From Synechococcus sp. NB0720_010 (GTDB taxonomy: Bacteria > Cyanobacteriota > Cyanobacteriia > PCC-6307 > Cyanobiaceae): DNA of 64,000 bases. The stretch covers positions 1,986,045 to 2,050,044 of the forward strand of contig NZ_CP090898.1 of assembly GCF_023078835.1 (NCBI RefSeq). Reading direction: 5' to 3'. The notes beneath the pieces were generated by a model. That model was not told the DNA's origin. It saw only the letters and a program-made list of their open reading frames with translations, and made no database searches. This document shows, piece by piece, positions 1-64,000 of this stretch. The first letter of the stretch is position 1; every line of letters starts with the position of its first letter. A program made the position numbers and the translations under genes.

Positions 1-1293
1 TCCCCCAGAGAGGGCCTTGGAGATGTTCGTGCAGAAGAACAGCACGGAGCTGGCGCTGGTCATCAGTTCCGCCGGCATCGTCGAGAACGACATCTGAATC
101 TCGAGGCAATTGATCAGGGCGAAGCAGACCCCCACCAGGATCAATTGCAGGGTGACGTTGCTGTTGCTCTGCTGGGCTGAGGTGTAAGCCATCCAGAGCG
201 CGGTCAAGGCAAAGGTGAAGATCGCCGCAGAACAGAGTTTCTTTTTGGCGGGGATGGTGGCGGCGATGAGATGGGGGCTGGCCCCCGGCGTGACCATCAG
301 GCCCGTCAGGATCGCCGCTGCGACAAAGGGAAGAAAGGACCAGGCGTAGTTCTCAATGGTGTTGTTGACCACCACCATCAAGAAGCGCGGGACGATCGCA
401 AAGATCATGAACAGAAAGAACATCACGGAGCTCAGGTTCACCGCGCTCACGCAGTAATTGACGTCCTGAAAAATCTTGAGGTTGATCAGTTTGGGGACGG
501 TGGCCACACGCCAGCCAAAGAGCCCAAGCAACAGCAGTGAGCTCCAAAGCATCACCACATAGATCCCGCTGCTGAACCACTCCCGTTGGTTCCCGACCAC
601 CAGCGAGAGGCTCAGGAGTCCGAAGCCACCGGCCATCAGCCCATAGCCCAGCCAGTCGATCTCGGCTTTCGGGTCACCCGGGGTCGCGGGCATTAATCGC
701 AGGATAACGGCGACTGCTGCCAGGGCCGCTAGGCCCAGGCCGGCGTAGAGCGTCCGCCAACTGAGGTACCAGGTGACGAAGGCGGAGAGGGGAATGCCGA
801 TGGTGGAGCCCGTGACCAAGGCCAGGGCCACCAATCCCTTGCCCATCGGCGTGTACTTCTCCCCCAGCTGACCGCCCAGGTAGCCCCCCGCTGCCGCCGG
901 GATCACCCCGGCTCCGAGTCCCTGCAGCACGCGCATCGCGATGAACAGCTGCGGATCGGTCGCAACGGAGCTGAGCAGGCAGGCGATGCCGAAGACCCCT
1001 GGACCCACCGTGGCGATGGCCTTGGCCCCGACCCGCTCTTTCAGGCTGCCCAACAGGGGCATGATCAGGGCGGCTGGCACCAGGAAGGCCACCTGAAACC
1101 ACACCTCCAGATAGGGCGTCCCACCCACATCGCCGCTGACATATTCATGGGCGGGCACACCGATGGAGTCGGTGGAGAAAAACACCAGCTCCAGCGCCAG
1201 AAAGCAGATCGCCACCACCCCGCGATTGGTGACCCAGAGGCTGCTGGGTGGACTGCTCAAGGGGGACGATCGGTGCTCGCCCAGTGTTGCCAC
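1..1293 (-). CDS. MFS transporter, DHA2 (EmrB/QacA-like) family, C-terminus cut by window edge
   Basis: Reverse-strand reading frame open from about 1293 to the left edge, so 431 residues are visible and the C-terminus is missing. The protein is a chain of hydrophobic helices. The first starts near residue 30, and a loop with GGYLGGQLGEKY is followed by the glycine/proline-rich helix GSTIGIPLSAFVTWYLSWRTLY, which resembles the motif C region of drug/proton antiporters. Family knowledge points to proton-driven export of small molecules across the inner membrane; the substrate cannot be read from sequence. The start is a GTG at 1293-1291, the furthest upstream start that fits the frame. It faces away from the VOC gene that begins about 35 bases later. 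There is no associated periplasmic adaptor in view. Confidence 0.85.
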   Translation of the reverse strand, partial: MATLGEHRSSPLSSPPSSLWVTNRGVVAICFLALELVFFSTDSIGVPAHEYVSGDVGGTPYLEVWFQVAFLVPAALIMPLLGSLKERVGAKAIATVGPGVFGIACLLSSVATDPQLFIAMRVLQGLGAGVIPAAAGGYLGGQLGEKYTPMGKGLVALALVTGSTIGIPLSAFVTWYLSWRTLYAGLGLAALAAVAVILRLMPATPGDPKAEIDWLGYGLMAGGFGLLSLSLVVGNQREWFSSGIYVVMLWSSLLLLGLFGWRVATVPKLINLKIFQDVNYCVSAVNLSSVMFFLFMIFAIVPRFLMVVVNNTIENYAWSFLPFVAAAILTGLMVTPGASPHLIAATIPAKKKLCSAAIFTFALTALWMAYTSAQQSNSNVTLQLILVGVCFALINCLEIQMSFSTMPAELMTSASSVLFFCTNISKALSGG

Positions 1294-1328
1294 GCCAGCC
1301 GGGGCCTGCACGACCGAGAATGGACTCA

Positions 1329-1748
1329 ATGCCAACGGATGCCATGGCCGTCTCCCATCGCCTTGGCCATGTCGCCCTGCGGGTGCAGGACATGGAGCGG
1401 GCCAAGCGTTTCTATCTCGATTTGGGCTTGCGGCTGACCTGGGAAGCCGCGGACTGGTGCTATGTCCAGTGGCCTACTGGTGAAGGCATTGCTCTTCTCA
1501 GCCCTGACTACAAGGCGGCAGGCCCCCACTTCGCCTTTCACGTCCAGAACCGCGCTGAAGTGGATCAGGTGCGGGAGCAGCTGCTTGCCAAGGGGCACTC
1601 CTGCGGTCCGGTGCATGACCACCGCGACGGCACGGCCTCCTTCTACATGCAGGATCCAGAAGGGAACTGGTTGGAGATGCTCTATGAGCCCGCCGGCGGG
1701 CTGCCCTCCAATATCGGAGCCGAGCCGATACCTCTGACCTACTCGTGA
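1329..1748 (+). CDS. VOC/glyoxalase-fold protein
   Basis: A 139-residue protein with one vicinal-oxygen-chelate module repeat pair. An N-terminal half contains HVALRVQDMERAKRFY and a C-terminal half contains SFYMQDPEGNWLEMLYEP, the usual His and Glu metal-ligand regions of glyoxalase I/bleomycin-resistance folds. Substrate unknown; lactoylglutathione lyase-like or dioxygenase-like activity is possible. Three in-frame ATGs (1320, 1329, 1344) compete and no clear Shine-Dalgarno decides, so the start is approximate. Its TGA overlaps the GTG of mutS2 (GTGA at 1745-1748), so the two are probably translationally coupled. Confidence 0.8.
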   Translation: MPTDAMAVSHRLGHVALRVQDMERAKRFYLDLGLRLTWEAADWCYVQWPTGEGIALLSPDYKAAGPHFAFHVQNRAEVDQVREQLLAKGHSCGPVHDHRDGTASFYMQDPEGNWLEMLYEPAGGLPSNIGAEPIPLTYS

Positions 1749-4180
1749 CGGCTGAGCTGCACGCGCCCATCCAACAGGAGGCCCTGGAGCTACTGGAGTG
1801 GCCGCGGCTGGCCCACCACGTCTCCAGCTTCGCCAGCACCGCCGCCGGTCGCGTCGTGGCGGCGCGGCTGCCCCTGGCTTCGACCCGCCAGCAGAGCGTG
1901 GGCTGGCTGGCGGAGACGACCGAGCTGCTGGCGCTGGATGGCCTGATCGAAGGGGGGCTGAGCTTTCAGGGGGCTGCTGATCTGGATCACACCCTTCAGC
2001 TCTGTGCCAAAGGTGGCGTAGCCAGCGGTGATGACCTCTTGGCCGTGGCGACCACCTTGGCTGCGGCTCGGCGTCTGCGCCGGCAGATCGACGATCCCGA
2101 GCTGCGGCCGGTGACGACTGCCCTGGTGGAGCCTCTACGCACCCTGCCTGAGCTGGAGCAGCGCCTGCGCTTTTGCATTGAGGACGGGGGGCGTGTGGCG
2201 GATCGCGCCAGCCCTCCCCTCTCAGGCCTGCGTCGTCAGCTCGCCTCCGTGCGGATGGAGCGCCGTGATCGTCTGAATGAGCTGATTCGTCGTTACGCCG
2301 CGCTCCTTCAAGACACGGTGGTCGCCGAGCGCAATGGCCGGCCGGTCTTGGCGGTGAAGGCGGGCGCCGGCAGTCAGTTGCCGGGCCTGGTTCACGACAG
2401 CTCCGCCTCCGGCAACACCGTTTTTATCGAGCCCCAGGCGGTGATCCCCCTGGGCAACCGGATCCGGCAGCTGGAAGGCGAGGAGCGCGAGGCGGAGCGG
2501 GCGGTGCTCCAGGAGCTCAGCGCCCTGGTGGGAGAAGAGCAGCCGGCGCTCGAGCACCTGCAGCAGGTCCTGATTCAGCTGGATCTCGCCCTGGCTCGCG
2601 CCCGATACAGCGCTTGGCTGGGGGCTGTACGCCCCGAGCTGGAGGCCGATCCCCTGGCGCCGCTTCAGCTGGAGGGGCTGCGGCATCCGCTCTTGCTCTG
2701 GCAAGAACGTCGCCAGGGAGGCCGAACGGTCGTTCCCGTGAGCGTCCGCGTGGAGAGCAGCCTGCGGGTGGTGGCGATCACCGGCCCGAACACCGGCGGC
2801 AAAACGGTGACCCTTAAAAGCGTCGGCCTGGCGGTCCTCATGGCCCGGGCGGGCTTGTTTGTTCCCTGCAAAGGGTCGCCGCGTTTGCCCTGGTGTCAGC
2901 AGGTCCTCGCGGACATTGGCGATGAGCAGTCCCTCCAGCAGAACCTCTCGACCTTCAGTGGCCATGTGCGCCGGATTGCTCGGATCCTGGAGGCCCTGCC
3001 TGCCGCCGGTAGCGATCTGGCGACCCAGGCCGGAGCTCAATTGGTGCTTCTCGATGAGGTGGGTGCCGGCACCGATCCCACCGAGGGGACGGCGCTGGCC
3101 ATCGCCCTGCTGAAGCAGTTGGCGGATCGGGCTCGTTTGACCATTGCCACGACCCACTTCGGGGAGCTGAAAGCCCTGAAGTACGACGACCCGCGCTTTG
3201 AGAATGCCTCCGTCGCCTTCGACGTCGAGAGCCTCTCGCCGACCTATCACCTGCAGTGGGGCATCCCTGGCCGCAGTAATGCCCTGGCCATCGCCACCCG
3301 ACTGGGTTTGGACGGCGCGGTCCTTGATGCGGCCCAAGCCCTGCTGGCTCCCCGGGGAGAAGGGGAACTCAATCAAGTGATTGCGGGGCTGGAGAGCCAA
3401 CGTCAACGGCAACAGGAGGCGGCCGAAGAAGCGGCTGCTCTGCTGGCGAGAACCGAGCTCTTGCATGAGGAGCTCCTCATGCGCTGGCAGCAGCAGAAGG
3501 AGCAGAGCGCTGAGCTGCAGGAGCAGCGCCGCGAGCAATTGGAGCGCTCGATCCGTGATGGCCAAAAGGAGGTGCGCCGCATCATTCGACGTCTCCGCCA
3601 TGGCCGTGGCACAGGCAGCAGTGAACTGGGTGAATCAGCTCGCCGGGCAGGGCAGCAGCTGAAGCAGCTGGAGCAACAGCATCGCCCCCTGCCGGAGCGC
3701 CGTGACCACAAGGGTTGGCTCCCTAAGGTTGGCGATCGCGTGCGGGTCCTCTCCCTCGGCAAGGCAGGTGAGGTCCTCTCCCTCAGTGAAGACGGCCGGG
3801 AGCTCAGTGTCCGCTGCGGGGTGATGCGCCTGAACCTGGAGCTCTCCGCCATTGAGGGACTTCAGGGCGAGAAGCCCGAGCCGCCGCAAGCCCAGGTCTC
3901 GATCCGCAGTCGCCGCAATCCCGCCAGTCGAGGTCCTGAGGTGCGCACGGAGCGCAACACCATCGATGTCCGGGGCATGCGGGTGCATGAAGCCGAGTCC
4001 GCCGTGGAAGAACACCTGCGCGGAGCCAACGGTCCGGTTTGGGTGATCCACGGAATCGGCACCGGCAAGCTCAAACGCGGACTGAGGGAGTGGCTCTCCA
4101 GCGTTCCCTATGTGGAGCGGGTTACGGACGCCGCCCAGGGGGATGGCGGCCAAGGGTGCAGCGTGATCTGGGTGAAGTGA
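1745..4180 (+). CDS. mutS2: MutS2 family ATPase/endonuclease
   Basis: 811 residues, normal length for MutS2. It has a core/lever region, then an ABC-type ATPase with Walker A GPNTGGKT at residues 347-354 and Walker B LLDEVGAGTD around D437-E438. A long charged coiled coil follows (about 520-640). The C-terminal Smr domain (about 738-811) begins at IDVRGMRVHEA and carries the HGIGTGKL loop near residue 769. The family suppresses recombination and in several bacteria acts on collided ribosomes (RqcU/MutS2) through the Smr domain; which role applies here is not visible. It lacks the N-terminal mismatch-recognition domain of MutS1. The GTG start overlaps the VOC stop codon. The convergent ABC ATPase gene ends 4 bases downstream. 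Confidence 0.96.
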   Translation: MTAELHAPIQQEALELLEWPRLAHHVSSFASTAAGRVVAARLPLASTRQQSVGWLAETTELLALDGLIEGGLSFQGAADLDHTLQLCAKGGVASGDDLLAVATTLAAARRLRRQIDDPELRPVTTALVEPLRTLPELEQRLRFCIEDGGRVADRASPPLSGLRRQLASVRMERRDRLNELIRRYAALLQDTVVAERNGRPVLAVKAGAGSQLPGLVHDSSASGNTVFIEPQAVIPLGNRIRQLEGEEREAERAVLQELSALVGEEQPALEHLQQVLIQLDLALARARYSAWLGAVRPELEADPLAPLQLEGLRHPLLLWQERRQGGRTVVPVSVRVESSLRVVAITGPNTGGKTVTLKSVGLAVLMARAGLFVPCKGSPRLPWCQQVLADIGDEQSLQQNLSTFSGHVRRIARILEALPAAGSDLATQAGAQLVLLDEVGAGTDPTEGTALAIALLKQLADRARLTIATTHFGELKALKYDDPRFENASVAFDVESLSPTYHLQWGIPGRSNALAIATRLGLDGAVLDAAQALLAPRGEGELNQVIAGLESQRQRQQEAAEEAAALLARTELLHEELLMRWQQQKEQSAELQEQRREQLERSIRDGQKEVRRIIRRLRHGRGTGSSELGESARRAGQQLKQLEQQHRPLPERRDHKGWLPKVGDRVRVLSLGKAGEVLSLSEDGRELSVRCGVMRLNLELSAIEGLQGEKPEPPQAQVSIRSRRNPASRGPEVRTERNTIDVRGMRVHEAESAVEEHLRGANGPVWVIHGIGTGKLKRGLREWLSSVPYVERVTDAAQGDGGQGCSVIWVK

Positions 4181-4184
4181 GGGG

Positions 4185-5438
4185 TTAGCCCAGCGATGGC
4201 AGCACCGGTTCGGGACCGCTGGCTGTAGGGGCGATTGGCTCGGGCGCCGGAGGGATCGCTTCTCCGTCGGCGTCAAAGAACCGCCAGCCCTTCGGATCGA
4301 TGTCCAGGTGAACCGTTTCCCCTGGGGTGAGGTGCTCGCTGGGATCGGCCCTTAGCTGAACCAGGTGGCTTCCCTCCTGCAAGCGGCAGGTGAGCAGTTG
4401 TTCATTGCCGAGGCCCTCCACATGGCAGACCTCCGCCGGCAGATTGCGGTTGGTGGCCGGAGCCAAGTGCAGGTGTTCCGCCCGCAGGCCTCCCGTGAGG
4501 GCTTCGCTGCCCCCCGCCTCCTGCCAGTGCAGGAGGGCATCACCGCTGGGACCTTCCGGGAGAAAACGCCGGCTCCCGAGCTGCAGTTGACCCTTGCCGG
4601 CAACGTTGACGGGCAGCAGATTCATGGCGGGGCTACCGATGAATTGCGCCACAAAGAGGTTGCTGGGCCATTGATAGAGCTCCGCCGGTGTCCCGAGCTG
4701 TTGCAGGCAACCGCGGTTCAAGACGGCGATCCGATGGCCCATGGTCATCGCTTCCACCTGGTCGTGGGTCACGTAGACCGTTGTGGTGCCCAGACGGCGC
4801 TGAAGCTCGACGATCTGGGCGCGGGTTCCCGTTCGCAACTTGGCATCCAGGTTGCTCAGGGGTTCATCCATCAGGAAGACGGACGGTTGACGGGCGATGG
4901 CACGCCCTAGGGCGACCCGTTGTTTTTGCCCGCCGGAGAGTTCCTTGGGCATCCGCTCCAGCAGATGCTCCAGCTCCAGGGTGCTCGCGACCTCTTGGAT
5001 GCGTGCTTCGATGCGCTGCTCTCGGCTGGAGGGAATCCGTAGCGCCTGGGGCAGAGTCCGTCCCGCCCGATGGAGGCCGTCTTGAAGTTGCTGAAGGCCC
5101 GTGCGTTGGCGCTGCCGGCGCAGGCCAAAGCCGATGTTGTCCGCCACGCTCAGGTGGGGATAGAGGGCGTAGCTCTGGAAGACCATCGCCACATCCCGCT
5201 GGGAGGGGCGCAGGTGGGTCACCCGGCGACCGCCCACGATGATTTCACCGCCGCTTGGGCTCTCCAGTCCGGCCAGGAGGCGCAGCAGCGTGCTTTTGCC
5301 GCAGCCGGAGGGCCCGACGAGAACTAAGAACTCGCCATCACGGATGGAGAGTTCCAGCTGCCGTAGGACCTCAACCGCTGCACTGCCCCGCCGCGGTGGG
5401 TAGGTCTTGCTGACCTGCTGGAAGCGAACCTCTGCCAA
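4185..5438 (-). CDS. ABC transporter ATP-binding protein, MalK/UgpC-type
   Basis: 417 residues with a complete ABC ATPase: Walker [10 protein letters not shown] (42-50), Q-loop Q88, signature LSGGQ (167-171), Walker B FLMDEP (188-193) and switch H225. It is followed by a C-terminal TOBE-like regulatory region. This architecture belongs to the sugar/osmolyte importers (MalK, UgpC, cyanobacterial GgtA). About 40 extra Arg/Gln-rich residues (about 106-146) sit between the Q-loop and the signature helix. No permease or binding protein is adjacent, so it is an orphan ATPase whose partners are elsewhere; glucosylglycerol, trehalose or sucrose uptake is a guess from family knowledge. The start codon is TTG. 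Confidence 0.88.
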
Positions 5439-5477
5439 GAACCGGCCTCACGGCGGCCCGATCTTAGGGTTGGTCAA

Positions 5478-6467
5478 ATGCAATTCATTGATCAGGCCCG
5501 GATCTCACTGCAGGCAGGACGCGGCGGCGATGGGATTGCCGCTTTTCGCCGTGAGAAGTACGTCCCTGCCGGCGGTCCCTCCGGTGGGGATGGCGGTCGC
5601 GGTGGTGATGTCTGGCTCGAGGCCGACCCCAACCTGCAAACCCTGCTGGACTTCAAATACAAGCGGCTCTTTGCCGCCGATGACGGTCGTCGCGGTGGGC
5701 CGAACAAGGCCACTGGAGCCAGTGGTTCTCCCCTGGTCATCAAGGTTCCCTGCGGAACGGAGGTCCGAGATGCCCGGACCCACATCCTTCTGGGAGACCT
5801 CACGGAGAAGGATCAGCGCTTGCTCGTGGCCGTCGGAGGCCGTGGTGGCCTGGGCAACGCCCACTACCTGAGCAACCGCAACCGCGCCCCCGAGAAGTTC
5901 ACCGAGGGACGCGACGGCGAGGAGTGGTTGCTGCAGCTCGAGCTCAAGCTCTTGGCCGAGGTGGGGATCATCGGTTTGCCGAATGCCGGCAAAAGCACCC
6001 TGATTTCGGTGCTCTCTTCAGCCCGGCCCAAAATTGCCGACTACCCCTTCACAACCCTGGTTCCCAACTTGGGGGTGGTGCGCCGCCCCAGTGGTGATGG
6101 CACGGTCTTTGCTGATATCCCTGGCTTGATCGCCGGGGCAGCCCAGGGGGCTGGACTGGGCCATGACTTCCTGCGTCATATCCAGCGCACCCGTCTCTTG
6201 ATCCACCTTGTGGATGCGAGCTCAGAGAACGTCCTGCACGATTTCCAGGTGGTGCAGCAGGAGCTGGCCGCCTATGGCAATGGCTTGGACGAGCGGCCCT
6301 GTCTGGTCGCCCTCAACAAAACCGAGTTGTTGCTCGAGGATGAGCTCGAGGAGAGGATCCAACAGGTCAGCGACCACTGCGGCCAACCGGTGCTGGATAT
6401 CTCAGCAGCGACATCAAAAAATTTGGATCAGCTCTTGGCCAAGGTCTGGAAAGAGCTGGGGGTGTGA
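5478..6467 (+). CDS. obgE: Obg family GTPase
   Basis: 329 residues. The glycine-rich Obg fold (about 1-158; [21 protein letters not shown] near the start) is followed by a G domain with G1 GLPNAGKST (166-174), switch region YPFTT and G3 DIPGL. The G4 motif reads NKTE instead of the common NKxD. The variable C-terminal OCT domain is absent, giving the short form usual in cyanobacteria. Obg binds the 50S subunit and acts in ribosome assembly and stress signalling. It is divergent from the ABC ATPase gene, with about 39 bases between their starts, so the two promoters must overlap. Confidence 0.96.
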
Positions 6468-6514
6468 GCCAGAGAAACGAAGTTCCACCGGCTCACTGCT
6501 GAACGCTTAGAGAC

Positions 6515-6733
6515 TCAGTCGTCGTAGACGAGGCACTCAGGGGCGTCGGGATTTAGGTCGCAGTAGACCTCCATCGGGGAGGGGTCTTTTTTGTCCTCGG
6601 GGTGGTGGGCCTTGTACTCCTCGAGGCCTTTCACTTCGTCCTCAAGGTGGCGCACTTTGCCTTGATCACCAGCAGCTTTGGCCGCTTCGATCTCGGACTT
6701 GTCCTTAGCGATGTGCTCGTCGATCGTGTTCAT
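6515..6733 (-). CDS. CP12-like small protein with C-terminal cysteine-pair motif
   Basis: 72 residues, strongly charged and helical (IDEHIAKDKSEIEAAKAAGD), ending in YCDLNPDAPECLVYDD. That tail matches the CP12 C-terminal loop: two cysteines separated by eight residues with a central Pro, then the acidic/Tyr end that inserts into the GAPDH active site. CP12 links GAPDH and phosphoribulokinase in a redox-dependent inhibitory complex in the Calvin cycle. The N-terminal cysteine pair and the AWDAVEELQ core of full CP12 are not recognisable here, so only the GAPDH-binding half is evident. It is convergent with obgE. Confidence 0.75.
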   Translation of the reverse strand: MNTIDEHIAKDKSEIEAAKAAGDQGKVRHLEDEVKGLEEYKAHHPEDKKDPSPMEVYCDLNPDAPECLVYDD

Positions 6734-6886
6734 GCAATGAGGCCGGAGAGATCAGGCTGCTCGACGTCGCTGCACACCATACGGGGTGTCTGGCGGATGC
6801 GGAGCCAATTGTGATCGGGTTCTGATTTCGGCTTTCTGTTTTCTTCGCGGTCCGATCGCAGGACTCTGGCTAGCAGAGGGCTAGTG

Positions 6887-7387
6887 ATGGGCTTCCAGAT
6901 GGCGCGAATCACGCAGCGACACGATCGTCACTTCATGGATGAGTCCGGTCGTCTGTTCTGGATCAATGGCCCAGACCATCACTGCTATCTGTCTGAACAG
7001 AGGCAGTGGCGTGATGGGCTGAGCTTTGAAGACACCCTGGAGTGGAAGCAGTGCTCTCCGACCGGCTTGGTCAGTCAGCGTTTTCAGTCCCTGCAGGCGG
7101 CCTGCGAGGCCTTTGAACACAACCAGATCCAGTGGACCTTGGATCTCTACCTGCGGCACATGGGCGATGAAATGGCCCTTCAGCGCAGCCTGAGCGACTA
7201 CAAGCCAACGGCGATGAAGGAGGTGGAAGCTCAATCGGGCCGAGCCCGCCAACAACCTTGGCTAGGGCAGGACACTCCGGTGATGCAGTGCGAGCTCAGC
7301 GCCAGACCATCCCGCCGTGCAGCGGACCTCCCCCCCCATGCCCATCGCCGCCGGCGCAGCAGTGCCCCTAGCTCGGCATCTCGCTGA
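6887..7387 (+). CDS. conserved hypothetical protein, function unknown
   Basis: About 166 residues, not recognised. The first roughly 110 residues look like a soluble domain rich in aromatic and charged residues (RHFMDESGRLFWINGPDHHCYL; LQAACEAFEHNQIQWTLDLYLRHMGDEM). The last 30 or so residues are Arg/Pro/Ser-rich low complexity, and their codons overlap the 3' end of the convergent ABC-F gene by 20 bases, so the tail may be poorly conserved. Start candidates are GTG 6884, ATG 6887 and ATG 6899; 6887 is chosen without strong support. No signal peptide or membrane segment. Confidence 0.55.
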   Translation: MGFQMARITQRHDRHFMDESGRLFWINGPDHHCYLSEQRQWRDGLSFEDTLEWKQCSPTGLVSQRFQSLQAACEAFEHNQIQWTLDLYLRHMGDEMALQRSLSDYKPTAMKEVEAQSGRARQQPWLGQDTPVMQCELSARPSRRAADLPPHAHRRRRSSAPSSASR

Positions 7388-9305
7388 GCTCGAGCCAGCG
7401 CTCTTCCCCAGCGGCGATCTGCTCAAGCAGGTTCGAGAGTTCTGCGCTCTGGGTCTCGAGGGCGGCGTAATCGCTGCCTCCTGCCGCCATGAGTGCTTCG
7501 AGTTCCTCCTTGCGTGCCTCCCAAAGGGGAAGGTTGGCGTCCAGTTGCTCGAGTTCACGGTTTTCCTTGAAGCTGCGCCGCCGGGCCTTGGCCGGTTTGG
7601 CGGGGGCCTCCTTGGCTTTTTTCTCTGCTGGACTGCTCGGAGCGGCTGGGGCTGGGCGGCTGGCGGCCTGCCGCTCGAGATAACTGCTGTAGTTCCCTTC
7701 AAAGCGCTGGAGTTGGCCGTCCTCGAAGCTGAACAGCCGATCGACGGTGCGGTCGAGGAAGTAGCGGTCGTGGGAGACCACGACGACACAACCGCGGAAG
7801 TCCTCGAGGAAATCCTCGAGCACCGTCAGGGTCTGGACGTCGAGGTCGTTCGTCGGCTCATCGAGCAGCAGGACGTTGGGCGCCTCAATCAGGAGGCGGC
7901 AGAGGTGCAGTCGCCGCCGCTCCCCGCCGGAGAGCTTGCTGACGGGCTGGTGTTGCTGCGCCGGAGGAAACAGAAATCGCTCCAGCAGCTGGGAGGCACT
8001 GAGGGTGGAACCCTCGATCTCGACAGTGCTGGCGGCCTCTTTGACGATGTCGATCACCTTGCGCTCCCGGCCGGCGGCATCGGTCTGATCGAGCACGGTG
8101 TGGCTGTGCTGGTCGAAGTAGGCGAGCTTCACGGTTGATCCCAGCTCAACCCGTCCGCCCTGGGGGATGCGTCGACCGGCAATCAGATCCAGCAGGGTTG
8201 ATTTGCCGGAGCCATTCGGCCCGATGATCCCGATCCGATCCTCCGGGCTGAAGTCGTAGCTGAAGTCGCGCAACAGCGGTGTCTGGCCGCTGTTTTGGGC
8301 CTCCTCGCTGGCCCAGACCAGCACCGCCTCGGCTTCGATCGCTCGCTTTCCGAGCCGCCGCTGGTTGCTGGTCAGGCTCAGGTCCCCTCTCCCCTGGCGC
8401 TTGGGGGCCTCCTGCATGGCCTCGATCCGCTGGATGCGCGCCTTTTGTTTGGTGCTGCGCGCTTGGGGGCCCCGCTTGAGCCACTCCAGCTCACGCCGCA
8501 GCACTCCCTTGAATTTGGCTTCGCTGGCGGCAGCCGCTGCCTCCTCTTCGGCTTTTCGGGCGAGGTAATAGGCATAGTTCCCGCTGTAATTGCGGGCCTC
8601 GCCGCGGTCCACCTCCACGATTCGGTTGGTGACCTGATCGAGGACGTAGCGGTCGTGGGTGATCAGCACCAGGGACCCGCTGAAACGCTGCAGATAGCCC
8701 TGGAGCCACTGGATGCAGTCGGCATCGAGATGGTTGGTGGGCTCGTCCAGCAGCAGGACATCCGGGTCGGCCACGAGGGCGGCCGCCAGGGCTAGGCGCT
8801 TGCGGTAGCCGCCGGAGAGATCCCCGACCCGGCGTTGGGTGTCGCCGATGCCCAGTCGCTGCAGAACTTCGCGGATTTGCTGCTCCAAGCCCCAGGCTTG
8901 GCTTTGGTCCATCCGTCCATTGAGTTGGCCCAGCTCCGCCAGCAGGGCGGCATCGTCGTCGCCTCGCTCATGGGCCGCGGCGAGGGCCTCGCTGACCTCG
9001 GTGTATCGGCGCAGCAGCTGCATCTTCTCGCCGCTCTCAGCAAAGACCTGCTCGAGCACGGTCCGCTGCGGATCCATCTCCGGCTCCTGGCTCACCAGGA
9101 CGATGCGGGCCTGGGGCAGGACCCGGCGGTTGCCACTCCCAGTGGGCTCGAGTCCCGCCAGAACTCGCATCAAGGTGGACTTCCCGGCGCCGTTGGGTCC
9201 GATTAGCCCCAGGCGCTCGCGTTCACCGATGTGCAGGGTCAGCCCGTCGAAGAGGGTGCGGATGCCGAAGTCCTTGCGGACATCCACCAGGCTGATCAGG
9301 CTCAC
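7368..9305 (-). CDS. ABC-F ATPase, Uup-like
   Basis: 645 residues with two ABC ATPase domains in one chain and no membrane segments. The first Walker A is GPNGAGKST (36-44) with signature DLSGGYRKRL. The inter-domain linker is Arg/Lys-rich. The second nucleotide site has GPNGSGKST and KLSGGERRRL. The C-terminus after about residue 540 is Ala/Pro-rich then coiled coil (ENRELEQLDANLPLWEARKEELEAL), typical of Uup. ABC-F proteins act on ribosomes or, for Uup, on branched DNA intermediates. The start is a GTG overlapping the stop of the upstream DUF2301 gene (GTGA), completing a three-gene minus-strand operon. Confidence 0.93.
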   Translation of the reverse strand: MSLISLVDVRKDFGIRTLFDGLTLHIGERERLGLIGPNGAGKSTLMRVLAGLEPTGSGNRRVLPQARIVLVSQEPEMDPQRTVLEQVFAESGEKMQLLRRYTEVSEALAAAHERGDDDAALLAELGQLNGRMDQSQAWGLEQQIREVLQRLGIGDTQRRVGDLSGGYRKRLALAAALVADPDVLLLDEPTNHLDADCIQWLQGYLQRFSGSLVLITHDRYVLDQVTNRIVEVDRGEARNYSGNYAYYLARKAEEEAAAAASEAKFKGVLRRELEWLKRGPQARSTKQKARIQRIEAMQEAPKRQGRGDLSLTSNQRRLGKRAIEAEAVLVWASEEAQNSGQTPLLRDFSYDFSPEDRIGIIGPNGSGKSTLLDLIAGRRIPQGGRVELGSTVKLAYFDQHSHTVLDQTDAAGRERKVIDIVKEAASTVEIEGSTLSASQLLERFLFPPAQQHQPVSKLSGGERRRLHLCRLLIEAPNVLLLDEPTNDLDVQTLTVLEDFLEDFRGCVVVVSHDRYFLDRTVDRLFSFEDGQLQRFEGNYSSYLERQAASRPAPAAPSSPAEKKAKEAPAKPAKARRRSFKENRELEQLDANLPLWEARKEELEALMAAGGSDYAALETQSAELSNLLEQIAAGEERWLELSEMPS

Positions 9306-9943
9306 AAGTTGGGGGGCTGTCGCTGCGCTTCCAGATAAGCAAACACGCTCTTATCGCCCACGTCGGCCGCGGCATCCATCGGGAATTTCCGCAGGGTCAG
9401 CACCAGCAGGAGCGCCGCCTCGATGGCCAGCAGGGTCGCCGTGGCTTCTGCGCTGAGCAGATGGCTGAGGCGTCCGAGCAGCGCCAGAGGCAGCAGCAGA
9501 GTCACGCCAATGGCCTCGGGGCGGCGGAAGCAGAAAAACTCCTTGAAGCCGATCCCCGCTAGGGCGGCGAAGAAGGGACCCACGGCCCAGATCCAGCGGC
9601 TGTCTGTGCTGAGTGCGCCGGCCATTCCTTGGGGACCGGCGCTGATCAGCAGGGCGAGGAAGCCCAGGCATCCCGCCAGCCAGAACCATTGCAGGGCCCG
9701 GTGCAGGGGGCGCAGATAGATGTGAATCCAACGCAGGGCCAGGCCAACCCCTGCGGCCAAAGGCAGTAGCCAGGGCCAGATCCACGCTCCACCGAGCTGC
9801 TGCCATTGGATCAGCAGTGCGGCCTGGGCCACTGCCGCCGTGAAGAGGGCCAGCCGGTACCCCAGGACCTCGCGCCGGTCCGTGTCCGTGATGCTGTAGG
9901 TGCCATAGACACCTTCAAAGACCGGATCGGCGGCGGCGCTCAT
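9302..9943 (-). CDS. DUF2301 domain integral membrane protein
   Basis: 213 residues with about six hydrophobic helices. It has a soluble N-terminus (FEGVYGTYSITDTDRREVLGY) and the segment GIGFKEFFCFRRPEA between helices, both typical of the DUF2301 family found across cyanobacteria. Function unknown. It lies in the middle of a tightly overlapped operon: it shares 4 bases with the glutathione transferase gene upstream (9940-9943) and 4 with the ABC-F gene downstream (9302-9305). Confidence 0.8.
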   Translation of the reverse strand: MSAAADPVFEGVYGTYSITDTDRREVLGYRLALFTAAVAQAALLIQWQQLGGAWIWPWLLPLAAGVGLALRWIHIYLRPLHRALQWFWLAGCLGFLALLISAGPQGMAGALSTDSRWIWAVGPFFAALAGIGFKEFFCFRRPEAIGVTLLLPLALLGRLSHLLSAEATATLLAIEAALLLVLTLRKFPMDAAADVGDKSVFAYLEAQRQPPNL

Positions 9944-10905
9944 GCTGAGACGGTTCCTGACACCAGTGTGGCCAGAGCGGGGCCCGCGGGCACGATCCCC
10001 GAAGGATGGAGGGGAAACAGGGCGCCGAAGTAGTCCTTGCGCCAGGCCTGATCGCAGCAGGTTTCGGCCACGCCAGGTAGCGCGAAGAAGCGCTGTCTCC
10101 AGGCCCAGAGCCCAGGGAGTTGCCAGAGCGGCTGACGGCTGACCCCGAACAGGGGGGCGTAGACCAACTCCAGACGAATCAAGGTGGGGAAGAGCTGAAC
10201 ATCAGCCAGGCTTGGTCTCTCTCCGCAGAGCCAGGGCGAGGTGCCGGCGTCAGCCAGGACCGATTCCGCTTCGCTCAAGGTCTCAAAGAGCGCTGATTCG
10301 GCCCGGTCATAGGCCGCTTGGTTGCGGGCAAATCCGCAGCGATAGACCCCGTCATTGACGCTGTATTGCAGGCGCTCGCGCCAGTGCGCGATGGCCTGAG
10401 CCTGGTTGGCGGGTTCCAGGTCGAGGGCGTCCTGCGCTGCTGGCCAGCTGTTCAGCAGTTCCATCAGGCGAGCGCTTTCGCCCACCACCACGCCTCCTGA
10501 GCGGCTGTCCACCAGGACCGGAACGGTGGCCCGCTGGTTGGGGTCTGCCCCAGCGGCTCGGTAGAGCTCCTGCAGGGTCTGGCAGCCACGGAAGGGCTCG
10601 CTGAAGCGCCAGCGGCCTGCCTTGGGATCGGGCTCCACCACCAGCAGCTCAATGCTCTGGTGCAGTTGTCGCAGCTGCCAGACGAGCCAAGCCCGGTGGG
10701 CCCAGGGGCAGCTCCGTCCCACGATCAGCACATGGGCCCCCGCCTCACCGGCCGATGGGGGCAGCGCTGGTTTGGCGACAAAGGCTCCGGCGGGGCGGGT
10801 GTAGTTCCCCTCGGCATCGGCGGGTCCAAGGCCCCCCATCAGTTGCTGCCACTGCCACTGCCAGCCGTTGCGGGCGGCTGTCACCACGGCAGGGGGGATG
10901 GCCAT
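9940..10905 (-). CDS. glutathione S-transferase, Xi/ECM4-type (glutathionyl-hydroquinone reductase-like)
   Basis: 321 residues. A thioredoxin-fold N-terminal domain carries the catalytic motif SCPWAHRAWL with C66. An all-helical C-terminal domain follows (NDGVYRCGFARNQAAYDRAE; RPSLADVQLFPTLIRLE). CPWAH and the C-terminal pattern fit the Omega/Xi group, which reduce glutathionyl-hydroquinones and other conjugates using a cysteine in place of Ser/Tyr. Residues between the two halves of the thioredoxin domain contain an extra loop typical of ECM4. It is first gene of the minus operon; its ATG (10905-10903) lies close to the start of the divergent aspartoacylase gene. Confidence 0.85.
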   Translation of the reverse strand: MAIPPAVVTAARNGWQWQWQQLMGGLGPADAEGNYTRPAGAFVAKPALPPSAGEAGAHVLIVGRSCPWAHRAWLVWQLRQLHQSIELLVVEPDPKAGRWRFSEPFRGCQTLQELYRAAGADPNQRATVPVLVDSRSGGVVVGESARLMELLNSWPAAQDALDLEPANQAQAIAHWRERLQYSVNDGVYRCGFARNQAAYDRAESALFETLSEAESVLADAGTSPWLCGERPSLADVQLFPTLIRLELVYAPLFGVSRQPLWQLPGLWAWRQRFFALPGVAETCCDQAWRKDYFGALFPLHPSGIVPAGPALATLVSGTVSA

Positions 10906-10960
10906 GGACGTTCAGAAGACTTCTGCCAGGCTGACTCAGCTGCGGGCTGGAGCAAAGGGT

Positions 10961-11905
10961 ATGGGGCGGGCTCAGGTGTTGGTTGTGGCGGGGACCCACG
11001 GCAATGAGCGCAACGCTCCGGCCTTGCTCGAGCGTTGGCGCAGGGAGCCCCGGGACCTCGATTGCGCTGGGCTGCCTGTGCAGCTGGTCCTCGGTAATCC
11101 GGCGGCCCATGCGGCCAATCGCCGTTACATGGATCGCGATCTCAACCGCTGTTTTGCCCCCGAGCTGCTGGCCGATCTCACCCAGCAGCCCTTGGAGCTG
11201 CAGCGTGCCAGGGAGCTGCTGGCCCAGTTCGCCCCGACGGGCGCGAATCCCTGTGCGGTCGCGATTGACCTGCACAGCACCACCAGCGGCATGGGCAATT
11301 CACTGGTGGTCTATGGACGGCGTCCCGCCGATCTCGCCCTGGCGGCTGGTGTTCAGGCTCGGCTGGGGCTACCGATCTATCTGCACGAGGCCGATGCTGC
11401 CCAGACGGGTTTTTTGGTGGAGCGTTGGCCCTGCGGCCTGGTGATCGAGGTGGGGCCTGTGGCCCAAGGGCTACTCAGTGCGCCAATCCTGCGTCAAACC
11501 CAGCTAGCGCTCGAGGCGGTCTTCGCGGTCTTGGCCGAGGCGGCCGCCGGGGAGCTGCGCCTGCCCGCGGGCCTTCAGCTCTATCGCCATTGCGGCAGTG
11601 TCGATTTGCCCCGGGACTCGGCCGGCGAGGCCATCGCCTGTGTGCACCCGGCCCTCGAACGTCAGGACTGGAGGCCGCTGCAGGTCGGGCAGGCCCTCTT
11701 TTGGCAGCCCGGCGGCCAGGACTGCCCGGCTGAATGGCGCTTCGACCCGCAGACCCTGGGTTTTCCTGCCGAGGCCCACTGGCCTGTCTTTATTAATGAG
11801 GCGGCTTACGGCGAGAAGGGCATCGCCTTCAGCCTCTGTCGCCGGGAACGTTGGGCGAGCGAGGGGGCCTGGCTTGAGGCCCTGCAGGCCCTGATGGCGG
11901 CCTAG
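10961..11905 (+). CDS. aspartoacylase-like zinc carboxypeptidase (AspA/AstE family)
   Basis: 314 residues from the chosen ATG at 10961. That start has GGAG about 8 bases upstream and avoids overlapping the divergent transferase gene; alternatives at 10898 and 10904 would add about 20 residues. The zinc site starts at VVAGTHGNERNAP (H13, E16), and the third ligand region is AIDLHSTTSGMGN. The substrate pocket Arg is in NRRYMDRDLNRCF, and the C-terminal beta domain is present. Family members hydrolyse N-acyl amino acids, for example N-acetylaspartate, or succinylglutamate; the cyanobacterial substrate is not known. The 3' end overlaps the convergent lipoprotein gene by 4 bases. Confidence 0.88.
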   Translation: MGRAQVLVVAGTHGNERNAPALLERWRREPRDLDCAGLPVQLVLGNPAAHAANRRYMDRDLNRCFAPELLADLTQQPLELQRARELLAQFAPTGANPCAVAIDLHSTTSGMGNSLVVYGRRPADLALAAGVQARLGLPIYLHEADAAQTGFLVERWPCGLVIEVGPVAQGLLSAPILRQTQLALEAVFAVLAEAAAGELRLPAGLQLYRHCGSVDLPRDSAGEAIACVHPALERQDWRPLQVGQALFWQPGGQDCPAEWRFDPQTLGFPAEAHWPVFINEAAYGEKGIAFSLCRRERWASEGAWLEALQALMAA

Positions 11906-12216
11906 CCGCAGGCCCAGGTGCCCTGCTCCTTGGTGCAGGGCAGATCGCTGGTGCTGCCGTCTGCCCAGTAGATCCTGAGGCGGTCATCGGCGCTGTCGGT
12001 GCGGAAGGTCAAGGACTTGACCGGCCCGGCCGGGGCCTTGCCGGTGGGATCACTGGTATCCACCCCTCCAGGGTTGGCTTGCCGTTGCTCCAGCTGCTGA
12101 AGGCGCAGTTCCAGCCGATTCAGGCGTTCGATCTGCGCTTCGTTATCGCGGCGTTCCCCTCCTTGGCAGCCCGCTAGCAGGAGACCGGCAGCAAGCAGCA
12201 GCAGGGGAAGACGCAT
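11902..12216 (-). CDS. small putative lipoprotein
   Basis: 104 residues. The start MRLPLLLLAAGLLLAGCQGG gives a textbook lipoprotein signal with lipobox LLAGC. The mature part has a short coiled coil (EAQIERLNRLELRLQQLEQRQ), then a small C-terminal domain ending with a cysteine pair (DLPCTKEQGTWACG). An in-frame extension to 12294 would bury the signal peptide, so the ATG at 12216 is preferred. Probably anchored in the periplasmic face of a membrane; function unknown. Convergent with the aspartoacylase gene. Confidence 0.7.
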   Translation of the reverse strand: MRLPLLLLAAGLLLAGCQGGERRDNEAQIERLNRLELRLQQLEQRQANPGGVDTSDPTGKAPAGPVKSLTFRTDSADDRLRIYWADGSTSDLPCTKEQGTWACG

Positions 12217-12300
12217 GGCGCTGAAGGCGTGACAGGCGACTCCTAGCAGCGGTTTTGGGGCTTGGCTACCTGCAGTCATGGAGGCGTTGCGCAAGATCGC

Positions 12301-12330
12301 TTTACAAAGCGCGCAAACTTCCTTTACATT
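12301..12330 (+). promoter_or_regulatory. predicted sigma-70 type promoter of psbA
   Basis: A -35 box TTTACA (12301-12306) and a -10 box TACATT (12325-12330) are separated by 18 bases, about 75 bases before the psbA start. This is the strongest promoter-like pair in the gap and implies a leader of roughly 65-70 nt. Confidence 0.6.
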
Positions 12331-12405
12331 CCCCGGGGCAACCCGTTTGGGTCGCCCTAACTACCGCTCTGACGGCTTGCCGTTGAGCCTTTCTTTCCCG
12401 TACTC

Positions 12406-13485
12406 ATGACGACCACCCTCCAGCAGCGCCAAGGCGCTTCTGCGTGGAACCAGTTCTGCGAGTGGGTCACCAGCACCGACAACCGCCTCTATGTGGGTTG
12501 GTTCGGCGTTCTGATGATTCCCTGCCTGCTGGCCGCCACCATCTGCTTCATCGTTGCGTTCATCGCAGCACCCCCCGTCGACATCGACGGCATCCGTGAG
12601 CCTGTTGCTGGCTCCCTGATCTACGGAAACAACATCATCTCTGGTGCTGTTATCCCCTCCAGCAACGCCATCGGCCTGCACTTCTATCCCATCTGGGAAG
12701 CCGCCAGCCTCGACGAGTGGCTGTACAACGGTGGTCCTTTCCAGCTGGTTGTTTTCCACTTCCTCATCGGCATCTACGCCTACATGGGTCGTGAGTGGGA
12801 ACTCTCCTACCGCCTCGGCATGCGCCCCTGGATCTGCGTTGCTTACAGCGCACCCGTGGCTGCTGCTTCCGCTGTGTTCCTGGTGTATCCCTTCGGTCAG
12901 GGCTCCTTCTCGGACGCCATGCCCCTCGGCATCTCCGGCACCTTCAACTACATGCTGGTGTTCCAGGCTGAGCACAACATCCTGATGCACCCCTTCCACA
13001 TGCTTGGTGTGGCTGGTGTCTTCGGTGGTTCCCTGTTCTCCGCCATGCACGGCTCCCTGGTGACCTCCTCCCTGGTGCGTGAAACCACCGAGAGCGAGTC
13101 CCAGAACTACGGCTACAAGTTCGGCCAAGAGGAAGAGACCTACAACATCGTGGCTGCCCACGGTTACTTCGGTCGCCTGATCTTCCAATACGCCTCCTTC
13201 AACAACAGCCGCAGCCTTCACTTCTTCCTGGCTGCCTGGCCCGTCGTTGGCATCTGGTTCACCGCCCTGGGCGTCAGCACCATGGCCTTCAACCTGAACG
13301 GCTTCAACTTCAACCAGTCGATCCTGGATTCCCAGGGTCGTGTGCTGAACACCTGGGCTGACGTGCTCAACCGCGCCAACCTCGGTATGGAAGTGATGCA
13401 CGAGCGCAACGCTCACAACTTCCCCCTCGACCTGGCTGCTGCTGAGTCCACCCCCGTGGCTCTGACCGCACCTGCCATCGGCTGA
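12406..13485 (+). CDS. psbA: photosystem II D1 protein, E130 (high-light) form
   Basis: 359 residues with five transmembrane helices, near identical in pattern to other cyanobacterial D1 proteins. Tyr161 region, quinone site and the C-terminal manganese ligands are present: H332, E333, H337, D342 and the new C-terminus A344, followed by a 15-residue tail removed by CtpA. Position 130 is Glu ([11 protein letters not shown]), the D1:2 or high-light variant that tunes pheophytin; the low-light variant has Gln. D1 binds P680, pheophytin and QB in the thylakoid membrane and is rapidly turned over. It is monocistronic, with its own promoter and a strong terminator. No other psbA copy is in the window. 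Confidence 0.99.
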
Positions 13486-13505
13486 GGTTGATCCTCAAAC
13501 CAAAA

Positions 13506-13525
13506 GGTTCAATCTCGGTTGAACC
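13506..13525 (+). other. perfect 7-bp inverted repeat just before the psbA terminator
   Basis: GGTTCAA (13506-13512) pairs with TTGAACC (13519-13525) around a 6-base loop. It sits between the psbA stop codon and the terminator hairpin and has no U-tract of its own, so it may be a 3' stabilising structure. Confidence 0.6.
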
Positions 13526-13528
13526 AGA

Positions 13529-13554
13529 AGCCCCCTCGCAAGAGGGGGCTTTTT
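13529..13554 (+). terminator. Rho-independent terminator of psbA
   Basis: A perfect 9-bp stem, AGCCCCCTC with GAGGGGGCT, is closed by a GCAA tetraloop and followed immediately by TTTT. It ends the psbA transcript 44 bases after the stop codon. Confidence 0.93.
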
Positions 13555-13648
13555 GTTGGGGGGACGCAGATTCCCGAAAAAAAACGAACGCAGGGGCTGT
13601 GGTGCAGCGTTGTGGTCATGGTGTGCGAATCAGCCTTCGGACCGTCGG

Positions 13649-15394
13649 ATGACGACATCGGCACGCCATTCCCATCCCCACGCACCGCAGACCTCTAACC
13701 GCAGAACACCAGGCCGCTCAGTGGAGCCGGCGCCGCGCTCCAAGGCTCTGACGGGTGCTCAGTTTCTGGTCAAGGCGCTGGAAGCCCATGGCGTCACCCA
13801 TGTGTTTGGCATCCCCGGGGCCAAGGTCGACAGCGTTTTCACGGCCCTGCTGGATTCGCCCATCGAGCTGGTGCTCTGCCGGCATGAGCAGAACGCGGCA
13901 TTCATGGCTCAAGCCTTTGGCCGCCTGACCGGCCGCATCGGCGTCTGCCTGGCCACCTCCGGCCCTGGCGTGACCAACCTGGTGACGGGCCTGGCAACGG
14001 CGACCACCGAAGGCGATCCCGTGTTGGCGATCGGTGGTGAGGTGCCCCTGGACGATCGCTTTAAGCAGACCCATCAGTCGCTTGATGCCATCGGCCTGAT
14101 GCAGCCGGTGACGCGCTTTGCCCAGTCCGCCCTCTCGATTCACGACCTACCGGAGGTCCTGGGCAATGCCATTCGGGCGGCTGAGCAGGGCCGGCCGGGG
14201 GCAGCCTTTCTGGGGCTGCCCAAGGACGTTGGCTTGGCTGAGATCGAGGCCGACCCATCGGCGGGCTGGGGTGAGCCGATCCTTCAGGGGCCCTGCCATC
14301 CCCAGGCCCTGAGCCGGGCCGCGGAGTTGATGGCAACCCTGGAGCGGCCCCTGCTCCTTCTGGGGATGCAGGCTTCAGATCCAGATCTCAGCGAAGCGCT
14401 CCAGGCCTATGTGCGCCGCAGCGGACTGCCCTACTGCGCCACCTTCCAAGGGCCCGGGCGCTGGGTCGCGCCGGAGCAGTACGTGGGGCGGTTGGGACTC
14501 TTCCGCAACCAACCGGCGGATGCCCTGCTGAGCGCGGCCGATGGTGTCATCTGCCTCGGCTTTGATCCGGTCGAATACGACCCCAGCCTTTGGAATAGCG
14601 ATCAATCCCGCACCCTGATCAATGTCGATGTAAAGGCTGCGGACCAGGACCAAGCCTTCCTGCCCCAGGTGGAGTTGATCGGGGATCTGCAGCAGACCTT
14701 GATTGCCATGGCCACCCTGCCGCCACTGACGATCGCCCCTGATTTCCGTCAGCAGCAGCAGGCCCTCGCCGCTGAATTACGGGCGACGGCCGCCGAGGGT
14801 GCCTCCATGGGTGGAGCTGCTCCTGTTCATCCGTTGCGCCTGGTGCACGAGATCAGTTCGGTGATCACCAAGGACACCACGCTCTGCCTGGATGTCGGCT
14901 CCCACTACATCTGGATGAACCGCTATGCCCAGGCTGAGCGAGCTCGCCAGGTGCTGGTGAGCAATGGTCAGCAGACCCTGGGCGTGGCCCTGCCGTGGGC
15001 CATTGCCGCTGGGATGGTGCGCCCCGGCTGTCCCGTGGTCTCCGTCTCAGGGGACGGGGGCTTTTTGTTCACGGCGACGGAGCTGGAGACGGCGGTGCGG
15101 ATGGGCAGCCGCTTCGTGCACGTGATTTGGAACAGCCACTCGTACAACATGGTGGAGTTCCAGGAGCAGGCCCACTACGGACGGGTCTCGGGGATCCAGC
15201 TTGGCGACTACGACGTCGTCAAGTTCGCCGAGGCCTTTGGCGCGAAGGGCTACTCGATCCAGAACGCCGAGGACCTCGGACCCGTCCTGCGGGAGGCCCT
15301 GCAGCAGCCGGTACCGGTTCTGATCAATGTTCCGGTGGACTACTCCGAGAACATCCGGTTGATGCAGAACGTGCACCAGCAGTTCATCCACTGA
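13649..15394 (+). CDS. alsS: acetolactate synthase, catabolic AlsS-type (thiamine diphosphate enzyme)
   Basis: 581 residues in three ThDP-enzyme domains. The N-terminal domain begins TGAQFLVKALEAHGVTHVFGIPGAKVD with the catalytic Glu in CRHEQNAAF (E80). A central domain follows. The C-terminal domain has the ThDP-Mg motif SGDGGFLFTATELETA through NSHSYNM. The pattern GIPGAKVDSVF and FKQTHQS resembles AlsS rather than biosynthetic IlvB, and no small regulatory subunit is adjacent. It condenses two pyruvates to 2-acetolactate. The next gene, 7 bases downstream, decarboxylates acetolactate, so the pair makes acetoin. The ATG at 13649 gives a 30-residue basic leader; a GTG at 13721 is an alternative start. 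Confidence 0.88.
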   Translation: MTTSARHSHPHAPQTSNRRTPGRSVEPAPRSKALTGAQFLVKALEAHGVTHVFGIPGAKVDSVFTALLDSPIELVLCRHEQNAAFMAQAFGRLTGRIGVCLATSGPGVTNLVTGLATATTEGDPVLAIGGEVPLDDRFKQTHQSLDAIGLMQPVTRFAQSALSIHDLPEVLGNAIRAAEQGRPGAAFLGLPKDVGLAEIEADPSAGWGEPILQGPCHPQALSRAAELMATLERPLLLLGMQASDPDLSEALQAYVRRSGLPYCATFQGPGRWVAPEQYVGRLGLFRNQPADALLSAADGVICLGFDPVEYDPSLWNSDQSRTLINVDVKAADQDQAFLPQVELIGDLQQTLIAMATLPPLTIAPDFRQQQQALAAELRATAAEGASMGGAAPVHPLRLVHEISSVITKDTTLCLDVGSHYIWMNRYAQAERARQVLVSNGQQTLGVALPWAIAAGMVRPGCPVVSVSGDGGFLFTATELETAVRMGSRFVHVIWNSHSYNMVEFQEQAHYGRVSGIQLGDYDVVKFAEAFGAKGYSIQNAEDLGPVLREALQQPVPVLINVPVDYSENIRLMQNVHQQFIH

Positions 15395-15401
15395 GGTTCC
15401 G

Positions 15402-16256
15402 ATGAGCACGCAGCATGCGAGCGGTCACCACCTGAACGTCTCCGTTGGGGATGGTCTCTGGGACGCGCTGCACGCCTTGGCTGAACGCACGGGCGACAGC
15501 GTCAGCCATCTGGTTCGCCGCTCCCTGGCGGAAACCCTAGATCTTGACCACCACACGATCTATCAGGTCTCCACCTCTGGCGCCCTGGTGCAGGGGGTCT
15601 ATCAGGGTTGCGTGCGCGTGGCGGACATCAAGCGCCATGGAGACTTCGGCCTGGGCACCTTCGATGGCCTCGATGGTGAGGGGATCATGCTCGATGGCAC
15701 CTGCTGGCAGGCCCGCAGTGATGGGTCGGTGCATGTCGCCCCGGACACGGCCCTGGCTCCCTTTTGGGCGACGACCTTCTTTGCGGCTGACACCACCACG
15801 ACGCTGCCGTCCGTCAGCAGTTGGGACGACCTCACCACTCAGCTCGATGGCCTAAGGCGCAGCGACAATCTTTTCTGCGCCATCCGTATTACCGGCACGT
15901 TCGAGAGGATCCACTACCGCGTGGCCTGCAAGAGCGCCCATGGCACTGACCTGGTGAGCGCGACCAGTCACCAGGCGGAGTTCAGCCAGAGCGGTTTGCG
16001 CGGAAGCCTGGTGGGGTTCTGGACCCCCAGCTATGCCCGCACGATCAATGTGCCCGGCTATCACCTGCACCTGCTGAGCGATGACCACAACCATGGCGGT
16101 CACATCCTCGACGTCCAGGCCAAAGATCTGACGGTGCAGGTGCACATGGACAACCACGTGCATTTGGCCTTGCCGGAAACGCCGGCCTTCCTGGAGGCGG
16201 ATCTACAGGGGGATCCCGCCGAGGCTTTGGCCCGAGCTGAGAGCAAACACAGCTGA
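15402..16256 (+). CDS. budA: alpha-acetolactate decarboxylase with N-terminal ribbon-helix-helix-like extension
   Basis: 284 residues. From about residue 50 it is a standard acetolactate decarboxylase (IYQVSTSGALVQGVYQG; FDGLDGEGIMLDG). The zinc ligands read HLHLLSDDHNHGGH (H221, H223, H234), the HxH-x10-H spacing of the Bacillus enzyme. It converts 2-acetolactate to acetoin and CO2. Residues 8-47 (LNVSVGDGLWDALHALAERT then SVSHLVRRSLAETL) look like a CopG/Arc ribbon-helix-helix unit, which is not part of the catalytic fold. The gene is coupled to alsS, and its 3' end overlaps the convergent rsmE gene by 54 bases. Confidence 0.88.
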   Translation: MSTQHASGHHLNVSVGDGLWDALHALAERTGDSVSHLVRRSLAETLDLDHHTIYQVSTSGALVQGVYQGCVRVADIKRHGDFGLGTFDGLDGEGIMLDGTCWQARSDGSVHVAPDTALAPFWATTFFAADTTTTLPSVSSWDDLTTQLDGLRRSDNLFCAIRITGTFERIHYRVACKSAHGTDLVSATSHQAEFSQSGLRGSLVGFWTPSYARTINVPGYHLHLLSDDHNHGGHILDVQAKDLTVQVHMDNHVHLALPETPAFLEADLQGDPAEALARAESKHS

Positions 16257-16958
16257 TCCCTGAGCCAGGGTTGCGCTGAGGGCCGTGTCCACGCTCAAGG
16301 TCCGCTCCCCTAGATGCACGGGGCGGGCACCATTGGCCTGGGCGAGCTCGATCTCAAAAGGGACAAAGCCGCCCTCGGGCCCGATCATTACCAGAGCGGG
16401 TTGGCCGGCGTGCTGAGCCAAGGGCTCCTCGGCCCCCATCTCCGTGATCAGGCAGAGCCGTCCGACGCAGAGCCCTGGGAGCTCGTCTTCGATGAAGGGC
16501 CGGAAGCGTTGGTGCAGATGCACCTGCGGGGCGATGGTGTCTCGGGAGCGCTCCATGCCCGCGAGCAGGGCGGCCTCGACGTTGCTGGCTTGCAGCAGCG
16601 GGCTTTGCCAGTAGCTCTTCTCGACCCGCGCACTGTTGATCAGGTGCAGATGGCTGATCCCAAATTCGGCGCATTGCCGCAGGATCCGGCGCAGCATCTT
16701 GGGTCTCGGTAGGGCCAGCACCAAATCGAAGGGATGGCGCTTGGGTGGCGGTTCGCTGAGGACGGCTCTGAGCACCACGCCACTGGAGTCCAGGGACTCA
16801 ATCAGCCCCTGACCGCAGGCACCTCCGATGAGCCCGAGCCGCAGGGTCTCGCCCACGCTCGACTTGAGCAAATTGCGGATGTGGCGCGCCCGCTCGTCAT
16901 TCAGCAGCACGCGCTGCTCGTCGATCCAGTCTTCTGGCCTCAGCAGGACGATGTTCAT
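16203..16958 (-). CDS. rsmE: 16S rRNA m3U1498 methyltransferase
   Basis: 251 residues. An N-terminal PUA-like domain (ARHIRNLLKSSVGETLRLGLIGG) precedes a SPOUT knot with the SAM-binding motif MIGPEGGFVPFE and C-terminal VHLGERTLSVDTAL, diagnostic of RsmE. It methylates U1498 in the decoding region of the small subunit. The gene overlaps the 3' end of the acetolactate decarboxylase gene by 54 bases on the opposite strand. It starts with ATG 6 bases after the deaminase stop, so the two minus genes are probably cotranscribed. Confidence 0.94.
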   Translation of the reverse strand: MNIVLLRPEDWIDEQRVLLNDERARHIRNLLKSSVGETLRLGLIGGACGQGLIESLDSSGVVLRAVLSEPPPKRHPFDLVLALPRPKMLRRILRQCAEFGISHLHLINSARVEKSYWQSPLLQASNVEAALLAGMERSRDTIAPQVHLHQRFRPFIEDELPGLCVGRLCLITEMGAEEPLAQHAGQPALVMIGPEGGFVPFEIELAQANGARPVHLGERTLSVDTALSATLAQGSAVFALSSGQSLGGIPL

Positions 16959-16964
16959 CGCTGT

Positions 16965-17438
16965 TCAGCAGCCGATGTCTTCTGCCCAGAGCTCAGGCTT
17001 CTGCTGCTGCATGGTTTGCATCAGCTCTTCGCAGCGTGGATCGTCCAGGCAGGTGACTTCGATTCCAGCCTCCTTGAGCCAGGTCTCGGCCCCTTGAAAG
17101 GTCTTTCGCTCTCCGATGACCACCCGCCGGAATCCCAGCAGAACGGCCGTTCCGGCGCACATCGGACAGGGAGAGAGGGTGGTGACCAGGGTCAGCTCAC
17201 GCCAGTCGCGGCGCCGCCCGGCGTTGCGGATGCACTGGGTTTCACCATGGCTGGTGGGATCCCCGTTCTGGACCCGTTGGTTGTGTCCACGGGCGACGAT
17301 CGTTCCATCCTCTTGGGCCAGGACGGCACCGATGGGAATTCCCCCTTCGCTCCAGCCCTGTTCGGCTTCGGCCCGGGCCGCATCGACCAGACGTTGCATC
17401 GTGCTGCGATCGATCGCACCTCCGTGCCGTTGGCCCAA
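16965..17438 (-). CDS. yeast-type cytosine/nucleoside deaminase
   Basis: 157 residues of the cytidine-deaminase superfamily with zinc ligands H64 and catalytic E66 in HGET and C91/C94 in SPCPMC. The HGE motif and the C-terminal pattern (GFRRVVIGERKTFQGAETWL, DPRCEELM, ending WAEDIGC) resemble fungal cytosine deaminase Fcy1 more than TadA, which has HAE. Likely role is salvage of cytosine or another free base to the keto form; guanine deamination is an alternative. The start is a TTG at 17438, and an ATG at 17399 would give 144 residues. It is divergent from the cupin gene, whose ATG starts 3 bases away. Confidence 0.82.
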   Translation of the reverse strand: MGQRHGGAIDRSTMQRLVDAARAEAEQGWSEGGIPIGAVLAQEDGTIVARGHNQRVQNGDPTSHGETQCIRNAGRRRDWRELTLVTTLSPCPMCAGTAVLLGFRRVVIGERKTFQGAETWLKEAGIEVTCLDDPRCEELMQTMQQQKPELWAEDIGC

Positions 17439-17440
17439 GC

Positions 17441-17941
17441 ATGGCAGGCATGACGCAAGACAACCTCGGTCCGTGGGATCCAGAACGCCACAGCGTGGCT
17501 GAGATCGTTGCGGCCCTTGATCTTCAACCTCACCCCGAGGGGGGGTGGTATCGAGAGACCTTCCGCAGCGCGCTCAAGGTGCGCCGCGCCGATGGGGTGC
17601 AGCGCGACGCCCTGACCCAGATCCTGTTTCTGTTGGGCCCCGGGGAGATCAGTCGCTGGCATCGGGTGAACCACGCCGATGAGAGTTGGTGCTGCCTAGC
17701 GGGGGATCCCTTGGCGTTGCTGCTGGTGATGGATGGGCAGCTGCAGGAGCACTGTCTTCTGCCGGGTTCAGCAGAAACGGTCGTGGTGCCAGCGGGTGTC
17801 TGGCAGGCCGCTCGGGCTTCAGGGCGTTGGAGCCTGATGGTGTGTGCGGTCGCTCCTGGTTTTGACTTTGACGACTTTCAAATGCTCAGCGAACTTTCAG
17901 AAGCTGAACATCCACCAGCTGCCCTGGTCGAGTATCGATAG
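17441..17941 (+). CDS. DUF985 cupin-fold protein
   Basis: 166 residues with the DUF985 cupin pattern. LQPHPEGGWYRETFRS is near the N-terminus, then TQILFLLGPGEISRWHRVNHADESWCCLAGDPL, and VVPAGVWQAARASG carries the second cupin motif. His and Glu residues in the barrel could bind a metal. Proteins of this family are annotated as epimerase-like or nucleoside-related, but no reaction is established. A second in-frame ATG lies at 17450. It shares an intergenic point only 2 bases wide with the deaminase gene, so the divergent promoters must lie inside the opposite coding regions. Confidence 0.85.
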   Translation: MAGMTQDNLGPWDPERHSVAEIVAALDLQPHPEGGWYRETFRSALKVRRADGVQRDALTQILFLLGPGEISRWHRVNHADESWCCLAGDPLALLLVMDGQLQEHCLLPGSAETVVVPAGVWQAARASGRWSLMVCAVAPGFDFDDFQMLSELSEAEHPPAALVEYR

Positions 17942-18041
17942 AGCTTGGTGCCATCTTTGGCTCGAATTCAAAGCCGCTGGCTCAGATGTCTTGCTGTGAC
18001 TGCAGGGTCCCATCTCTTTTGAGAGCGTCAGGACCTGAAAA

Positions 18042-18112
<71 letters not shown>

Positions 18113-18158
18113 AGCCCAGTGAAATTAGCATTCAGGCTTCGAAGCCTGAGACGCGCGG

Positions 18159-18419
18159 ATGCCGCCTGACTCCCGTCCCCCACTGGATCCCGATCTCAGG
18201 GCTCGTCTGTTGCAGGAGGCTCGCACCCCCTGGCGTGGACTCAGGCGAGGACTCTGGTTGGCCTTTACTGCTTCTGCGGCCGTTGGCCTGGCCACGATGG
18301 CGATGCGTTCGGCCGGTGGAGAGGTGGTCCAGTCCTCTGACCTCCTGATTCAGGTTTCGGCGTTAGCCCTCTTCGGGCTTCTCCTCTGGCGCGACCGCTC
18401 CCCCAGCGTCGACGACTGA
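18159..18419 (+). CDS. DUF3493 domain small membrane protein
   Basis: 86 residues. The N-terminal LDPDLRARLLQEARTPWRGLRRGLWLAF is characteristic of DUF3493, found in cyanobacteria and chloroplast proteins connected to photosystem II accumulation. Two hydrophobic segments follow (about 33-48 and 66-76). The last 57 bases overlap the 3' end of the convergent acidic-tail gene. Confidence 0.8.
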   Translation: MPPDSRPPLDPDLRARLLQEARTPWRGLRRGLWLAFTASAAVGLATMAMRSAGGEVVQSSDLLIQVSALALFGLLLWRDRSPSVDD

Positions 18420-19382
18420 CGCGTCGTCCTCAGTGTCTTGGGGTGCTTCGGCAGTGGTCTCTTCGGGGCCGGTTTCTTCGGAACAGGGCTCTTCGTGAAC
18501 GACCGCTTCCTCCTCGGGCTCTGCGTCGGCGTCTGAGGCTTCCGCTTGCGGCACATCGACGTCTTCTGAGGCAAGGGCTTCAGCGTTGGCCTCGTGGCCC
18601 TCGTCGGTTTCCTCAACGACCTCCGCGTCCGCCTGCAAAGGCTCTGCAGCAGCTTCAGACGCTTCTGCGGCGACGGGCTCTGTCTCGGCAGGGGAGTCGG
18701 TCTGCTCGGGTTCAGGAGTGACAGCTTCGGCTTCCTCCTGTTGCTCTTGCGGTGTGGCCTTCGGTTCCGGCTCGACGGAAGCCGCAGGTTCGGCAAAGGC
18801 CAACGGCGCGAGAAGCAAGAGCGGAAGCCCAGCGTTCAGGCGCTGCTCAGCGGCCTGGATTTGAGTGAGGGGCAGGGTCTGATCTACCAGGCTGGAGGAC
18901 CGGGTGAGCATCCAGAGGGACTGAATCACTTGGGCCCACTGCCATTGGATCAGCGCCAGCACCGGGATGCAGAGCAGCAGAACCACCAGCCTGGGGCTGC
19001 TGGAGAGGGGGGACCAGGCCCAGGCCATGCCGGCGTGGCTGTCGGCCCACCAGGTCAGGGGAAGCAGCAGTGCGGCGCCAAGGGCAATGACAACCTTCAG
19101 AGGCAGGGCGGTCTGAAGGGCACTCAGACGAAACTGCTCCGGGCGGCGACCCCGCAGGGGCACCTGCAGGATCAGCACAGACCAGAGGTCGGGAGGAAGG
19201 CGCCAGAAGAGGACCGCGCTTCCCAGGGCGCCGATCGCCCAGGTCAGTAAGCGTTCAAAGCCGGGGAAGGGACCCGGGTCTGCCCCTGCAAACAGCAGGA
19301 ATAGCAGCAGGATTTCGAGCGGCAAGGCCGCGAGCCCCAGTAGCTGGAGCCACAGGAGCGGTTCGCGTCTTGCCGGATTCAC
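18363..19382 (-). CDS. membrane protein with acidic low-complexity C-terminal tail
   Basis: 339 residues. Four hydrophobic segments lie in the first half (about 10-32, 45-60, 93-112, 130-147), with a further short one near 185-197. From about residue 200 to the end the protein is almost wholly Glu, Ala, Pro, Thr and Asp. It fits the cyanobacterial group described as low-complexity tail membrane proteins, whose tails run into a convergent neighbour, as here with DUF3493. Function unknown. Its GTG start lies 2 bases after the infB stop codon, so it is probably the last gene of the nusA-infB operon. Confidence 0.75.
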   Translation of the reverse strand: MNPARREPLLWLQLLGLAALPLEILLLFLLFAGADPGPFPGFERLLTWAIGALGSAVLFWRLPPDLWSVLILQVPLRGRRPEQFRLSALQTALPLKVVIALGAALLLPLTWWADSHAGMAWAWSPLSSSPRLVVLLLCIPVLALIQWQWAQVIQSLWMLTRSSSLVDQTLPLTQIQAAEQRLNAGLPLLLLAPLAFAEPAASVEPEPKATPQEQQEEAEAVTPEPEQTDSPAETEPVAAEASEAAAEPLQADAEVVEETDEGHEANAEALASEDVDVPQAEASDADAEPEEEAVVHEEPCSEETGPEETTAEAPQDTEDDASVVDAGGAVAPEEKPEEG

Positions 19383-19384
19383 GG

Positions 19385-22699
<3,315 letters not shown>

Positions 22700-22760
22700 C
22701 AAGTGCTCCAAGTGGTCGGGGGCAACACGTGCCACCGGGCCATCACCCACAGTGAGGCCA

Positions 22761-23042
22761 CTATTTATCTTGCCTCAGCGCCTGATAAGAGGTGGCATTC
22801 AGGCGCTGCGCCAAGGCCGCGTAGATGGAATCTGACACTTGGCACCGGAGTGCCTTCTGCAGACGTTTGCGGCGCTTGGCTTCCTCAAAACAGCTCTCGG
22901 TCGGACAGAGATAGGCCGATCGGCCCATCCCTTGGTCCAGAGCCATGCCGCCCTCGGCAAGGCGGATGACCCGTAGCAGGTGCTGGCGATCCAGCAGTGC
23001 ACGGCAGGTCACACAACGCCTGAGGACGGGCTGTTGCTTCAC
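22761..23042 (-). CDS. ylxR: YlxR family RNA-binding protein (DUF448)
   Basis: 93 residues. The motif [21 protein letters not shown] near the N-terminus and [22 protein letters not shown] are the YlxR signature, including the conserved GRGAY-like loop (here GRSAY). YlxR lies between nusA and infB in most bacteria and has been proposed to bind RNA. The GTG start overlaps the nusA stop by 4 bases, so translation is coupled. Confidence 0.9.
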
Positions 23043-24481
23043 CGGGCTCCTTCCTCGTCGGTCGTCTCTTCGACAGCCTCTTCGACTGCGTCTTCCGTTG
23101 CCACGGCTTCGGTGGTCTCAGCCTCAGCCACAGGCTCTTGCTCGTAGGCCGCTTCGTCGTACTGGGCCTGCTCGCCGTACTCCTCTTCGTCCTCGGGCAG
23201 GGGATAGAGCTCCCGAAGACGGGCGTCTTCCTCGGCACGCAGGGCGTGTTCTGCCTCCATCCGGGCTTCAGCTTCCGCCTGAAGCGCCTCCTCTTCCTGG
23301 CGCATGGAGATCAGTTCCGCGACCTTCTCGTCCTCAGAGGCCTGGTCGTACTCGGTGCTGTTCTTGATGTCGATCTTCCAGCCGGTCAGGCGAGCGGCGA
23401 GACGGACGTTCTGACCCTCGCGACCGATGGCCAGGCTGAGCTGATCGGGGGGCACCAGGACGTGGGCATGCTGCCCTTCGGGATCCACCAGTCGAACCGC
23501 TTCCACGCGGGCGGGGCTCAGGGAGTTGGCGATGTACTGGCCCGGGTCATGGGACCAGCGGATGACATCGATTTTTTCGCCACGCAGTTCGTTCACGACC
23601 TGCTGGATGCGAGAGCCGCGGGCGCCAATGCAGGCGCCGACAGGGTCCACTTCGCGCTCCACGCTGTCCACGGCCACCTTGGTGCGGGGACCGACCGAGC
23701 GGGAGGGGGGGTTGGCCTCACGGGCGACGGCAACGATGCGGACCGAGCCCTCCTGGATCTCGGGCACTTCGTTCTCGAAGAGATAGACGACCAGGCCGGC
23801 GTTGGCGCGGCTGACAAACAGTTGAGGTCCGCGGCGCGGAATCTCACTGACTTCCTTCAGGAAGACCTTGAAGGTGGCGTTGGCCCGGTAGTTGTCATTG
23901 GGCAGCTGGTCGCGGCGGGGGAGTTCGGCCTCCACTTCGGGGCGACCCAGTCCGCTGCTGACGGCCATGATCACGCTCTGTCGCTCGAAGCGAATCACCC
24001 GAGCGGTCAGGACAGGATCTTCCAGGTCGGCGAACTCCTCCTGGATCATGCGGCGCTGCTGGTCGCGCAGCTTCTGGGCCAGCACCTGTTTGGTGGTGGC
24101 GGCGGCCATGCGGCCGAAGTCTTCCTTCTCGGGGGTGACGTCCAGCACCACGGTGTCACCGGCCTGGGCGTCTTCCGCCACCTGCATCACTTCGGCCAGT
24201 GAGATTTGGTGGTCTTCGCTCTCGACCTCTTCAACGATGATTTTGGAGGCCAGTACCCGGTAGCCCTCTTCGTCGAGATCCAGGGCGACATCGAAGTTGG
24301 AGAAGTAGTCCTCCTCGAAGGGGTCCTCGCTAATCCCCAGATAAAGGGTGCGGCGGTAGCGCTCATAGCCCTTGAGCAGGGCTTCACGCAGGGCCGCTTC
24401 CACCACCGCAGGGGGCAGTTTTTTCTCTTCGCTGATGTCCTCGATCAGGTTGGAGAGACCGGGGAGCAGGACCAGTGCCAT
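23039..24481 (-). CDS. nusA: transcription elongation/termination factor NusA
   Basis: 480 residues. The N-terminal RNA-polymerase-binding domain (about 1-130) is followed by an S1 domain (about 135-200) and two KH domains with IGARGSRIQQVVNELRGEKIDV and LAIGREGQNVRLAARLTGWKIDI. The C-terminal 100 residues are Glu/Ala-rich and disordered; the acidic AR repeats of the E. coli protein are absent. NusA modulates pausing, termination and antitermination. Its ATG lies 42 bases after the rimP stop. Confidence 0.96.
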   Translation of the reverse strand: MALVLLPGLSNLIEDISEEKKLPPAVVEAALREALLKGYERYRRTLYLGISEDPFEEDYFSNFDVALDLDEEGYRVLASKIIVEEVESEDHQISLAEVMQVAEDAQAGDTVVLDVTPEKEDFGRMAAATTKQVLAQKLRDQQRRMIQEEFADLEDPVLTARVIRFERQSVIMAVSSGLGRPEVEAELPRRDQLPNDNYRANATFKVFLKEVSEIPRRGPQLFVSRANAGLVVYLFENEVPEIQEGSVRIVAVAREANPPSRSVGPRTKVAVDSVEREVDPVGACIGARGSRIQQVVNELRGEKIDVIRWSHDPGQYIANSLSPARVEAVRLVDPEGQHAHVLVPPDQLSLAIGREGQNVRLAARLTGWKIDIKNSTEYDQASEDEKVAELISMRQEEEALQAEAEARMEAEHALRAEEDARLRELYPLPEDEEEYGEQAQYDEAAYEQEPVAEAETTEAVATEDAVEEAVEETTDEEGAR

Positions 24482-24523
24482 GGCAGGTGGTTGGGTGCGG
24501 GATTGGAGAGGGGAAAGGAGGGG

Positions 24524-25039
24524 TTAGGCCTCTTTGGGAGTCACCAGCTTCACGCTGATCACATCGGGGCGCGGGATTCGAACCGTGCGTCCCCGGACGT
24601 TGAGGAGAACGTTCTCCTCATCGCGTTCGAGCAAGAGGCCCTCACGCTCGTTGTCGCCCCCGGATTTGGTGTCGCGGTAGCGGATCGAAACCGGGAATCC
24701 GCGGAAGCTGCGGAAGTCTCGGTCGTCGCTCAGCTGCTCGCTGACGCCCGGACTGCTGACTTCCAGGACATAGGGGTCCTGCAGCAGCCCGCTGTTCTCG
24801 ATGGCGTCGCCCAGCACTCCGCTGAAGCTGGCGCAGTTGTCCAGGCTCACGTCTCCGCCATCGGCCAGACGCAGCTGGACCAGCAACGTCATCGGAATTC
24901 GATGGGTGAGCAGTTCAAGGCCGCAGACCTGGAATCCAGCGCCCTCCGCCGCCTGGCTAGCCAGGGTTTGGAGGTCAGGGTGCAGGGGATGCGGCAAAGC
25001 CTGAATCGTGAACAGGGGAACGGGCGACCCGTCCGGCAC
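24524..25039 (-). CDS. rimP: ribosome maturation factor RimP
   Basis: 171 residues with the two-domain RimP plan. The N-terminal part is HPDLQTLASQAAEGAGFQVCGLEL, followed by the conserved YVLEVSSPGVSEQLSDDRDF and a C-terminal SH3-like domain. RimP assists 30S subunit assembly. The reading frame opens with a GTG at 25039; an in-frame TTG at 24997, just before PHPLHPDL, would start closer to family consensus. It is the first gene of the rimP-nusA-ylxR-infB operon. Confidence 0.9.
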   Translation of the reverse strand: MPDGSPVPLFTIQALPHPLHPDLQTLASQAAEGAGFQVCGLELLTHRIPMTLLVQLRLADGGDVSLDNCASFSGVLGDAIENSGLLQDPYVLEVSSPGVSEQLSDDRDFRSFRGFPVSIRYRDTKSGGDNEREGLLLERDEENVLLNVRGRTVRIPRPDVISVKLVTPKEA

Positions 25040-25148
25040 CTGCAGTGATCTGCTGTCTGGCTGTCCAGCTGCTCCCGAGGAGTCAGCGCTGTTCAGTCAG
25101 AGGTGCCCGCCGGGCACAACACAACAGTACGTGATCGGCCTTGGAGCG

Positions 25149-25418
25149 TCAGGCCCCCATGCTGCCGAGATCGACAGCAGGTGGCTCCATGTAGGCATCC
25201 CCAGGTTGGGCCTCGCCCCGCAAGCTGGGGTCCTGGTTGAGGCACTGCGACTTTTGTTCGTCTGTGCGCAGGAACTGGCAAACCCGGGCGTAGAGCTTGG
25301 AGCGGGTGGAGGGCTTGCCTTGGCTGAAGTGCACCTGATCCAGGCCGCCGACTAAGCCCTGAATCTCCACTTGGCAGAGAGCACAGCGTTGACGGGTGCC
25401 CGGGGGGATAGCGGCCAT
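25149..25418 (-). CDS. conserved cyanobacterial small protein with CxxC
   Basis: About 89 residues from ATG 25418. A short N-terminal CALC pair is followed by LDQVHFSQGKPSTRSKLYARVCQFL and a third and fourth cysteine region. The FSxGxPxTRxKLxARVCQ pattern recurs in small proteins of other cyanobacteria as I recall them, so it is likely real although its function is unknown. It could bind a metal through the cysteines. It is divergent from the phosphoesterase gene. Confidence 0.65.
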   Translation of the reverse strand: MAAIPPGTRQRCALCQVEIQGLVGGLDQVHFSQGKPSTRSKLYARVCQFLRTDEQKSQCLNQDPSLRGEAQPGDAYMEPPAVDLGSMGA

Positions 25419-25470
25419 GCCAGCTCGGTCAAGAACGGGCAACTTAGGGCCATTGATCTGCTCCGTTGGT

Positions 25471-26262
25471 GTGCCTGGCCTCCTTCAGTTGAGTGATCCG
25501 CACCTCCTGGCAGACCCTCGGGGGCACTGCCGAGGTCGTCCCTCTCTGGCGTCCTTGCGCCACGGCCTGCGGCAGGCCCTGTCCCAGATCGATCAGCCCC
25601 CGGATCTGCTGCTGATCACAGGGGACCTCTGCCAGGACGAAAGCTGGGGCGGGTATCGCCGCCTGCATGAGGTCCTGGAGGACGTTGAACCCCTGAGGGA
25701 GGTTCCCCTGGCCTTGACCCCGGGCAACCACGACCATCCGGCCCTGATGCGATCGGCCTTGGGACGTCGCGCTGTGATTGCCCCGGCGGCCCTGGACCTC
25801 GGCGACTGGACGCTGCTGTTGCTCTCGAGTCACCGCAGTGGCGCCGTTGCTGGCTTCCTTGACCCCAGGCAGCTGGCCTGGCTCGAGCGCCAGCTGGCGC
25901 TGGCCGATCAGCCCGTGGTGCTGGCTTTGCACCATCCCCCCGTGCCCATTGGTGATTCAGGCTTGGATCCGATCGCTCTGCAGGATCCAGGCCCGTTTCT
26001 TCGCTGCCTCCAGCGGGCCCCAGCCCTCAAAGCCGTTCTCTTCGGCCATGTCCACCAGCATTGGCAGGGCGAACTGCCCCGCAGCGGCGCTGGGGCTCCC
26101 ATACCCCTTTGGGCCTGTCCCTCCTCGTTGGCGTCGTTTGCGGCTGTTCAACCCTGTCCGTTGGGGCGGCCTGACTGGCCGGGGGGGCGTTGGCTGACCT
26201 TGCAGCCCTCGGGCGAGGTGGCCTCGACCCTGCTGCGTTGGTCTCCCGTGGAATCTGCCTAG
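25471..26262 (+). CDS. calcineurin-like metallophosphoesterase (CpdA-like)
   Basis: 263 residues from a GTG at 25471, chosen because it sits just before LLQLSDPHLLADP and clears the divergent gene. Binuclear metal motifs appear in order: DPH, ITGDLCQDE, GNHDH, LALHHPP and FGHVHQH. That set matches the CpdA/class III cyclic nucleotide phosphodiesterase group, so cAMP hydrolysis is likely but other phosphodiesters are possible. The stop is 12 bases before the HtrA start. Confidence 0.88.
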   Translation: MPGLLQLSDPHLLADPRGHCRGRPSLASLRHGLRQALSQIDQPPDLLLITGDLCQDESWGGYRRLHEVLEDVEPLREVPLALTPGNHDHPALMRSALGRRAVIAPAALDLGDWTLLLLSSHRSGAVAGFLDPRQLAWLERQLALADQPVVLALHHPPVPIGDSGLDPIALQDPGPFLRCLQRAPALKAVLFGHVHQHWQGELPRSGAGAPIPLWACPSSLASFAAVQPCPLGRPDWPGGRWLTLQPSGEVASTLLRWSPVESA

Positions 26263-27390
<1,128 letters not shown>

Positions 27391-27428
27391 GGCCTGAGCT
27401 ACGGTCACTGGCCAGTGAAAACGGCGTG

Positions 27429-28142
27429 ATGGCGGATCTGCAGGACCAGATGAAACAGGCGGTGGCGGCTGCAGCCACCGAGCAGATCCAAAGCGGAATG
27501 GTGGTGGGCTTGGGCTCCGGTTCAACCGCTGCCCTAATGATTCAGGCCCTCGGCGCCAAGCTCAAAAGCGGAGAGCTGCGGGACATCGTTGGGGTGACCA
27601 CCTCCTTCCAAGGTGAGGTGCTTGCTGCCGAGCTGGGTATCCCGCTGCAGAGCCTGAATGCCGTGGATCGGATCGATCTGGCCATCGATGGCGCCGATGA
27701 GGTGGATCCTTCGTTCCAGTTGATCAAGGGCGGTGGCGCCTGCCACGTTCAGGAGAAGCTGGTGGCGGTTCGTGCCAAGCGCTTCGTGGTGGTGGTGGAT
27801 TCCACCAAGCTCGTGGACACCCTCAACCTGGGCTTTCTGCTGCCCGTGGAGGTGATGCCCGGTGCCTGGCGTCAGGTCCAGGGCCAGCTCAAGGAGATGG
27901 GGGGTGACGCCCAGCTCCGTATGGCAGTCAAAAAGGCTGGTCCCGTCGTGACGGACCAGGGCAACCTCGTGCTGGACGTCAAGTTCAGCGGTGGCATCGG
28001 CGATCCCGTCAGCCTGGAGAAGGAGATCAACAACCTCCCCGGCGTTCTGGAGAACGGTCTGTTCGTGAACATCACCGACCAGGTGCTGGTGGGCGAGATC
28101 AACGACGGCGTTGCCGGCGTCCGGGATCTGGTCAAGCGCTGA
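27429..28142 (+). CDS. rpiA: ribose-5-phosphate isomerase A
   Basis: 237 residues. The phosphate-binding [16 protein letters not shown] with catalytic acidic residues and [14 protein letters not shown] with the conserved lysines are all present, and length is normal. It interconverts ribose-5-phosphate and ribulose-5-phosphate in the Calvin and pentose phosphate pathways. A GTG directly upstream (27426) could also serve as start; ATG 27429 is used. It is convergent with hisD, 4 bases away. Confidence 0.96.
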
Positions 28143-28146
28143 GCGC

Positions 28147-29481
28147 TTAGGCCAGGCGCCGGCGAACGGACTCTGCGTGGCTGTGGAGCCCCTCGCTGTC
28201 AGCCAGGGTGCCAACGGCAGCGCCGGTGGCCTCCAGGGCTTGCCGGTTGAAGTGAATCAAGCTGGTGTGGCGCATGAAGGTCTCCACGCACAGCGCTCCG
28301 GCGAATCGGGCCGTACCCGAGGTCGGCAGGGTGTGGTTTGGGCCGGCCAGGTAATCGCCAACTGCCTCCGGGGTCCAGGCCCCCATGAAGATCGCCCCGG
28401 CCTGTTGGATCTGTTCGGCCAGGGGCTCAGGCTGCTCGACCTGCAGTTCCAGGTGTTCGGGGGCAAAGCGATCACTGAGCTGTGCCGCCTCATCCAGGTC
28501 TGAGCAGACCACGATCAAGCCCCAGTCGTTGAGGGCCTGACGGGTGATGGCGGCACGGGGGTGTCCCTCCAGTTGCTGCTCAATCGCGGCGGGGATGGCC
28601 CGTGCCAGTTCCTCGCTGGTGGTCAGAAGGATTGCTGCAGCGAGGGGGTCGTGCTCCGCCTGCGCCAGGAGATCGGCCGCGACGTGGTCAGGGTTGGCGC
28701 TGGCATCGGCGATCACCAGCACTTCACTGGGGCCAGCTAGTGAGTCAATGGCGACCCGGCCGTAGACCGCTTTTTTGGCCAGGGTCACATAGAGGTTGCC
28801 TGGACCGCTGATGACATCCACCCTGGGGATGGATTCCGTGCCGTAGGCCAGGGCTCCCACGGCCTGGGCACCTCCGACCCGATAGATCTCATCGATTCCC
28901 GCTAGGTGGGCTGCCGCCAGCACGGTGCTGTTGATGCGGCCGTCGGGTCCGGGAGGAGTCACCATGACCACCCGCTTGACCCCCGCAACCTTGGCGGGCA
29001 CCGCATTCATCAAGACGGTGCTGGGGTAGCTGGCGCGGCCCCCTGGGACATAGAGACCAGCCCGCTCCACCGGGCGCCAGCGGCGGCCCAGCCGCTCTCC
29101 GTGCTCTCCGGTGATGGCCAGGTCCTTGGGCAGTTGGCGCTGGTGGAAGTCCAGGATCCGGCGGTGGGCCAGGGCCAGGGCCTCCTGCAGCTCAGGGGAG
29201 GTGGAGGCCCAGGCCGCTTCGATTTCCTCCTTGGGAACGCGCAAAGGATCCGGGCGGACCCCATCAAAACGCTCGGTCAGTTCAAAGAGGGCGGCATCGC
29301 CCTGCTGTTGCACCTGCTCGAGGATTCCCTCAACCCGTTGGGCGACCTCTCGGCTTTGGCCGCTACCGGTGCGCTCGGCGATGGCCTCGAGCCGTTGACC
29401 GGCCTGCTCGGCATCGCGCAGCAGCTCGATCTGCAGCGGTGCGATCGACTCGGCACGGCTTGGAGGGGAGCTGGCGGTCAC
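28147..29481 (-). CDS. hisD: histidinol dehydrogenase
   Basis: 444 residues, full length. Recognisable blocks are [36 protein letters not shown], the cofactor/zinc region [14 protein letters not shown] and [11 protein letters not shown], and the C-terminal [14 protein letters not shown] with its catalytic/zinc histidine. The enzyme oxidises histidinol to histidine in two NAD-dependent steps. The start is GTG. No other his genes are adjacent, which is normal in cyanobacteria, where the pathway is dispersed. Confidence 0.97.
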
Positions 29482-29502
29482 GAAACCGTGGTGCGGCGGT
29501 GA

Positions 29503-29892
<390 letters not shown>

Positions 29893-29903
29893 TTTTTTAG
29901 GTT

Positions 29904-29926
29904 GGATCCAGGTGAACCTTGGATCC
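29904..29926 (+). other. hairpin immediately preceding the tatD ATG
   Basis: GGATCCAGG (29904-29912) pairs with CTTGGATCC (29918-29926), including one G-T wobble, giving a 9-bp stem with a 5-base loop. It ends exactly one base before the ATG at 29927 and buries an alternative GTG. It lacks a downstream U-tract, so it is not a normal terminator. Confidence 0.6.
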
Positions 29927-30748
29927 ATGGCAGCTGCCGTCGCTCTCGAGAGCCTTCCGGCTCCTTTGATTGACAGCCACTGCCACATCGTCTTTCGAAA
30001 TTTCGACGAAGACTTGGAGGAGGTTGCTCAACGCTGGCGTGATGCCGGTGTGGGGCGCCTCCTTCACGCATGTGTCGAGCCTTCTGAGATTCCGGCGATT
30101 CGAGCGCTGGCCGATCGCTTCCCCGAGCTTCGCTACTCCGTTGGCGTTCATCCTCTGGATCCGGAGCATTGGGCTTCCAACACGCAGCAGGTGTTGCGCG
30201 AGGCGGCTCAAGCTGACCCCAGGGTCGTGGCGATCGGCGAGCTCGGTTTGGATCTGTTCCGCGACAACAATCTCGAGCAACAGCTGGCGATGCTCCGGCC
30301 CCAGCTGGACCTGGCGGTGGAGCTGGATCTGCCCGTGATCATTCACTGCCGCGATGCCGCTGAACCGATGCTTGCCGAGTTGCGCGAGCGTGCTGAGCGG
30401 GGTGCCTGCCCTAAGGGCGTGATGCACTGCTGGAGCGGCACTCCCGAGGAAATGCAGGGGTTCCTCGAGTTGGGGCTCTACATCAGCTTTAGCGGCAATG
30501 TGACCTTCCCGAAGGCCACCGACACCCATGCCTGCGCCCAAGCGGTTCCCGCGGATCGATATCTCGTGGAGACCGACTGCCCGTTCTTGGCGCCCGTGCC
30601 GCGACGGGGCAAGCGCAACGAGCCTTCCTATGTGATGGCTGTGGCGGAGCGAGTGGCAGTCCTGCGCCAGGAGCCGCTGCAGACCGTCGCCTTACAGAGC
30701 ACCCGCAACGCCTGTGCACTGTTTGGACCCGCTCTTCACAATGTATGA
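29927..30748 (+). CDS. tatD: TatD family metal-dependent hydrolase
   Basis: 273 residues from ATG 29927. Metal ligands begin LIDSHCH (H18, H20), then GELGLDLFRDN, HCRDAAEPM, MHCWSG and ETDCPFLAPVPRRGKRNEP, all characteristic of TatD. TatD proteins are magnesium-dependent 3'-5' nucleases with deoxyribonuclease activity. A GTG at 29912 would add five residues but lies inside a hairpin. The order rpsT-tatD-rpoB is recurrent in picocyanobacteria. The rpoB promoter-like -10 overlaps the stop codon. Confidence 0.93.
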   Translation: MAAAVALESLPAPLIDSHCHIVFRNFDEDLEEVAQRWRDAGVGRLLHACVEPSEIPAIRALADRFPELRYSVGVHPLDPEHWASNTQQVLREAAQADPRVVAIGELGLDLFRDNNLEQQLAMLRPQLDLAVELDLPVIIHCRDAAEPMLAELRERAERGACPKGVMHCWSGTPEEMQGFLELGLYISFSGNVTFPKATDTHACAQAVPADRYLVETDCPFLAPVPRRGKRNEPSYVMAVAERVAVLRQEPLQTVALQSTRNACALFGPALHNV

Positions 30749-30749
30749 T
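30722..30749 (+). promoter_or_regulatory. possible promoter for rpoB
   Basis: A good -10 hexamer TATGAT (30744-30749) lies at the end of tatD with a weak -35 candidate TTTGGA (30722-30727) 16 bases upstream. If used, it would give a leader of about 305 nt before rpoB. Confidence 0.35.
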
Positions 30750-31062
30750 GTTTCATTGGCCTGGCAGCGAGTCGTGATTTATCCGTGCTCGTTGCAGCCC
30801 GAAAGCGCTCGCCAGGGATCTGGTGAGTTAGCCCATGACCAGTGGTGCGTTGTCTTTCCGGTGCGAGTTGTCGTTCCCTGCGGTGTTCAAGCGATCTGAA
30901 TAGGCGCCCCAGCTGGCCAGTCGCTCCCGAGAGGGACGGCTGGCTCTGTCGTCTGTGTGGTGATGTCGCGCTGACATCCCCCTTCGTCTTGATCTCCGCC
31001 TGGTTCTGAAACTGCTGTCCAGGCCCTCCGTTCCGTTTCACCCGTTCCTGCAGGTTCACCGC
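30750..31062 (+). promoter_or_regulatory. structured 5' leader region of rpoB
   Basis: This 313-base gap contains no convincing gene. Three hairpins are visible on the plus strand. The first is an 8-bp stem at 30808-30827 (CTCGCCAG with CTGGTGAG, loop GGAT). The second is a 12-bp stem with one bulged C at 30916-30944, capped by a GAGA tetraloop. The third is a 6-bp stem at 30962-30978 (GATGTC with GACATC). None has a U-tract, so they are not simple terminators. Confidence 0.5.
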
Positions 31063-34000
31063 ATGAGCAGCGCGATTCAGGTCGCCAAGACCGCCACTTA
31101 CCTCCCCGACCTGGTGGAGGTGCAGCGCGCGAGCTTCAAATGGTTTCTGGAGAAGGGCCTGATCGAGGAGCTGGAGAGCTTCTCCCCGATCACCGACTAC
31201 ACCGGCAAGCTTGAGCTGCACTTCATCGGTAGCGAGTACCGCCTGAAGCGCCCTCGCCACGACGTGGAAGAGGCCAAGCGCCGTGACGCGACCTTCGCGT
31301 CCCAGATGTATGTGACCTGCCGCCTGGTCAACAAGGAGACCGGCGAAATCAAGGAGCAGGAAGTGTTCATCGGGGAACTGCCCCTGATGACCGAGCGCGG
31401 CACGTTCATCATCAACGGCGCCGAGCGCGTGATCGTGAACCAGATCGTGCGTTCACCCGGCGTCTATTTCAAAGACGAGCAGGACAAGAACGGCCGTAAG
31501 ACCTTTAACGCCAGCCTGATCCCCAACCGTGGCGCCTGGCTGAAGTTTGAAACCGACAAGAACGACCTGCTGCACGTTCGCGTCGACAAGACCCGCAAGA
31601 TCAACGCCCACGTGTTGATGCGGGCCATCGGCCTGTCCGACAACGATGTCCTCGACAAGCTGCGCCACCCCGAGTACTACCAAAAGTCCATCGAGGCGGC
31701 GAACGACGAAGGCATCGCTTCAGAAGACCAGGCTCTGCTTGAGCTCTACAAGAAGCTGCGTCCGGGTGAACCCCCCTCGGTGAGCGGTGGTCAGACCCTG
31801 CTGCACAGCCGCTTCTTTGATCCCAAGCGCTACGACCTCGGCCGGGTTGGTCGCTACAAGATCAACAAGAAGCTGCGCCTGACCATCCCCGATGCGACGC
31901 GCACCCTCACCCCTGAGGACGTCCTCAGCACGATCGATTACCTGATCAACCTTGAGCTCGATGTGGGTGGCGCCACCCTCGATGACATCGACCACCTCGG
32001 TAACCGCCGCGTTCGCTCCGTGGGCGAATTGCTGCAGAACCAGGTCCGCGTTGGTCTGAACCGCCTCGAGCGGATCATTAAAGAGCGGATGACCGTTGGT
32101 GAGACCGAGAGTCTGACCCCGGCCCAGCTGGTGAACCCCAAGCCCCTGGTGGCTGCGATCAAGGAGTTCTTCGGCTCCAGCCAGCTGAGCCAGTTCATGG
32201 ATCAGACGAATCCCCTGGCTGAGCTCACCCACAAGCGCCGCATCAGCGCCCTGGGCCCAGGCGGTCTGACCCGCGAGCGCGCTGGCTTTGCCGTGCGCGA
32301 CATCCACCCTTCCCACTACGGCCGGATTTGCCCGATCGAGACCCCTGAAGGCCCGAATGCCGGTCTGATTGGCTCCTTGGCCACCCACGCCCGGGTGAAC
32401 GAGTACGGCTTCATCGAGACCCCGTTCTGGAAGGTGGAGGACGGCATCGTCCTCAAGCAGGGTGACCCCCTCTACCTCTCGGCGGATCTCGAGGACGAGT
32501 GCCGTGTGGCTCCTGGCGACGTCGCCACCGACGCCGATGGCCGGATCAAGGCCGACCTGGTTCCCGTGCGCTACCGCCAGGACTTTGAGACCGTGCCCCC
32601 CGAGCAGGTCGACTACGTGCAGCTCTCACCGGTTCAGGTGATCTCGGTTGCAACCTCGCTGATCCCTTTCCTCGAGCACGACGACGCCAACCGGGCCCTG
32701 ATGGGTTCGAACATGCAACGTCAGGCTGTGCCTCTGCTGCGCCCTGAGCGTCCCCTGGTCGGCACCGGTCTGGAGACCCAGGTCGCCCGTGACTCGGGCA
32801 TGGTCCCCATCACCACCGTCAACGGCACGGTCAGCTTTGTCGATGCCACCGCGATCGTCATTCGCGATGAAGAGGGCAACGACCACACCCACTACCTCCA
32901 GAAGTACCAGCGCTCCAACCAGGACACCTGCCTCAACCATCGTCCGATCGTCAAACTTGGCGATCAGGTGATCGCCGGTCAGGTCCTGGCCAACGGTTCG
33001 GCCTGTGAGGGTGGTGAAATCGCCCTGGGTCAGAACGTTCTGATCGCCTACATGCCCTGGGAGGGCTACAACTACGAGGACGCGATTCTCGTTTCCGAGC
33101 GCCTGGTGCGCGACGACCTCTACACCTCGGTGCACATCGAGAAGTACGAGATCGAAGCCCGTCAGACCAAGCTTGGACCTGAGGAGATCACCCGCGAGAT
33201 CCCCAACGTTGCCGAGGAGAGCCTGGGCAACCTGGACGAGATGGGCATCATCCGCATTGGTGCCTATGTCGAAAGCGGCGACATCCTGGTCGGCAAGGTG
33301 ACCCCCAAGGGTGAGTCGGACCAGCCCCCGGAAGAGAAGCTGCTGCGCGCGATCTTCGGTGAGAAGGCCCGCGATGTCCGCGACAACTCCCTGCGCGTTC
33401 CCAGCACCGAGCGTGGCCGTGTGGTCGACGTCCGGATCTATACCCGCGAGCAGGGCGATGAGCTGCCGCCCGGCGCAAACATGGTGGTTCGGGTCTACGT
33501 GGCCCAGCGCCGCAAGATCCAGGTCGGCGACAAGATGGCCGGCCGCCACGGCAACAAGGGCATCATCAGCCGCATCCTTCCCCTGGAGGACATGCCCTAT
33601 CTGCCCGACGGCACCCCGATCGACATCGTGCTCAACCCCCTGGGTGTGCCGAGCCGGATGAACGTCGGACAGGTCTTCGAGTGCTTGATGGGCTGGGCTG
33701 CATCCCACCTGGATTGCCGCGTCAAGGTGGTGCCCTTCGACGAAATGCACGGTCCTGAGACCTCGAAGAACACCGTTCAGGCCTATCTCGAGGCGGCCAA
33801 GTCCCAGCCCGGTAAGGACTGGGTCTACAACCCTGACAACCCCGGCAAGATCCAGTTGATCGATGGCCGGACCGGCGAGGCCTTTGACCAGCCCGTGACC
33901 GTGGGCTACGCCCACATCCTCAAGCTGGTTCACCTGGTGGACGACAAGATCCACGCTCGCTCCACGGGTCCCTACTCCCTGGTCACCCAGCAGCCCCTGG

Positions 34001-34353
34001 GTGGTAAGGCCCAGCAGGGCGGCCAGCGTCTGGGTGAGATGGAGGTCTGGGCTCTCGAGGCCTACGGCGCCGCCTACACCCTGCAGGAACTGCTCACCGT
34101 CAAGTCCGACGACATGCAGGGCCGCAACGAGGCGCTCAACGCCATCGTCAAGGGCAAGCCGATTCCCCGTCCTGGCACCCCCGAGTCCTTCAAGGTGCTG
34201 ATGCGCGAGCTTCAGTCCCTGGGTCTCGACATCGCGGTCTACACCGATGCGGGTGAGGAAGTCGACCTCATGCAGGACGTGAATCCTCGCCGCAGCACCC
34301 CCAACCGACCCACCTACGAATCCCTCGGCGTCGCGGATTACGACGACGACTGA
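31063..34353 (+). CDS. rpoB: DNA-directed RNA polymerase subunit beta
   Basis: 1096 residues, the usual cyanobacterial length, shorter than E. coli because lineage inserts are missing. Landmarks include the rifampicin-region [22 protein letters not shown] (about 370-390), [33 protein letters not shown], and near the C-terminus [26 protein letters not shown]. Catalytic core subunit binding DNA/RNA hybrid. It has a long structured leader and is followed 78 bases later by rpoC1. Confidence 0.99.
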
Positions 34354-34431
34354 TTGCTGATCAACTCGGCCCACCCTTTGGGGTGACCGTCAGATCCCTT
34401 CTTCCTTCCGATCTCCGCGCGCTCTTAGGTC

Positions 34432-40641
<6,210 letters not shown>

Positions 40642-40642
<1 letters not shown>

Positions 40643-41739
40643 TGCCCCAGGCCAGTCCGCCACTGGACGAGGCCCGTCCCCTACTGGGGATGGGCCTCTC
40701 TGCTTTGGAGCAGTGGGCCAAGCAGCACGGGCAGGCCGCCTTCCGCGGCCGTCAACTCCATGACTGGCTCTATGCCAAGGGGGCGCGCTCCCTGGATCAG
40801 GTCTCGGTCTTGCCCAAGGCCTTCCGCGAGGAGCTCGCAGCCCAACCCCCAGCCGCTGCGTTCGACTGGATGGGACGCTCGCGGGAACTGCACCGCAGCA
40901 TCGCCAGTGACGGCACCACCAAGTTGCTGCTGGGGACCCACGATCAGCTCAGCATTGAGACGGTCGGGATCCCGGCGGAAGGTCGCCTGACGGTCTGCGT
41001 CAGCAGCCAGGTGGGCTGCCCGATGGCCTGCCGTTTTTGCGCCACCGGCAAGGGGGGCCTGCAACGCTCCCTGGCGGTGCACGAAATCGTGGATCAGGTG
41101 CTGAGTGTGCGTGAGGTCATGGACCAACGCCCCAGTCATGTGGTCTTCATGGGGATGGGTGAACCGCTCCTGAACGTGGAGTCGGTGCTCGCGGCCATTG
41201 ATTGCCTTTGCACGGATCTGGGCATGGCCCAGCGTCAGATCACGGTCAGCACCGTCGGGGTTCCGCGCACCTTGCCGCGACTGGCGGAGTTGGCCCTCGA
41301 GCGCCTGGGCCGTGCCCAATTCACCCTGGCGGTGAGTTTGCACGCCCCGGATCAGCGGCTTCGCGAGGAGCTGATCCCCACCGCCCATGCCTACCCGATT
41401 GAGGCGTTGCTCGAGGACTGCCGCCGGTACGTGGAGATCACCGGCCGCCGAGTCAGTTTCGAGTACATCCTGCTGGGGGGGCTAAATGATCAGCCGCGCC
41501 ATGCGGCGGCGCTGGCTCAGTTACTGCGGGGCTTCCAAAGCCACGTGAACCTGATTCCCTACAACCCGATCCAGGAAGAGGAGTTCCAGCGCCCCACCCC
41601 CCAGGCCGTCGAGGCCTTCCGCCGCGGGCTAATGGACCGGCACGTGGCCGTGAGTGTTCGCGCCAGCCGCGGTTTGGACGCGGATGCGGCCTGTGGTCAG
41701 CTGCGCCGCCGCCTCGAAGGAAGCCTGGAGCCCGCGTAG
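40642..41739 (+). CDS. rlmN: radical SAM rRNA/tRNA methyltransferase RlmN
   Basis: 365 residues. The radical-SAM cluster is C126-xxx-C130-xx-C133 ([12 protein letters not shown]). GMGEPLLN and the [15 protein letters not shown] block follow, and the C-terminal part retains the C-terminal methyl-carrier cysteine region (AACGQL). RlmN methylates C2 of A2503 in 23S rRNA and A37 in some tRNAs. The start ATG overlaps the hli stop by one base; an in-frame reading upstream overlaps rpoC2 and is not conserved. Confidence 0.96.
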
Positions 41740-41786
41740 CCGTTGCTGCTGAACTGAGGGAGACTGCCCTCCAGTGAAGGGCGGCC

Positions 41787-43529
41787 ATGACCAGCATCGA
41801 TTGGGCGATCGTCATCGCCTATCTGGTGGTAAGCCTCGTCGTTGGCCTCTGGCTGGCCCGCCGCAATCGCAGCGAGGAGGACTACTTCGTTGCGGGTCGT
41901 CAGCTCAAGGGTTGGCTGGCCGGGGCCTCGATGGCGGCCACCACCTTCTCGATCGATACGCCCCTCTATGTGGCGGGTCTGGTGGGCGTGCGCGGCCTCG
42001 CTGGCAACTGGGAGTGGTGGAGCTTTGGTGTGGCCCATGTCGCCATGGCGGTGGTCTTTGCTCCGCTCTGGAGACGTAGCGGCGTCCTGACCGATGCGGC
42101 CCTGACGGAGTTGCGTTACGGCGGGCCCACGGCCGCTTGGTTGCGGGGCATCAAGGCCTTTTTGTTTGCCCTGCCGATCAACTGCATCGGCCTGGGCTAT
42201 GCCTTCTTGGCCATGGCCAAGGTGAGTGAGGCCCTGGGCTTGGCGCCCACGCCCCAGGCCAGGGTCACCCTGCTGGCCATCGTTGGCCTGCTGGTTTTGG
42301 TCTACACCGCGGCTGGCGGCCTCTGGGCTGTGGTCGTCACGGACATGCTTCAGCTGGTGCTGGCTCTGCTGGGGGCGATCGCTGTCTCGGTGGCAGCGGT
42401 CCATGCCGCGGGCGGGATGGATGCCCTGCTGGAGAGCATCCGCGGTCTCGAGCGGCCAGAGCTGTTGTCGTTGGTGCCCTGGCAGGTCGAGGGCGGACGG
42501 CTGCAGTGGCTGGATGGGGCAGGCATCTCCATTGCCACCTTCAGCTCCTACCTGGCGCTGCAGTGGTGGAGCTTCCGCCGAAGCGATGGTGGTGGCGAAT
42601 TCATCCAGCGCCTGCTCGCCACCCGCGACGAGCGCGAAGCACGGACCGCTGGTTGGGTCTTCCTGGGCGTGAACTACGTCCTCCGCAGTTGGCCCTGGAT
42701 TGTGGTGGCTTTGGCCGCGGTGGTCCTGCTGCCGGATCAGACCGACTGGGAGCAGAGCTACCCCCTGTTGGCGGTCCAACTGCTCCCCCCTGTGGCCTTG
42801 GGACTGGTCGTTGTTTCCCTGGTGGCCGCCTTCATGAGCACCGTCAGCACCTCGGTGAACTGGGGGGCCAGCTATCTCACCCATGACCTCTACCAGCGCT
42901 TTATTCGGCCTCAGGCCAAGGAGAAGGAGTTGCTCCTGGTCGGTCAGCTGGCGTCGGTGCTGCTGGTGGTCTTGGGGGTGATCACCTCCTTGATGAGCAG
43001 CAGTATCGGCACGGTCTTCCGGTTGGTGATTGCCATGGGGACCGGGCCCGGGGTCGTTCTTGTCCTGCGCTGGTTCTGGTGGCGCGTCAATGCCGCTGCT
43101 GAGCTGGCGGCCCTACTCGGCGGCTTCCTGATTGGCTTCTCCACCTCCGTGGTGCCCCTGTTGCGGATCGATGACTACGGCGTGCGCCTCTTGGTGACCA
43201 CCCTGCTGACGGCTGGGCTCTGGTTGCTGGCGATGTTGGCGACCCCGCCGGAGTCGCCCGAGGTGCTCGAGCGCTTTGTCCGTCAGGTCCGCCCCCCGGG
43301 TCCCGGCTGGACCCGCTGGCGCCAGCGGACGGCCGTGCAGGCCGACGAGACGCTCCCAGGCCTGTTGCTCTTGTTGCTGGCTGGCTGCGCCCTGCTGTTT
43401 GGTGCCCTGCTTGGCATCGGTGGCTTCCTTTTGAAGCTGCAGCTTTGGGGATGGGGTGGTCTGGTCTTGGCGGTGGTCGGGGGCCTGTTGCTGCGCCGCG
43501 GCAGCGGTCGCGTGCCGGCGGAGGGATGA
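41787..43529 (+). CDS. sodium:solute symporter family transporter
   Basis: 580 residues with about 13 transmembrane helices and the SSS fold. The signature appears as DYFVAGRQLKGWLAGASMAATTFSIDTPLYVAG, with the conserved Ser/Thr sodium site in helix 8 (VAAFMSTVSTSVNWGASYLTHDLY). The substrate cannot be deduced; members move sugars, proline, acetate or urea with sodium. No regulator sits next to it. The gene starts with ATG 47 bases after rlmN. Confidence 0.9.
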   Translation: MTSIDWAIVIAYLVVSLVVGLWLARRNRSEEDYFVAGRQLKGWLAGASMAATTFSIDTPLYVAGLVGVRGLAGNWEWWSFGVAHVAMAVVFAPLWRRSGVLTDAALTELRYGGPTAAWLRGIKAFLFALPINCIGLGYAFLAMAKVSEALGLAPTPQARVTLLAIVGLLVLVYTAAGGLWAVVVTDMLQLVLALLGAIAVSVAAVHAAGGMDALLESIRGLERPELLSLVPWQVEGGRLQWLDGAGISIATFSSYLALQWWSFRRSDGGGEFIQRLLATRDEREARTAGWVFLGVNYVLRSWPWIVVALAAVVLLPDQTDWEQSYPLLAVQLLPPVALGLVVVSLVAAFMSTVSTSVNWGASYLTHDLYQRFIRPQAKEKELLLVGQLASVLLVVLGVITSLMSSSIGTVFRLVIAMGTGPGVVLVLRWFWWRVNAAAELAALLGGFLIGFSTSVVPLLRIDDYGVRLLVTTLLTAGLWLLAMLATPPESPEVLERFVRQVRPPGPGWTRWRQRTAVQADETLPGLLLLLLAGCALLFGALLGIGGFLLKLQLWGWGGLVLAVVGGLLLRRGSGRVPAEG

Positions 43530-43553
43530 TGGCCTGATCGCTTAGGCCCAACC

Positions 43554-43679
43554 GTGCAATTTCTCCGCTCCACCCTGCTCCCCGCCGCGATCGTGTTGCT
43601 CTTTGGTTTGGCCCTGTTTGCGGTGAGTGCTCGCATCTGGCTGCCCGGCGATATGGCAGCCCCCGCGCCGGTGGGTTGA
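43554..43679 (+). CDS. very small single-helix membrane protein
   Basis: 41 residues from a GTG start. A basic N-terminus (QFLRS) precedes one hydrophobic helix (about 8-27), then VSARIWLPGDM and a Pro/Ala end. The short C-terminal phrase after the helix is one I recall from small conserved proteins of picocyanobacteria, which is why this frame is called. Too short for most gene finders. Function unknown; a thylakoid or plasma membrane role is possible. Confidence 0.6.
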   Translation: MQFLRSTLLPAAIVLLFGLALFAVSARIWLPGDMAAPAPVG

Positions 43680-43718
43680 GTCCGGGACTCGGCCACCACG
43701 GCCCTTACGATCCTCCGC

Positions 43719-44519
43719 ATGACTGGCCCTTATCCCGAGTCTTCGCAGAGCCCGGCTGAACTGGCCCTGGACCCGGAGATGTTGGCCCGGGAGCTGGCCC
43801 AAGAGCTGCTCGGTGACCCCCTTGATGAGCTCGACTCGGCTGAGCTGGCCGCCGCCGATGTCGCAGCGGAGTGCGACCTGGGCTTGGCCTGGCTCGATGG
43901 CAGCCATGAGGAGCGCATGCAGGGACTGCGGATCTTCTGCGAGTACCGCGATCCCCGTGCCCCGGCCAAGCTGCTGCCCCTGCTGGAGGCCAGCTGCCCG
44001 ATCATTCGCATGAGCGCGGTCTATGCCCTGGGGCGGAACCCGGACCTCCAGGCGCTGACGCCGCTCCTGCAGCTGCTGCAAAACGACAGCAATGGCTATG
44101 TGCGTAAGGCCGTCGCCTGGAGCCTGAGCAGCTATCCCGATGCTCCGGTCATGAATCCCTTGATCCGGGCCCTGGAAACCGATATCGCAGCGGTCAGGCT
44201 CTGGGCCGCGAGCTCCTTGGCCGATGCCGGGGCGACGGGCCTGGCGAAGGCTGATCAGGCCGCTGGTCAGCTGCTCTTGGCCCTCAAGATCGACAGCGAG
44301 CCCGTGGTTCGCAGCAACAGCGCCTGGTCCCTGGGCCGCCTCTATGCGGATCTGGTGGAACCCCGCCAGAAGGAGGTGGTGGACTCCCTGCTCAACGCCA
44401 TGCTCAACGACGCGGATTTGGCCGTGCGCGATGAGGCTCGCCTGGCCCTGGAGCAGCTGGAGAGTCCGGAGATCCTCGAGCGCCTGCAGACCCTGGTGGA
44501 TGAGGGACTGCTGGCATAG
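43719..44519 (+). CDS. HEAT-repeat protein
   Basis: 266 residues. An acidic helical N-terminus (about 1-60) is followed by about five HEAT-like helical repeats (PRAPAKLLPLLEASCPIIRMSAVYALGRN; NPLIRALETDIAAVRLWAASSLADAG; AMLNDADLAVRDEARLALEQLE). Helical repeats of this type scaffold protein interactions. In cyanobacteria, similar proteins include bilin-lyase relatives and the IscA partner IaiH. A link to Fe-S assembly is only suggested by the ferredoxin gene downstream. It is followed by the DUF2997-ycf35-ferredoxin-AKR genes. Confidence 0.88.
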   Translation: MTGPYPESSQSPAELALDPEMLARELAQELLGDPLDELDSAELAAADVAAECDLGLAWLDGSHEERMQGLRIFCEYRDPRAPAKLLPLLEASCPIIRMSAVYALGRNPDLQALTPLLQLLQNDSNGYVRKAVAWSLSSYPDAPVMNPLIRALETDIAAVRLWAASSLADAGATGLAKADQAAGQLLLALKIDSEPVVRSNSAWSLGRLYADLVEPRQKEVVDSLLNAMLNDADLAVRDEARLALEQLESPEILERLQTLVDEGLLA

Positions 44520-44584
44520 GGCGCCGCTCCACTCAGCAACCGGCTCTCGCGGCTAGCATCGCGTGACACCGCCCGTGTCTCGGG

Positions 44585-44797
44585 ATGGCCCAGCAAACGA
44601 TCCGCTTTCGCATTCGGCCTGACGGTCGCGTCGAAGAGGTCGTTGAGGGCATCACCGGCCACGGCTGCGAGCAGCTCACCGAGCGGATCGAGGAGAAGTT
44701 GGGCGTTGTTCAACAACGCCAGCCCACCTCTGAAGCCTTCCAGGGCCAAACCACCACAGTTCAGCCCGAGCAGACTCTTTCGTCCCAGGTCTCCTGA
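44585..44797 (+). CDS. DUF2997 small protein
   Basis: 70 residues. IRFRIRPDGRVEEVVEGITGHGCEQLTERIEEKLG is the DUF2997 pattern, with a Gln/Thr-rich tail. Function unknown. In cyanobacteria it is commonly next to ycf35. The last base of its TGA is shared with the first base of the ycf35 ATG at 44797. Confidence 0.85.
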   Translation: MAQQTIRFRIRPDGRVEEVVEGITGHGCEQLTERIEEKLGVVQQRQPTSEAFQGQTTTVQPEQTLSSQVS

Positions 44798-45189
44798 TGT
44801 CGCACTTCAGCACCGTCAAAACAGAACTGCGCGATCGCTCCGCTCTGATTGATGCCCTGAAAGATCTGGGTCACTCCCCCATGGAGGGCGAGTGCCAGGT
44901 GCGTGGATACCGGGGCCAGACCGTGACCGCTGAGCTGTCCATCCCCACCGAGGGTGCCGGCGATCTGGGCTTCCGTTGGAATGCCGCCTCTGGCAGCTAC
45001 GAGCTGGTGACCGATCTCGATCTCTGGAGTCAGCCGATCCCCGTCGAGCGCTTCCTCTCCAAGCTCACCCAGCGCTATGCCCTGCGCAGCATCCTGGCGG
45101 CCTCGGCCCAGGAAGGCTTCCAGGTGGCGGAAGAGCGCCAAGAGCAGGACGGCACGATTGAGCTCGTCGTGACCCGCTGGGACGGCTAG
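44797..45189 (+). CDS. ycf35: Ycf35 family protein (DUF1257)
   Basis: 130 residues. MSHFSTVKTELRDRSALIDALKDLG starts the DUF1257/Ycf35 fold, a conserved protein also encoded in red-lineage plastids. YALRSILAASAQEGFQVAEE near the end is typical. Its molecular role is unknown. It overlaps DUF2997 by one base, and the ferredoxin begins 10 bases later. Confidence 0.9.
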   Translation: MSHFSTVKTELRDRSALIDALKDLGHSPMEGECQVRGYRGQTVTAELSIPTEGAGDLGFRWNAASGSYELVTDLDLWSQPIPVERFLSKLTQRYALRSILAASAQEGFQVAEERQEQDGTIELVVTRWDG

Positions 45190-45198
45190 GCCCTCGGC

Positions 45199-45594
45199 GT
45201 GGGGATTGATCCCTCCGTTGCCTTCTCGGCACCAGCGGCCCCGGCCACCGAGCGCAGCGGTCTCGAGCCCGTACTCGGAGGAGCGCTGCGCCAGAAGGCG
45301 GTCTGGGTGGATGAGGCCGTCTGCATCGGCTGCCGCTACTGCGCCCACGTGGCTGGCAACACCTTTGTGGTGGAAGCCGACTGGGGCCGCTCGCGGGCCA
45401 TCCGTCAGGACGGCGACAGCACCGAGACGATTCAAGAAGCCATCGACACCTGCCCGGTCGATTGCATCCACTGGGTGAGTTACGAGGAGCTGCCCGAGCT
45501 CCAAGAACAAACCCGTTACCAGGAACTCCAGCCCCTGGGTTTGCCGACGCCGGTTCGCTCCCGGCGCACCTTCCCGAGGCGGGAGCCCCATTGA
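45199..45594 (+). CDS. 4Fe-4S ferredoxin
   Basis: 131 residues from a GTG at 45199. The single cluster is bound by C42, C45 and C48 in VCIGCRYCAHVAGN plus C85 in DTCPVDCIHW; a further cysteine (C89) is not part of the usual set. The fold around it (AIRQDGDSTETIQEAIDTCPVDCIHWV) matches the cyanobacterial bacterial-type ferredoxin group. It is likely a soluble electron carrier. The gene is coupled to the aldo/keto reductase by a TGATG overlap, suggesting a shared redox role. Confidence 0.9.
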   Translation: MGIDPSVAFSAPAAPATERSGLEPVLGGALRQKAVWVDEAVCIGCRYCAHVAGNTFVVEADWGRSRAIRQDGDSTETIQEAIDTCPVDCIHWVSYEELPELQEQTRYQELQPLGLPTPVRSRRTFPRREPH

Positions 45595-46793
45595 TGCTGC
45601 CCACACGGCGCTTTGGCCGCACCGAGCTGGCAATGCCGCTTCTCTCCCTCGGCGGGATGCGCTTTCAGCAGAGCTGGTCTGACCTGCCGCCGGATCGCAT
45701 CACGGCTGAGAGCCAGGACAACCTGCGGGCCACGCTGGCAGCGGCCGTGCAGCACGGCTTTCACCACGTCGAGACGGCCCGGCACTACGGCAGTTCCGAG
45801 CGGCAGCTGGGTTGGTTGCTACCCCAGGTTCCCGATCCCCAGAGGATTCTGCAGACCAAGGTCCCTCCCCAAGACAATGCCCAGGCCTTCGAGGCAGAGC
45901 TCCAGCTGAGCTTCGATCGCTTGGCGGTCGATCGGGTGGACTGCCTGGCGATCCACGGCATCAACCTGCCGGAGCATCTTCAGGCCACCCTCAAGCCAGG
46001 GGGCTGCATGGAGGTGGCCCGGCGCTGGCAGCAGGACGGCCGCATCGGCTGCGTGGGCTTCTCAACCCATGGCCCGCTGGAGCTGATCGAGGCGGCCATT
46101 GCCAGCGATGCCTTCGACTACGTCAACCTCCACTGGTATTACATCCGCCAGGACAACGGCCCCGCCATTGCGGCGGCCCGCGCCCGGGACATGGGGGTGT
46201 TTGTGATCAGTCCCACCGACAAGGGGGGGCATCTCCATAGCCCGTCAGAGCGGCTGCTGGAACTCTGCGCTCCGCTGCATCCGATCGTCTTCAACGATCT
46301 GTTCTGCCTGAGTCACCCCGGGATTCAGACCATCAGTGTCGGAGCCTCAGGGCCGCAGGACTTGGCCTTGCATCTGGAGGCCGTCGCCTTGCTTCCCCAG
46401 GCCGCTGAGCTGTTGCCTCCGATTGTGAGTCGTCTCGAGGGGGCACGGCTCTCCGCCCTCGGCGATGCCTGGCTGGGCAGTTGGCAGCAGGGGCTGCCCA
46501 GATGGCAGGACACCCCTGGACAGATCAACCTGCCCACCCTTCTCTGGCTGCACAACCTCCTGGAGGCATGGGATCTCCAGAGTTATGCCAAGGCCCGCTA
46601 TGGCCTGCTGGGTGCGGCGAGCCATTGGTTCCCTGGTGCCAATGCCGACGCCTTGGACGAGAGCGTGAGCGAGGCCGAGCTCAAGGCGGTGCTTCAGGCC
46701 AGTCCCTGGGTTGAGCAGATCCCCGGCATCCTGCGCCGCCTGCGGGAGCGTGTGGGGGGCACCCCCAGCAAGCGCCTGATGCAGGAGGACTAA
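45594..46793 (+). CDS. aldo/keto reductase (COG1453-like)
   Basis: 399 residues. A TIM-barrel aldo/keto reductase domain covers about 1-300. Tetrad positions are seen in [11 protein letters not shown] (Glu replaces the usual Asp, Tyr is kept), K in RILQTKVPP and H in LAIHGIN. The end of the barrel is [19 protein letters not shown]-terminal 100-residue extension is helical and lacks the cysteine cluster found in many COG1453 proteins. Likely an NAD(P)H-linked reductase of unknown substrate. It starts one base inside the ferredoxin stop and overlaps rsmG at its 3' end. Confidence 0.88.
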
Positions 46794-47518
46794 CTCCCCA
46801 GCGGGAATTTGCTGGGAAGTCCCACGGCCCGGGGGTAGGTCTTCGGGCAGGGTTCCTTGGGCTGCAGCACGATCGCGGTGCGTTGCCCCCGCTCCCCCGG
46901 CAGCTCCTGTTGACGGCAGGACAGGATCTGGGCCTTGAGCTGCGTGGCCGCCTTCTCCAGTTGGGCTTGGTCCTCCCCGCCCCACTGCCCGCGGTAGAGC
47001 AGGGCTTCGCCACCCGGGGCGAGCAGGGGCACGAGATACTCCGCCACCACCGGTGCGGCGGCCACGGCGCGGGCCATGGCCAGGTCGAATTGGCCGCGGC
47101 AGCGTTTTTGCCGCCCGGTGAGTTCAATGCGCTCGCAGCGCAGCTCCACGCGCTCCCCCAACCCCAGGCTCTGGGCCATCGCCTCAACGGCCTGGGTTTT
47201 GCGCCCCACGGAATCCACCAGGGTCAGCTGCGCCTGGGGGAAGGCAATGGCGACGGCCAGCCCCGGGAAGCCCCCCCCGGTGCCGACATCGATGCAGCGC
47301 AGGGCGGCTTCGGGGTTCGCCTGCAACTGCGGCACCAGGGGCCAAAGGCTGTCGAAGATCTGGGCGATCCAGAAGTCATCGCCCTCCACCAAGCGGGTCA
47401 GGTTGACCCGGCTATTCCACTGGCGCAGCTCCTCCTGGAGTTGGAGGAAGCGCTGGAGCTGATCGTCGCTGGGTCTCCAGTGCAAGGCCTCCCATAGTGC
47501 GTCTGCTGGCGCTGGCAT
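46790..47518 (-). CDS. rsmG: 16S rRNA m7G527 methyltransferase
   Basis: 242 residues from ATG 47518. The SAM-binding region [20 protein letters not shown] followed by [16 protein letters not shown] and MARAVAA is characteristic of RsmG, and the N-terminal segment WNSRVNLTR is the usual family landmark. It methylates G527 in the 530 loop. The in-frame upstream extension to 47587 is not conserved. The 3' end overlaps the convergent reductase gene by 4 bases. Confidence 0.94.
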
Positions 47519-47573
47519 CCCCTGGGCTGATCTCGTCACACTCTCTAGGATCCTCCCCAACCGGTGTCCTGCG

Positions 47574-48074
47574 TTGGCGGCTGCCAATCACTACGAACTG
47601 CTGGAGGTGCCCAGTGAGGCCTCCAGTCAGGAGTTGAGGCAGGCCTTTCGCAGCCTGAGCAAGCGCTACCACCCGGACACCACCGACTTGCCCGAGGCCG
47701 AGGCCCGGGAGGCCTTTCGCCTTCTCCAGCAGGCCTACCTCACCCTCAGCGATCCTGAGCGCCGGCGCAGCTACGACGCGACCCTGCAGGCTCCGCTGCC
47801 CCCTCGGCCACTACGGACCGCACCGAAACCAGTTCCGGTGCGTCGCGCCCTCTCCGGTGGTGAGTGGTTCGCGCTGCTGCTGCTGGCCGTGGCGGTTGCC
47901 TTCAGCCTGGTGTTGGGGGTCGGCCTGGCTTGGTCCCGCGGCGCCGAATTCCTCAAGCCCCCCAGCTGGCTGGAGGCCGGTGGGCAAACTGATGGGTCAA
48001 GCCCGCTGCTTGTGGATGTCGGATCTGCCGTCGCCTCAGACCCCGCTGTACAACCACCCGCTGCCGGTTCTTGA
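47574..48074 (+). CDS. J-domain protein with one transmembrane segment
   Basis: 166 residues from a TTG start. An N-terminal J domain (about 5-70) has HPD at 33-35 and is followed by a Pro-rich linker. A hydrophobic helix (about 97-120, [20 protein letters not shown]) anchors it, with a short C-terminal tail outside. J proteins recruit Hsp70 (DnaK) to clients; the anchor suggests membrane-localised work. The tail end overlaps the DUF3143 gene in another frame. Confidence 0.85.
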
Positions 48075-48282
48075 GCGTTGGCTCGCTGAGCTCGGCGGCA
48101 TCCAGCGCGGCCACCACTCCTGTGAATGGGACCTGACCACCGTCGCCTGGAGCGCCGAGATGGTCTTGGGTTCAGAAGAACTGACGGTGCGCTGGGGGCA
48201 GGGTGTGGGCTCAGTCGAGCGCCACTTTCCCTACGGCCTCACCCGCGCGGACGTGCAGGCTGCGATCCTGGCGGGCCCCTAA
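48016..48282 (+). CDS. DUF3143 protein
   Basis: 88 residues from ATG 48016. [20 protein letters not shown] is the family signature of DUF3143, followed by WDLTTVAWSAEMVLGSEELTVRW and FPYGLTRADVQAAIL. Function unknown; conserved in cyanobacteria next to a J-domain gene. An alternative ATG lies at 47992. It overlaps the J-domain gene by 59 bases in a different frame. Confidence 0.8.
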   Translation: MSDLPSPQTPLYNHPLPVLERWLAELGGIQRGHHSCEWDLTTVAWSAEMVLGSEELTVRWGQGVGSVERHFPYGLTRADVQAAILAGP

Positions 48283-48443
48283 AGCTGGCGCTTGCAGACC
48301 TCGCTCTGCTCTTCGTTGAGCGTGGAGAACGGGCCACAGTTCACCCAGCGCACGAACGAGAGTTCGATGTCGGTGAACAGCACCAGGATCCCAGCGCAGA
48401 GGGCTGTGACAGCAGCGATGACCGCGACTGAGGAGGGTTTCAT
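48279..48443 (-). CDS. small single-helix protein upstream end of the bioD region
   Basis: 54 residues. One hydrophobic helix (about 6-22, VAVIAAVTALCAGILVLF) is followed by a polar end with two cysteines (VNCGPF, EVCKRQL). Its ATG overlaps the bioD stop (48440-48443), so it is likely cotranscribed with the biotin genes as their last member. The 3' end meets the DUF3143 stop. Function unknown; no homologue recognised. Confidence 0.5.
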   Translation of the reverse strand: MKPSSVAVIAAVTALCAGILVLFTDIELSFVRWVNCGPFSTLNEEQSEVCKRQL

Positions 48444-49117
48444 GGGCGGCTCGTGACCCCCTTGAGCTTATGAACGAGATCCAAGGCCTGCCACTGCTGT
48501 TGCAGGCTGACGGCATCGAGGCTCGGGAGCGGCGGCAGACAGCCCAGCACCGGAACCCCTGAGATGCTCTCGAGGGTGCTCGCATTGTTGGGATGGGGCT
48601 CCCCGTTCAGCAGGATCCCAAGCAGCGGCAGATGGCGGCTGCGCAGGGCCTCGATCGAGAGCAGGGTGTGGTTCAAGGTGCCAAGTCCCGAGCGGGCCAC
48701 CAGCAGCACCGGCAGGTTCCAGCGTTGCAACTGCTCAATCTGCAACCAGTCCAGGCGTAGGGGCACGAGCAGCCCACCGGCGGTCTCCACCACCAGGGGA
48801 CCCTCCACGGCCGGGAGGCAGAGGTGCTCGCAGTCAATCGGGGGCTGATCCCCAGGTTCCAGTTCGGCGGCCCAATGGGGCGAGACCGGAGCGGCGAAGC
48901 GATAGGCCTCAGGCAGGACCCGCGCGTCCGGGAGGCCGAGCCAGCGCTGCACCCGCTCACGATCCCCTTCTCCGTTCTCCAGCCCGCACTGCACCGGTTT
49001 CCAGTAGTAGGCCTTCAGGCCCTGCACCACTAGGGCGCTGACCACGGTTTTGCCGACATCGGTGTCGGTGCCGCAGATCACTAGGCGTTGGTTGGCACCA
49101 ACCGGTGTGTCTGTCAT
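48440..49117 (-). CDS. bioD: dethiobiotin synthase
   Basis: 225 residues. The P-loop GTDTDVGKT occupies residues 16-24, the lysine and Mg-binding regions YYWKPVQCG and VVETAGGLLVPL follow, and the length is normal. BioD closes the ureido ring of dethiobiotin using CO2 and ATP. The ATG at 49117 is coupled to the bioC stop by a 4-base overlap. Confidence 0.94.
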   Translation of the reverse strand: MTDTPVGANQRLVICGTDTDVGKTVVSALVVQGLKAYYWKPVQCGLENGEGDRERVQRWLGLPDARVLPEAYRFAAPVSPHWAAELEPGDQPPIDCEHLCLPAVEGPLVVETAGGLLVPLRLDWLQIEQLQRWNLPVLLVARSGLGTLNHTLLSIEALRSRHLPLLGILLNGEPHPNNASTLESISGVPVLGCLPPLPSLDAVSLQQQWQALDLVHKLKGVTSRP

Positions 49118-49890
49118 CGCTTCTGTCCCAGGAGCACCAGCACCTCCCAAACGATCGCCTGCTGCGGGCCCGGCCAGGCCCGCAGCAGGCGGCGGAGTTG
49201 TCCCGCATTGAGCTTGGGACTGCGGCTGGCCTGGGCGCCGATCGCCTTGATCTGTTGCAGGAACCAGAGACCGCCCCGGTTCGGACGGCTGAACCGCAGC
49301 ACCTGAGCGTGATGCAACTGCAGCCGGTGCTGGGCGCAGTCGATCAGCCGTTGGGCGCAAGGGAGCTCTAGGGCGGTGCAGGGCACCCCTGCCTGGGCTG
49401 CGGCCTGGTGCCAGAGCGGGAAGCTGCCGGAGGTGGGGACCCCCAGGATCAGCCAGCCTCCAGGTTGGAGTTGCTCACACCAGTTCCCCAGCTGCTGTTC
49501 GGGTCGCTCCAGCCATTGCAGGGCGAAGCTCGAGGCCAGGGCCGCCGGTTGCTGCAGGCTCGCCGGCAGGCCCTGATTGAGATCCCAGTGGATCAGCGCA
49601 GCGTTCTCACCAGCGCCCTGCTCGAGGAGGGCGCTGCAGGCGTCGATCCGTAGCCAGGGGCCTTGGCCGAGGGCCGCCTCCAGGGAGCGACTCAGCAGCC
49701 CACTGCCTGCCCCCAGATCAGCCAGGGGACCGGGGGGGAATCGCACCCCCTGGCGGGCAGTGAGGCCGGCGAGCCGTTGGGCGACAGCGGCCTGAAGGCG
49801 CGCCCGGCTGGGGTACAGGCGGGCCCCCTCGCTGAAGCAGCCGCGGACGGCCTCGCTAAAACCCTCTGCCGGCGGTTCAGGCCTGGACAT
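49114..49890 (-). CDS. bioC: malonyl-ACP O-methyltransferase BioC-like
   Basis: 258 residues from ATG 49890 (a TTG two codons upstream is possible). The SAM-binding Rossmann fold has PLADLGAGSGLLSRSLE, then a second block with SFALQWLERPEQQL and GGWLILGVP. BioC methylates malonyl-ACP to start pimelate-ACP synthesis. The position between bioK and bioD supports the call more than sequence alone. It overlaps both neighbours. Confidence 0.85.
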   Translation of the reverse strand: MSRPEPPAEGFSEAVRGCFSEGARLYPSRARLQAAVAQRLAGLTARQGVRFPPGPLADLGAGSGLLSRSLEAALGQGPWLRIDACSALLEQGAGENAALIHWDLNQGLPASLQQPAALASSFALQWLERPEQQLGNWCEQLQPGGWLILGVPTSGSFPLWHQAAAQAGVPCTALELPCAQRLIDCAQHRLQLHHAQVLRFSRPNRGGLWFLQQIKAIGAQASRSPKLNAGQLRRLLRAWPGPQQAIVWEVLVLLGQKR

Positions 49891-50572
49891 CGGCAATCCA
49901 ATCGAGCACGGCGTCCGGCAAGGCCGGATCGATCAGGGAGTGCCCCAGGTCGTCGCGTGTCCAGACCGTGGCCTGGGGCAGGGCTTGCTGCAGTTCCAGG
50001 CGACTCCTGGCCGTCACGATCTGGTCCTGGCCAGCCTGGACCAGCAGCACGGGGATTCCGCTGGGGAAGCCCGCCGGGAGACCGCTGGTGGCCCCCAGGT
50101 GCTCGAGGTCCTCGAGCAGTCGTTCCCGGCCCGCATCGCTGATTCCCTGTTCCAGGGGGCCAGCGGGCAGCAGCGACCTGGATTGCGGTGCAGCGGCTTG
50201 CCGCAGGAAGTCCCGCAGTTGCTCCTGCTCCTCTCCGAGCTTGATCCTGCGCCCCATGGCCCGCAGGGCCGCACTGATGGCCCGCCCCTCTCGGCCTTCC
50301 GGGACAAAGCGGGTGAAGCTCGCCAGCAGTACAGCCGCTGTGGCTCCCTGCCAGAGGTCCTCGTTCAGCAGGTGCGGGCCGAAGGAATGGGCCAGGACAA
50401 CGCGCCGCTGGGCGCTGGTCTCCCAGCGGGGTTCCAGGGGGGATTCCTGGCCATAGCCCCGTTCTCCGCAGTCCATGGACCAACCCCGCGCCGCAGCGCC
50501 CTCCGCCCAGGGAGCCCAGCTGCGGTGGTCCCCAGCCCAGCCATGCATGCCGATGAGCTGGATCGCGCTCAT
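49877..50572 (-). CDS. bioK: alpha/beta hydrolase, probable pimeloyl-ACP methyl ester esterase BioK
   Basis: 231 residues with an alpha/beta-hydrolase fold: LIGMHGWAGDHRSWAPW, the nucleophile turn LAHSFGPHLL (Ser in place of the GxSxG centre), LVQAGQDQIV with the acidic residue and DDLGHS with the catalytic His. Picocyanobacteria use BioK to remove the methyl group from pimeloyl-ACP methyl ester, and the gene's place between bioF and bioC supports that. BioH or BioG activity is the alternative. It overlaps bioF by 4 bases. Confidence 0.8.
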   Translation of the reverse strand: MSAIQLIGMHGWAGDHRSWAPWAEGAAARGWSMDCGERGYGQESPLEPRWETSAQRRVVLAHSFGPHLLNEDLWQGATAAVLLASFTRFVPEGREGRAISAALRAMGRRIKLGEEQEQLRDFLRQAAAPQSRSLLPAGPLEQGISDAGRERLLEDLEHLGATSGLPAGFPSGIPVLLVQAGQDQIVTARSRLELQQALPQATVWTRDDLGHSLIDPALPDAVLDWIADVQA

Positions 50573-51729
50573 GGTTCCCCCAGGGCCTCAATCAAACGGG
50601 CCAAAGTCCCGCCGGGGCAATCGTGCCGAAGCACGAGCCGCAGCCGTGCCGTTCCCACAGGGACGGTCGGGGGCCGGATCGCCACGCTCAGCAGTCCTGC
50701 CTGCTCCAGTTGCTGCTGCAGTGCCAAGGCGCGGTGATCGTCCCCCACCAGCAGCGGCAGGATCGGCCCGCTCCCGCAGGGCCTCGGCCAGCCCGCTGCC
50801 TCGAGGGCGTCACGCCAGCGCTGGGACCGCTGCAATAGGGCCAGGCGCTCGGGTTCCCGCTCCTGAATCGCAGTAAGACCGGCGGCGGCCGCCGCCACGA
50901 GCGGTGGCGCCAGGGCCGTGCTGTAGCGGAACGGACCGGAGTGCTGCAGCAACCAGTCCCCCACCGTGGCATTCCCCGCCAGAAAGGCTCCGCCACTGCC
51001 AAAGGCCTTGCCGAAGGTGCCGCTGATCAGGCTGATGTCCTGGATGCGGTAGCCCAGGCCTCGGCCCCCCTCCCCCAGCACCCCAAGGGCGTGGGCCTCA
51101 TCCAGCAGCAGGGCCGCGCCATGGCCGCGGCAGAGCTCGGCTAAGGCGGCGACATCGGGGGAGCTGCCCTCCATCGAAAACAGGCTTTCACTGAGCACCA
51201 GCAGCCGGCGTTGGGGGGCGTCGCGGCGGGCGCGTTGCAGCTGCGCCTCCAGGTCACTGAGGTCGTTGTGCTGAAAGCGCCGCAGCTTGGCCCCCGTCGC
51301 TTGGATCCCCACCAGCAGCGAGTGGTGAATCAACCGATCGGCCAGTACCCAGGTGTGCCGGTCCGCCAGGGCCTGAACCGCAGCAATGTTCGCCTGAAAT
51401 CCGCTGGGGTAGAGCAGGACCCGCTCGCGCCCCAGCCAGGTGCCCAGGGCCCGCTCGAGGGTCCCGTGCAGGGGACGTGTTCCGCTGATCAGCCGAGAGG
51501 CCCCAGCCCCCACCCCTTCGCTCTGGATGGCTTCAGTCGCTGCACGCTGGAGGGCCGGATCGCGGCTCAGCCCCAGGTAGTCGTTGCTGGCGAGATCCAG
51601 CAGGGGAGATCCCTCTGCGACAAAGGCGGCCTGGCCCGCCGGCTGCAGGCTGCGCAGACGGCGGCGGCGTTCCGGAGCCAGGGCGGCCAGATCGGCGGCC
51701 AGGGGTGCCAATGGATCGGCTGCCTCCAT
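50569..51729 (-). CDS. bioF: 8-amino-7-oxononanoate synthase
   Basis: 386 residues of the alpha-oxoamine synthase group. Landmarks are LDLASNDYLGLS, DEAHALGVLGEGGRGL and the PLP lysine K241 in ISGTFGKAFGSGGAFLAG. It joins pimeloyl-ACP and alanine. First gene of the minus-strand operon bioF-bioK-bioC-bioD. The ATG lies about 70 bases from the divergent helicase start. Confidence 0.94.
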   Translation of the reverse strand: MEAADPLAPLAADLAALAPERRRRLRSLQPAGQAAFVAEGSPLLDLASNDYLGLSRDPALQRAATEAIQSEGVGAGASRLISGTRPLHGTLERALGTWLGRERVLLYPSGFQANIAAVQALADRHTWVLADRLIHHSLLVGIQATGAKLRRFQHNDLSDLEAQLQRARRDAPQRRLLVLSESLFSMEGSSPDVAALAELCRGHGAALLLDEAHALGVLGEGGRGLGYRIQDISLISGTFGKAFGSGGAFLAGNATVGDWLLQHSGPFRYSTALAPPLVAAAAAGLTAIQEREPERLALLQRSQRWRDALEAAGWPRPCGSGPILPLLVGDDHRALALQQQLEQAGLLSVAIRPPTVPVGTARLRLVLRHDCPGGTLARLIEALGEP

Positions 51730-51798
51730 CGCCCCAGCTGCGCCCTCGGGTGGATGCCCTCAGTTTGCCCGTTTGGCTGGAGCCCATAGGATCTACTA

Positions 51799-54609
51799 AT
51801 GCCCAGTAGCGCTTCGGTCCCCGGCACCCCGGCCCAGTCCACGGACGTGCCGCCCCTGGAGCAACTCTTCCCCTTCAGCCTCGATGACTTTCAGCTGGAG
51901 GCGATTGAAGCCCTGAATCAGGGCCATTCGGTGGTGGTCAGCGCCCCCACCGGATCGGGCAAGACCCTGATCGGTGAGTACGCGATCCATCGCGCCCTGG
52001 CCCACGGTCAGAAGGTCTTCTACACAACGCCGCTCAAGGCCCTCTCGAACCAAAAACTGAGGGATTTCCGCGAGCAGTTCGGGGCCGAGCGCGTCGGCCT
52101 GATGACCGGCGACCTCACCGTGAACCGGGAGGCCTCGATCGTGGTCATGACCACGGAGATCTTCCGGAACATGCTCTATGCGGAGGCCGAGCAGGGGGAT
52201 GACCCCTTGGCCGACGTGGAGGCCGTGGTGCTCGATGAGTGCCACTACATGAATGACTCCCAGCGCGGGACGGTCTGGGAGGAGTCGATCATTCACTGCC
52301 CTCCGGTGGTGCAGCTGGTGGCTCTCTCGGCGACGGTGGCCAACGCCGGGCAGCTCACCGACTGGATTGAGCAGGTCCATGGGCCGACCCGCTTGGTGAT
52401 GAGCGACTTCCGGCCGGTGCCGCTGCAGTTCAGTTTTTGCAGTGCCAAGGGCCTGCATCCCCTGCTCAACGACGAGGGCACGGGCCTCCACCCCAACTGC
52501 AAGGTCTGGCGTGCCCCCAAGGGGGGGCGTAACCGCCGCGGGCCCAAAACCCCGAGGCCGCCGCAGCCGGAGGCACCACCGCTGGGGTTCGTCGTGGCCC
52601 AGATGGCGGAGCGGGAGATGCTGCCGGCCATCTATTTCATCTTCAGCAGACGCGGCTGCGACAAGGCCGTTCGGGACCTGGGCAAGGTCTGCCTGGTCAG
52701 CCCCCAGGAGCAGGCCCGCATTCAGGCGCGCCTGGATGTCTTCATGGCGGCCACCCCCGAAGCCGTACGCGATGGCGGCCATGACGATGCCCTGCTGCGG
52801 GGGATCGCGGCCCACCACGCCGGGGTGTTGCCGGCTTGGAAGGAACTGATTGAGGAGCTCTTCCAGCAGGGGCTGGTGAAGGTGGTGTTTGCCACCGAGA
52901 CCCTGGCGGCCGGCATCAACATGCCCGCCCGCAGCACCGTGATTTCAGCCCTCTCCAAGCGCACGGAGCGGGGCCACCGCCCCCTGATGGGCAGCGAGTT
53001 CCTGCAGATGGCCGGCCGGGCGGGTCGCCGTGGACTGGATTCCCAGGGCTACGTCGTCACCGTGCAGAGCCGCTTTGAGGGTGTCCGGGAGGCGGGGCAG
53101 CTGGCCACCAGCCCGGCTGACCCGCTGGTGAGTCAGTTCACACCGAGCTACGGCATGGTCCTGAACCTGCTGCAGCGCTATGAGCTCTCCAAGGCCAAGG
53201 AGTTGGTGGAGCGCAGCTTCGGTCGCTACCTGGCGACCCTCGATCTCACGGAGGACGAGGCCCGCATTAGTGAGCTGCGCGAGCAGTTGGGGGACCTCAG
53301 CGGCACCGTTCAGGAGGTTGATTGGGAGGACTTTGAGGACTATGAGAAGCAGCGCGGCCGCCTGCGGGAAGAGCGCCGACTGCTGCGGATCCTCCAGCAG
53401 CAGGCCGAGGAAACCCTGGCCCATGAACTCACCTTGGCCCTGCGTTTTGCCAGCGAGGGAACGCTGGTGAGCCTGAAGGCTCCGGTTCTGCGGGGCCGGG
53501 TCACACCGGCGGTGATCGTTGAGAAGCAACAGGGCTCAGGTCAGTTCCCGCTGCTGTGCTGCCTCACCGACGAGAACGTTTGGGTGCTGGTGCCCTGCAG
53601 TGCAGTGGTCAGCCTCCATGCCGAGCTCACCTGCCTTCAGGTCAAGGATGTGGCTGTTCCCGAGCTGCACCGCCCCGGCGAGCTGCGCCATGGCGATCAG
53701 GCCAGTGGTGGCCTGGCCTTGGCCGTCGGACACATGGCCCGGCGCCACGACATGGTCACCCCCCAGTACGACCTGGCCGGTGAGGTTCAGGCCCAGGCCC
53801 ATCTGGTGCGTGAACTGGAGCTGGCCCTGGAATTGCATCCGGCCCACGGCGCCGGCGACCGCAAGAAGCTGCGCAAGCAGCGCTTCCGCATGGAGGAGTT
53901 GGAGGCGGAGATTGCCGAGCGCCAGCGCGTGCTGCACTTCCGCGCCAATCGCCACTGGGAAACCTTCCTGGCATTGATCGAGATCCTGCGCTTCTTCGGC
54001 TGCCTCGAGGGGGACGAGGGCCTGGATCCGAGCGAAGTGGGCCGCACCGTGGCCGCCCTGCGGGGGGACAACGAGCTCTGGCTGGGATTGGCGCTGATGA
54101 GCGGTCACCTCGATGAGCTGGATCCCGCGGACCTCGCCGCCGTGCTGGAGGCGATCTCAACGGAGGTGAATCGCCCGGATCTCTGGAGTGGCTATCCACC
54201 GCCGCCAGCGGCCGATGAGGCGATGCATGACCTGCGCGGCATTCGCCGCGAACTGCAGCGGCAACAGGAGGCAGGCAAGGTCGTGATGCCGGTCTGGTTT
54301 GAAGGGGAGCTGATGGGCTTGGTCCATGCCTGGGCCAAGGGCGTCAGCTGGAGCGACCTGATCGCGAACACCTCGTTGGATGAGGGCGATGTGGTGCGGA
54401 TCATGCGCCGCACCGTCGATCTTTTGGCGCAGATCCCCTACTGCGAAGCCATCAGCGAGCAGTTGCGCACCAACGCCCGGGCGGCCCTCAAGGCGATCAA
54501 CCGCTTCCCCGTGCGGGAGCCGATCGATGGCGGCCAGGCTTCAGGGGAGGACTCCAATCCCGCTACCGCCCGCCAGGCCGATCCTTCGGCGCTTAATCCC
54601 GCGGCCTAA
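51799..54609 (+). CDS. Ski2-like DExH-box RNA helicase
   Basis: 936 residues. Motif I is APTGSGKT (near 50-56), motif II is DECHYMND (from D146), and motif VI is QMAGRAGRRGLD. The helicase core is followed by a winged-helix region and a C-terminal DSHCT-like domain (VHAWAKGVSWSDLIANTSLDEGDVVRIMRRTVDLL). The layout matches the Ski2/Mtr4 family found in cyanobacteria and chloroplasts (ISE2). A role in RNA processing or decay is likely; no partner is adjacent. Confidence 0.92.
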   Translation: MPSSASVPGTPAQSTDVPPLEQLFPFSLDDFQLEAIEALNQGHSVVVSAPTGSGKTLIGEYAIHRALAHGQKVFYTTPLKALSNQKLRDFREQFGAERVGLMTGDLTVNREASIVVMTTEIFRNMLYAEAEQGDDPLADVEAVVLDECHYMNDSQRGTVWEESIIHCPPVVQLVALSATVANAGQLTDWIEQVHGPTRLVMSDFRPVPLQFSFCSAKGLHPLLNDEGTGLHPNCKVWRAPKGGRNRRGPKTPRPPQPEAPPLGFVVAQMAEREMLPAIYFIFSRRGCDKAVRDLGKVCLVSPQEQARIQARLDVFMAATPEAVRDGGHDDALLRGIAAHHAGVLPAWKELIEELFQQGLVKVVFATETLAAGINMPARSTVISALSKRTERGHRPLMGSEFLQMAGRAGRRGLDSQGYVVTVQSRFEGVREAGQLATSPADPLVSQFTPSYGMVLNLLQRYELSKAKELVERSFGRYLATLDLTEDEARISELREQLGDLSGTVQEVDWEDFEDYEKQRGRLREERRLLRILQQQAEETLAHELTLALRFASEGTLVSLKAPVLRGRVTPAVIVEKQQGSGQFPLLCCLTDENVWVLVPCSAVVSLHAELTCLQVKDVAVPELHRPGELRHGDQASGGLALAVGHMARRHDMVTPQYDLAGEVQAQAHLVRELELALELHPAHGAGDRKKLRKQRFRMEELEAEIAERQRVLHFRANRHWETFLALIEILRFFGCLEGDEGLDPSEVGRTVAALRGDNELWLGLALMSGHLDELDPADLAAVLEAISTEVNRPDLWSGYPPPPAADEAMHDLRGIRRELQRQQEAGKVVMPVWFEGELMGLVHAWAKGVSWSDLIANTSLDEGDVVRIMRRTVDLLAQIPYCEAISEQLRTNARAALKAINRFPVREPIDGGQASGEDSNPATARQADPSALNPAA

Positions 54610-54700
54610 GCACCAGCCAGACGATCAGCAGCAATCCGGCCGTACTGCCCACGGTGTACAGCCAGTCGGCGTAGGGCGTCCAGAAGAGGGCAAGGGGCAT
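54593..54700 (-). CDS. possible 35-residue single-helix protein
   Basis: A short reverse frame (ATG 54700, TAA 54593) encodes MPLALFWTPYADWLYTVGST followed by a hydrophobic helix ending in VLRPRD. It overlaps the helicase 3' end by 17 bases and faces the rlmH start. The composition fits a tiny membrane protein, but nothing else supports it. Confidence 0.35.
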   Translation of the reverse strand: MPLALFWTPYADWLYTVGSTAGLLLIVWLVLRPRD

Positions 54701-54718
54701 GGGTAGCGTGAGCGCGTG

Positions 54719-55153
54719 ATGAATCCGTCCCGCATCCGCATCCTGGCGGTGGGCAAGTTGCGCAAGAGCTGGGTGCTCGAGGGAGCCTCCACCTTCCTCA
54801 AGCGCCTGCCGGGATTGCAGGTCCTGGAGCTCCGCGATGCCGGCATGGCCAAGGAGGCCGAAGCGATCCTGGCGGCCCTGAAGCCTGACGAGCGCTTGGT
54901 GATCCTCACCGAGGAAGGCCAGACCTTGGACTCGGTGGCTCTGGCCCAGCGTCTCGAGGGCTCGGGGTCAGAGCGCTTGGCCTTTGTGATCGGCGGCGCT
55001 GAGGGCATTGACCCGGCCTTGAAGGCCCGCGCTAGCTGGCGCCTGAGCCTCTCGCCGATGACCTTCCCCCATGAACTGGCCCGGTTATTGCTGCTGGAGC
55101 AGCTCTACCGGGCGATGACCATTCAGCAGGGCGGGCCGTATCACAAGCCCTGA
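54719..55153 (+). CDS. rlmH: 23S rRNA pseudouridine-1915 N3-methyltransferase
   Basis: 144 residues. The SPOUT knot motifs [16 protein letters not shown] and the C-terminal [34 protein letters not shown] are RlmH hallmarks. It modifies the assembled ribosome at position 1915 in helix 69. The GTG at 54716 directly precedes the chosen ATG. It is convergent with purB, whose stop is 1 base away. Confidence 0.96.
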
Positions 55154-55154
55154 A

Positions 55155-56450
55155 TCAGATCGCGAGGCGCTTCCAGATCACGTCCAGGTTGGCCTGGTGC
55201 AGATCGGTGGAGAAGCACTCCGCCAGCTGCTCGGCGGTGAGGCGTGAGGTCACCTCGCCATCGGCCTCCAGGTTGGCCCGGAAGTTGCCGCCCTCGGTGT
55301 TCCAGGCGGTGTGGGCGTTGCGCTGCACGATCCGGTAGGCGTCTTCACGGCTGATGCCGGCTTCCACCAGGGCCAGCAGCACCCGCTGGCTGAAGACCAC
55401 GCCGCCGTAGACGTTCATGTTGCGGGCCATATTGCCGGGGTAGACCCCCAGACCCTTCACCACGGAGGTCATCTCCCGCAGCATGAAGTGGAGGGTGACC
55501 GAGCAGTCGGGCAGCATCATGCGCTCCACGGAGCTGTGGCTGATGTCCCGCTCGTGCCAAAGGGCGCAGTTCTCCAGCGCTGCCACGACGTAGCTGCGCA
55601 GCACCCGGGCCAGGCCACTGATCCGTTCGCTGCGGATCGGGTTGCGCTTGTGGGGCATGGCGGAGCTGCCCTTCTGTCCCTTGGCGAAGTTCTCCTCGAC
55701 CTCCAGCACGTCGGTGCGCTGTAGGTTGCGGATCTCGGTGGAGAAGCGCTCGAGGGCGGCACCCACCAGGGCCAGGGTCTGGATGTACTCCGCGTGGCGA
55801 TCGCGGGAGATCACCTGGGTGCTGGCGGTGTCGGGCACCAGGCCGAGCTTGGCGCAGGCGATCTCCTCCACCCGGGGGTCGGTGTTGGCGTAGGTGCCCA
55901 TGGCACCGGAGATCTGGCCGACGCTGACGGCGGTTTCCAGGTGCTCCAGGCGCTGCTGGTTGCGCACCACTTCGGCGAGCCAGCCAGCCACCTTGAAGCC
56001 GAAGGTGATGGGTTCACCGTGGATGGCGTGGGACCGGCCGATCATCACCGTGGCCTTGTGCTCGCGCGCGAGGGCCCGCAGGGCGTCCGCGAGCAAGTCC
56101 AGCTCCTGGCGCAGCAGCTTGACGGAGGCCTTCATCTGCAGGGCCACACCGGTGTCGAGGACATCGGAGCTGGTCATGCCCACGTGGATGTGGCGACCGG
56201 CGTCACCCACGTGCTCGTTGACGTTGGTCAGAAAGGCGATGACGTCGTGACGGACCTCGGCTTCGATCTCGAGGATCCGCTCGACGCTGAAGCTGGCTTT
56301 CTCTTTGATCGTCGCGACGGCCTCAGCCGGGACGCGTCCCAGTTCGCAGTTGGCTTCGGTGGCTGCAATCTCCACGTCCAGCCAGCTCTGGAACTTGGCC
56401 TGCTCGCTCCAGATAGCGCCCATCTCGGGCAGGGTGTAACGCTCGATCAA
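55155..56450 (-). CDS. purB: adenylosuccinate lyase
   Basis: 431 residues. MIERYTLPEMGAIWSEQAKFQSWLDVE starts the fumarase/aspartase-like fold. The signature GSSAMPHKRNP and the HDVIAF and GRTH-like IGRSHAIHGEPITFG blocks carry active-site residues. It acts twice in purine synthesis, releasing fumarate from SAICAR and adenylosuccinate. The start codon is TTG at the family-consensus position. Confidence 0.97.
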   Translation of the reverse strand: MIERYTLPEMGAIWSEQAKFQSWLDVEIAATEANCELGRVPAEAVATIKEKASFSVERILEIEAEVRHDVIAFLTNVNEHVGDAGRHIHVGMTSSDVLDTGVALQMKASVKLLRQELDLLADALRALAREHKATVMIGRSHAIHGEPITFGFKVAGWLAEVVRNQQRLEHLETAVSVGQISGAMGTYANTDPRVEEIACAKLGLVPDTASTQVISRDRHAEYIQTLALVGAALERFSTEIRNLQRTDVLEVEENFAKGQKGSSAMPHKRNPIRSERISGLARVLRSYVVAALENCALWHERDISHSSVERMMLPDCSVTLHFMLREMTSVVKGLGVYPGNMARNMNVYGGVVFSQRVLLALVEAGISREDAYRIVQRNAHTAWNTEGGNFRANLEADGEVTSRLTAEQLAECFSTDLHQANLDVIWKRLAI

Positions 56451-56502
56451 GGCCGCGCCTGGCTCACATCAAGACCAATGTATGGAATGGCCTTTCGGGG
56501 CC

Positions 56503-56709
56503 CTAGGCGACGCTGGTGAGCTTGTGGTGCTCCACCTCCCACTGCACCAGTGGGCCCCAAGCCTGTTGTTGAACCCAGCAGCGCCCTCCACGGCAGCGCA
56601 GCACTTGGAAGGGGGGCAGGTCCGATGGCTGATTGCGCAGCTTCACGAAGCTGCCGGGTTGCAGCAGTTCAACCACCTTCGCGCTGTGGGGTTTGGGAGT
56701 GCGGGCCAC
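56503..56709 (-). CDS. conserved hypothetical small protein
   Basis: 68 residues. KVVELLQPGSFVKLRNQPSD then PPFQVLRCRGGRCWVQQQAW and VQWEVEHHKLTSV. The pattern looks like a small beta barrel (SH3/KOW-like), often RNA- or DNA-binding, but this is only an impression. It precedes purB on the same strand with 52 bases between. Confidence 0.55.
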   Translation of the reverse strand: MARTPKPHSAKVVELLQPGSFVKLRNQPSDLPPFQVLRCRGGRCWVQQQAWGPLVQWEVEHHKLTSVA

Positions 56710-56849
56710 GGTGGTACCCCTTGGTTTGGAACATCCTCAGGAGTGTTCCCAGGGAAACCCATTCAGCACCGGTTTTTATTCGGTTTCGCTTCGAGCTTTG
56801 TGATTAAACGGGCGTACGGCACGATGCAGAGGTGCTGGGCCGCTGCCCG

Positions 56850-57683
56850 ATGGGTCGAAAGCGACGCTTGGATCTGCAGCTGGTGGAGCTGGGTCTGGTC
56901 ACCTCCCGTCAGCAGGCGCAGCAGTTGATCCGTGCCGGCAAGGTCCGCAGCGGTGATCGCATCCTGGATAAGCCTGGACTTGAGGTGCTGCCGGAGCTGG
57001 AGCTGCAGGTGGAGCAGCCCCAACGGTTTGTCTCCCGGGGTGGCGAGAAGCTGATGGCGGCCGTTGAGGCCTTCCCCTTAGGCCTGGATCAGCGCGTCTG
57101 CCTGGATGGTGGGATCTCCACCGGTGGCTTCACCGATTGCCTGCTGCAGCACGGGGCATCCCGGGTCTATGGCGTGGATGTGGGCTACGGACAAACAGCC
57201 TGGAGCCTGCGCACCGACGAGCGCCTGGTGCTGAAGGAGCGCACCAACCTGCGCCACCTGCAGCCGGAGGATCTCTATGGCAGCGATGACCCCTGGCCTG
57301 ATCTGGCCGTGGCGGACGTCTCGTTTATTCGCTTGGCCTTGGTGCTGCCGGCCTTGGGCCGCCTGCTGCATGGCGAGCGCCGCGAGGCGGTGCTGTTGGT
57401 CAAACCTCAGTTTGAGGTAGGAAAAGAGCGGGTCGGGAAGGGGGGAGTGGTGCGAGACCCCCTGGCCCATGCCGATGCCATTGCGGGGGTGATCGCTGCG
57501 GCGGAGCGGGAGGGCTGGCGCGCTTGTGGGGTGGTGGCGTCTCCGATTACCGGGCCCGCTGGCAACCACGAATATCTGCTCTGGTTGCGTTCAGGGGACT
57601 GGAGCGAGCAAGAGAAAACCTCCGAAGTGCCCCCCACAGAGGAACACATTCGGAGGTTGGTGGAGCTGACCTTGGCCAGCTAG
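56850..57683 (+). CDS. tlyA: TlyA family rRNA 2'-O-methyltransferase/hemolysin-like
   Basis: 277 residues from ATG 56850. An N-terminal S4 RNA-binding domain (RLDLQLVELGLVTSRQQAQQLIRAGKV) precedes an RrmJ-like fold with DGGISTGGFTDCLLQHGA and LVKPQFEVGKE. TlyA methylates ribose on 16S and 23S rRNA and affects capreomycin sensitivity in mycobacteria. A GTG at 56832 could also start it. It is convergent with glnB, 1 base apart. Confidence 0.9.
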   Translation: MGRKRRLDLQLVELGLVTSRQQAQQLIRAGKVRSGDRILDKPGLEVLPELELQVEQPQRFVSRGGEKLMAAVEAFPLGLDQRVCLDGGISTGGFTDCLLQHGASRVYGVDVGYGQTAWSLRTDERLVLKERTNLRHLQPEDLYGSDDPWPDLAVADVSFIRLALVLPALGRLLHGERREAVLLVKPQFEVGKERVGKGGVVRDPLAHADAIAGVIAAAEREGWRACGVVASPITGPAGNHEYLLWLRSGDWSEQEKTSEVPPTEEHIRRLVELTLAS

Positions 57684-57684
57684 C

Positions 57685-58026
<342 letters not shown>

Positions 58027-58126
58027 TCAGGGCTGGAGATGGGGGAATTCTCTCAGGAAAATCCGGCGAGGAAAGGTCTTTGCGGACCTTCTGAAGCCAT
58101 TAGGGCGCAGTCTTTCGGCGGGCGAT

Positions 58127-58140
58127 GTGACCGTTGATAC
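58127..58140 (-). promoter_or_regulatory. possible NtcA box upstream of glnB
   Basis: On the reverse strand the sequence reads GTA-N8-CAC, one mismatch from the NtcA consensus GTA-N8-TAC. A TAATGG hexamer lies 24 bases downstream in the glnB direction. glnB is NtcA-controlled in many cyanobacteria, but the match is imperfect and could equally lie by chance in the queF leader. Confidence 0.35.
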
Positions 58141-58195
58141 CGCCTTGGTTGAAGGGCCGCGATGCGTAGCATCCGAAGTCAGGACGAGCGCTTGG

Positions 58196-58600
58196 ATGAC
58201 TGCGACCGCAACAACCCGTACCCCCCTCTACGGAGAGCGCGCCATTGCCGAGGCGGAGCTGATCTGCTTCGACAACCCCCGGCCTGAGCGCCCCTACGAG
58301 GTGTCGATCACCCTGCCGGAATTCACATGCAAGTGCCCGTTCTCGGGTTACCCCGATTTCGCCACCCTGCGCCTGATCTATCAACCCGGTCCCCGGGTGA
58401 TGGAGCTCAAGGCGATCAAGCTCTACGTCAACAGCTACCGCGATCAGTCGATCTCCCATGAGGAGGTGACCAACCGCATCCTCGATGACTTCGTCGCGGC
58501 CTGCGCTCCGGTCTGGATGCAACTGGAGGCCGATTTCAATCCCCGCGGCAATGTCCACACGGTGATTCGGGCCTGCCACGGCACCCGTCAGCCCTGCTGA
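58196..58600 (+). CDS. queF: NADPH-dependent 7-cyano-7-deazaguanine reductase
   Basis: 134 residues, the short unimodular QueF. The active-site Cys (C47) and Asp (D54) lie in [17 protein letters not shown], and the substrate-binding Glu is in [21 protein letters not shown]. It reduces preQ0 to preQ1 for queuosine. The 3' end overlaps the convergent ccs1 gene by 13 bases. I see no convincing preQ1 riboswitch in the 170-base gap upstream. Confidence 0.95.
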
Positions 58601-59868
58601 ACCTCCGCGATCAGCAGCGGCAATTCATTGGCCAGGGCTGTCAGGTTGCGGTTGCAGAGACCGGCAACGTGGAGCTTCTGGCCACCGGCCTCGGCGATCG
58701 CCCAGATCTGACGGGTCGCGATCAGGCTGAGGGCACCGCCGGCCAGGGCGATGGCAAATCCGCCATAGACCAAGGGCACCCCGGGGTCCCGTTTGAGCAG
58801 GATGCCGCTGGCTGGGACCACACCGGCCACCCGCAGCGGAATTCCCTCGACCTCAGCGGCGTCCCCCCCGGGGATCAGGGTGGCCAGGATTTCAGCGTCG
58901 GCGGAGTAGGCCGTCACCGGACCTTCCTCACTGGAGAGAGCCAGAAGCACCGGGTTGCTGCCATCGGGCCGGGTGGGAAGGACGATCCCCCAGACCTGTT
59001 CTCCGAGCTGGGGAAAGCTTTGAAGCGGCAGCTCCAGGATTGGGCTCTTCCCGAGTTGAACCTTGATGGCGGAGAGGGCCCAGTCCGCCTGATACAGGGT
59101 CATGCCGCGGTAACGCAGCGGATGGTTGACGCTGATCTCCGCCTGGGAGACCTCTTGGCCTTGGCTCGGGGTCAAGGTCAACTGGGAGCGGAATTGTTCC
59201 GGGCGTCCCGCCGGGTCCCGCTCGACGCCGAAGCGCTCCAAGCTGACGCTGACCTGGGTTTCACCGCGGCTGTTCAGCAGCTCCAACTCGTTGCCAGGGG
59301 CGAGGAACCGCTCCAGACGTTGGCCGCCGAGGGATCCCCAGGCGGCCCCCACCATCAGGACCACCAGGCCGGCGTGAACAAGCAGTGGACCGACCCGTCC
59401 CAGCACGCCTTTGCGGGCCGCTAGGCGGTCCCCTTGGGGTTGGAGTTCCCAGCCACGGCTCTGAAGCAAGGTCTCAAGTCGCGTCAGGCTGGCCTTGGGA
59501 TCGGGAACGGCGATGGTCTCCGCCAGGGTGAGCTTGCTGAGCTGACGGGGGGTTTGGTAGTCGATCCAGCGCAGGGCGGCCTGTAGGGCCGGCCACTGGC
59601 GACGCCAGCTGCAGAGGATCAGGGCGAGCCCAAGCCAGGCCAGCAGGGCGAGGAACCAGCTGCTCGAATACACGTGATCCAGCTGCAGCGAGAGGATCGC
59701 GTCACCATTGAGCAGTCCCAGCCAGGGTTCTGGGTCATAGACGCGGTGGTAGAGCGCGGCGGCTTCCTTCTGCGGCACAAAGGTCCCCAGTCCGCTGGCC
59801 GCGGCGATCAGGATCAACAGGCCAATGGCCACCCGCAGGTCAGAGATCCAGGCGATCAGTCGCTTCAT
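58588..59868 (-). CDS. ccs1: cytochrome c biogenesis protein Ccs1/CcsB (ResB-like)
   Basis: 426 residues. Three helices at the N-terminal side (about 11-30, 70-88, 160-180) and one near the C-terminus flank a large lumenal domain (about 185-380). The start [27 protein letters not shown] and the [19 protein letters not shown] helix are typical of Ccs1/ResB in system II haem delivery. With CcdA it matures cytochromes f and c6. ccdA is the next gene upstream on the same strand. Confidence 0.93.
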
Positions 59869-59893
59869 CGGTGGGGTGGAAGGAAAGCTGGGG

Positions 59894-60610
59894 TTAGGTC
59901 CAGCGGGCCAGCAGGGTCAGGCAGCCGGTCAGCAGCAGCACGGCCCCGCTGATGGGCGGTACCCATTGCCCGAGGGAGCGCAGGGCCAGGAGTCGGGGAG
60001 CCCAGGCCGCAGCGGTGCCCGCCAGCAGCAGAGGCATCACCTGCCCAGCGGCGAAGGCGGTCAGCAGCAGGGCGCCGGTCAGGGGGGTCCCGGACTGGGC
60101 GATCCAGGCCAGCAGGACCGCCAGCACAGGGGTGGTGCAGGGGGAGGCCGCCAGGCCGAAGGCCAGGCCTGCGGCCAGTGGGGCCAGGGCGGGTGGCACC
60201 CGCTGCCGCCACTGCTCCGGATCGGGCCCCGCCGGCAGCTGCAGGGGCACCAGGCCCAGCAGATTCAGACCCATCACGACCGCCAGCAGGGCCACCAGGG
60301 TCGGCACAACACCAGGAACCTGGCCATAGATGCGGCCTAGAGCGCCGCTGCCCAGGCCCAGGAGAACCAGGGAGCCGACGATGCCGCTGCAAAAACTGAG
60401 GCTGCGGGCCCAGGGACGCTGGCCGCCGCGGTCAAATCCCGCCAGGTAAGCCAGCGTCACAGGCAGCAGCGAGAGGGAGCAGGGGCCCAGGCTGGTGATC
60501 AAACCGCCAGCAAACACCAGCCCCACGGTCAGGGGCCCTGGATGGGCCAGGGAACTGCTCAGCAGCTGCTCACCACTGCGGGCCCAATCCGCTAGGGCCT
60601 GAGCCAGCAT
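59894..60610 (-). CDS. ccdA: thiol-disulfide transporter CcdA
   Basis: 238 residues with six helices. The redox cysteines sit in [10 protein letters not shown] (first helix) and ASPCTTP (fourth helix), the two membrane cysteines of CcdA. It passes reducing power across the thylakoid membrane to keep apocytochrome cysteines reduced for haem attachment. The ATG at 60610 is preferred over a TTG one codon upstream. It ends 26 bases before ccs1 begins. Confidence 0.94.
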
Positions 60611-60633
60611 CAAACGGTACGCAGCGCGAGGGG

Positions 60634-61836
60634 TCAGCCTATCGGCATGCTCTGCCGCTTGGCTTGGATCCGGCGGTTGCGGTGGGGCTTGCCGGGCTCC
60701 AGGCCGGCCCCCTCCAGGGAGCAGCGCAGCAGGAGGCCTGCGGTGAGCAGGCTGGAGAGGAGGGAGTTGCCGCCGTAGCTGATCATCGGCAGCGGTAATC
60801 CCGTGGTGGGCATGGCACCACTGGCCACGGCGATGTTCAAGATCGACTGGCCCACCAGCAGGGTGGTGCAGCCGATGGCCACCAGCCGCTGTTGGTTGCT
60901 TCTGCAGCTCAGGGCAATGCGCAGGCCGACAAAGCCAAAGAGCAGCAGGAAGACCAGCAGCAGCAGGGATCCGACGTAGCCGAACTCCTCAGCGAAGACC
61001 GCGAAGATGAAGTCGGTGGTCTGGATCGGGAGGTACTGCAGCTTCTGTGTGGACAGGCCATAGCCCTCACCCCAGAGACCACCGGAGCCGATGGCCAAGA
61101 GGCTCTGAACCAGCTGATAGCCATCCCCCTGGGCATCTTTCCAAGGGTTGAGGAAGGAGGTGACGCGAATGCGCTGGTATTCGTTGATCGAGATGCTTCC
61201 CACCGCCACGGCCAGGCCAGCGCCGGCGGTGCCGAGCATGGCCCAAAGCGGCAGACCTGACCCCAGTGCCATCAGCCAGAGCAGGATTCCGCAGAGGGAT
61301 GCGGTACTCAGGTTTGGCTGTTTGAGGATCAGTCCGAGGGTCACCACAAAGACCCCGAGCCAGAGCACCTTTTGATCGATGGAAATGCGTCTCCAATGGG
61401 AGAACAGGGCAGCTCCCTGGAGGACGAGAAAGGGCTTGATCAGTTCGGTCGGCTGGATCTGAATCGGCCCGATCACCAGCCAACGGCTGGCGCCATTCAC
61501 TGTGCTGCCGATCACCAGGGTGAGGGCGACGAGAACGCTTCCGGCCAGTAGGGCTGGACCGGCCATGCGCAGCCAGCGCCTGAGGTTGATGCTGATGCCT
61601 GCATAGAGCAGGCCCCAGCTCACCAGCATCCAGATGGCCTGGCGTTTGAGGTAGTAGCTGGCATCCCCCATCTCCCGGGCGGCGACCCACCAACTGGCGG
61701 ATCCCAGGACGGCCAGGCCCAGGAGGCACCAGATCGCGATCATCCCGAGGAGCAAGCGTGCCTCTGCGGGCCAGTGCTCAAACGGCACGGGGAGCCACGG
61801 TCGCTTAGCGGGCAAGGGGGTGCGCAAATCAGACAC
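60634..61836 (-). CDS. ftsW: FtsW/RodA/SpoVE family peptidoglycan polymerase
   Basis: 400 residues with about ten helices. LKQPNLSTASLCGILLW contains the conserved Pro-Asn region, and TTDFIFAVFAEEFGYVGSL and GLPLPMISYGGNSLL are SEDS-family hallmarks. It is a glycan-strand polymerase at the division site; RodA is an alternative, but the IGSTVNGASRWLVIG block and neighbours do not separate the two. The GTG start is about 35 bases from a terminator. Confidence 0.92.
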   Translation of the reverse strand: MSDLRTPLPAKRPWLPVPFEHWPAEARLLLGMIAIWCLLGLAVLGSASWWVAAREMGDASYYLKRQAIWMLVSWGLLYAGISINLRRWLRMAGPALLAGSVLVALTLVIGSTVNGASRWLVIGPIQIQPTELIKPFLVLQGAALFSHWRRISIDQKVLWLGVFVVTLGLILKQPNLSTASLCGILLWLMALGSGLPLWAMLGTAGAGLAVAVGSISINEYQRIRVTSFLNPWKDAQGDGYQLVQSLLAIGSGGLWGEGYGLSTQKLQYLPIQTTDFIFAVFAEEFGYVGSLLLLVFLLLFGFVGLRIALSCRSNQQRLVAIGCTTLLVGQSILNIAVASGAMPTTGLPLPMISYGGNSLLSSLLTAGLLLRCSLEGAGLEPGKPHRNRRIQAKRQSMPIG

Positions 61837-61871
61837 TGACTATCCCGTATTTCTCTGGCGCTTGCCAACAA

Positions 61872-61896
61872 AAAAGCCCGGCAGTGCCGGGCTTTT
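61872..61896 (-). terminator. terminator of the apcABC transcript
   Basis: An 11-bp perfect stem AAAAGCCCGGC/GCCGGGCTTTT with a 3-base loop. On the minus strand it follows apcC by about 25 bases and runs into a T-tract (six A residues on the plus strand). It separates the apc transcript from ftsW. Confidence 0.9.
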
Positions 61897-61920
61897 GAAG
61901 AAGGTTTCGGCCTGAAGGAA

Positions 61921-62121
61921 TCAGTTGCCCAGGTTCACCTGACGGCGACCAGCAACGAGTTCAACTTTCAGGATTTTGCCCCCTTGCTTCATGATCCGCT
62001 GCTGTTCAGCGAACCAGCTTTCATAGGGCACCCACTTGGTGAAGAAGGTGTTCTGCAGCTCGCGCTGGGAACGGGTCTTCTCCGGGCAGGGAATGCAAGC
62101 TGTGATTTTGAAGAGGCGCAT
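61921..62121 (-). CDS. apcC: allophycocyanin core linker, 7.8 kDa
   Basis: 66 residues. MRLFKITACIPCPEKTRSQRELQNTFFTKW is the start of the L_C core linker, normal length. It fits in the phycobilisome core trimer and modulates allophycocyanin absorption. Last gene of the apcA-apcB-apcC operon. Confidence 0.97.
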   Translation of the reverse strand: MRLFKITACIPCPEKTRSQRELQNTFFTKWVPYESWFAEQQRIMKQGGKILKVELVAGRRQVNLGN

Positions 62122-62153
62122 GGATTGATCCGCAGGTTTGCCGAAGGCAGGGA

Positions 62154-62642
62154 TCAGTTACCCAGGCCGGAGCTGATGTAGTCGAAGTACACGCCCATTT
62201 CACGGCCTGCGTCAGGACCCACCAGGGAAGCGGTCACTTCCTTCATGGCCTGGATGGACTGAACGGTGGCGCCGATGGGCACACCCAGGGAGTTGTAGGT
62301 CTCCTTGAGGCCGTTCAGAACGCGCTCGTCGAGGATCGAGGTGTCACCGGCCAGCATGGCGTAGGTGGCGTAGCGCAGGTAGTAGTCGAGGTCGCGGATG
62401 CAGGCTGCATAGCGACGGCAGGTGTACATGTTGCCGCCGGGACGGGTGATGTCCGAGTACAGCAGCGACTTGGCCACAGCTTCCTTGATGATCGCGGAAG
62501 CGTTGGCGCTGATGGTTGCAGCGGCACGAACGCGCAGCTCACCGCTGGCGAAGTACTGCTCCAGGCGCCCCATGGAGGAGCTGTCCAGGTACAGACCCTG
62601 AACGTCGGCCTGGTTGATGACGTTGGTGATTGCGTCTTGCAT
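62154..62642 (-). CDS. apcB: allophycocyanin beta subunit
   Basis: 162 residues. The chromophore cysteine lies in [20 protein letters not shown] (the second cysteine, near residue 82), and the N-terminus [20 protein letters not shown] is conserved. One phycocyanobilin is attached. It pairs with ApcA in core trimers. Confidence 0.99.
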
Positions 62643-62683
62643 GGAACCTGTTCGAAGAGGCGGGGATCAGAGAGAGAGCAACC

Positions 62684-63169
62684 TCAGGAGAGGGCGCCGA
62701 CGACGTAGTCGAAGTAGAAGCCAGCCTCTTCGGCATCAGCACCGGTGAGCAGGCCCATGGCGGCGTTCTTCATCTCGCGCACGGCTTCAGCCATGGCTTC
62801 GAGGGGAGTGCCGAGGGAGCGATACATCTCCTTGGCGCCGATGATGCCGATCTCCTCGATCGGGGTGACATCGCCGGCGATGATCCCGTAGGTCACCAGG
62901 CGCAGGTAGTAGTCCATGTCCCGCAGGCAGGAGGCGGTCATCTCTTCGCCATAGGCGTTGCCGCCGGGGGAGATGACGTCGGGACGCTTCTGGAAGAGGG
63001 CGCCGCCAGCGGTCTTGACGATGCGCTCACGGCTCTCGCTCAGGACCTGGGCGACGCGAAGACGGCGCTGACCGCCGCTCACGAAAGCCTTGATCTGGTC
63101 GAGTTCGCCAGGGCTGAGGTAGCGGGCTTCGGCGTCCGCGTTGATGATCGAGTTGGAGACGATGCTCAT
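62684..63169 (-). CDS. apcA: allophycocyanin alpha subunit
   Basis: 161 residues from ATG 63169. [23 protein letters not shown] is the standard start and [18 protein letters not shown] carries the bilin-binding cysteine (near 80). An upstream in-frame extension to 63310 runs into the leader and is not conserved. First gene of apcABC, separate from the upstream apcE terminator. Confidence 0.99.
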
Positions 63170-63521
63170 GCAGTTCTGCCTCGAAACAAGCGGTCGCCTG
63201 AACGGTGACCGATATCCGGTGGGTAAGGGGGAGTCTCCAGCCTTGAGCGATGCAGTGACCTGCGTCGACGCGAGCTGAAGGAGCGACAGCTGAGCTGTGC
63301 GCCGAATCATTCTGTGGCAACGCCCCGCGCCGTCCTGAGTCCCGGTAACAGTTCTTCACGGCGATTATTTTTGCTTGAAACCCTTGCCGGCACTGGGTTT
63401 CTCTTGATCGAAGACTACGTTCAGGCTGCGGCGGTTGCTAACAGTCAGATTTGCTTCATGGCTCCACTGAATATTTATCTTTGTCTCAATCTTTTTCGCT
63501 TCATTGTTAAGAATGCCCATT
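63170..63521 (-). promoter_or_regulatory. apcE-apcA intergenic region and apcA leader
   Basis: About 350 bases without a convincing gene. The half near apcA is GC-rich and holds a 7-bp hairpin at 63192-63210 (GGTCGCC with GGTGACC, one G-T pair, loop TGAAC) ending about 23 bases from the ATG. The half near apcE is AT-rich and should contain the apcA promoter, but I cannot fix its -35/-10 boxes. Confidence 0.5.
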
Positions 63522-63546
63522 AAAAAGCCGGCTCGTTAGAGCCGGC
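63522..63546 (-). terminator. terminator of apcE
   Basis: On the minus strand an 8-bp perfect stem GCCGGCTC/GAGCCGGC with a 4-base loop (63527-63546) is followed by a run of five T residues. It lies about 36 bases after the apcE stop codon. Confidence 0.9.
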
Positions 63547-63581
63547 GAGGTGGACAGGGTCTGGATCTGAGGCTGGACTTC

Positions 63582-64000
63582 TCAGCGCCCCACTGGATTG
63601 AGTGCGGCATTGCCGCCATAGAGGGCGGCCGTGCGGTTGACCGTGCTCAGGGGGATCCCGTTGCTGGTGCCCATGCCCTTGAGGTAGGGAACGGTGTCGC
63701 GACCGAAGTTCTCGGCGTAGGCAGGATTGTTCAGAACGCCGTCGATGGCGGTGCGCATGCCCTCAACACAACGGGTGTTGAGGAAGGCGCTCGTTTCATC
63801 GGCCTGCGCTGCCCGACCCAACAGGGCGATATGGGCGGCGGCGGCGGCCTTGAACGGGGCCATCCGGTTCAGTCGGCTGACGAACAGGTCACAGCCTGCA
63901 ACCCGAGCGACAAACTCGGCGACGCACAGGCGACCTTGACGGAGCTGGGATTCGGCATCCCCCAGTTGTTCTGACGCCAGGGGCTGGCGACCGAGCAGCT
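63582..64000 (-). CDS. apcE: phycobilisome core-membrane linker ApcE, C-terminal fragment
   Basis: 139 residues visible; the 5' end is beyond the right edge. The segment LLGRQPLASEQLGDAESQLR followed by QGRLCVAEFVARVAGCDLF is a phycobilisome linker (REP-type) domain. The C-terminus GMGTSNGIPLSTVNRTAALYGGN is what I expect for ApcE. ApcE organises the core cylinders and passes energy to the photosystems. It precedes apcA, the usual cyanobacterial order. Confidence 0.85.
   Translation of the reverse strand, partial: LLGRQPLASEQLGDAESQLRQGRLCVAEFVARVAGCDLFVSRLNRMAPFKAAAAAHIALLGRAAQADETSAFLNTRCVEGMRTAIDGVLNNPAYAENFGRDTVPYLKGMGTSNGIPLSTVNRTAALYGGNAALNPVGR

Follow-up and report, generated by a model that had tools for sequence, protein, structure and literature searches.

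A candidate cis-acting leader with recurrent RNA structure upstream of rpoB-rpoC1 in picocyanobacteria

Structured rpoB leaders have precedents elsewhere, and a paper of 2005 lists a related one, with neither its structure nor its function described in the text. In E. coli, a hairpin ahead of rpoB, the rpoBC attenuator, is thought to limit transcription of the polymerase genes, as restated in PMC6181997, and Lacto-rpoB (RF01709) is reported as a candidate structured RNA of Lactobacillales (Weinberg et al. 2010; PMC2864571). For picocyanobacteria, Axmann et al. (2005; PMC1242208) tabulate cluster 245, "rpoBC operon leader", from MIT 9313 and WH 8102, which is predicted to be structured over 259 columns with Z values of −3.7 and −4.53; according to the text, elements of this kind were not studied by experiment, and the experiment column of the table carries a dash that the legend leaves undefined. 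In addition, a figure of PMC5607370 displays primary reads over rpoB of Prochlorococcus MED4, with a legend that gives no distance from the start codon. We found no further described picocyanobacterial rpoB leader in a library of open-access papers. Here we describe the region before rpoB of Synechococcus sp. NB0720_010, based on a window of 64,000 nucleotides (the whole stretch of DNA analysed) from its 2.41-Mb, single-contig genome.

The tatD-rpoB interval and its predicted promoter

On the plus strand of the window, tatD, encoding a TatD-family nuclease (29912–30748; NCBIfam TIGR00010, 249 bits), is followed by rpoB (31063–34353; TIGR02013, 1674.8 bits), which lies on the same strand directly downstream of the leader, and by cyanobacterial rpoC1 (34432–36336; TIGR02387, 1309.8 bits). 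The tatD stop codon occupies 30746–30748 and the rpoB ATG starts at 31063, leaving a gap of 314 bases, one more than the 313 counted in the original prediction. A search for phage relatives of the gap gave no match. The first 200 residues of RpoB (31063–31662) are 100% identical in the genomes of the genus with a full-length match, and also across several further genera. Elsewhere in the window, ARAGORN calls a 92-base tRNA-Gly on the minus strand (9709–9800) that is missing from the Rfam gathering search and is possibly a false call.

The genus search covered 25 genomes, including the source genome. In all, we collected 199 rpoB upstream regions from relatives and GTDB genomes and oriented them on rpoB. 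Dropping one locus without an rpoB start (L024), 31 distant cyanobacteria (L089–L119), and one locus without tatD (L079) leaves, by subtraction, 166 loci, 142 of which fit the start-site pattern and yield 132 distinct leaders. The other 24 loci, which do not fit the pattern, are largely high-light-type Prochlorococcus (an ecotype label that we assigned from genome size and sequence), and thus counts over the 132 leaders under-represent lineages without it. A tatD-like frame lies upstream of rpoB in the picocyanobacterial loci, except for L079, where the sequence covers only 155 bases, and the tatD-rpoB gap of these loci ranges from 131 to 492 bases.

At the end of tatD there is a predicted −10 element, TATGAT (30744–30749, plus strand; within TGTATGAT), which is conserved in the genus and in most picocyanobacterial loci. 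Specifically, TGTA[T/A]GAT, followed after 5–7 bases by ATTGG, is conserved in the genus, and TGTA[T/A]GAT or close variants occur in most other picocyanobacterial loci. The element overlaps the tatD stop codon in freshwater forms and is located up to ~55 bases downstream of it in marine forms; the motif therefore keeps its place independently of the end of tatD, supporting its identity as a −10 element. The spacing to this element puts the predicted transcription start at the A of ATTGG (30755, plus strand). Downstream of the hairpin P3 (see below), none of the 23 congeners has a TAnnnT between P3 and −15, where shuffles would give 8.2, and only 6 of the 108 GC-rich leaders have one, against 48.1 expected, although the shuffles keep base composition only and a general shortage of TA may contribute. 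Given the conserved upstream element and the lack of TAnnnT after P3, all hairpins most likely lie within an rpoB leader of ~308 nt with its predicted start at 30755.

Two further observations concern promoter-like sequences. The near-absence of TAnnnT in 30946–31047 of the window and in its relatives looks as if spurious −10 elements were counter-selected, a TA shortage being another possible source. Five loci (L049, L143, L157, L160, and L168) carry, by eye, a perfect TTGACA ~19 bases before the −10 element, unlike the genus of the window.

Hairpins of the leader and their covariation

The original prediction reported three hairpins within 30808–30978, all of which are present as described: an 8-bp hairpin, termed H1 here (30808–30827; CTCGCCAG-GGAT-CTGGTGAG), a 12-bp hairpin, termed P3 (30915–30945; 13 pairs with the outer G-U, a bulged C at 30924, and a GAGA loop), and a 6-bp hairpin (30962–30978; GATGTC-GCGCT-GACATC). 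It is also correct that none of them is followed by a U-tract. The reported span holds the three hairpins and leaves out the promoter element, a further hairpin, P1 (30764–30795, plus strand), and the 3′ partner of a long-range helix, P0; the parts that are likely operative, namely the conserved core, P0, P1, and the promoter element, were absent from that prediction.

When the window's leader is folded together with 60 coding bases, the pairs tested in each of the three reported hairpins have ensemble probabilities of at least 0.97. The gap was shuffled 1000 times with dinucleotides preserved: 5 of the shuffles matched the best local hairpin, 28 the second best, and 12 the total local energy, and none was as stable as the top three hairpins together. 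The top three by local stability are P3, P1, and H1, while the 6-bp hairpin ranks fifth. A 361-nt stretch as a whole folds only moderately better than its shuffles do (z −1.86; 7 of 100 reached its stability). The presence of the hairpins is confirmed, and they exceed chance.

The covariation of P3 was assessed with A1, an alignment of 39 chosen relatives built without structure, and with R1, a covariance model of the core and P3. Both favour conserved members and match them by construction, since they derive from 39 chosen leaders with a clear core. In A1, 89.6% of the P3 cells are paired, compared with 48–56% when the partner is slid by 1–3 columns, and 10 of the 11 pairs have changes on both sides, amounting to 43 such cells versus 7.9 in shuffled data. 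Of the 132 leader-bearing loci, 100 were scanned with R1, and 92 of these gave a sense match at E ≤ 0.01, the eight without one being L049, L153, L157, L160, L168, L176, L193, and L199. The matches listed number 101, of which 9 are antisense; the antisense matches were kept in the 101-match count and excluded from the 92-sequence test. In the model-fitted alignment of these 101 listed matches (9 antisense), 181 cells of P3 have both-side changes versus 56.7. Under a whole-helix null in which the tree and the substitutions of every branch are preserved, the covariation score of P3 was reached in 0 of 200 replicates for A1 and 0 of 100 for the 92 model-fitted sequences. Quite different P3 sequences occupy the same place in L053, L156, L194, and L187, while the best hairpin of four AT-rich Prochlorococcus leaders (L056, L058, L060, and L061) lies elsewhere and is not a P3. 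The alignments strongly support a P3 that recurs across picocyanobacteria with its sequence replaced.

Within the genus, P1, H1, and P3 together have 93.5% of cells paired in 23 congeners, compared with 34–54% for slid partners, and 31 both-side changes versus 10.7. Seven of the eight positions of P1 pair in 22–23 of the 23 congeners, and the eighth pairs in 15. The pairs of H1 are formed in 94.0% of cells, with both-side changes in 4 of its 8 pairs; H1 is missing in L018 and L020 and was not seen in the other genera read. With the tree-aware null, the congener helix covariation score was reached in 5 of 200 replicates for P1, 0 of 200 for H1, and 0 of 200 for P3, and the G statistic in 16, 5, and 3 of 200, respectively, making P1 the weakest of the three. 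Beyond the genus, a hairpin at the place of P1 that is equalled by at most 1 of 20 shuffles occurs in 42 of the 132 leaders, and P1 shrinks to four pairs in several freshwater genera. RNAalifold on whole-leader alignments recovered P1 and P3 in the genus, along with a long-range pairing that is unclear, and almost no structure in the marine set. Only the window (L010), L008, L009, and L021 have a clear 6-bp hairpin, and some others have, by eye, an unrelated hairpin at its place.

The covariation check proposed with the original prediction, in at least ten relatives, thus comes out positive at the level of whole helices for P3 and H1 and negative for single pairs; the 6-bp hairpin is not conserved. 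Our own R-scape-like test of single column pairs gave no sensible pair at E < 0.05 in MAFFT whole-leader clade alignments, A1, or A2, the best E values (0.23 for the MAFFT clade alignments and 0.57 for A1/A2) both belonging to columns of non-standard pairs. Judged by these comparisons, P3 is family-wide, H1 is specific to the genus, with good to moderate support for H1 and P1, and the 6-bp hairpin is probably incidental.

The conserved core and the long-range helix P0

A conserved core precedes P3 (30854–30904, plus strand), with the covariance-model match covering 30854–30959 and a consensus near TTGTCGACGTCAGC.GTTCTGA..CGAG.TC. The core scores at least 17 in 92 of the 132 leaders, starting 36–60 nt before the hairpin. 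In the window's own genome, R1 has one strong match, at this locus (70.6 bits), the next reaching 17.3 bits. Among 61 genomes of the order, all of one family and several of which supplied sequences to R1, 36 have a match at E ≤ 0.1, and in 35 of these the best one lies just before rpoB; the only R1 match of G108 (E 0.006) is off its rpoB contig. The rpoB leader of G072 is matched at E 1.8e-18, its leader (L187) having been among the R1 sequences. R1 has no match in the other 25 of the 61 genomes, including many high-light-type Prochlorococcus (g13, g38, and g9), suggesting that the core and P3 are dispensable in most of the sampled members of that type. A search of 34 rpoB regions, 31 of them from distant cyanobacteria, gave no copy, with a best score of 10.4 bits (E 0.4, L069), and Rfam 15, including 6S RNA, the Yfr RNAs, and ribosomal leaders, has no match in 30650–31150 at E values up to 5.

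Several candidates were tried and rejected. Two secondary R1 matches in relatives, considered as paralogous copies, lie inside an opposite-strand long frame resembling lysyl-tRNA synthetase (L218) and at the apparent terminator of another gene (L219). A hairpin GUCAG/CUGAC in the core is visible by eye in part of the marine sequences and broken in others. Indels of one base within the conserved portion of the alignment of the genus argue against a small protein in the gap.

The extreme 5′ end of the predicted transcript contains GGCCTGG (30758–30764, plus strand), which is complementary to CCAGGCC (31019–31025, plus strand), ~40 nt before rpoB. In an otherwise variable region, 22 of the 23 congeners retain the motif CAGG[CT]C, where 0.4 would be expected; a neighbouring control region has it in 4 of 23, and across all 132 leaders it is present in 57 (2.4 expected). 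To probe co-evolution, we set the duplex energy formed by each 5′ end and its own 3′ segment against the energies of that end with the 3′ segments of other species; the 5′ strand co-evolves with −58 to −25. With 125 leaders the z value is −5.4, and with the 41 distinct 5′ ends it is −4.2, versus −0.6, −0.9, −2.2 (region −126 to −93), and +0.4 for controls; after thinning to 100 leaders it is −6.1, while the remaining 31 segment pairs span −3.3 to +1.5, and it is this comparison with other segment pairs that matters most, since the z values are uncorrected for relatedness. P0 is invisible when −58 to −25 is split at −41, inside CCAGGCC, and is seen in the uncut rescan. In some Prochlorococcus (L051 and L192; GTCTTGGG/CCCAAGAT) the pairing is kept with changed sequence, and in some genera it is poor. 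Counting against P0 is its probability of ~0.06 in the window's own ensemble, and a local hairpin, GCCTGG/CCAGGC (30998–31024, plus strand; from a local-hairpin scan), would compete with it. Stems of at least 6 pairs, a weak discriminator, are found in 102 of 132 leaders versus 76 of 132 for a control region and 41.5 for shuffles. By the duplex-energy test, the two strands of P0 co-evolve. A pairing between the 5′ end and the Shine-Dalgarno block is unsupported (z −0.56).

Next to the start codon lies a ribosome-binding block, CCCGTTCCTGCAGGTTCACCGC (31041–31062, plus strand), which is near-invariant within the genus and also strongly conserved across many freshwater genera, beyond Shine-Dalgarno needs. 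An upstream extension of RpoB through CCCGTTCCTGCAGGTTCACCGC was rejected; the spacing of the block to the ATG shifts by one base in some genera, and it is therefore not an extension of the reading frame. In one leader (L129, from G081), the stretch between P3 and rpoB holds, by eye, about five tandem copies around CTTCGGCCAAA, small self-complementary hairpins that fill the leader.

Function of the leader and relation to known systems

We favour, with a probability of roughly 0.55, the combined statement that the region is a cis-acting structured leader of rpoB-rpoC1 in which P3 serves as an attenuator or pause; the value reflects high confidence in the leader, moderate confidence in attenuation or pausing, and RNA processing as the main rival. 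Transcription would start at ~30755 from the −10 element at the end of tatD, as its conservation suggests, and the ~308-nt leader would fold into P1, the genus-specific H1, a core that looks mostly single-stranded, and the strong P3. P0 would pair the extreme 5′ end with a site ~40 nt before the start codon, closing the domain and leaving the ribosome-binding block outside. P3 may weakly attenuate the elongating polymerase or make it pause, and the core, contacted by protein, polymerase, or another signal, may set how much transcription passes, a control that would match polymerase supply to demand. The leader thus conceived probably tunes the amount of polymerase made. The original prediction had suggested an attenuation or autoregulatory leader or a separate small RNA. 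The regulatory leader is supported by the −10 element, the covarying hairpins, the one convincing genomic copy, the presence of rpoB and rpoC1 downstream, and the absence of any other promoter sign between P3 and rpoB; attenuation as its mechanism is our inference, and the separate small RNA is less likely.

The region directly after P3 bears on the mechanism. It has no U-tract in the window, where the tail is CTGTCGTCTG, or in most freshwater relatives, and simple termination is thus unsupported in this strain. P3 is not among the terminator-like sites of a scan of the window, in which sites with T-runs exist elsewhere (for example 15037–15062). Several marine or low-GC relatives do have T-runs after P3 (TTTTGCTG in L184 and L189, TTTTGGG in L194, and TTTTTATC in L199), and the T content of the eight bases after P3 is in small excess both in 23 low-GC leaders (3.5 versus 2.9 expected) and in the 109 others (2.6 versus 1.9 expected). 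A scan of 74 leaders for anti-terminator segments brought out P3 alone clearly (z −18.6); the next pair, core28 with the P3 tail (z −3.8), is within the spread of unrelated pairs (sd 2.6). A more specific version is speculative and rather doubtful: together, the core and the domain closed by P0 would act as a sensor, for instance one bound by RNA polymerase or an elongation factor, that switches P3 between pausing or terminating and read-through; if true, it would amount to RNA-level autoregulation of RNA polymerase in picocyanobacteria.

The same long stem, kept while its sequence is replaced and lacking a U-tract here, would also be expected of a processing or stability element, such as an RNase III or RNase E site by which the rpoB mRNA is set apart or protected. 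A title cited in Axmann et al. (2005; PMC1242208), which names both attenuation and processing for the E. coli rplJL-rpoBC unit, points the same way, whereas the T-runs after P3 in several relatives speak against processing, which we regard as possible at perhaps one chance in a handful. The promoter, the structured body, and a terminator-like hairpin ~190 nt downstream could instead mark a separate small RNA that ends at P3, with rpoB transcribed from elsewhere. However, the scarcity of TAnnnT between P3 and −15 in the congeners and GC-rich leaders, the link that P0 makes between the 5′ end and a site near the rpoB start, the missing U-tract, and the tie of the element to rpoB in nearly every genome with a model match make such an RNA unlikely.

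Two simpler explanations fare worse. P3 lies downstream of tatD on the same strand and might serve as the terminator of tatD transcription, the rest of the leader being unimportant; the conserved −10 element between tatD and P3 argues against this, and the core, P1, and P0 would be left unexplained, making it very improbable. The original prediction offered as its alternative that GC-rich intergenic DNA folds by chance, which agrees with the only mildly unusual folding energy of the whole region and with the lack of conservation of the 6-bp hairpin. Local stability relative to shuffles and covariation speak against it. Chance is refuted where P3 is concerned, is highly improbable for H1 and P1, and may account for the 6-bp hairpin; as an explanation of the whole, it is hardly credible.

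The supply of core polymerase limits all transcription, and picocyanobacteria have few regulators. A leader architecture shared by freshwater and many marine lineages, and without an Rfam match, offers a testable handle on the control of polymerase levels in these abundant phototrophs.

Among the described systems, the E. coli attenuator between rplL and rpoB resembles the present leader in placing a hairpin ahead of rpoB, as P3 is here, but it lies inside a ribosomal-protein operon, whereas the leader of the window follows tatD, has its own promoter element, and contains a P3 without U-tract. Lacto-rpoB (RF01709) is likewise a candidate structured RNA, named after rpoB, but is listed for Lactobacillales, and its covariance model has no match in 30650–31150 at E values up to 5. 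Cluster 245 (PMC1242208) is, like the window's leader, a region before rpoB that is predicted to be structured, and it comes from two marine picocyanobacteria; it comprises two sequences and no freshwater forms, and the text of the paper describes no structure, covariation, promoter, or function for it.
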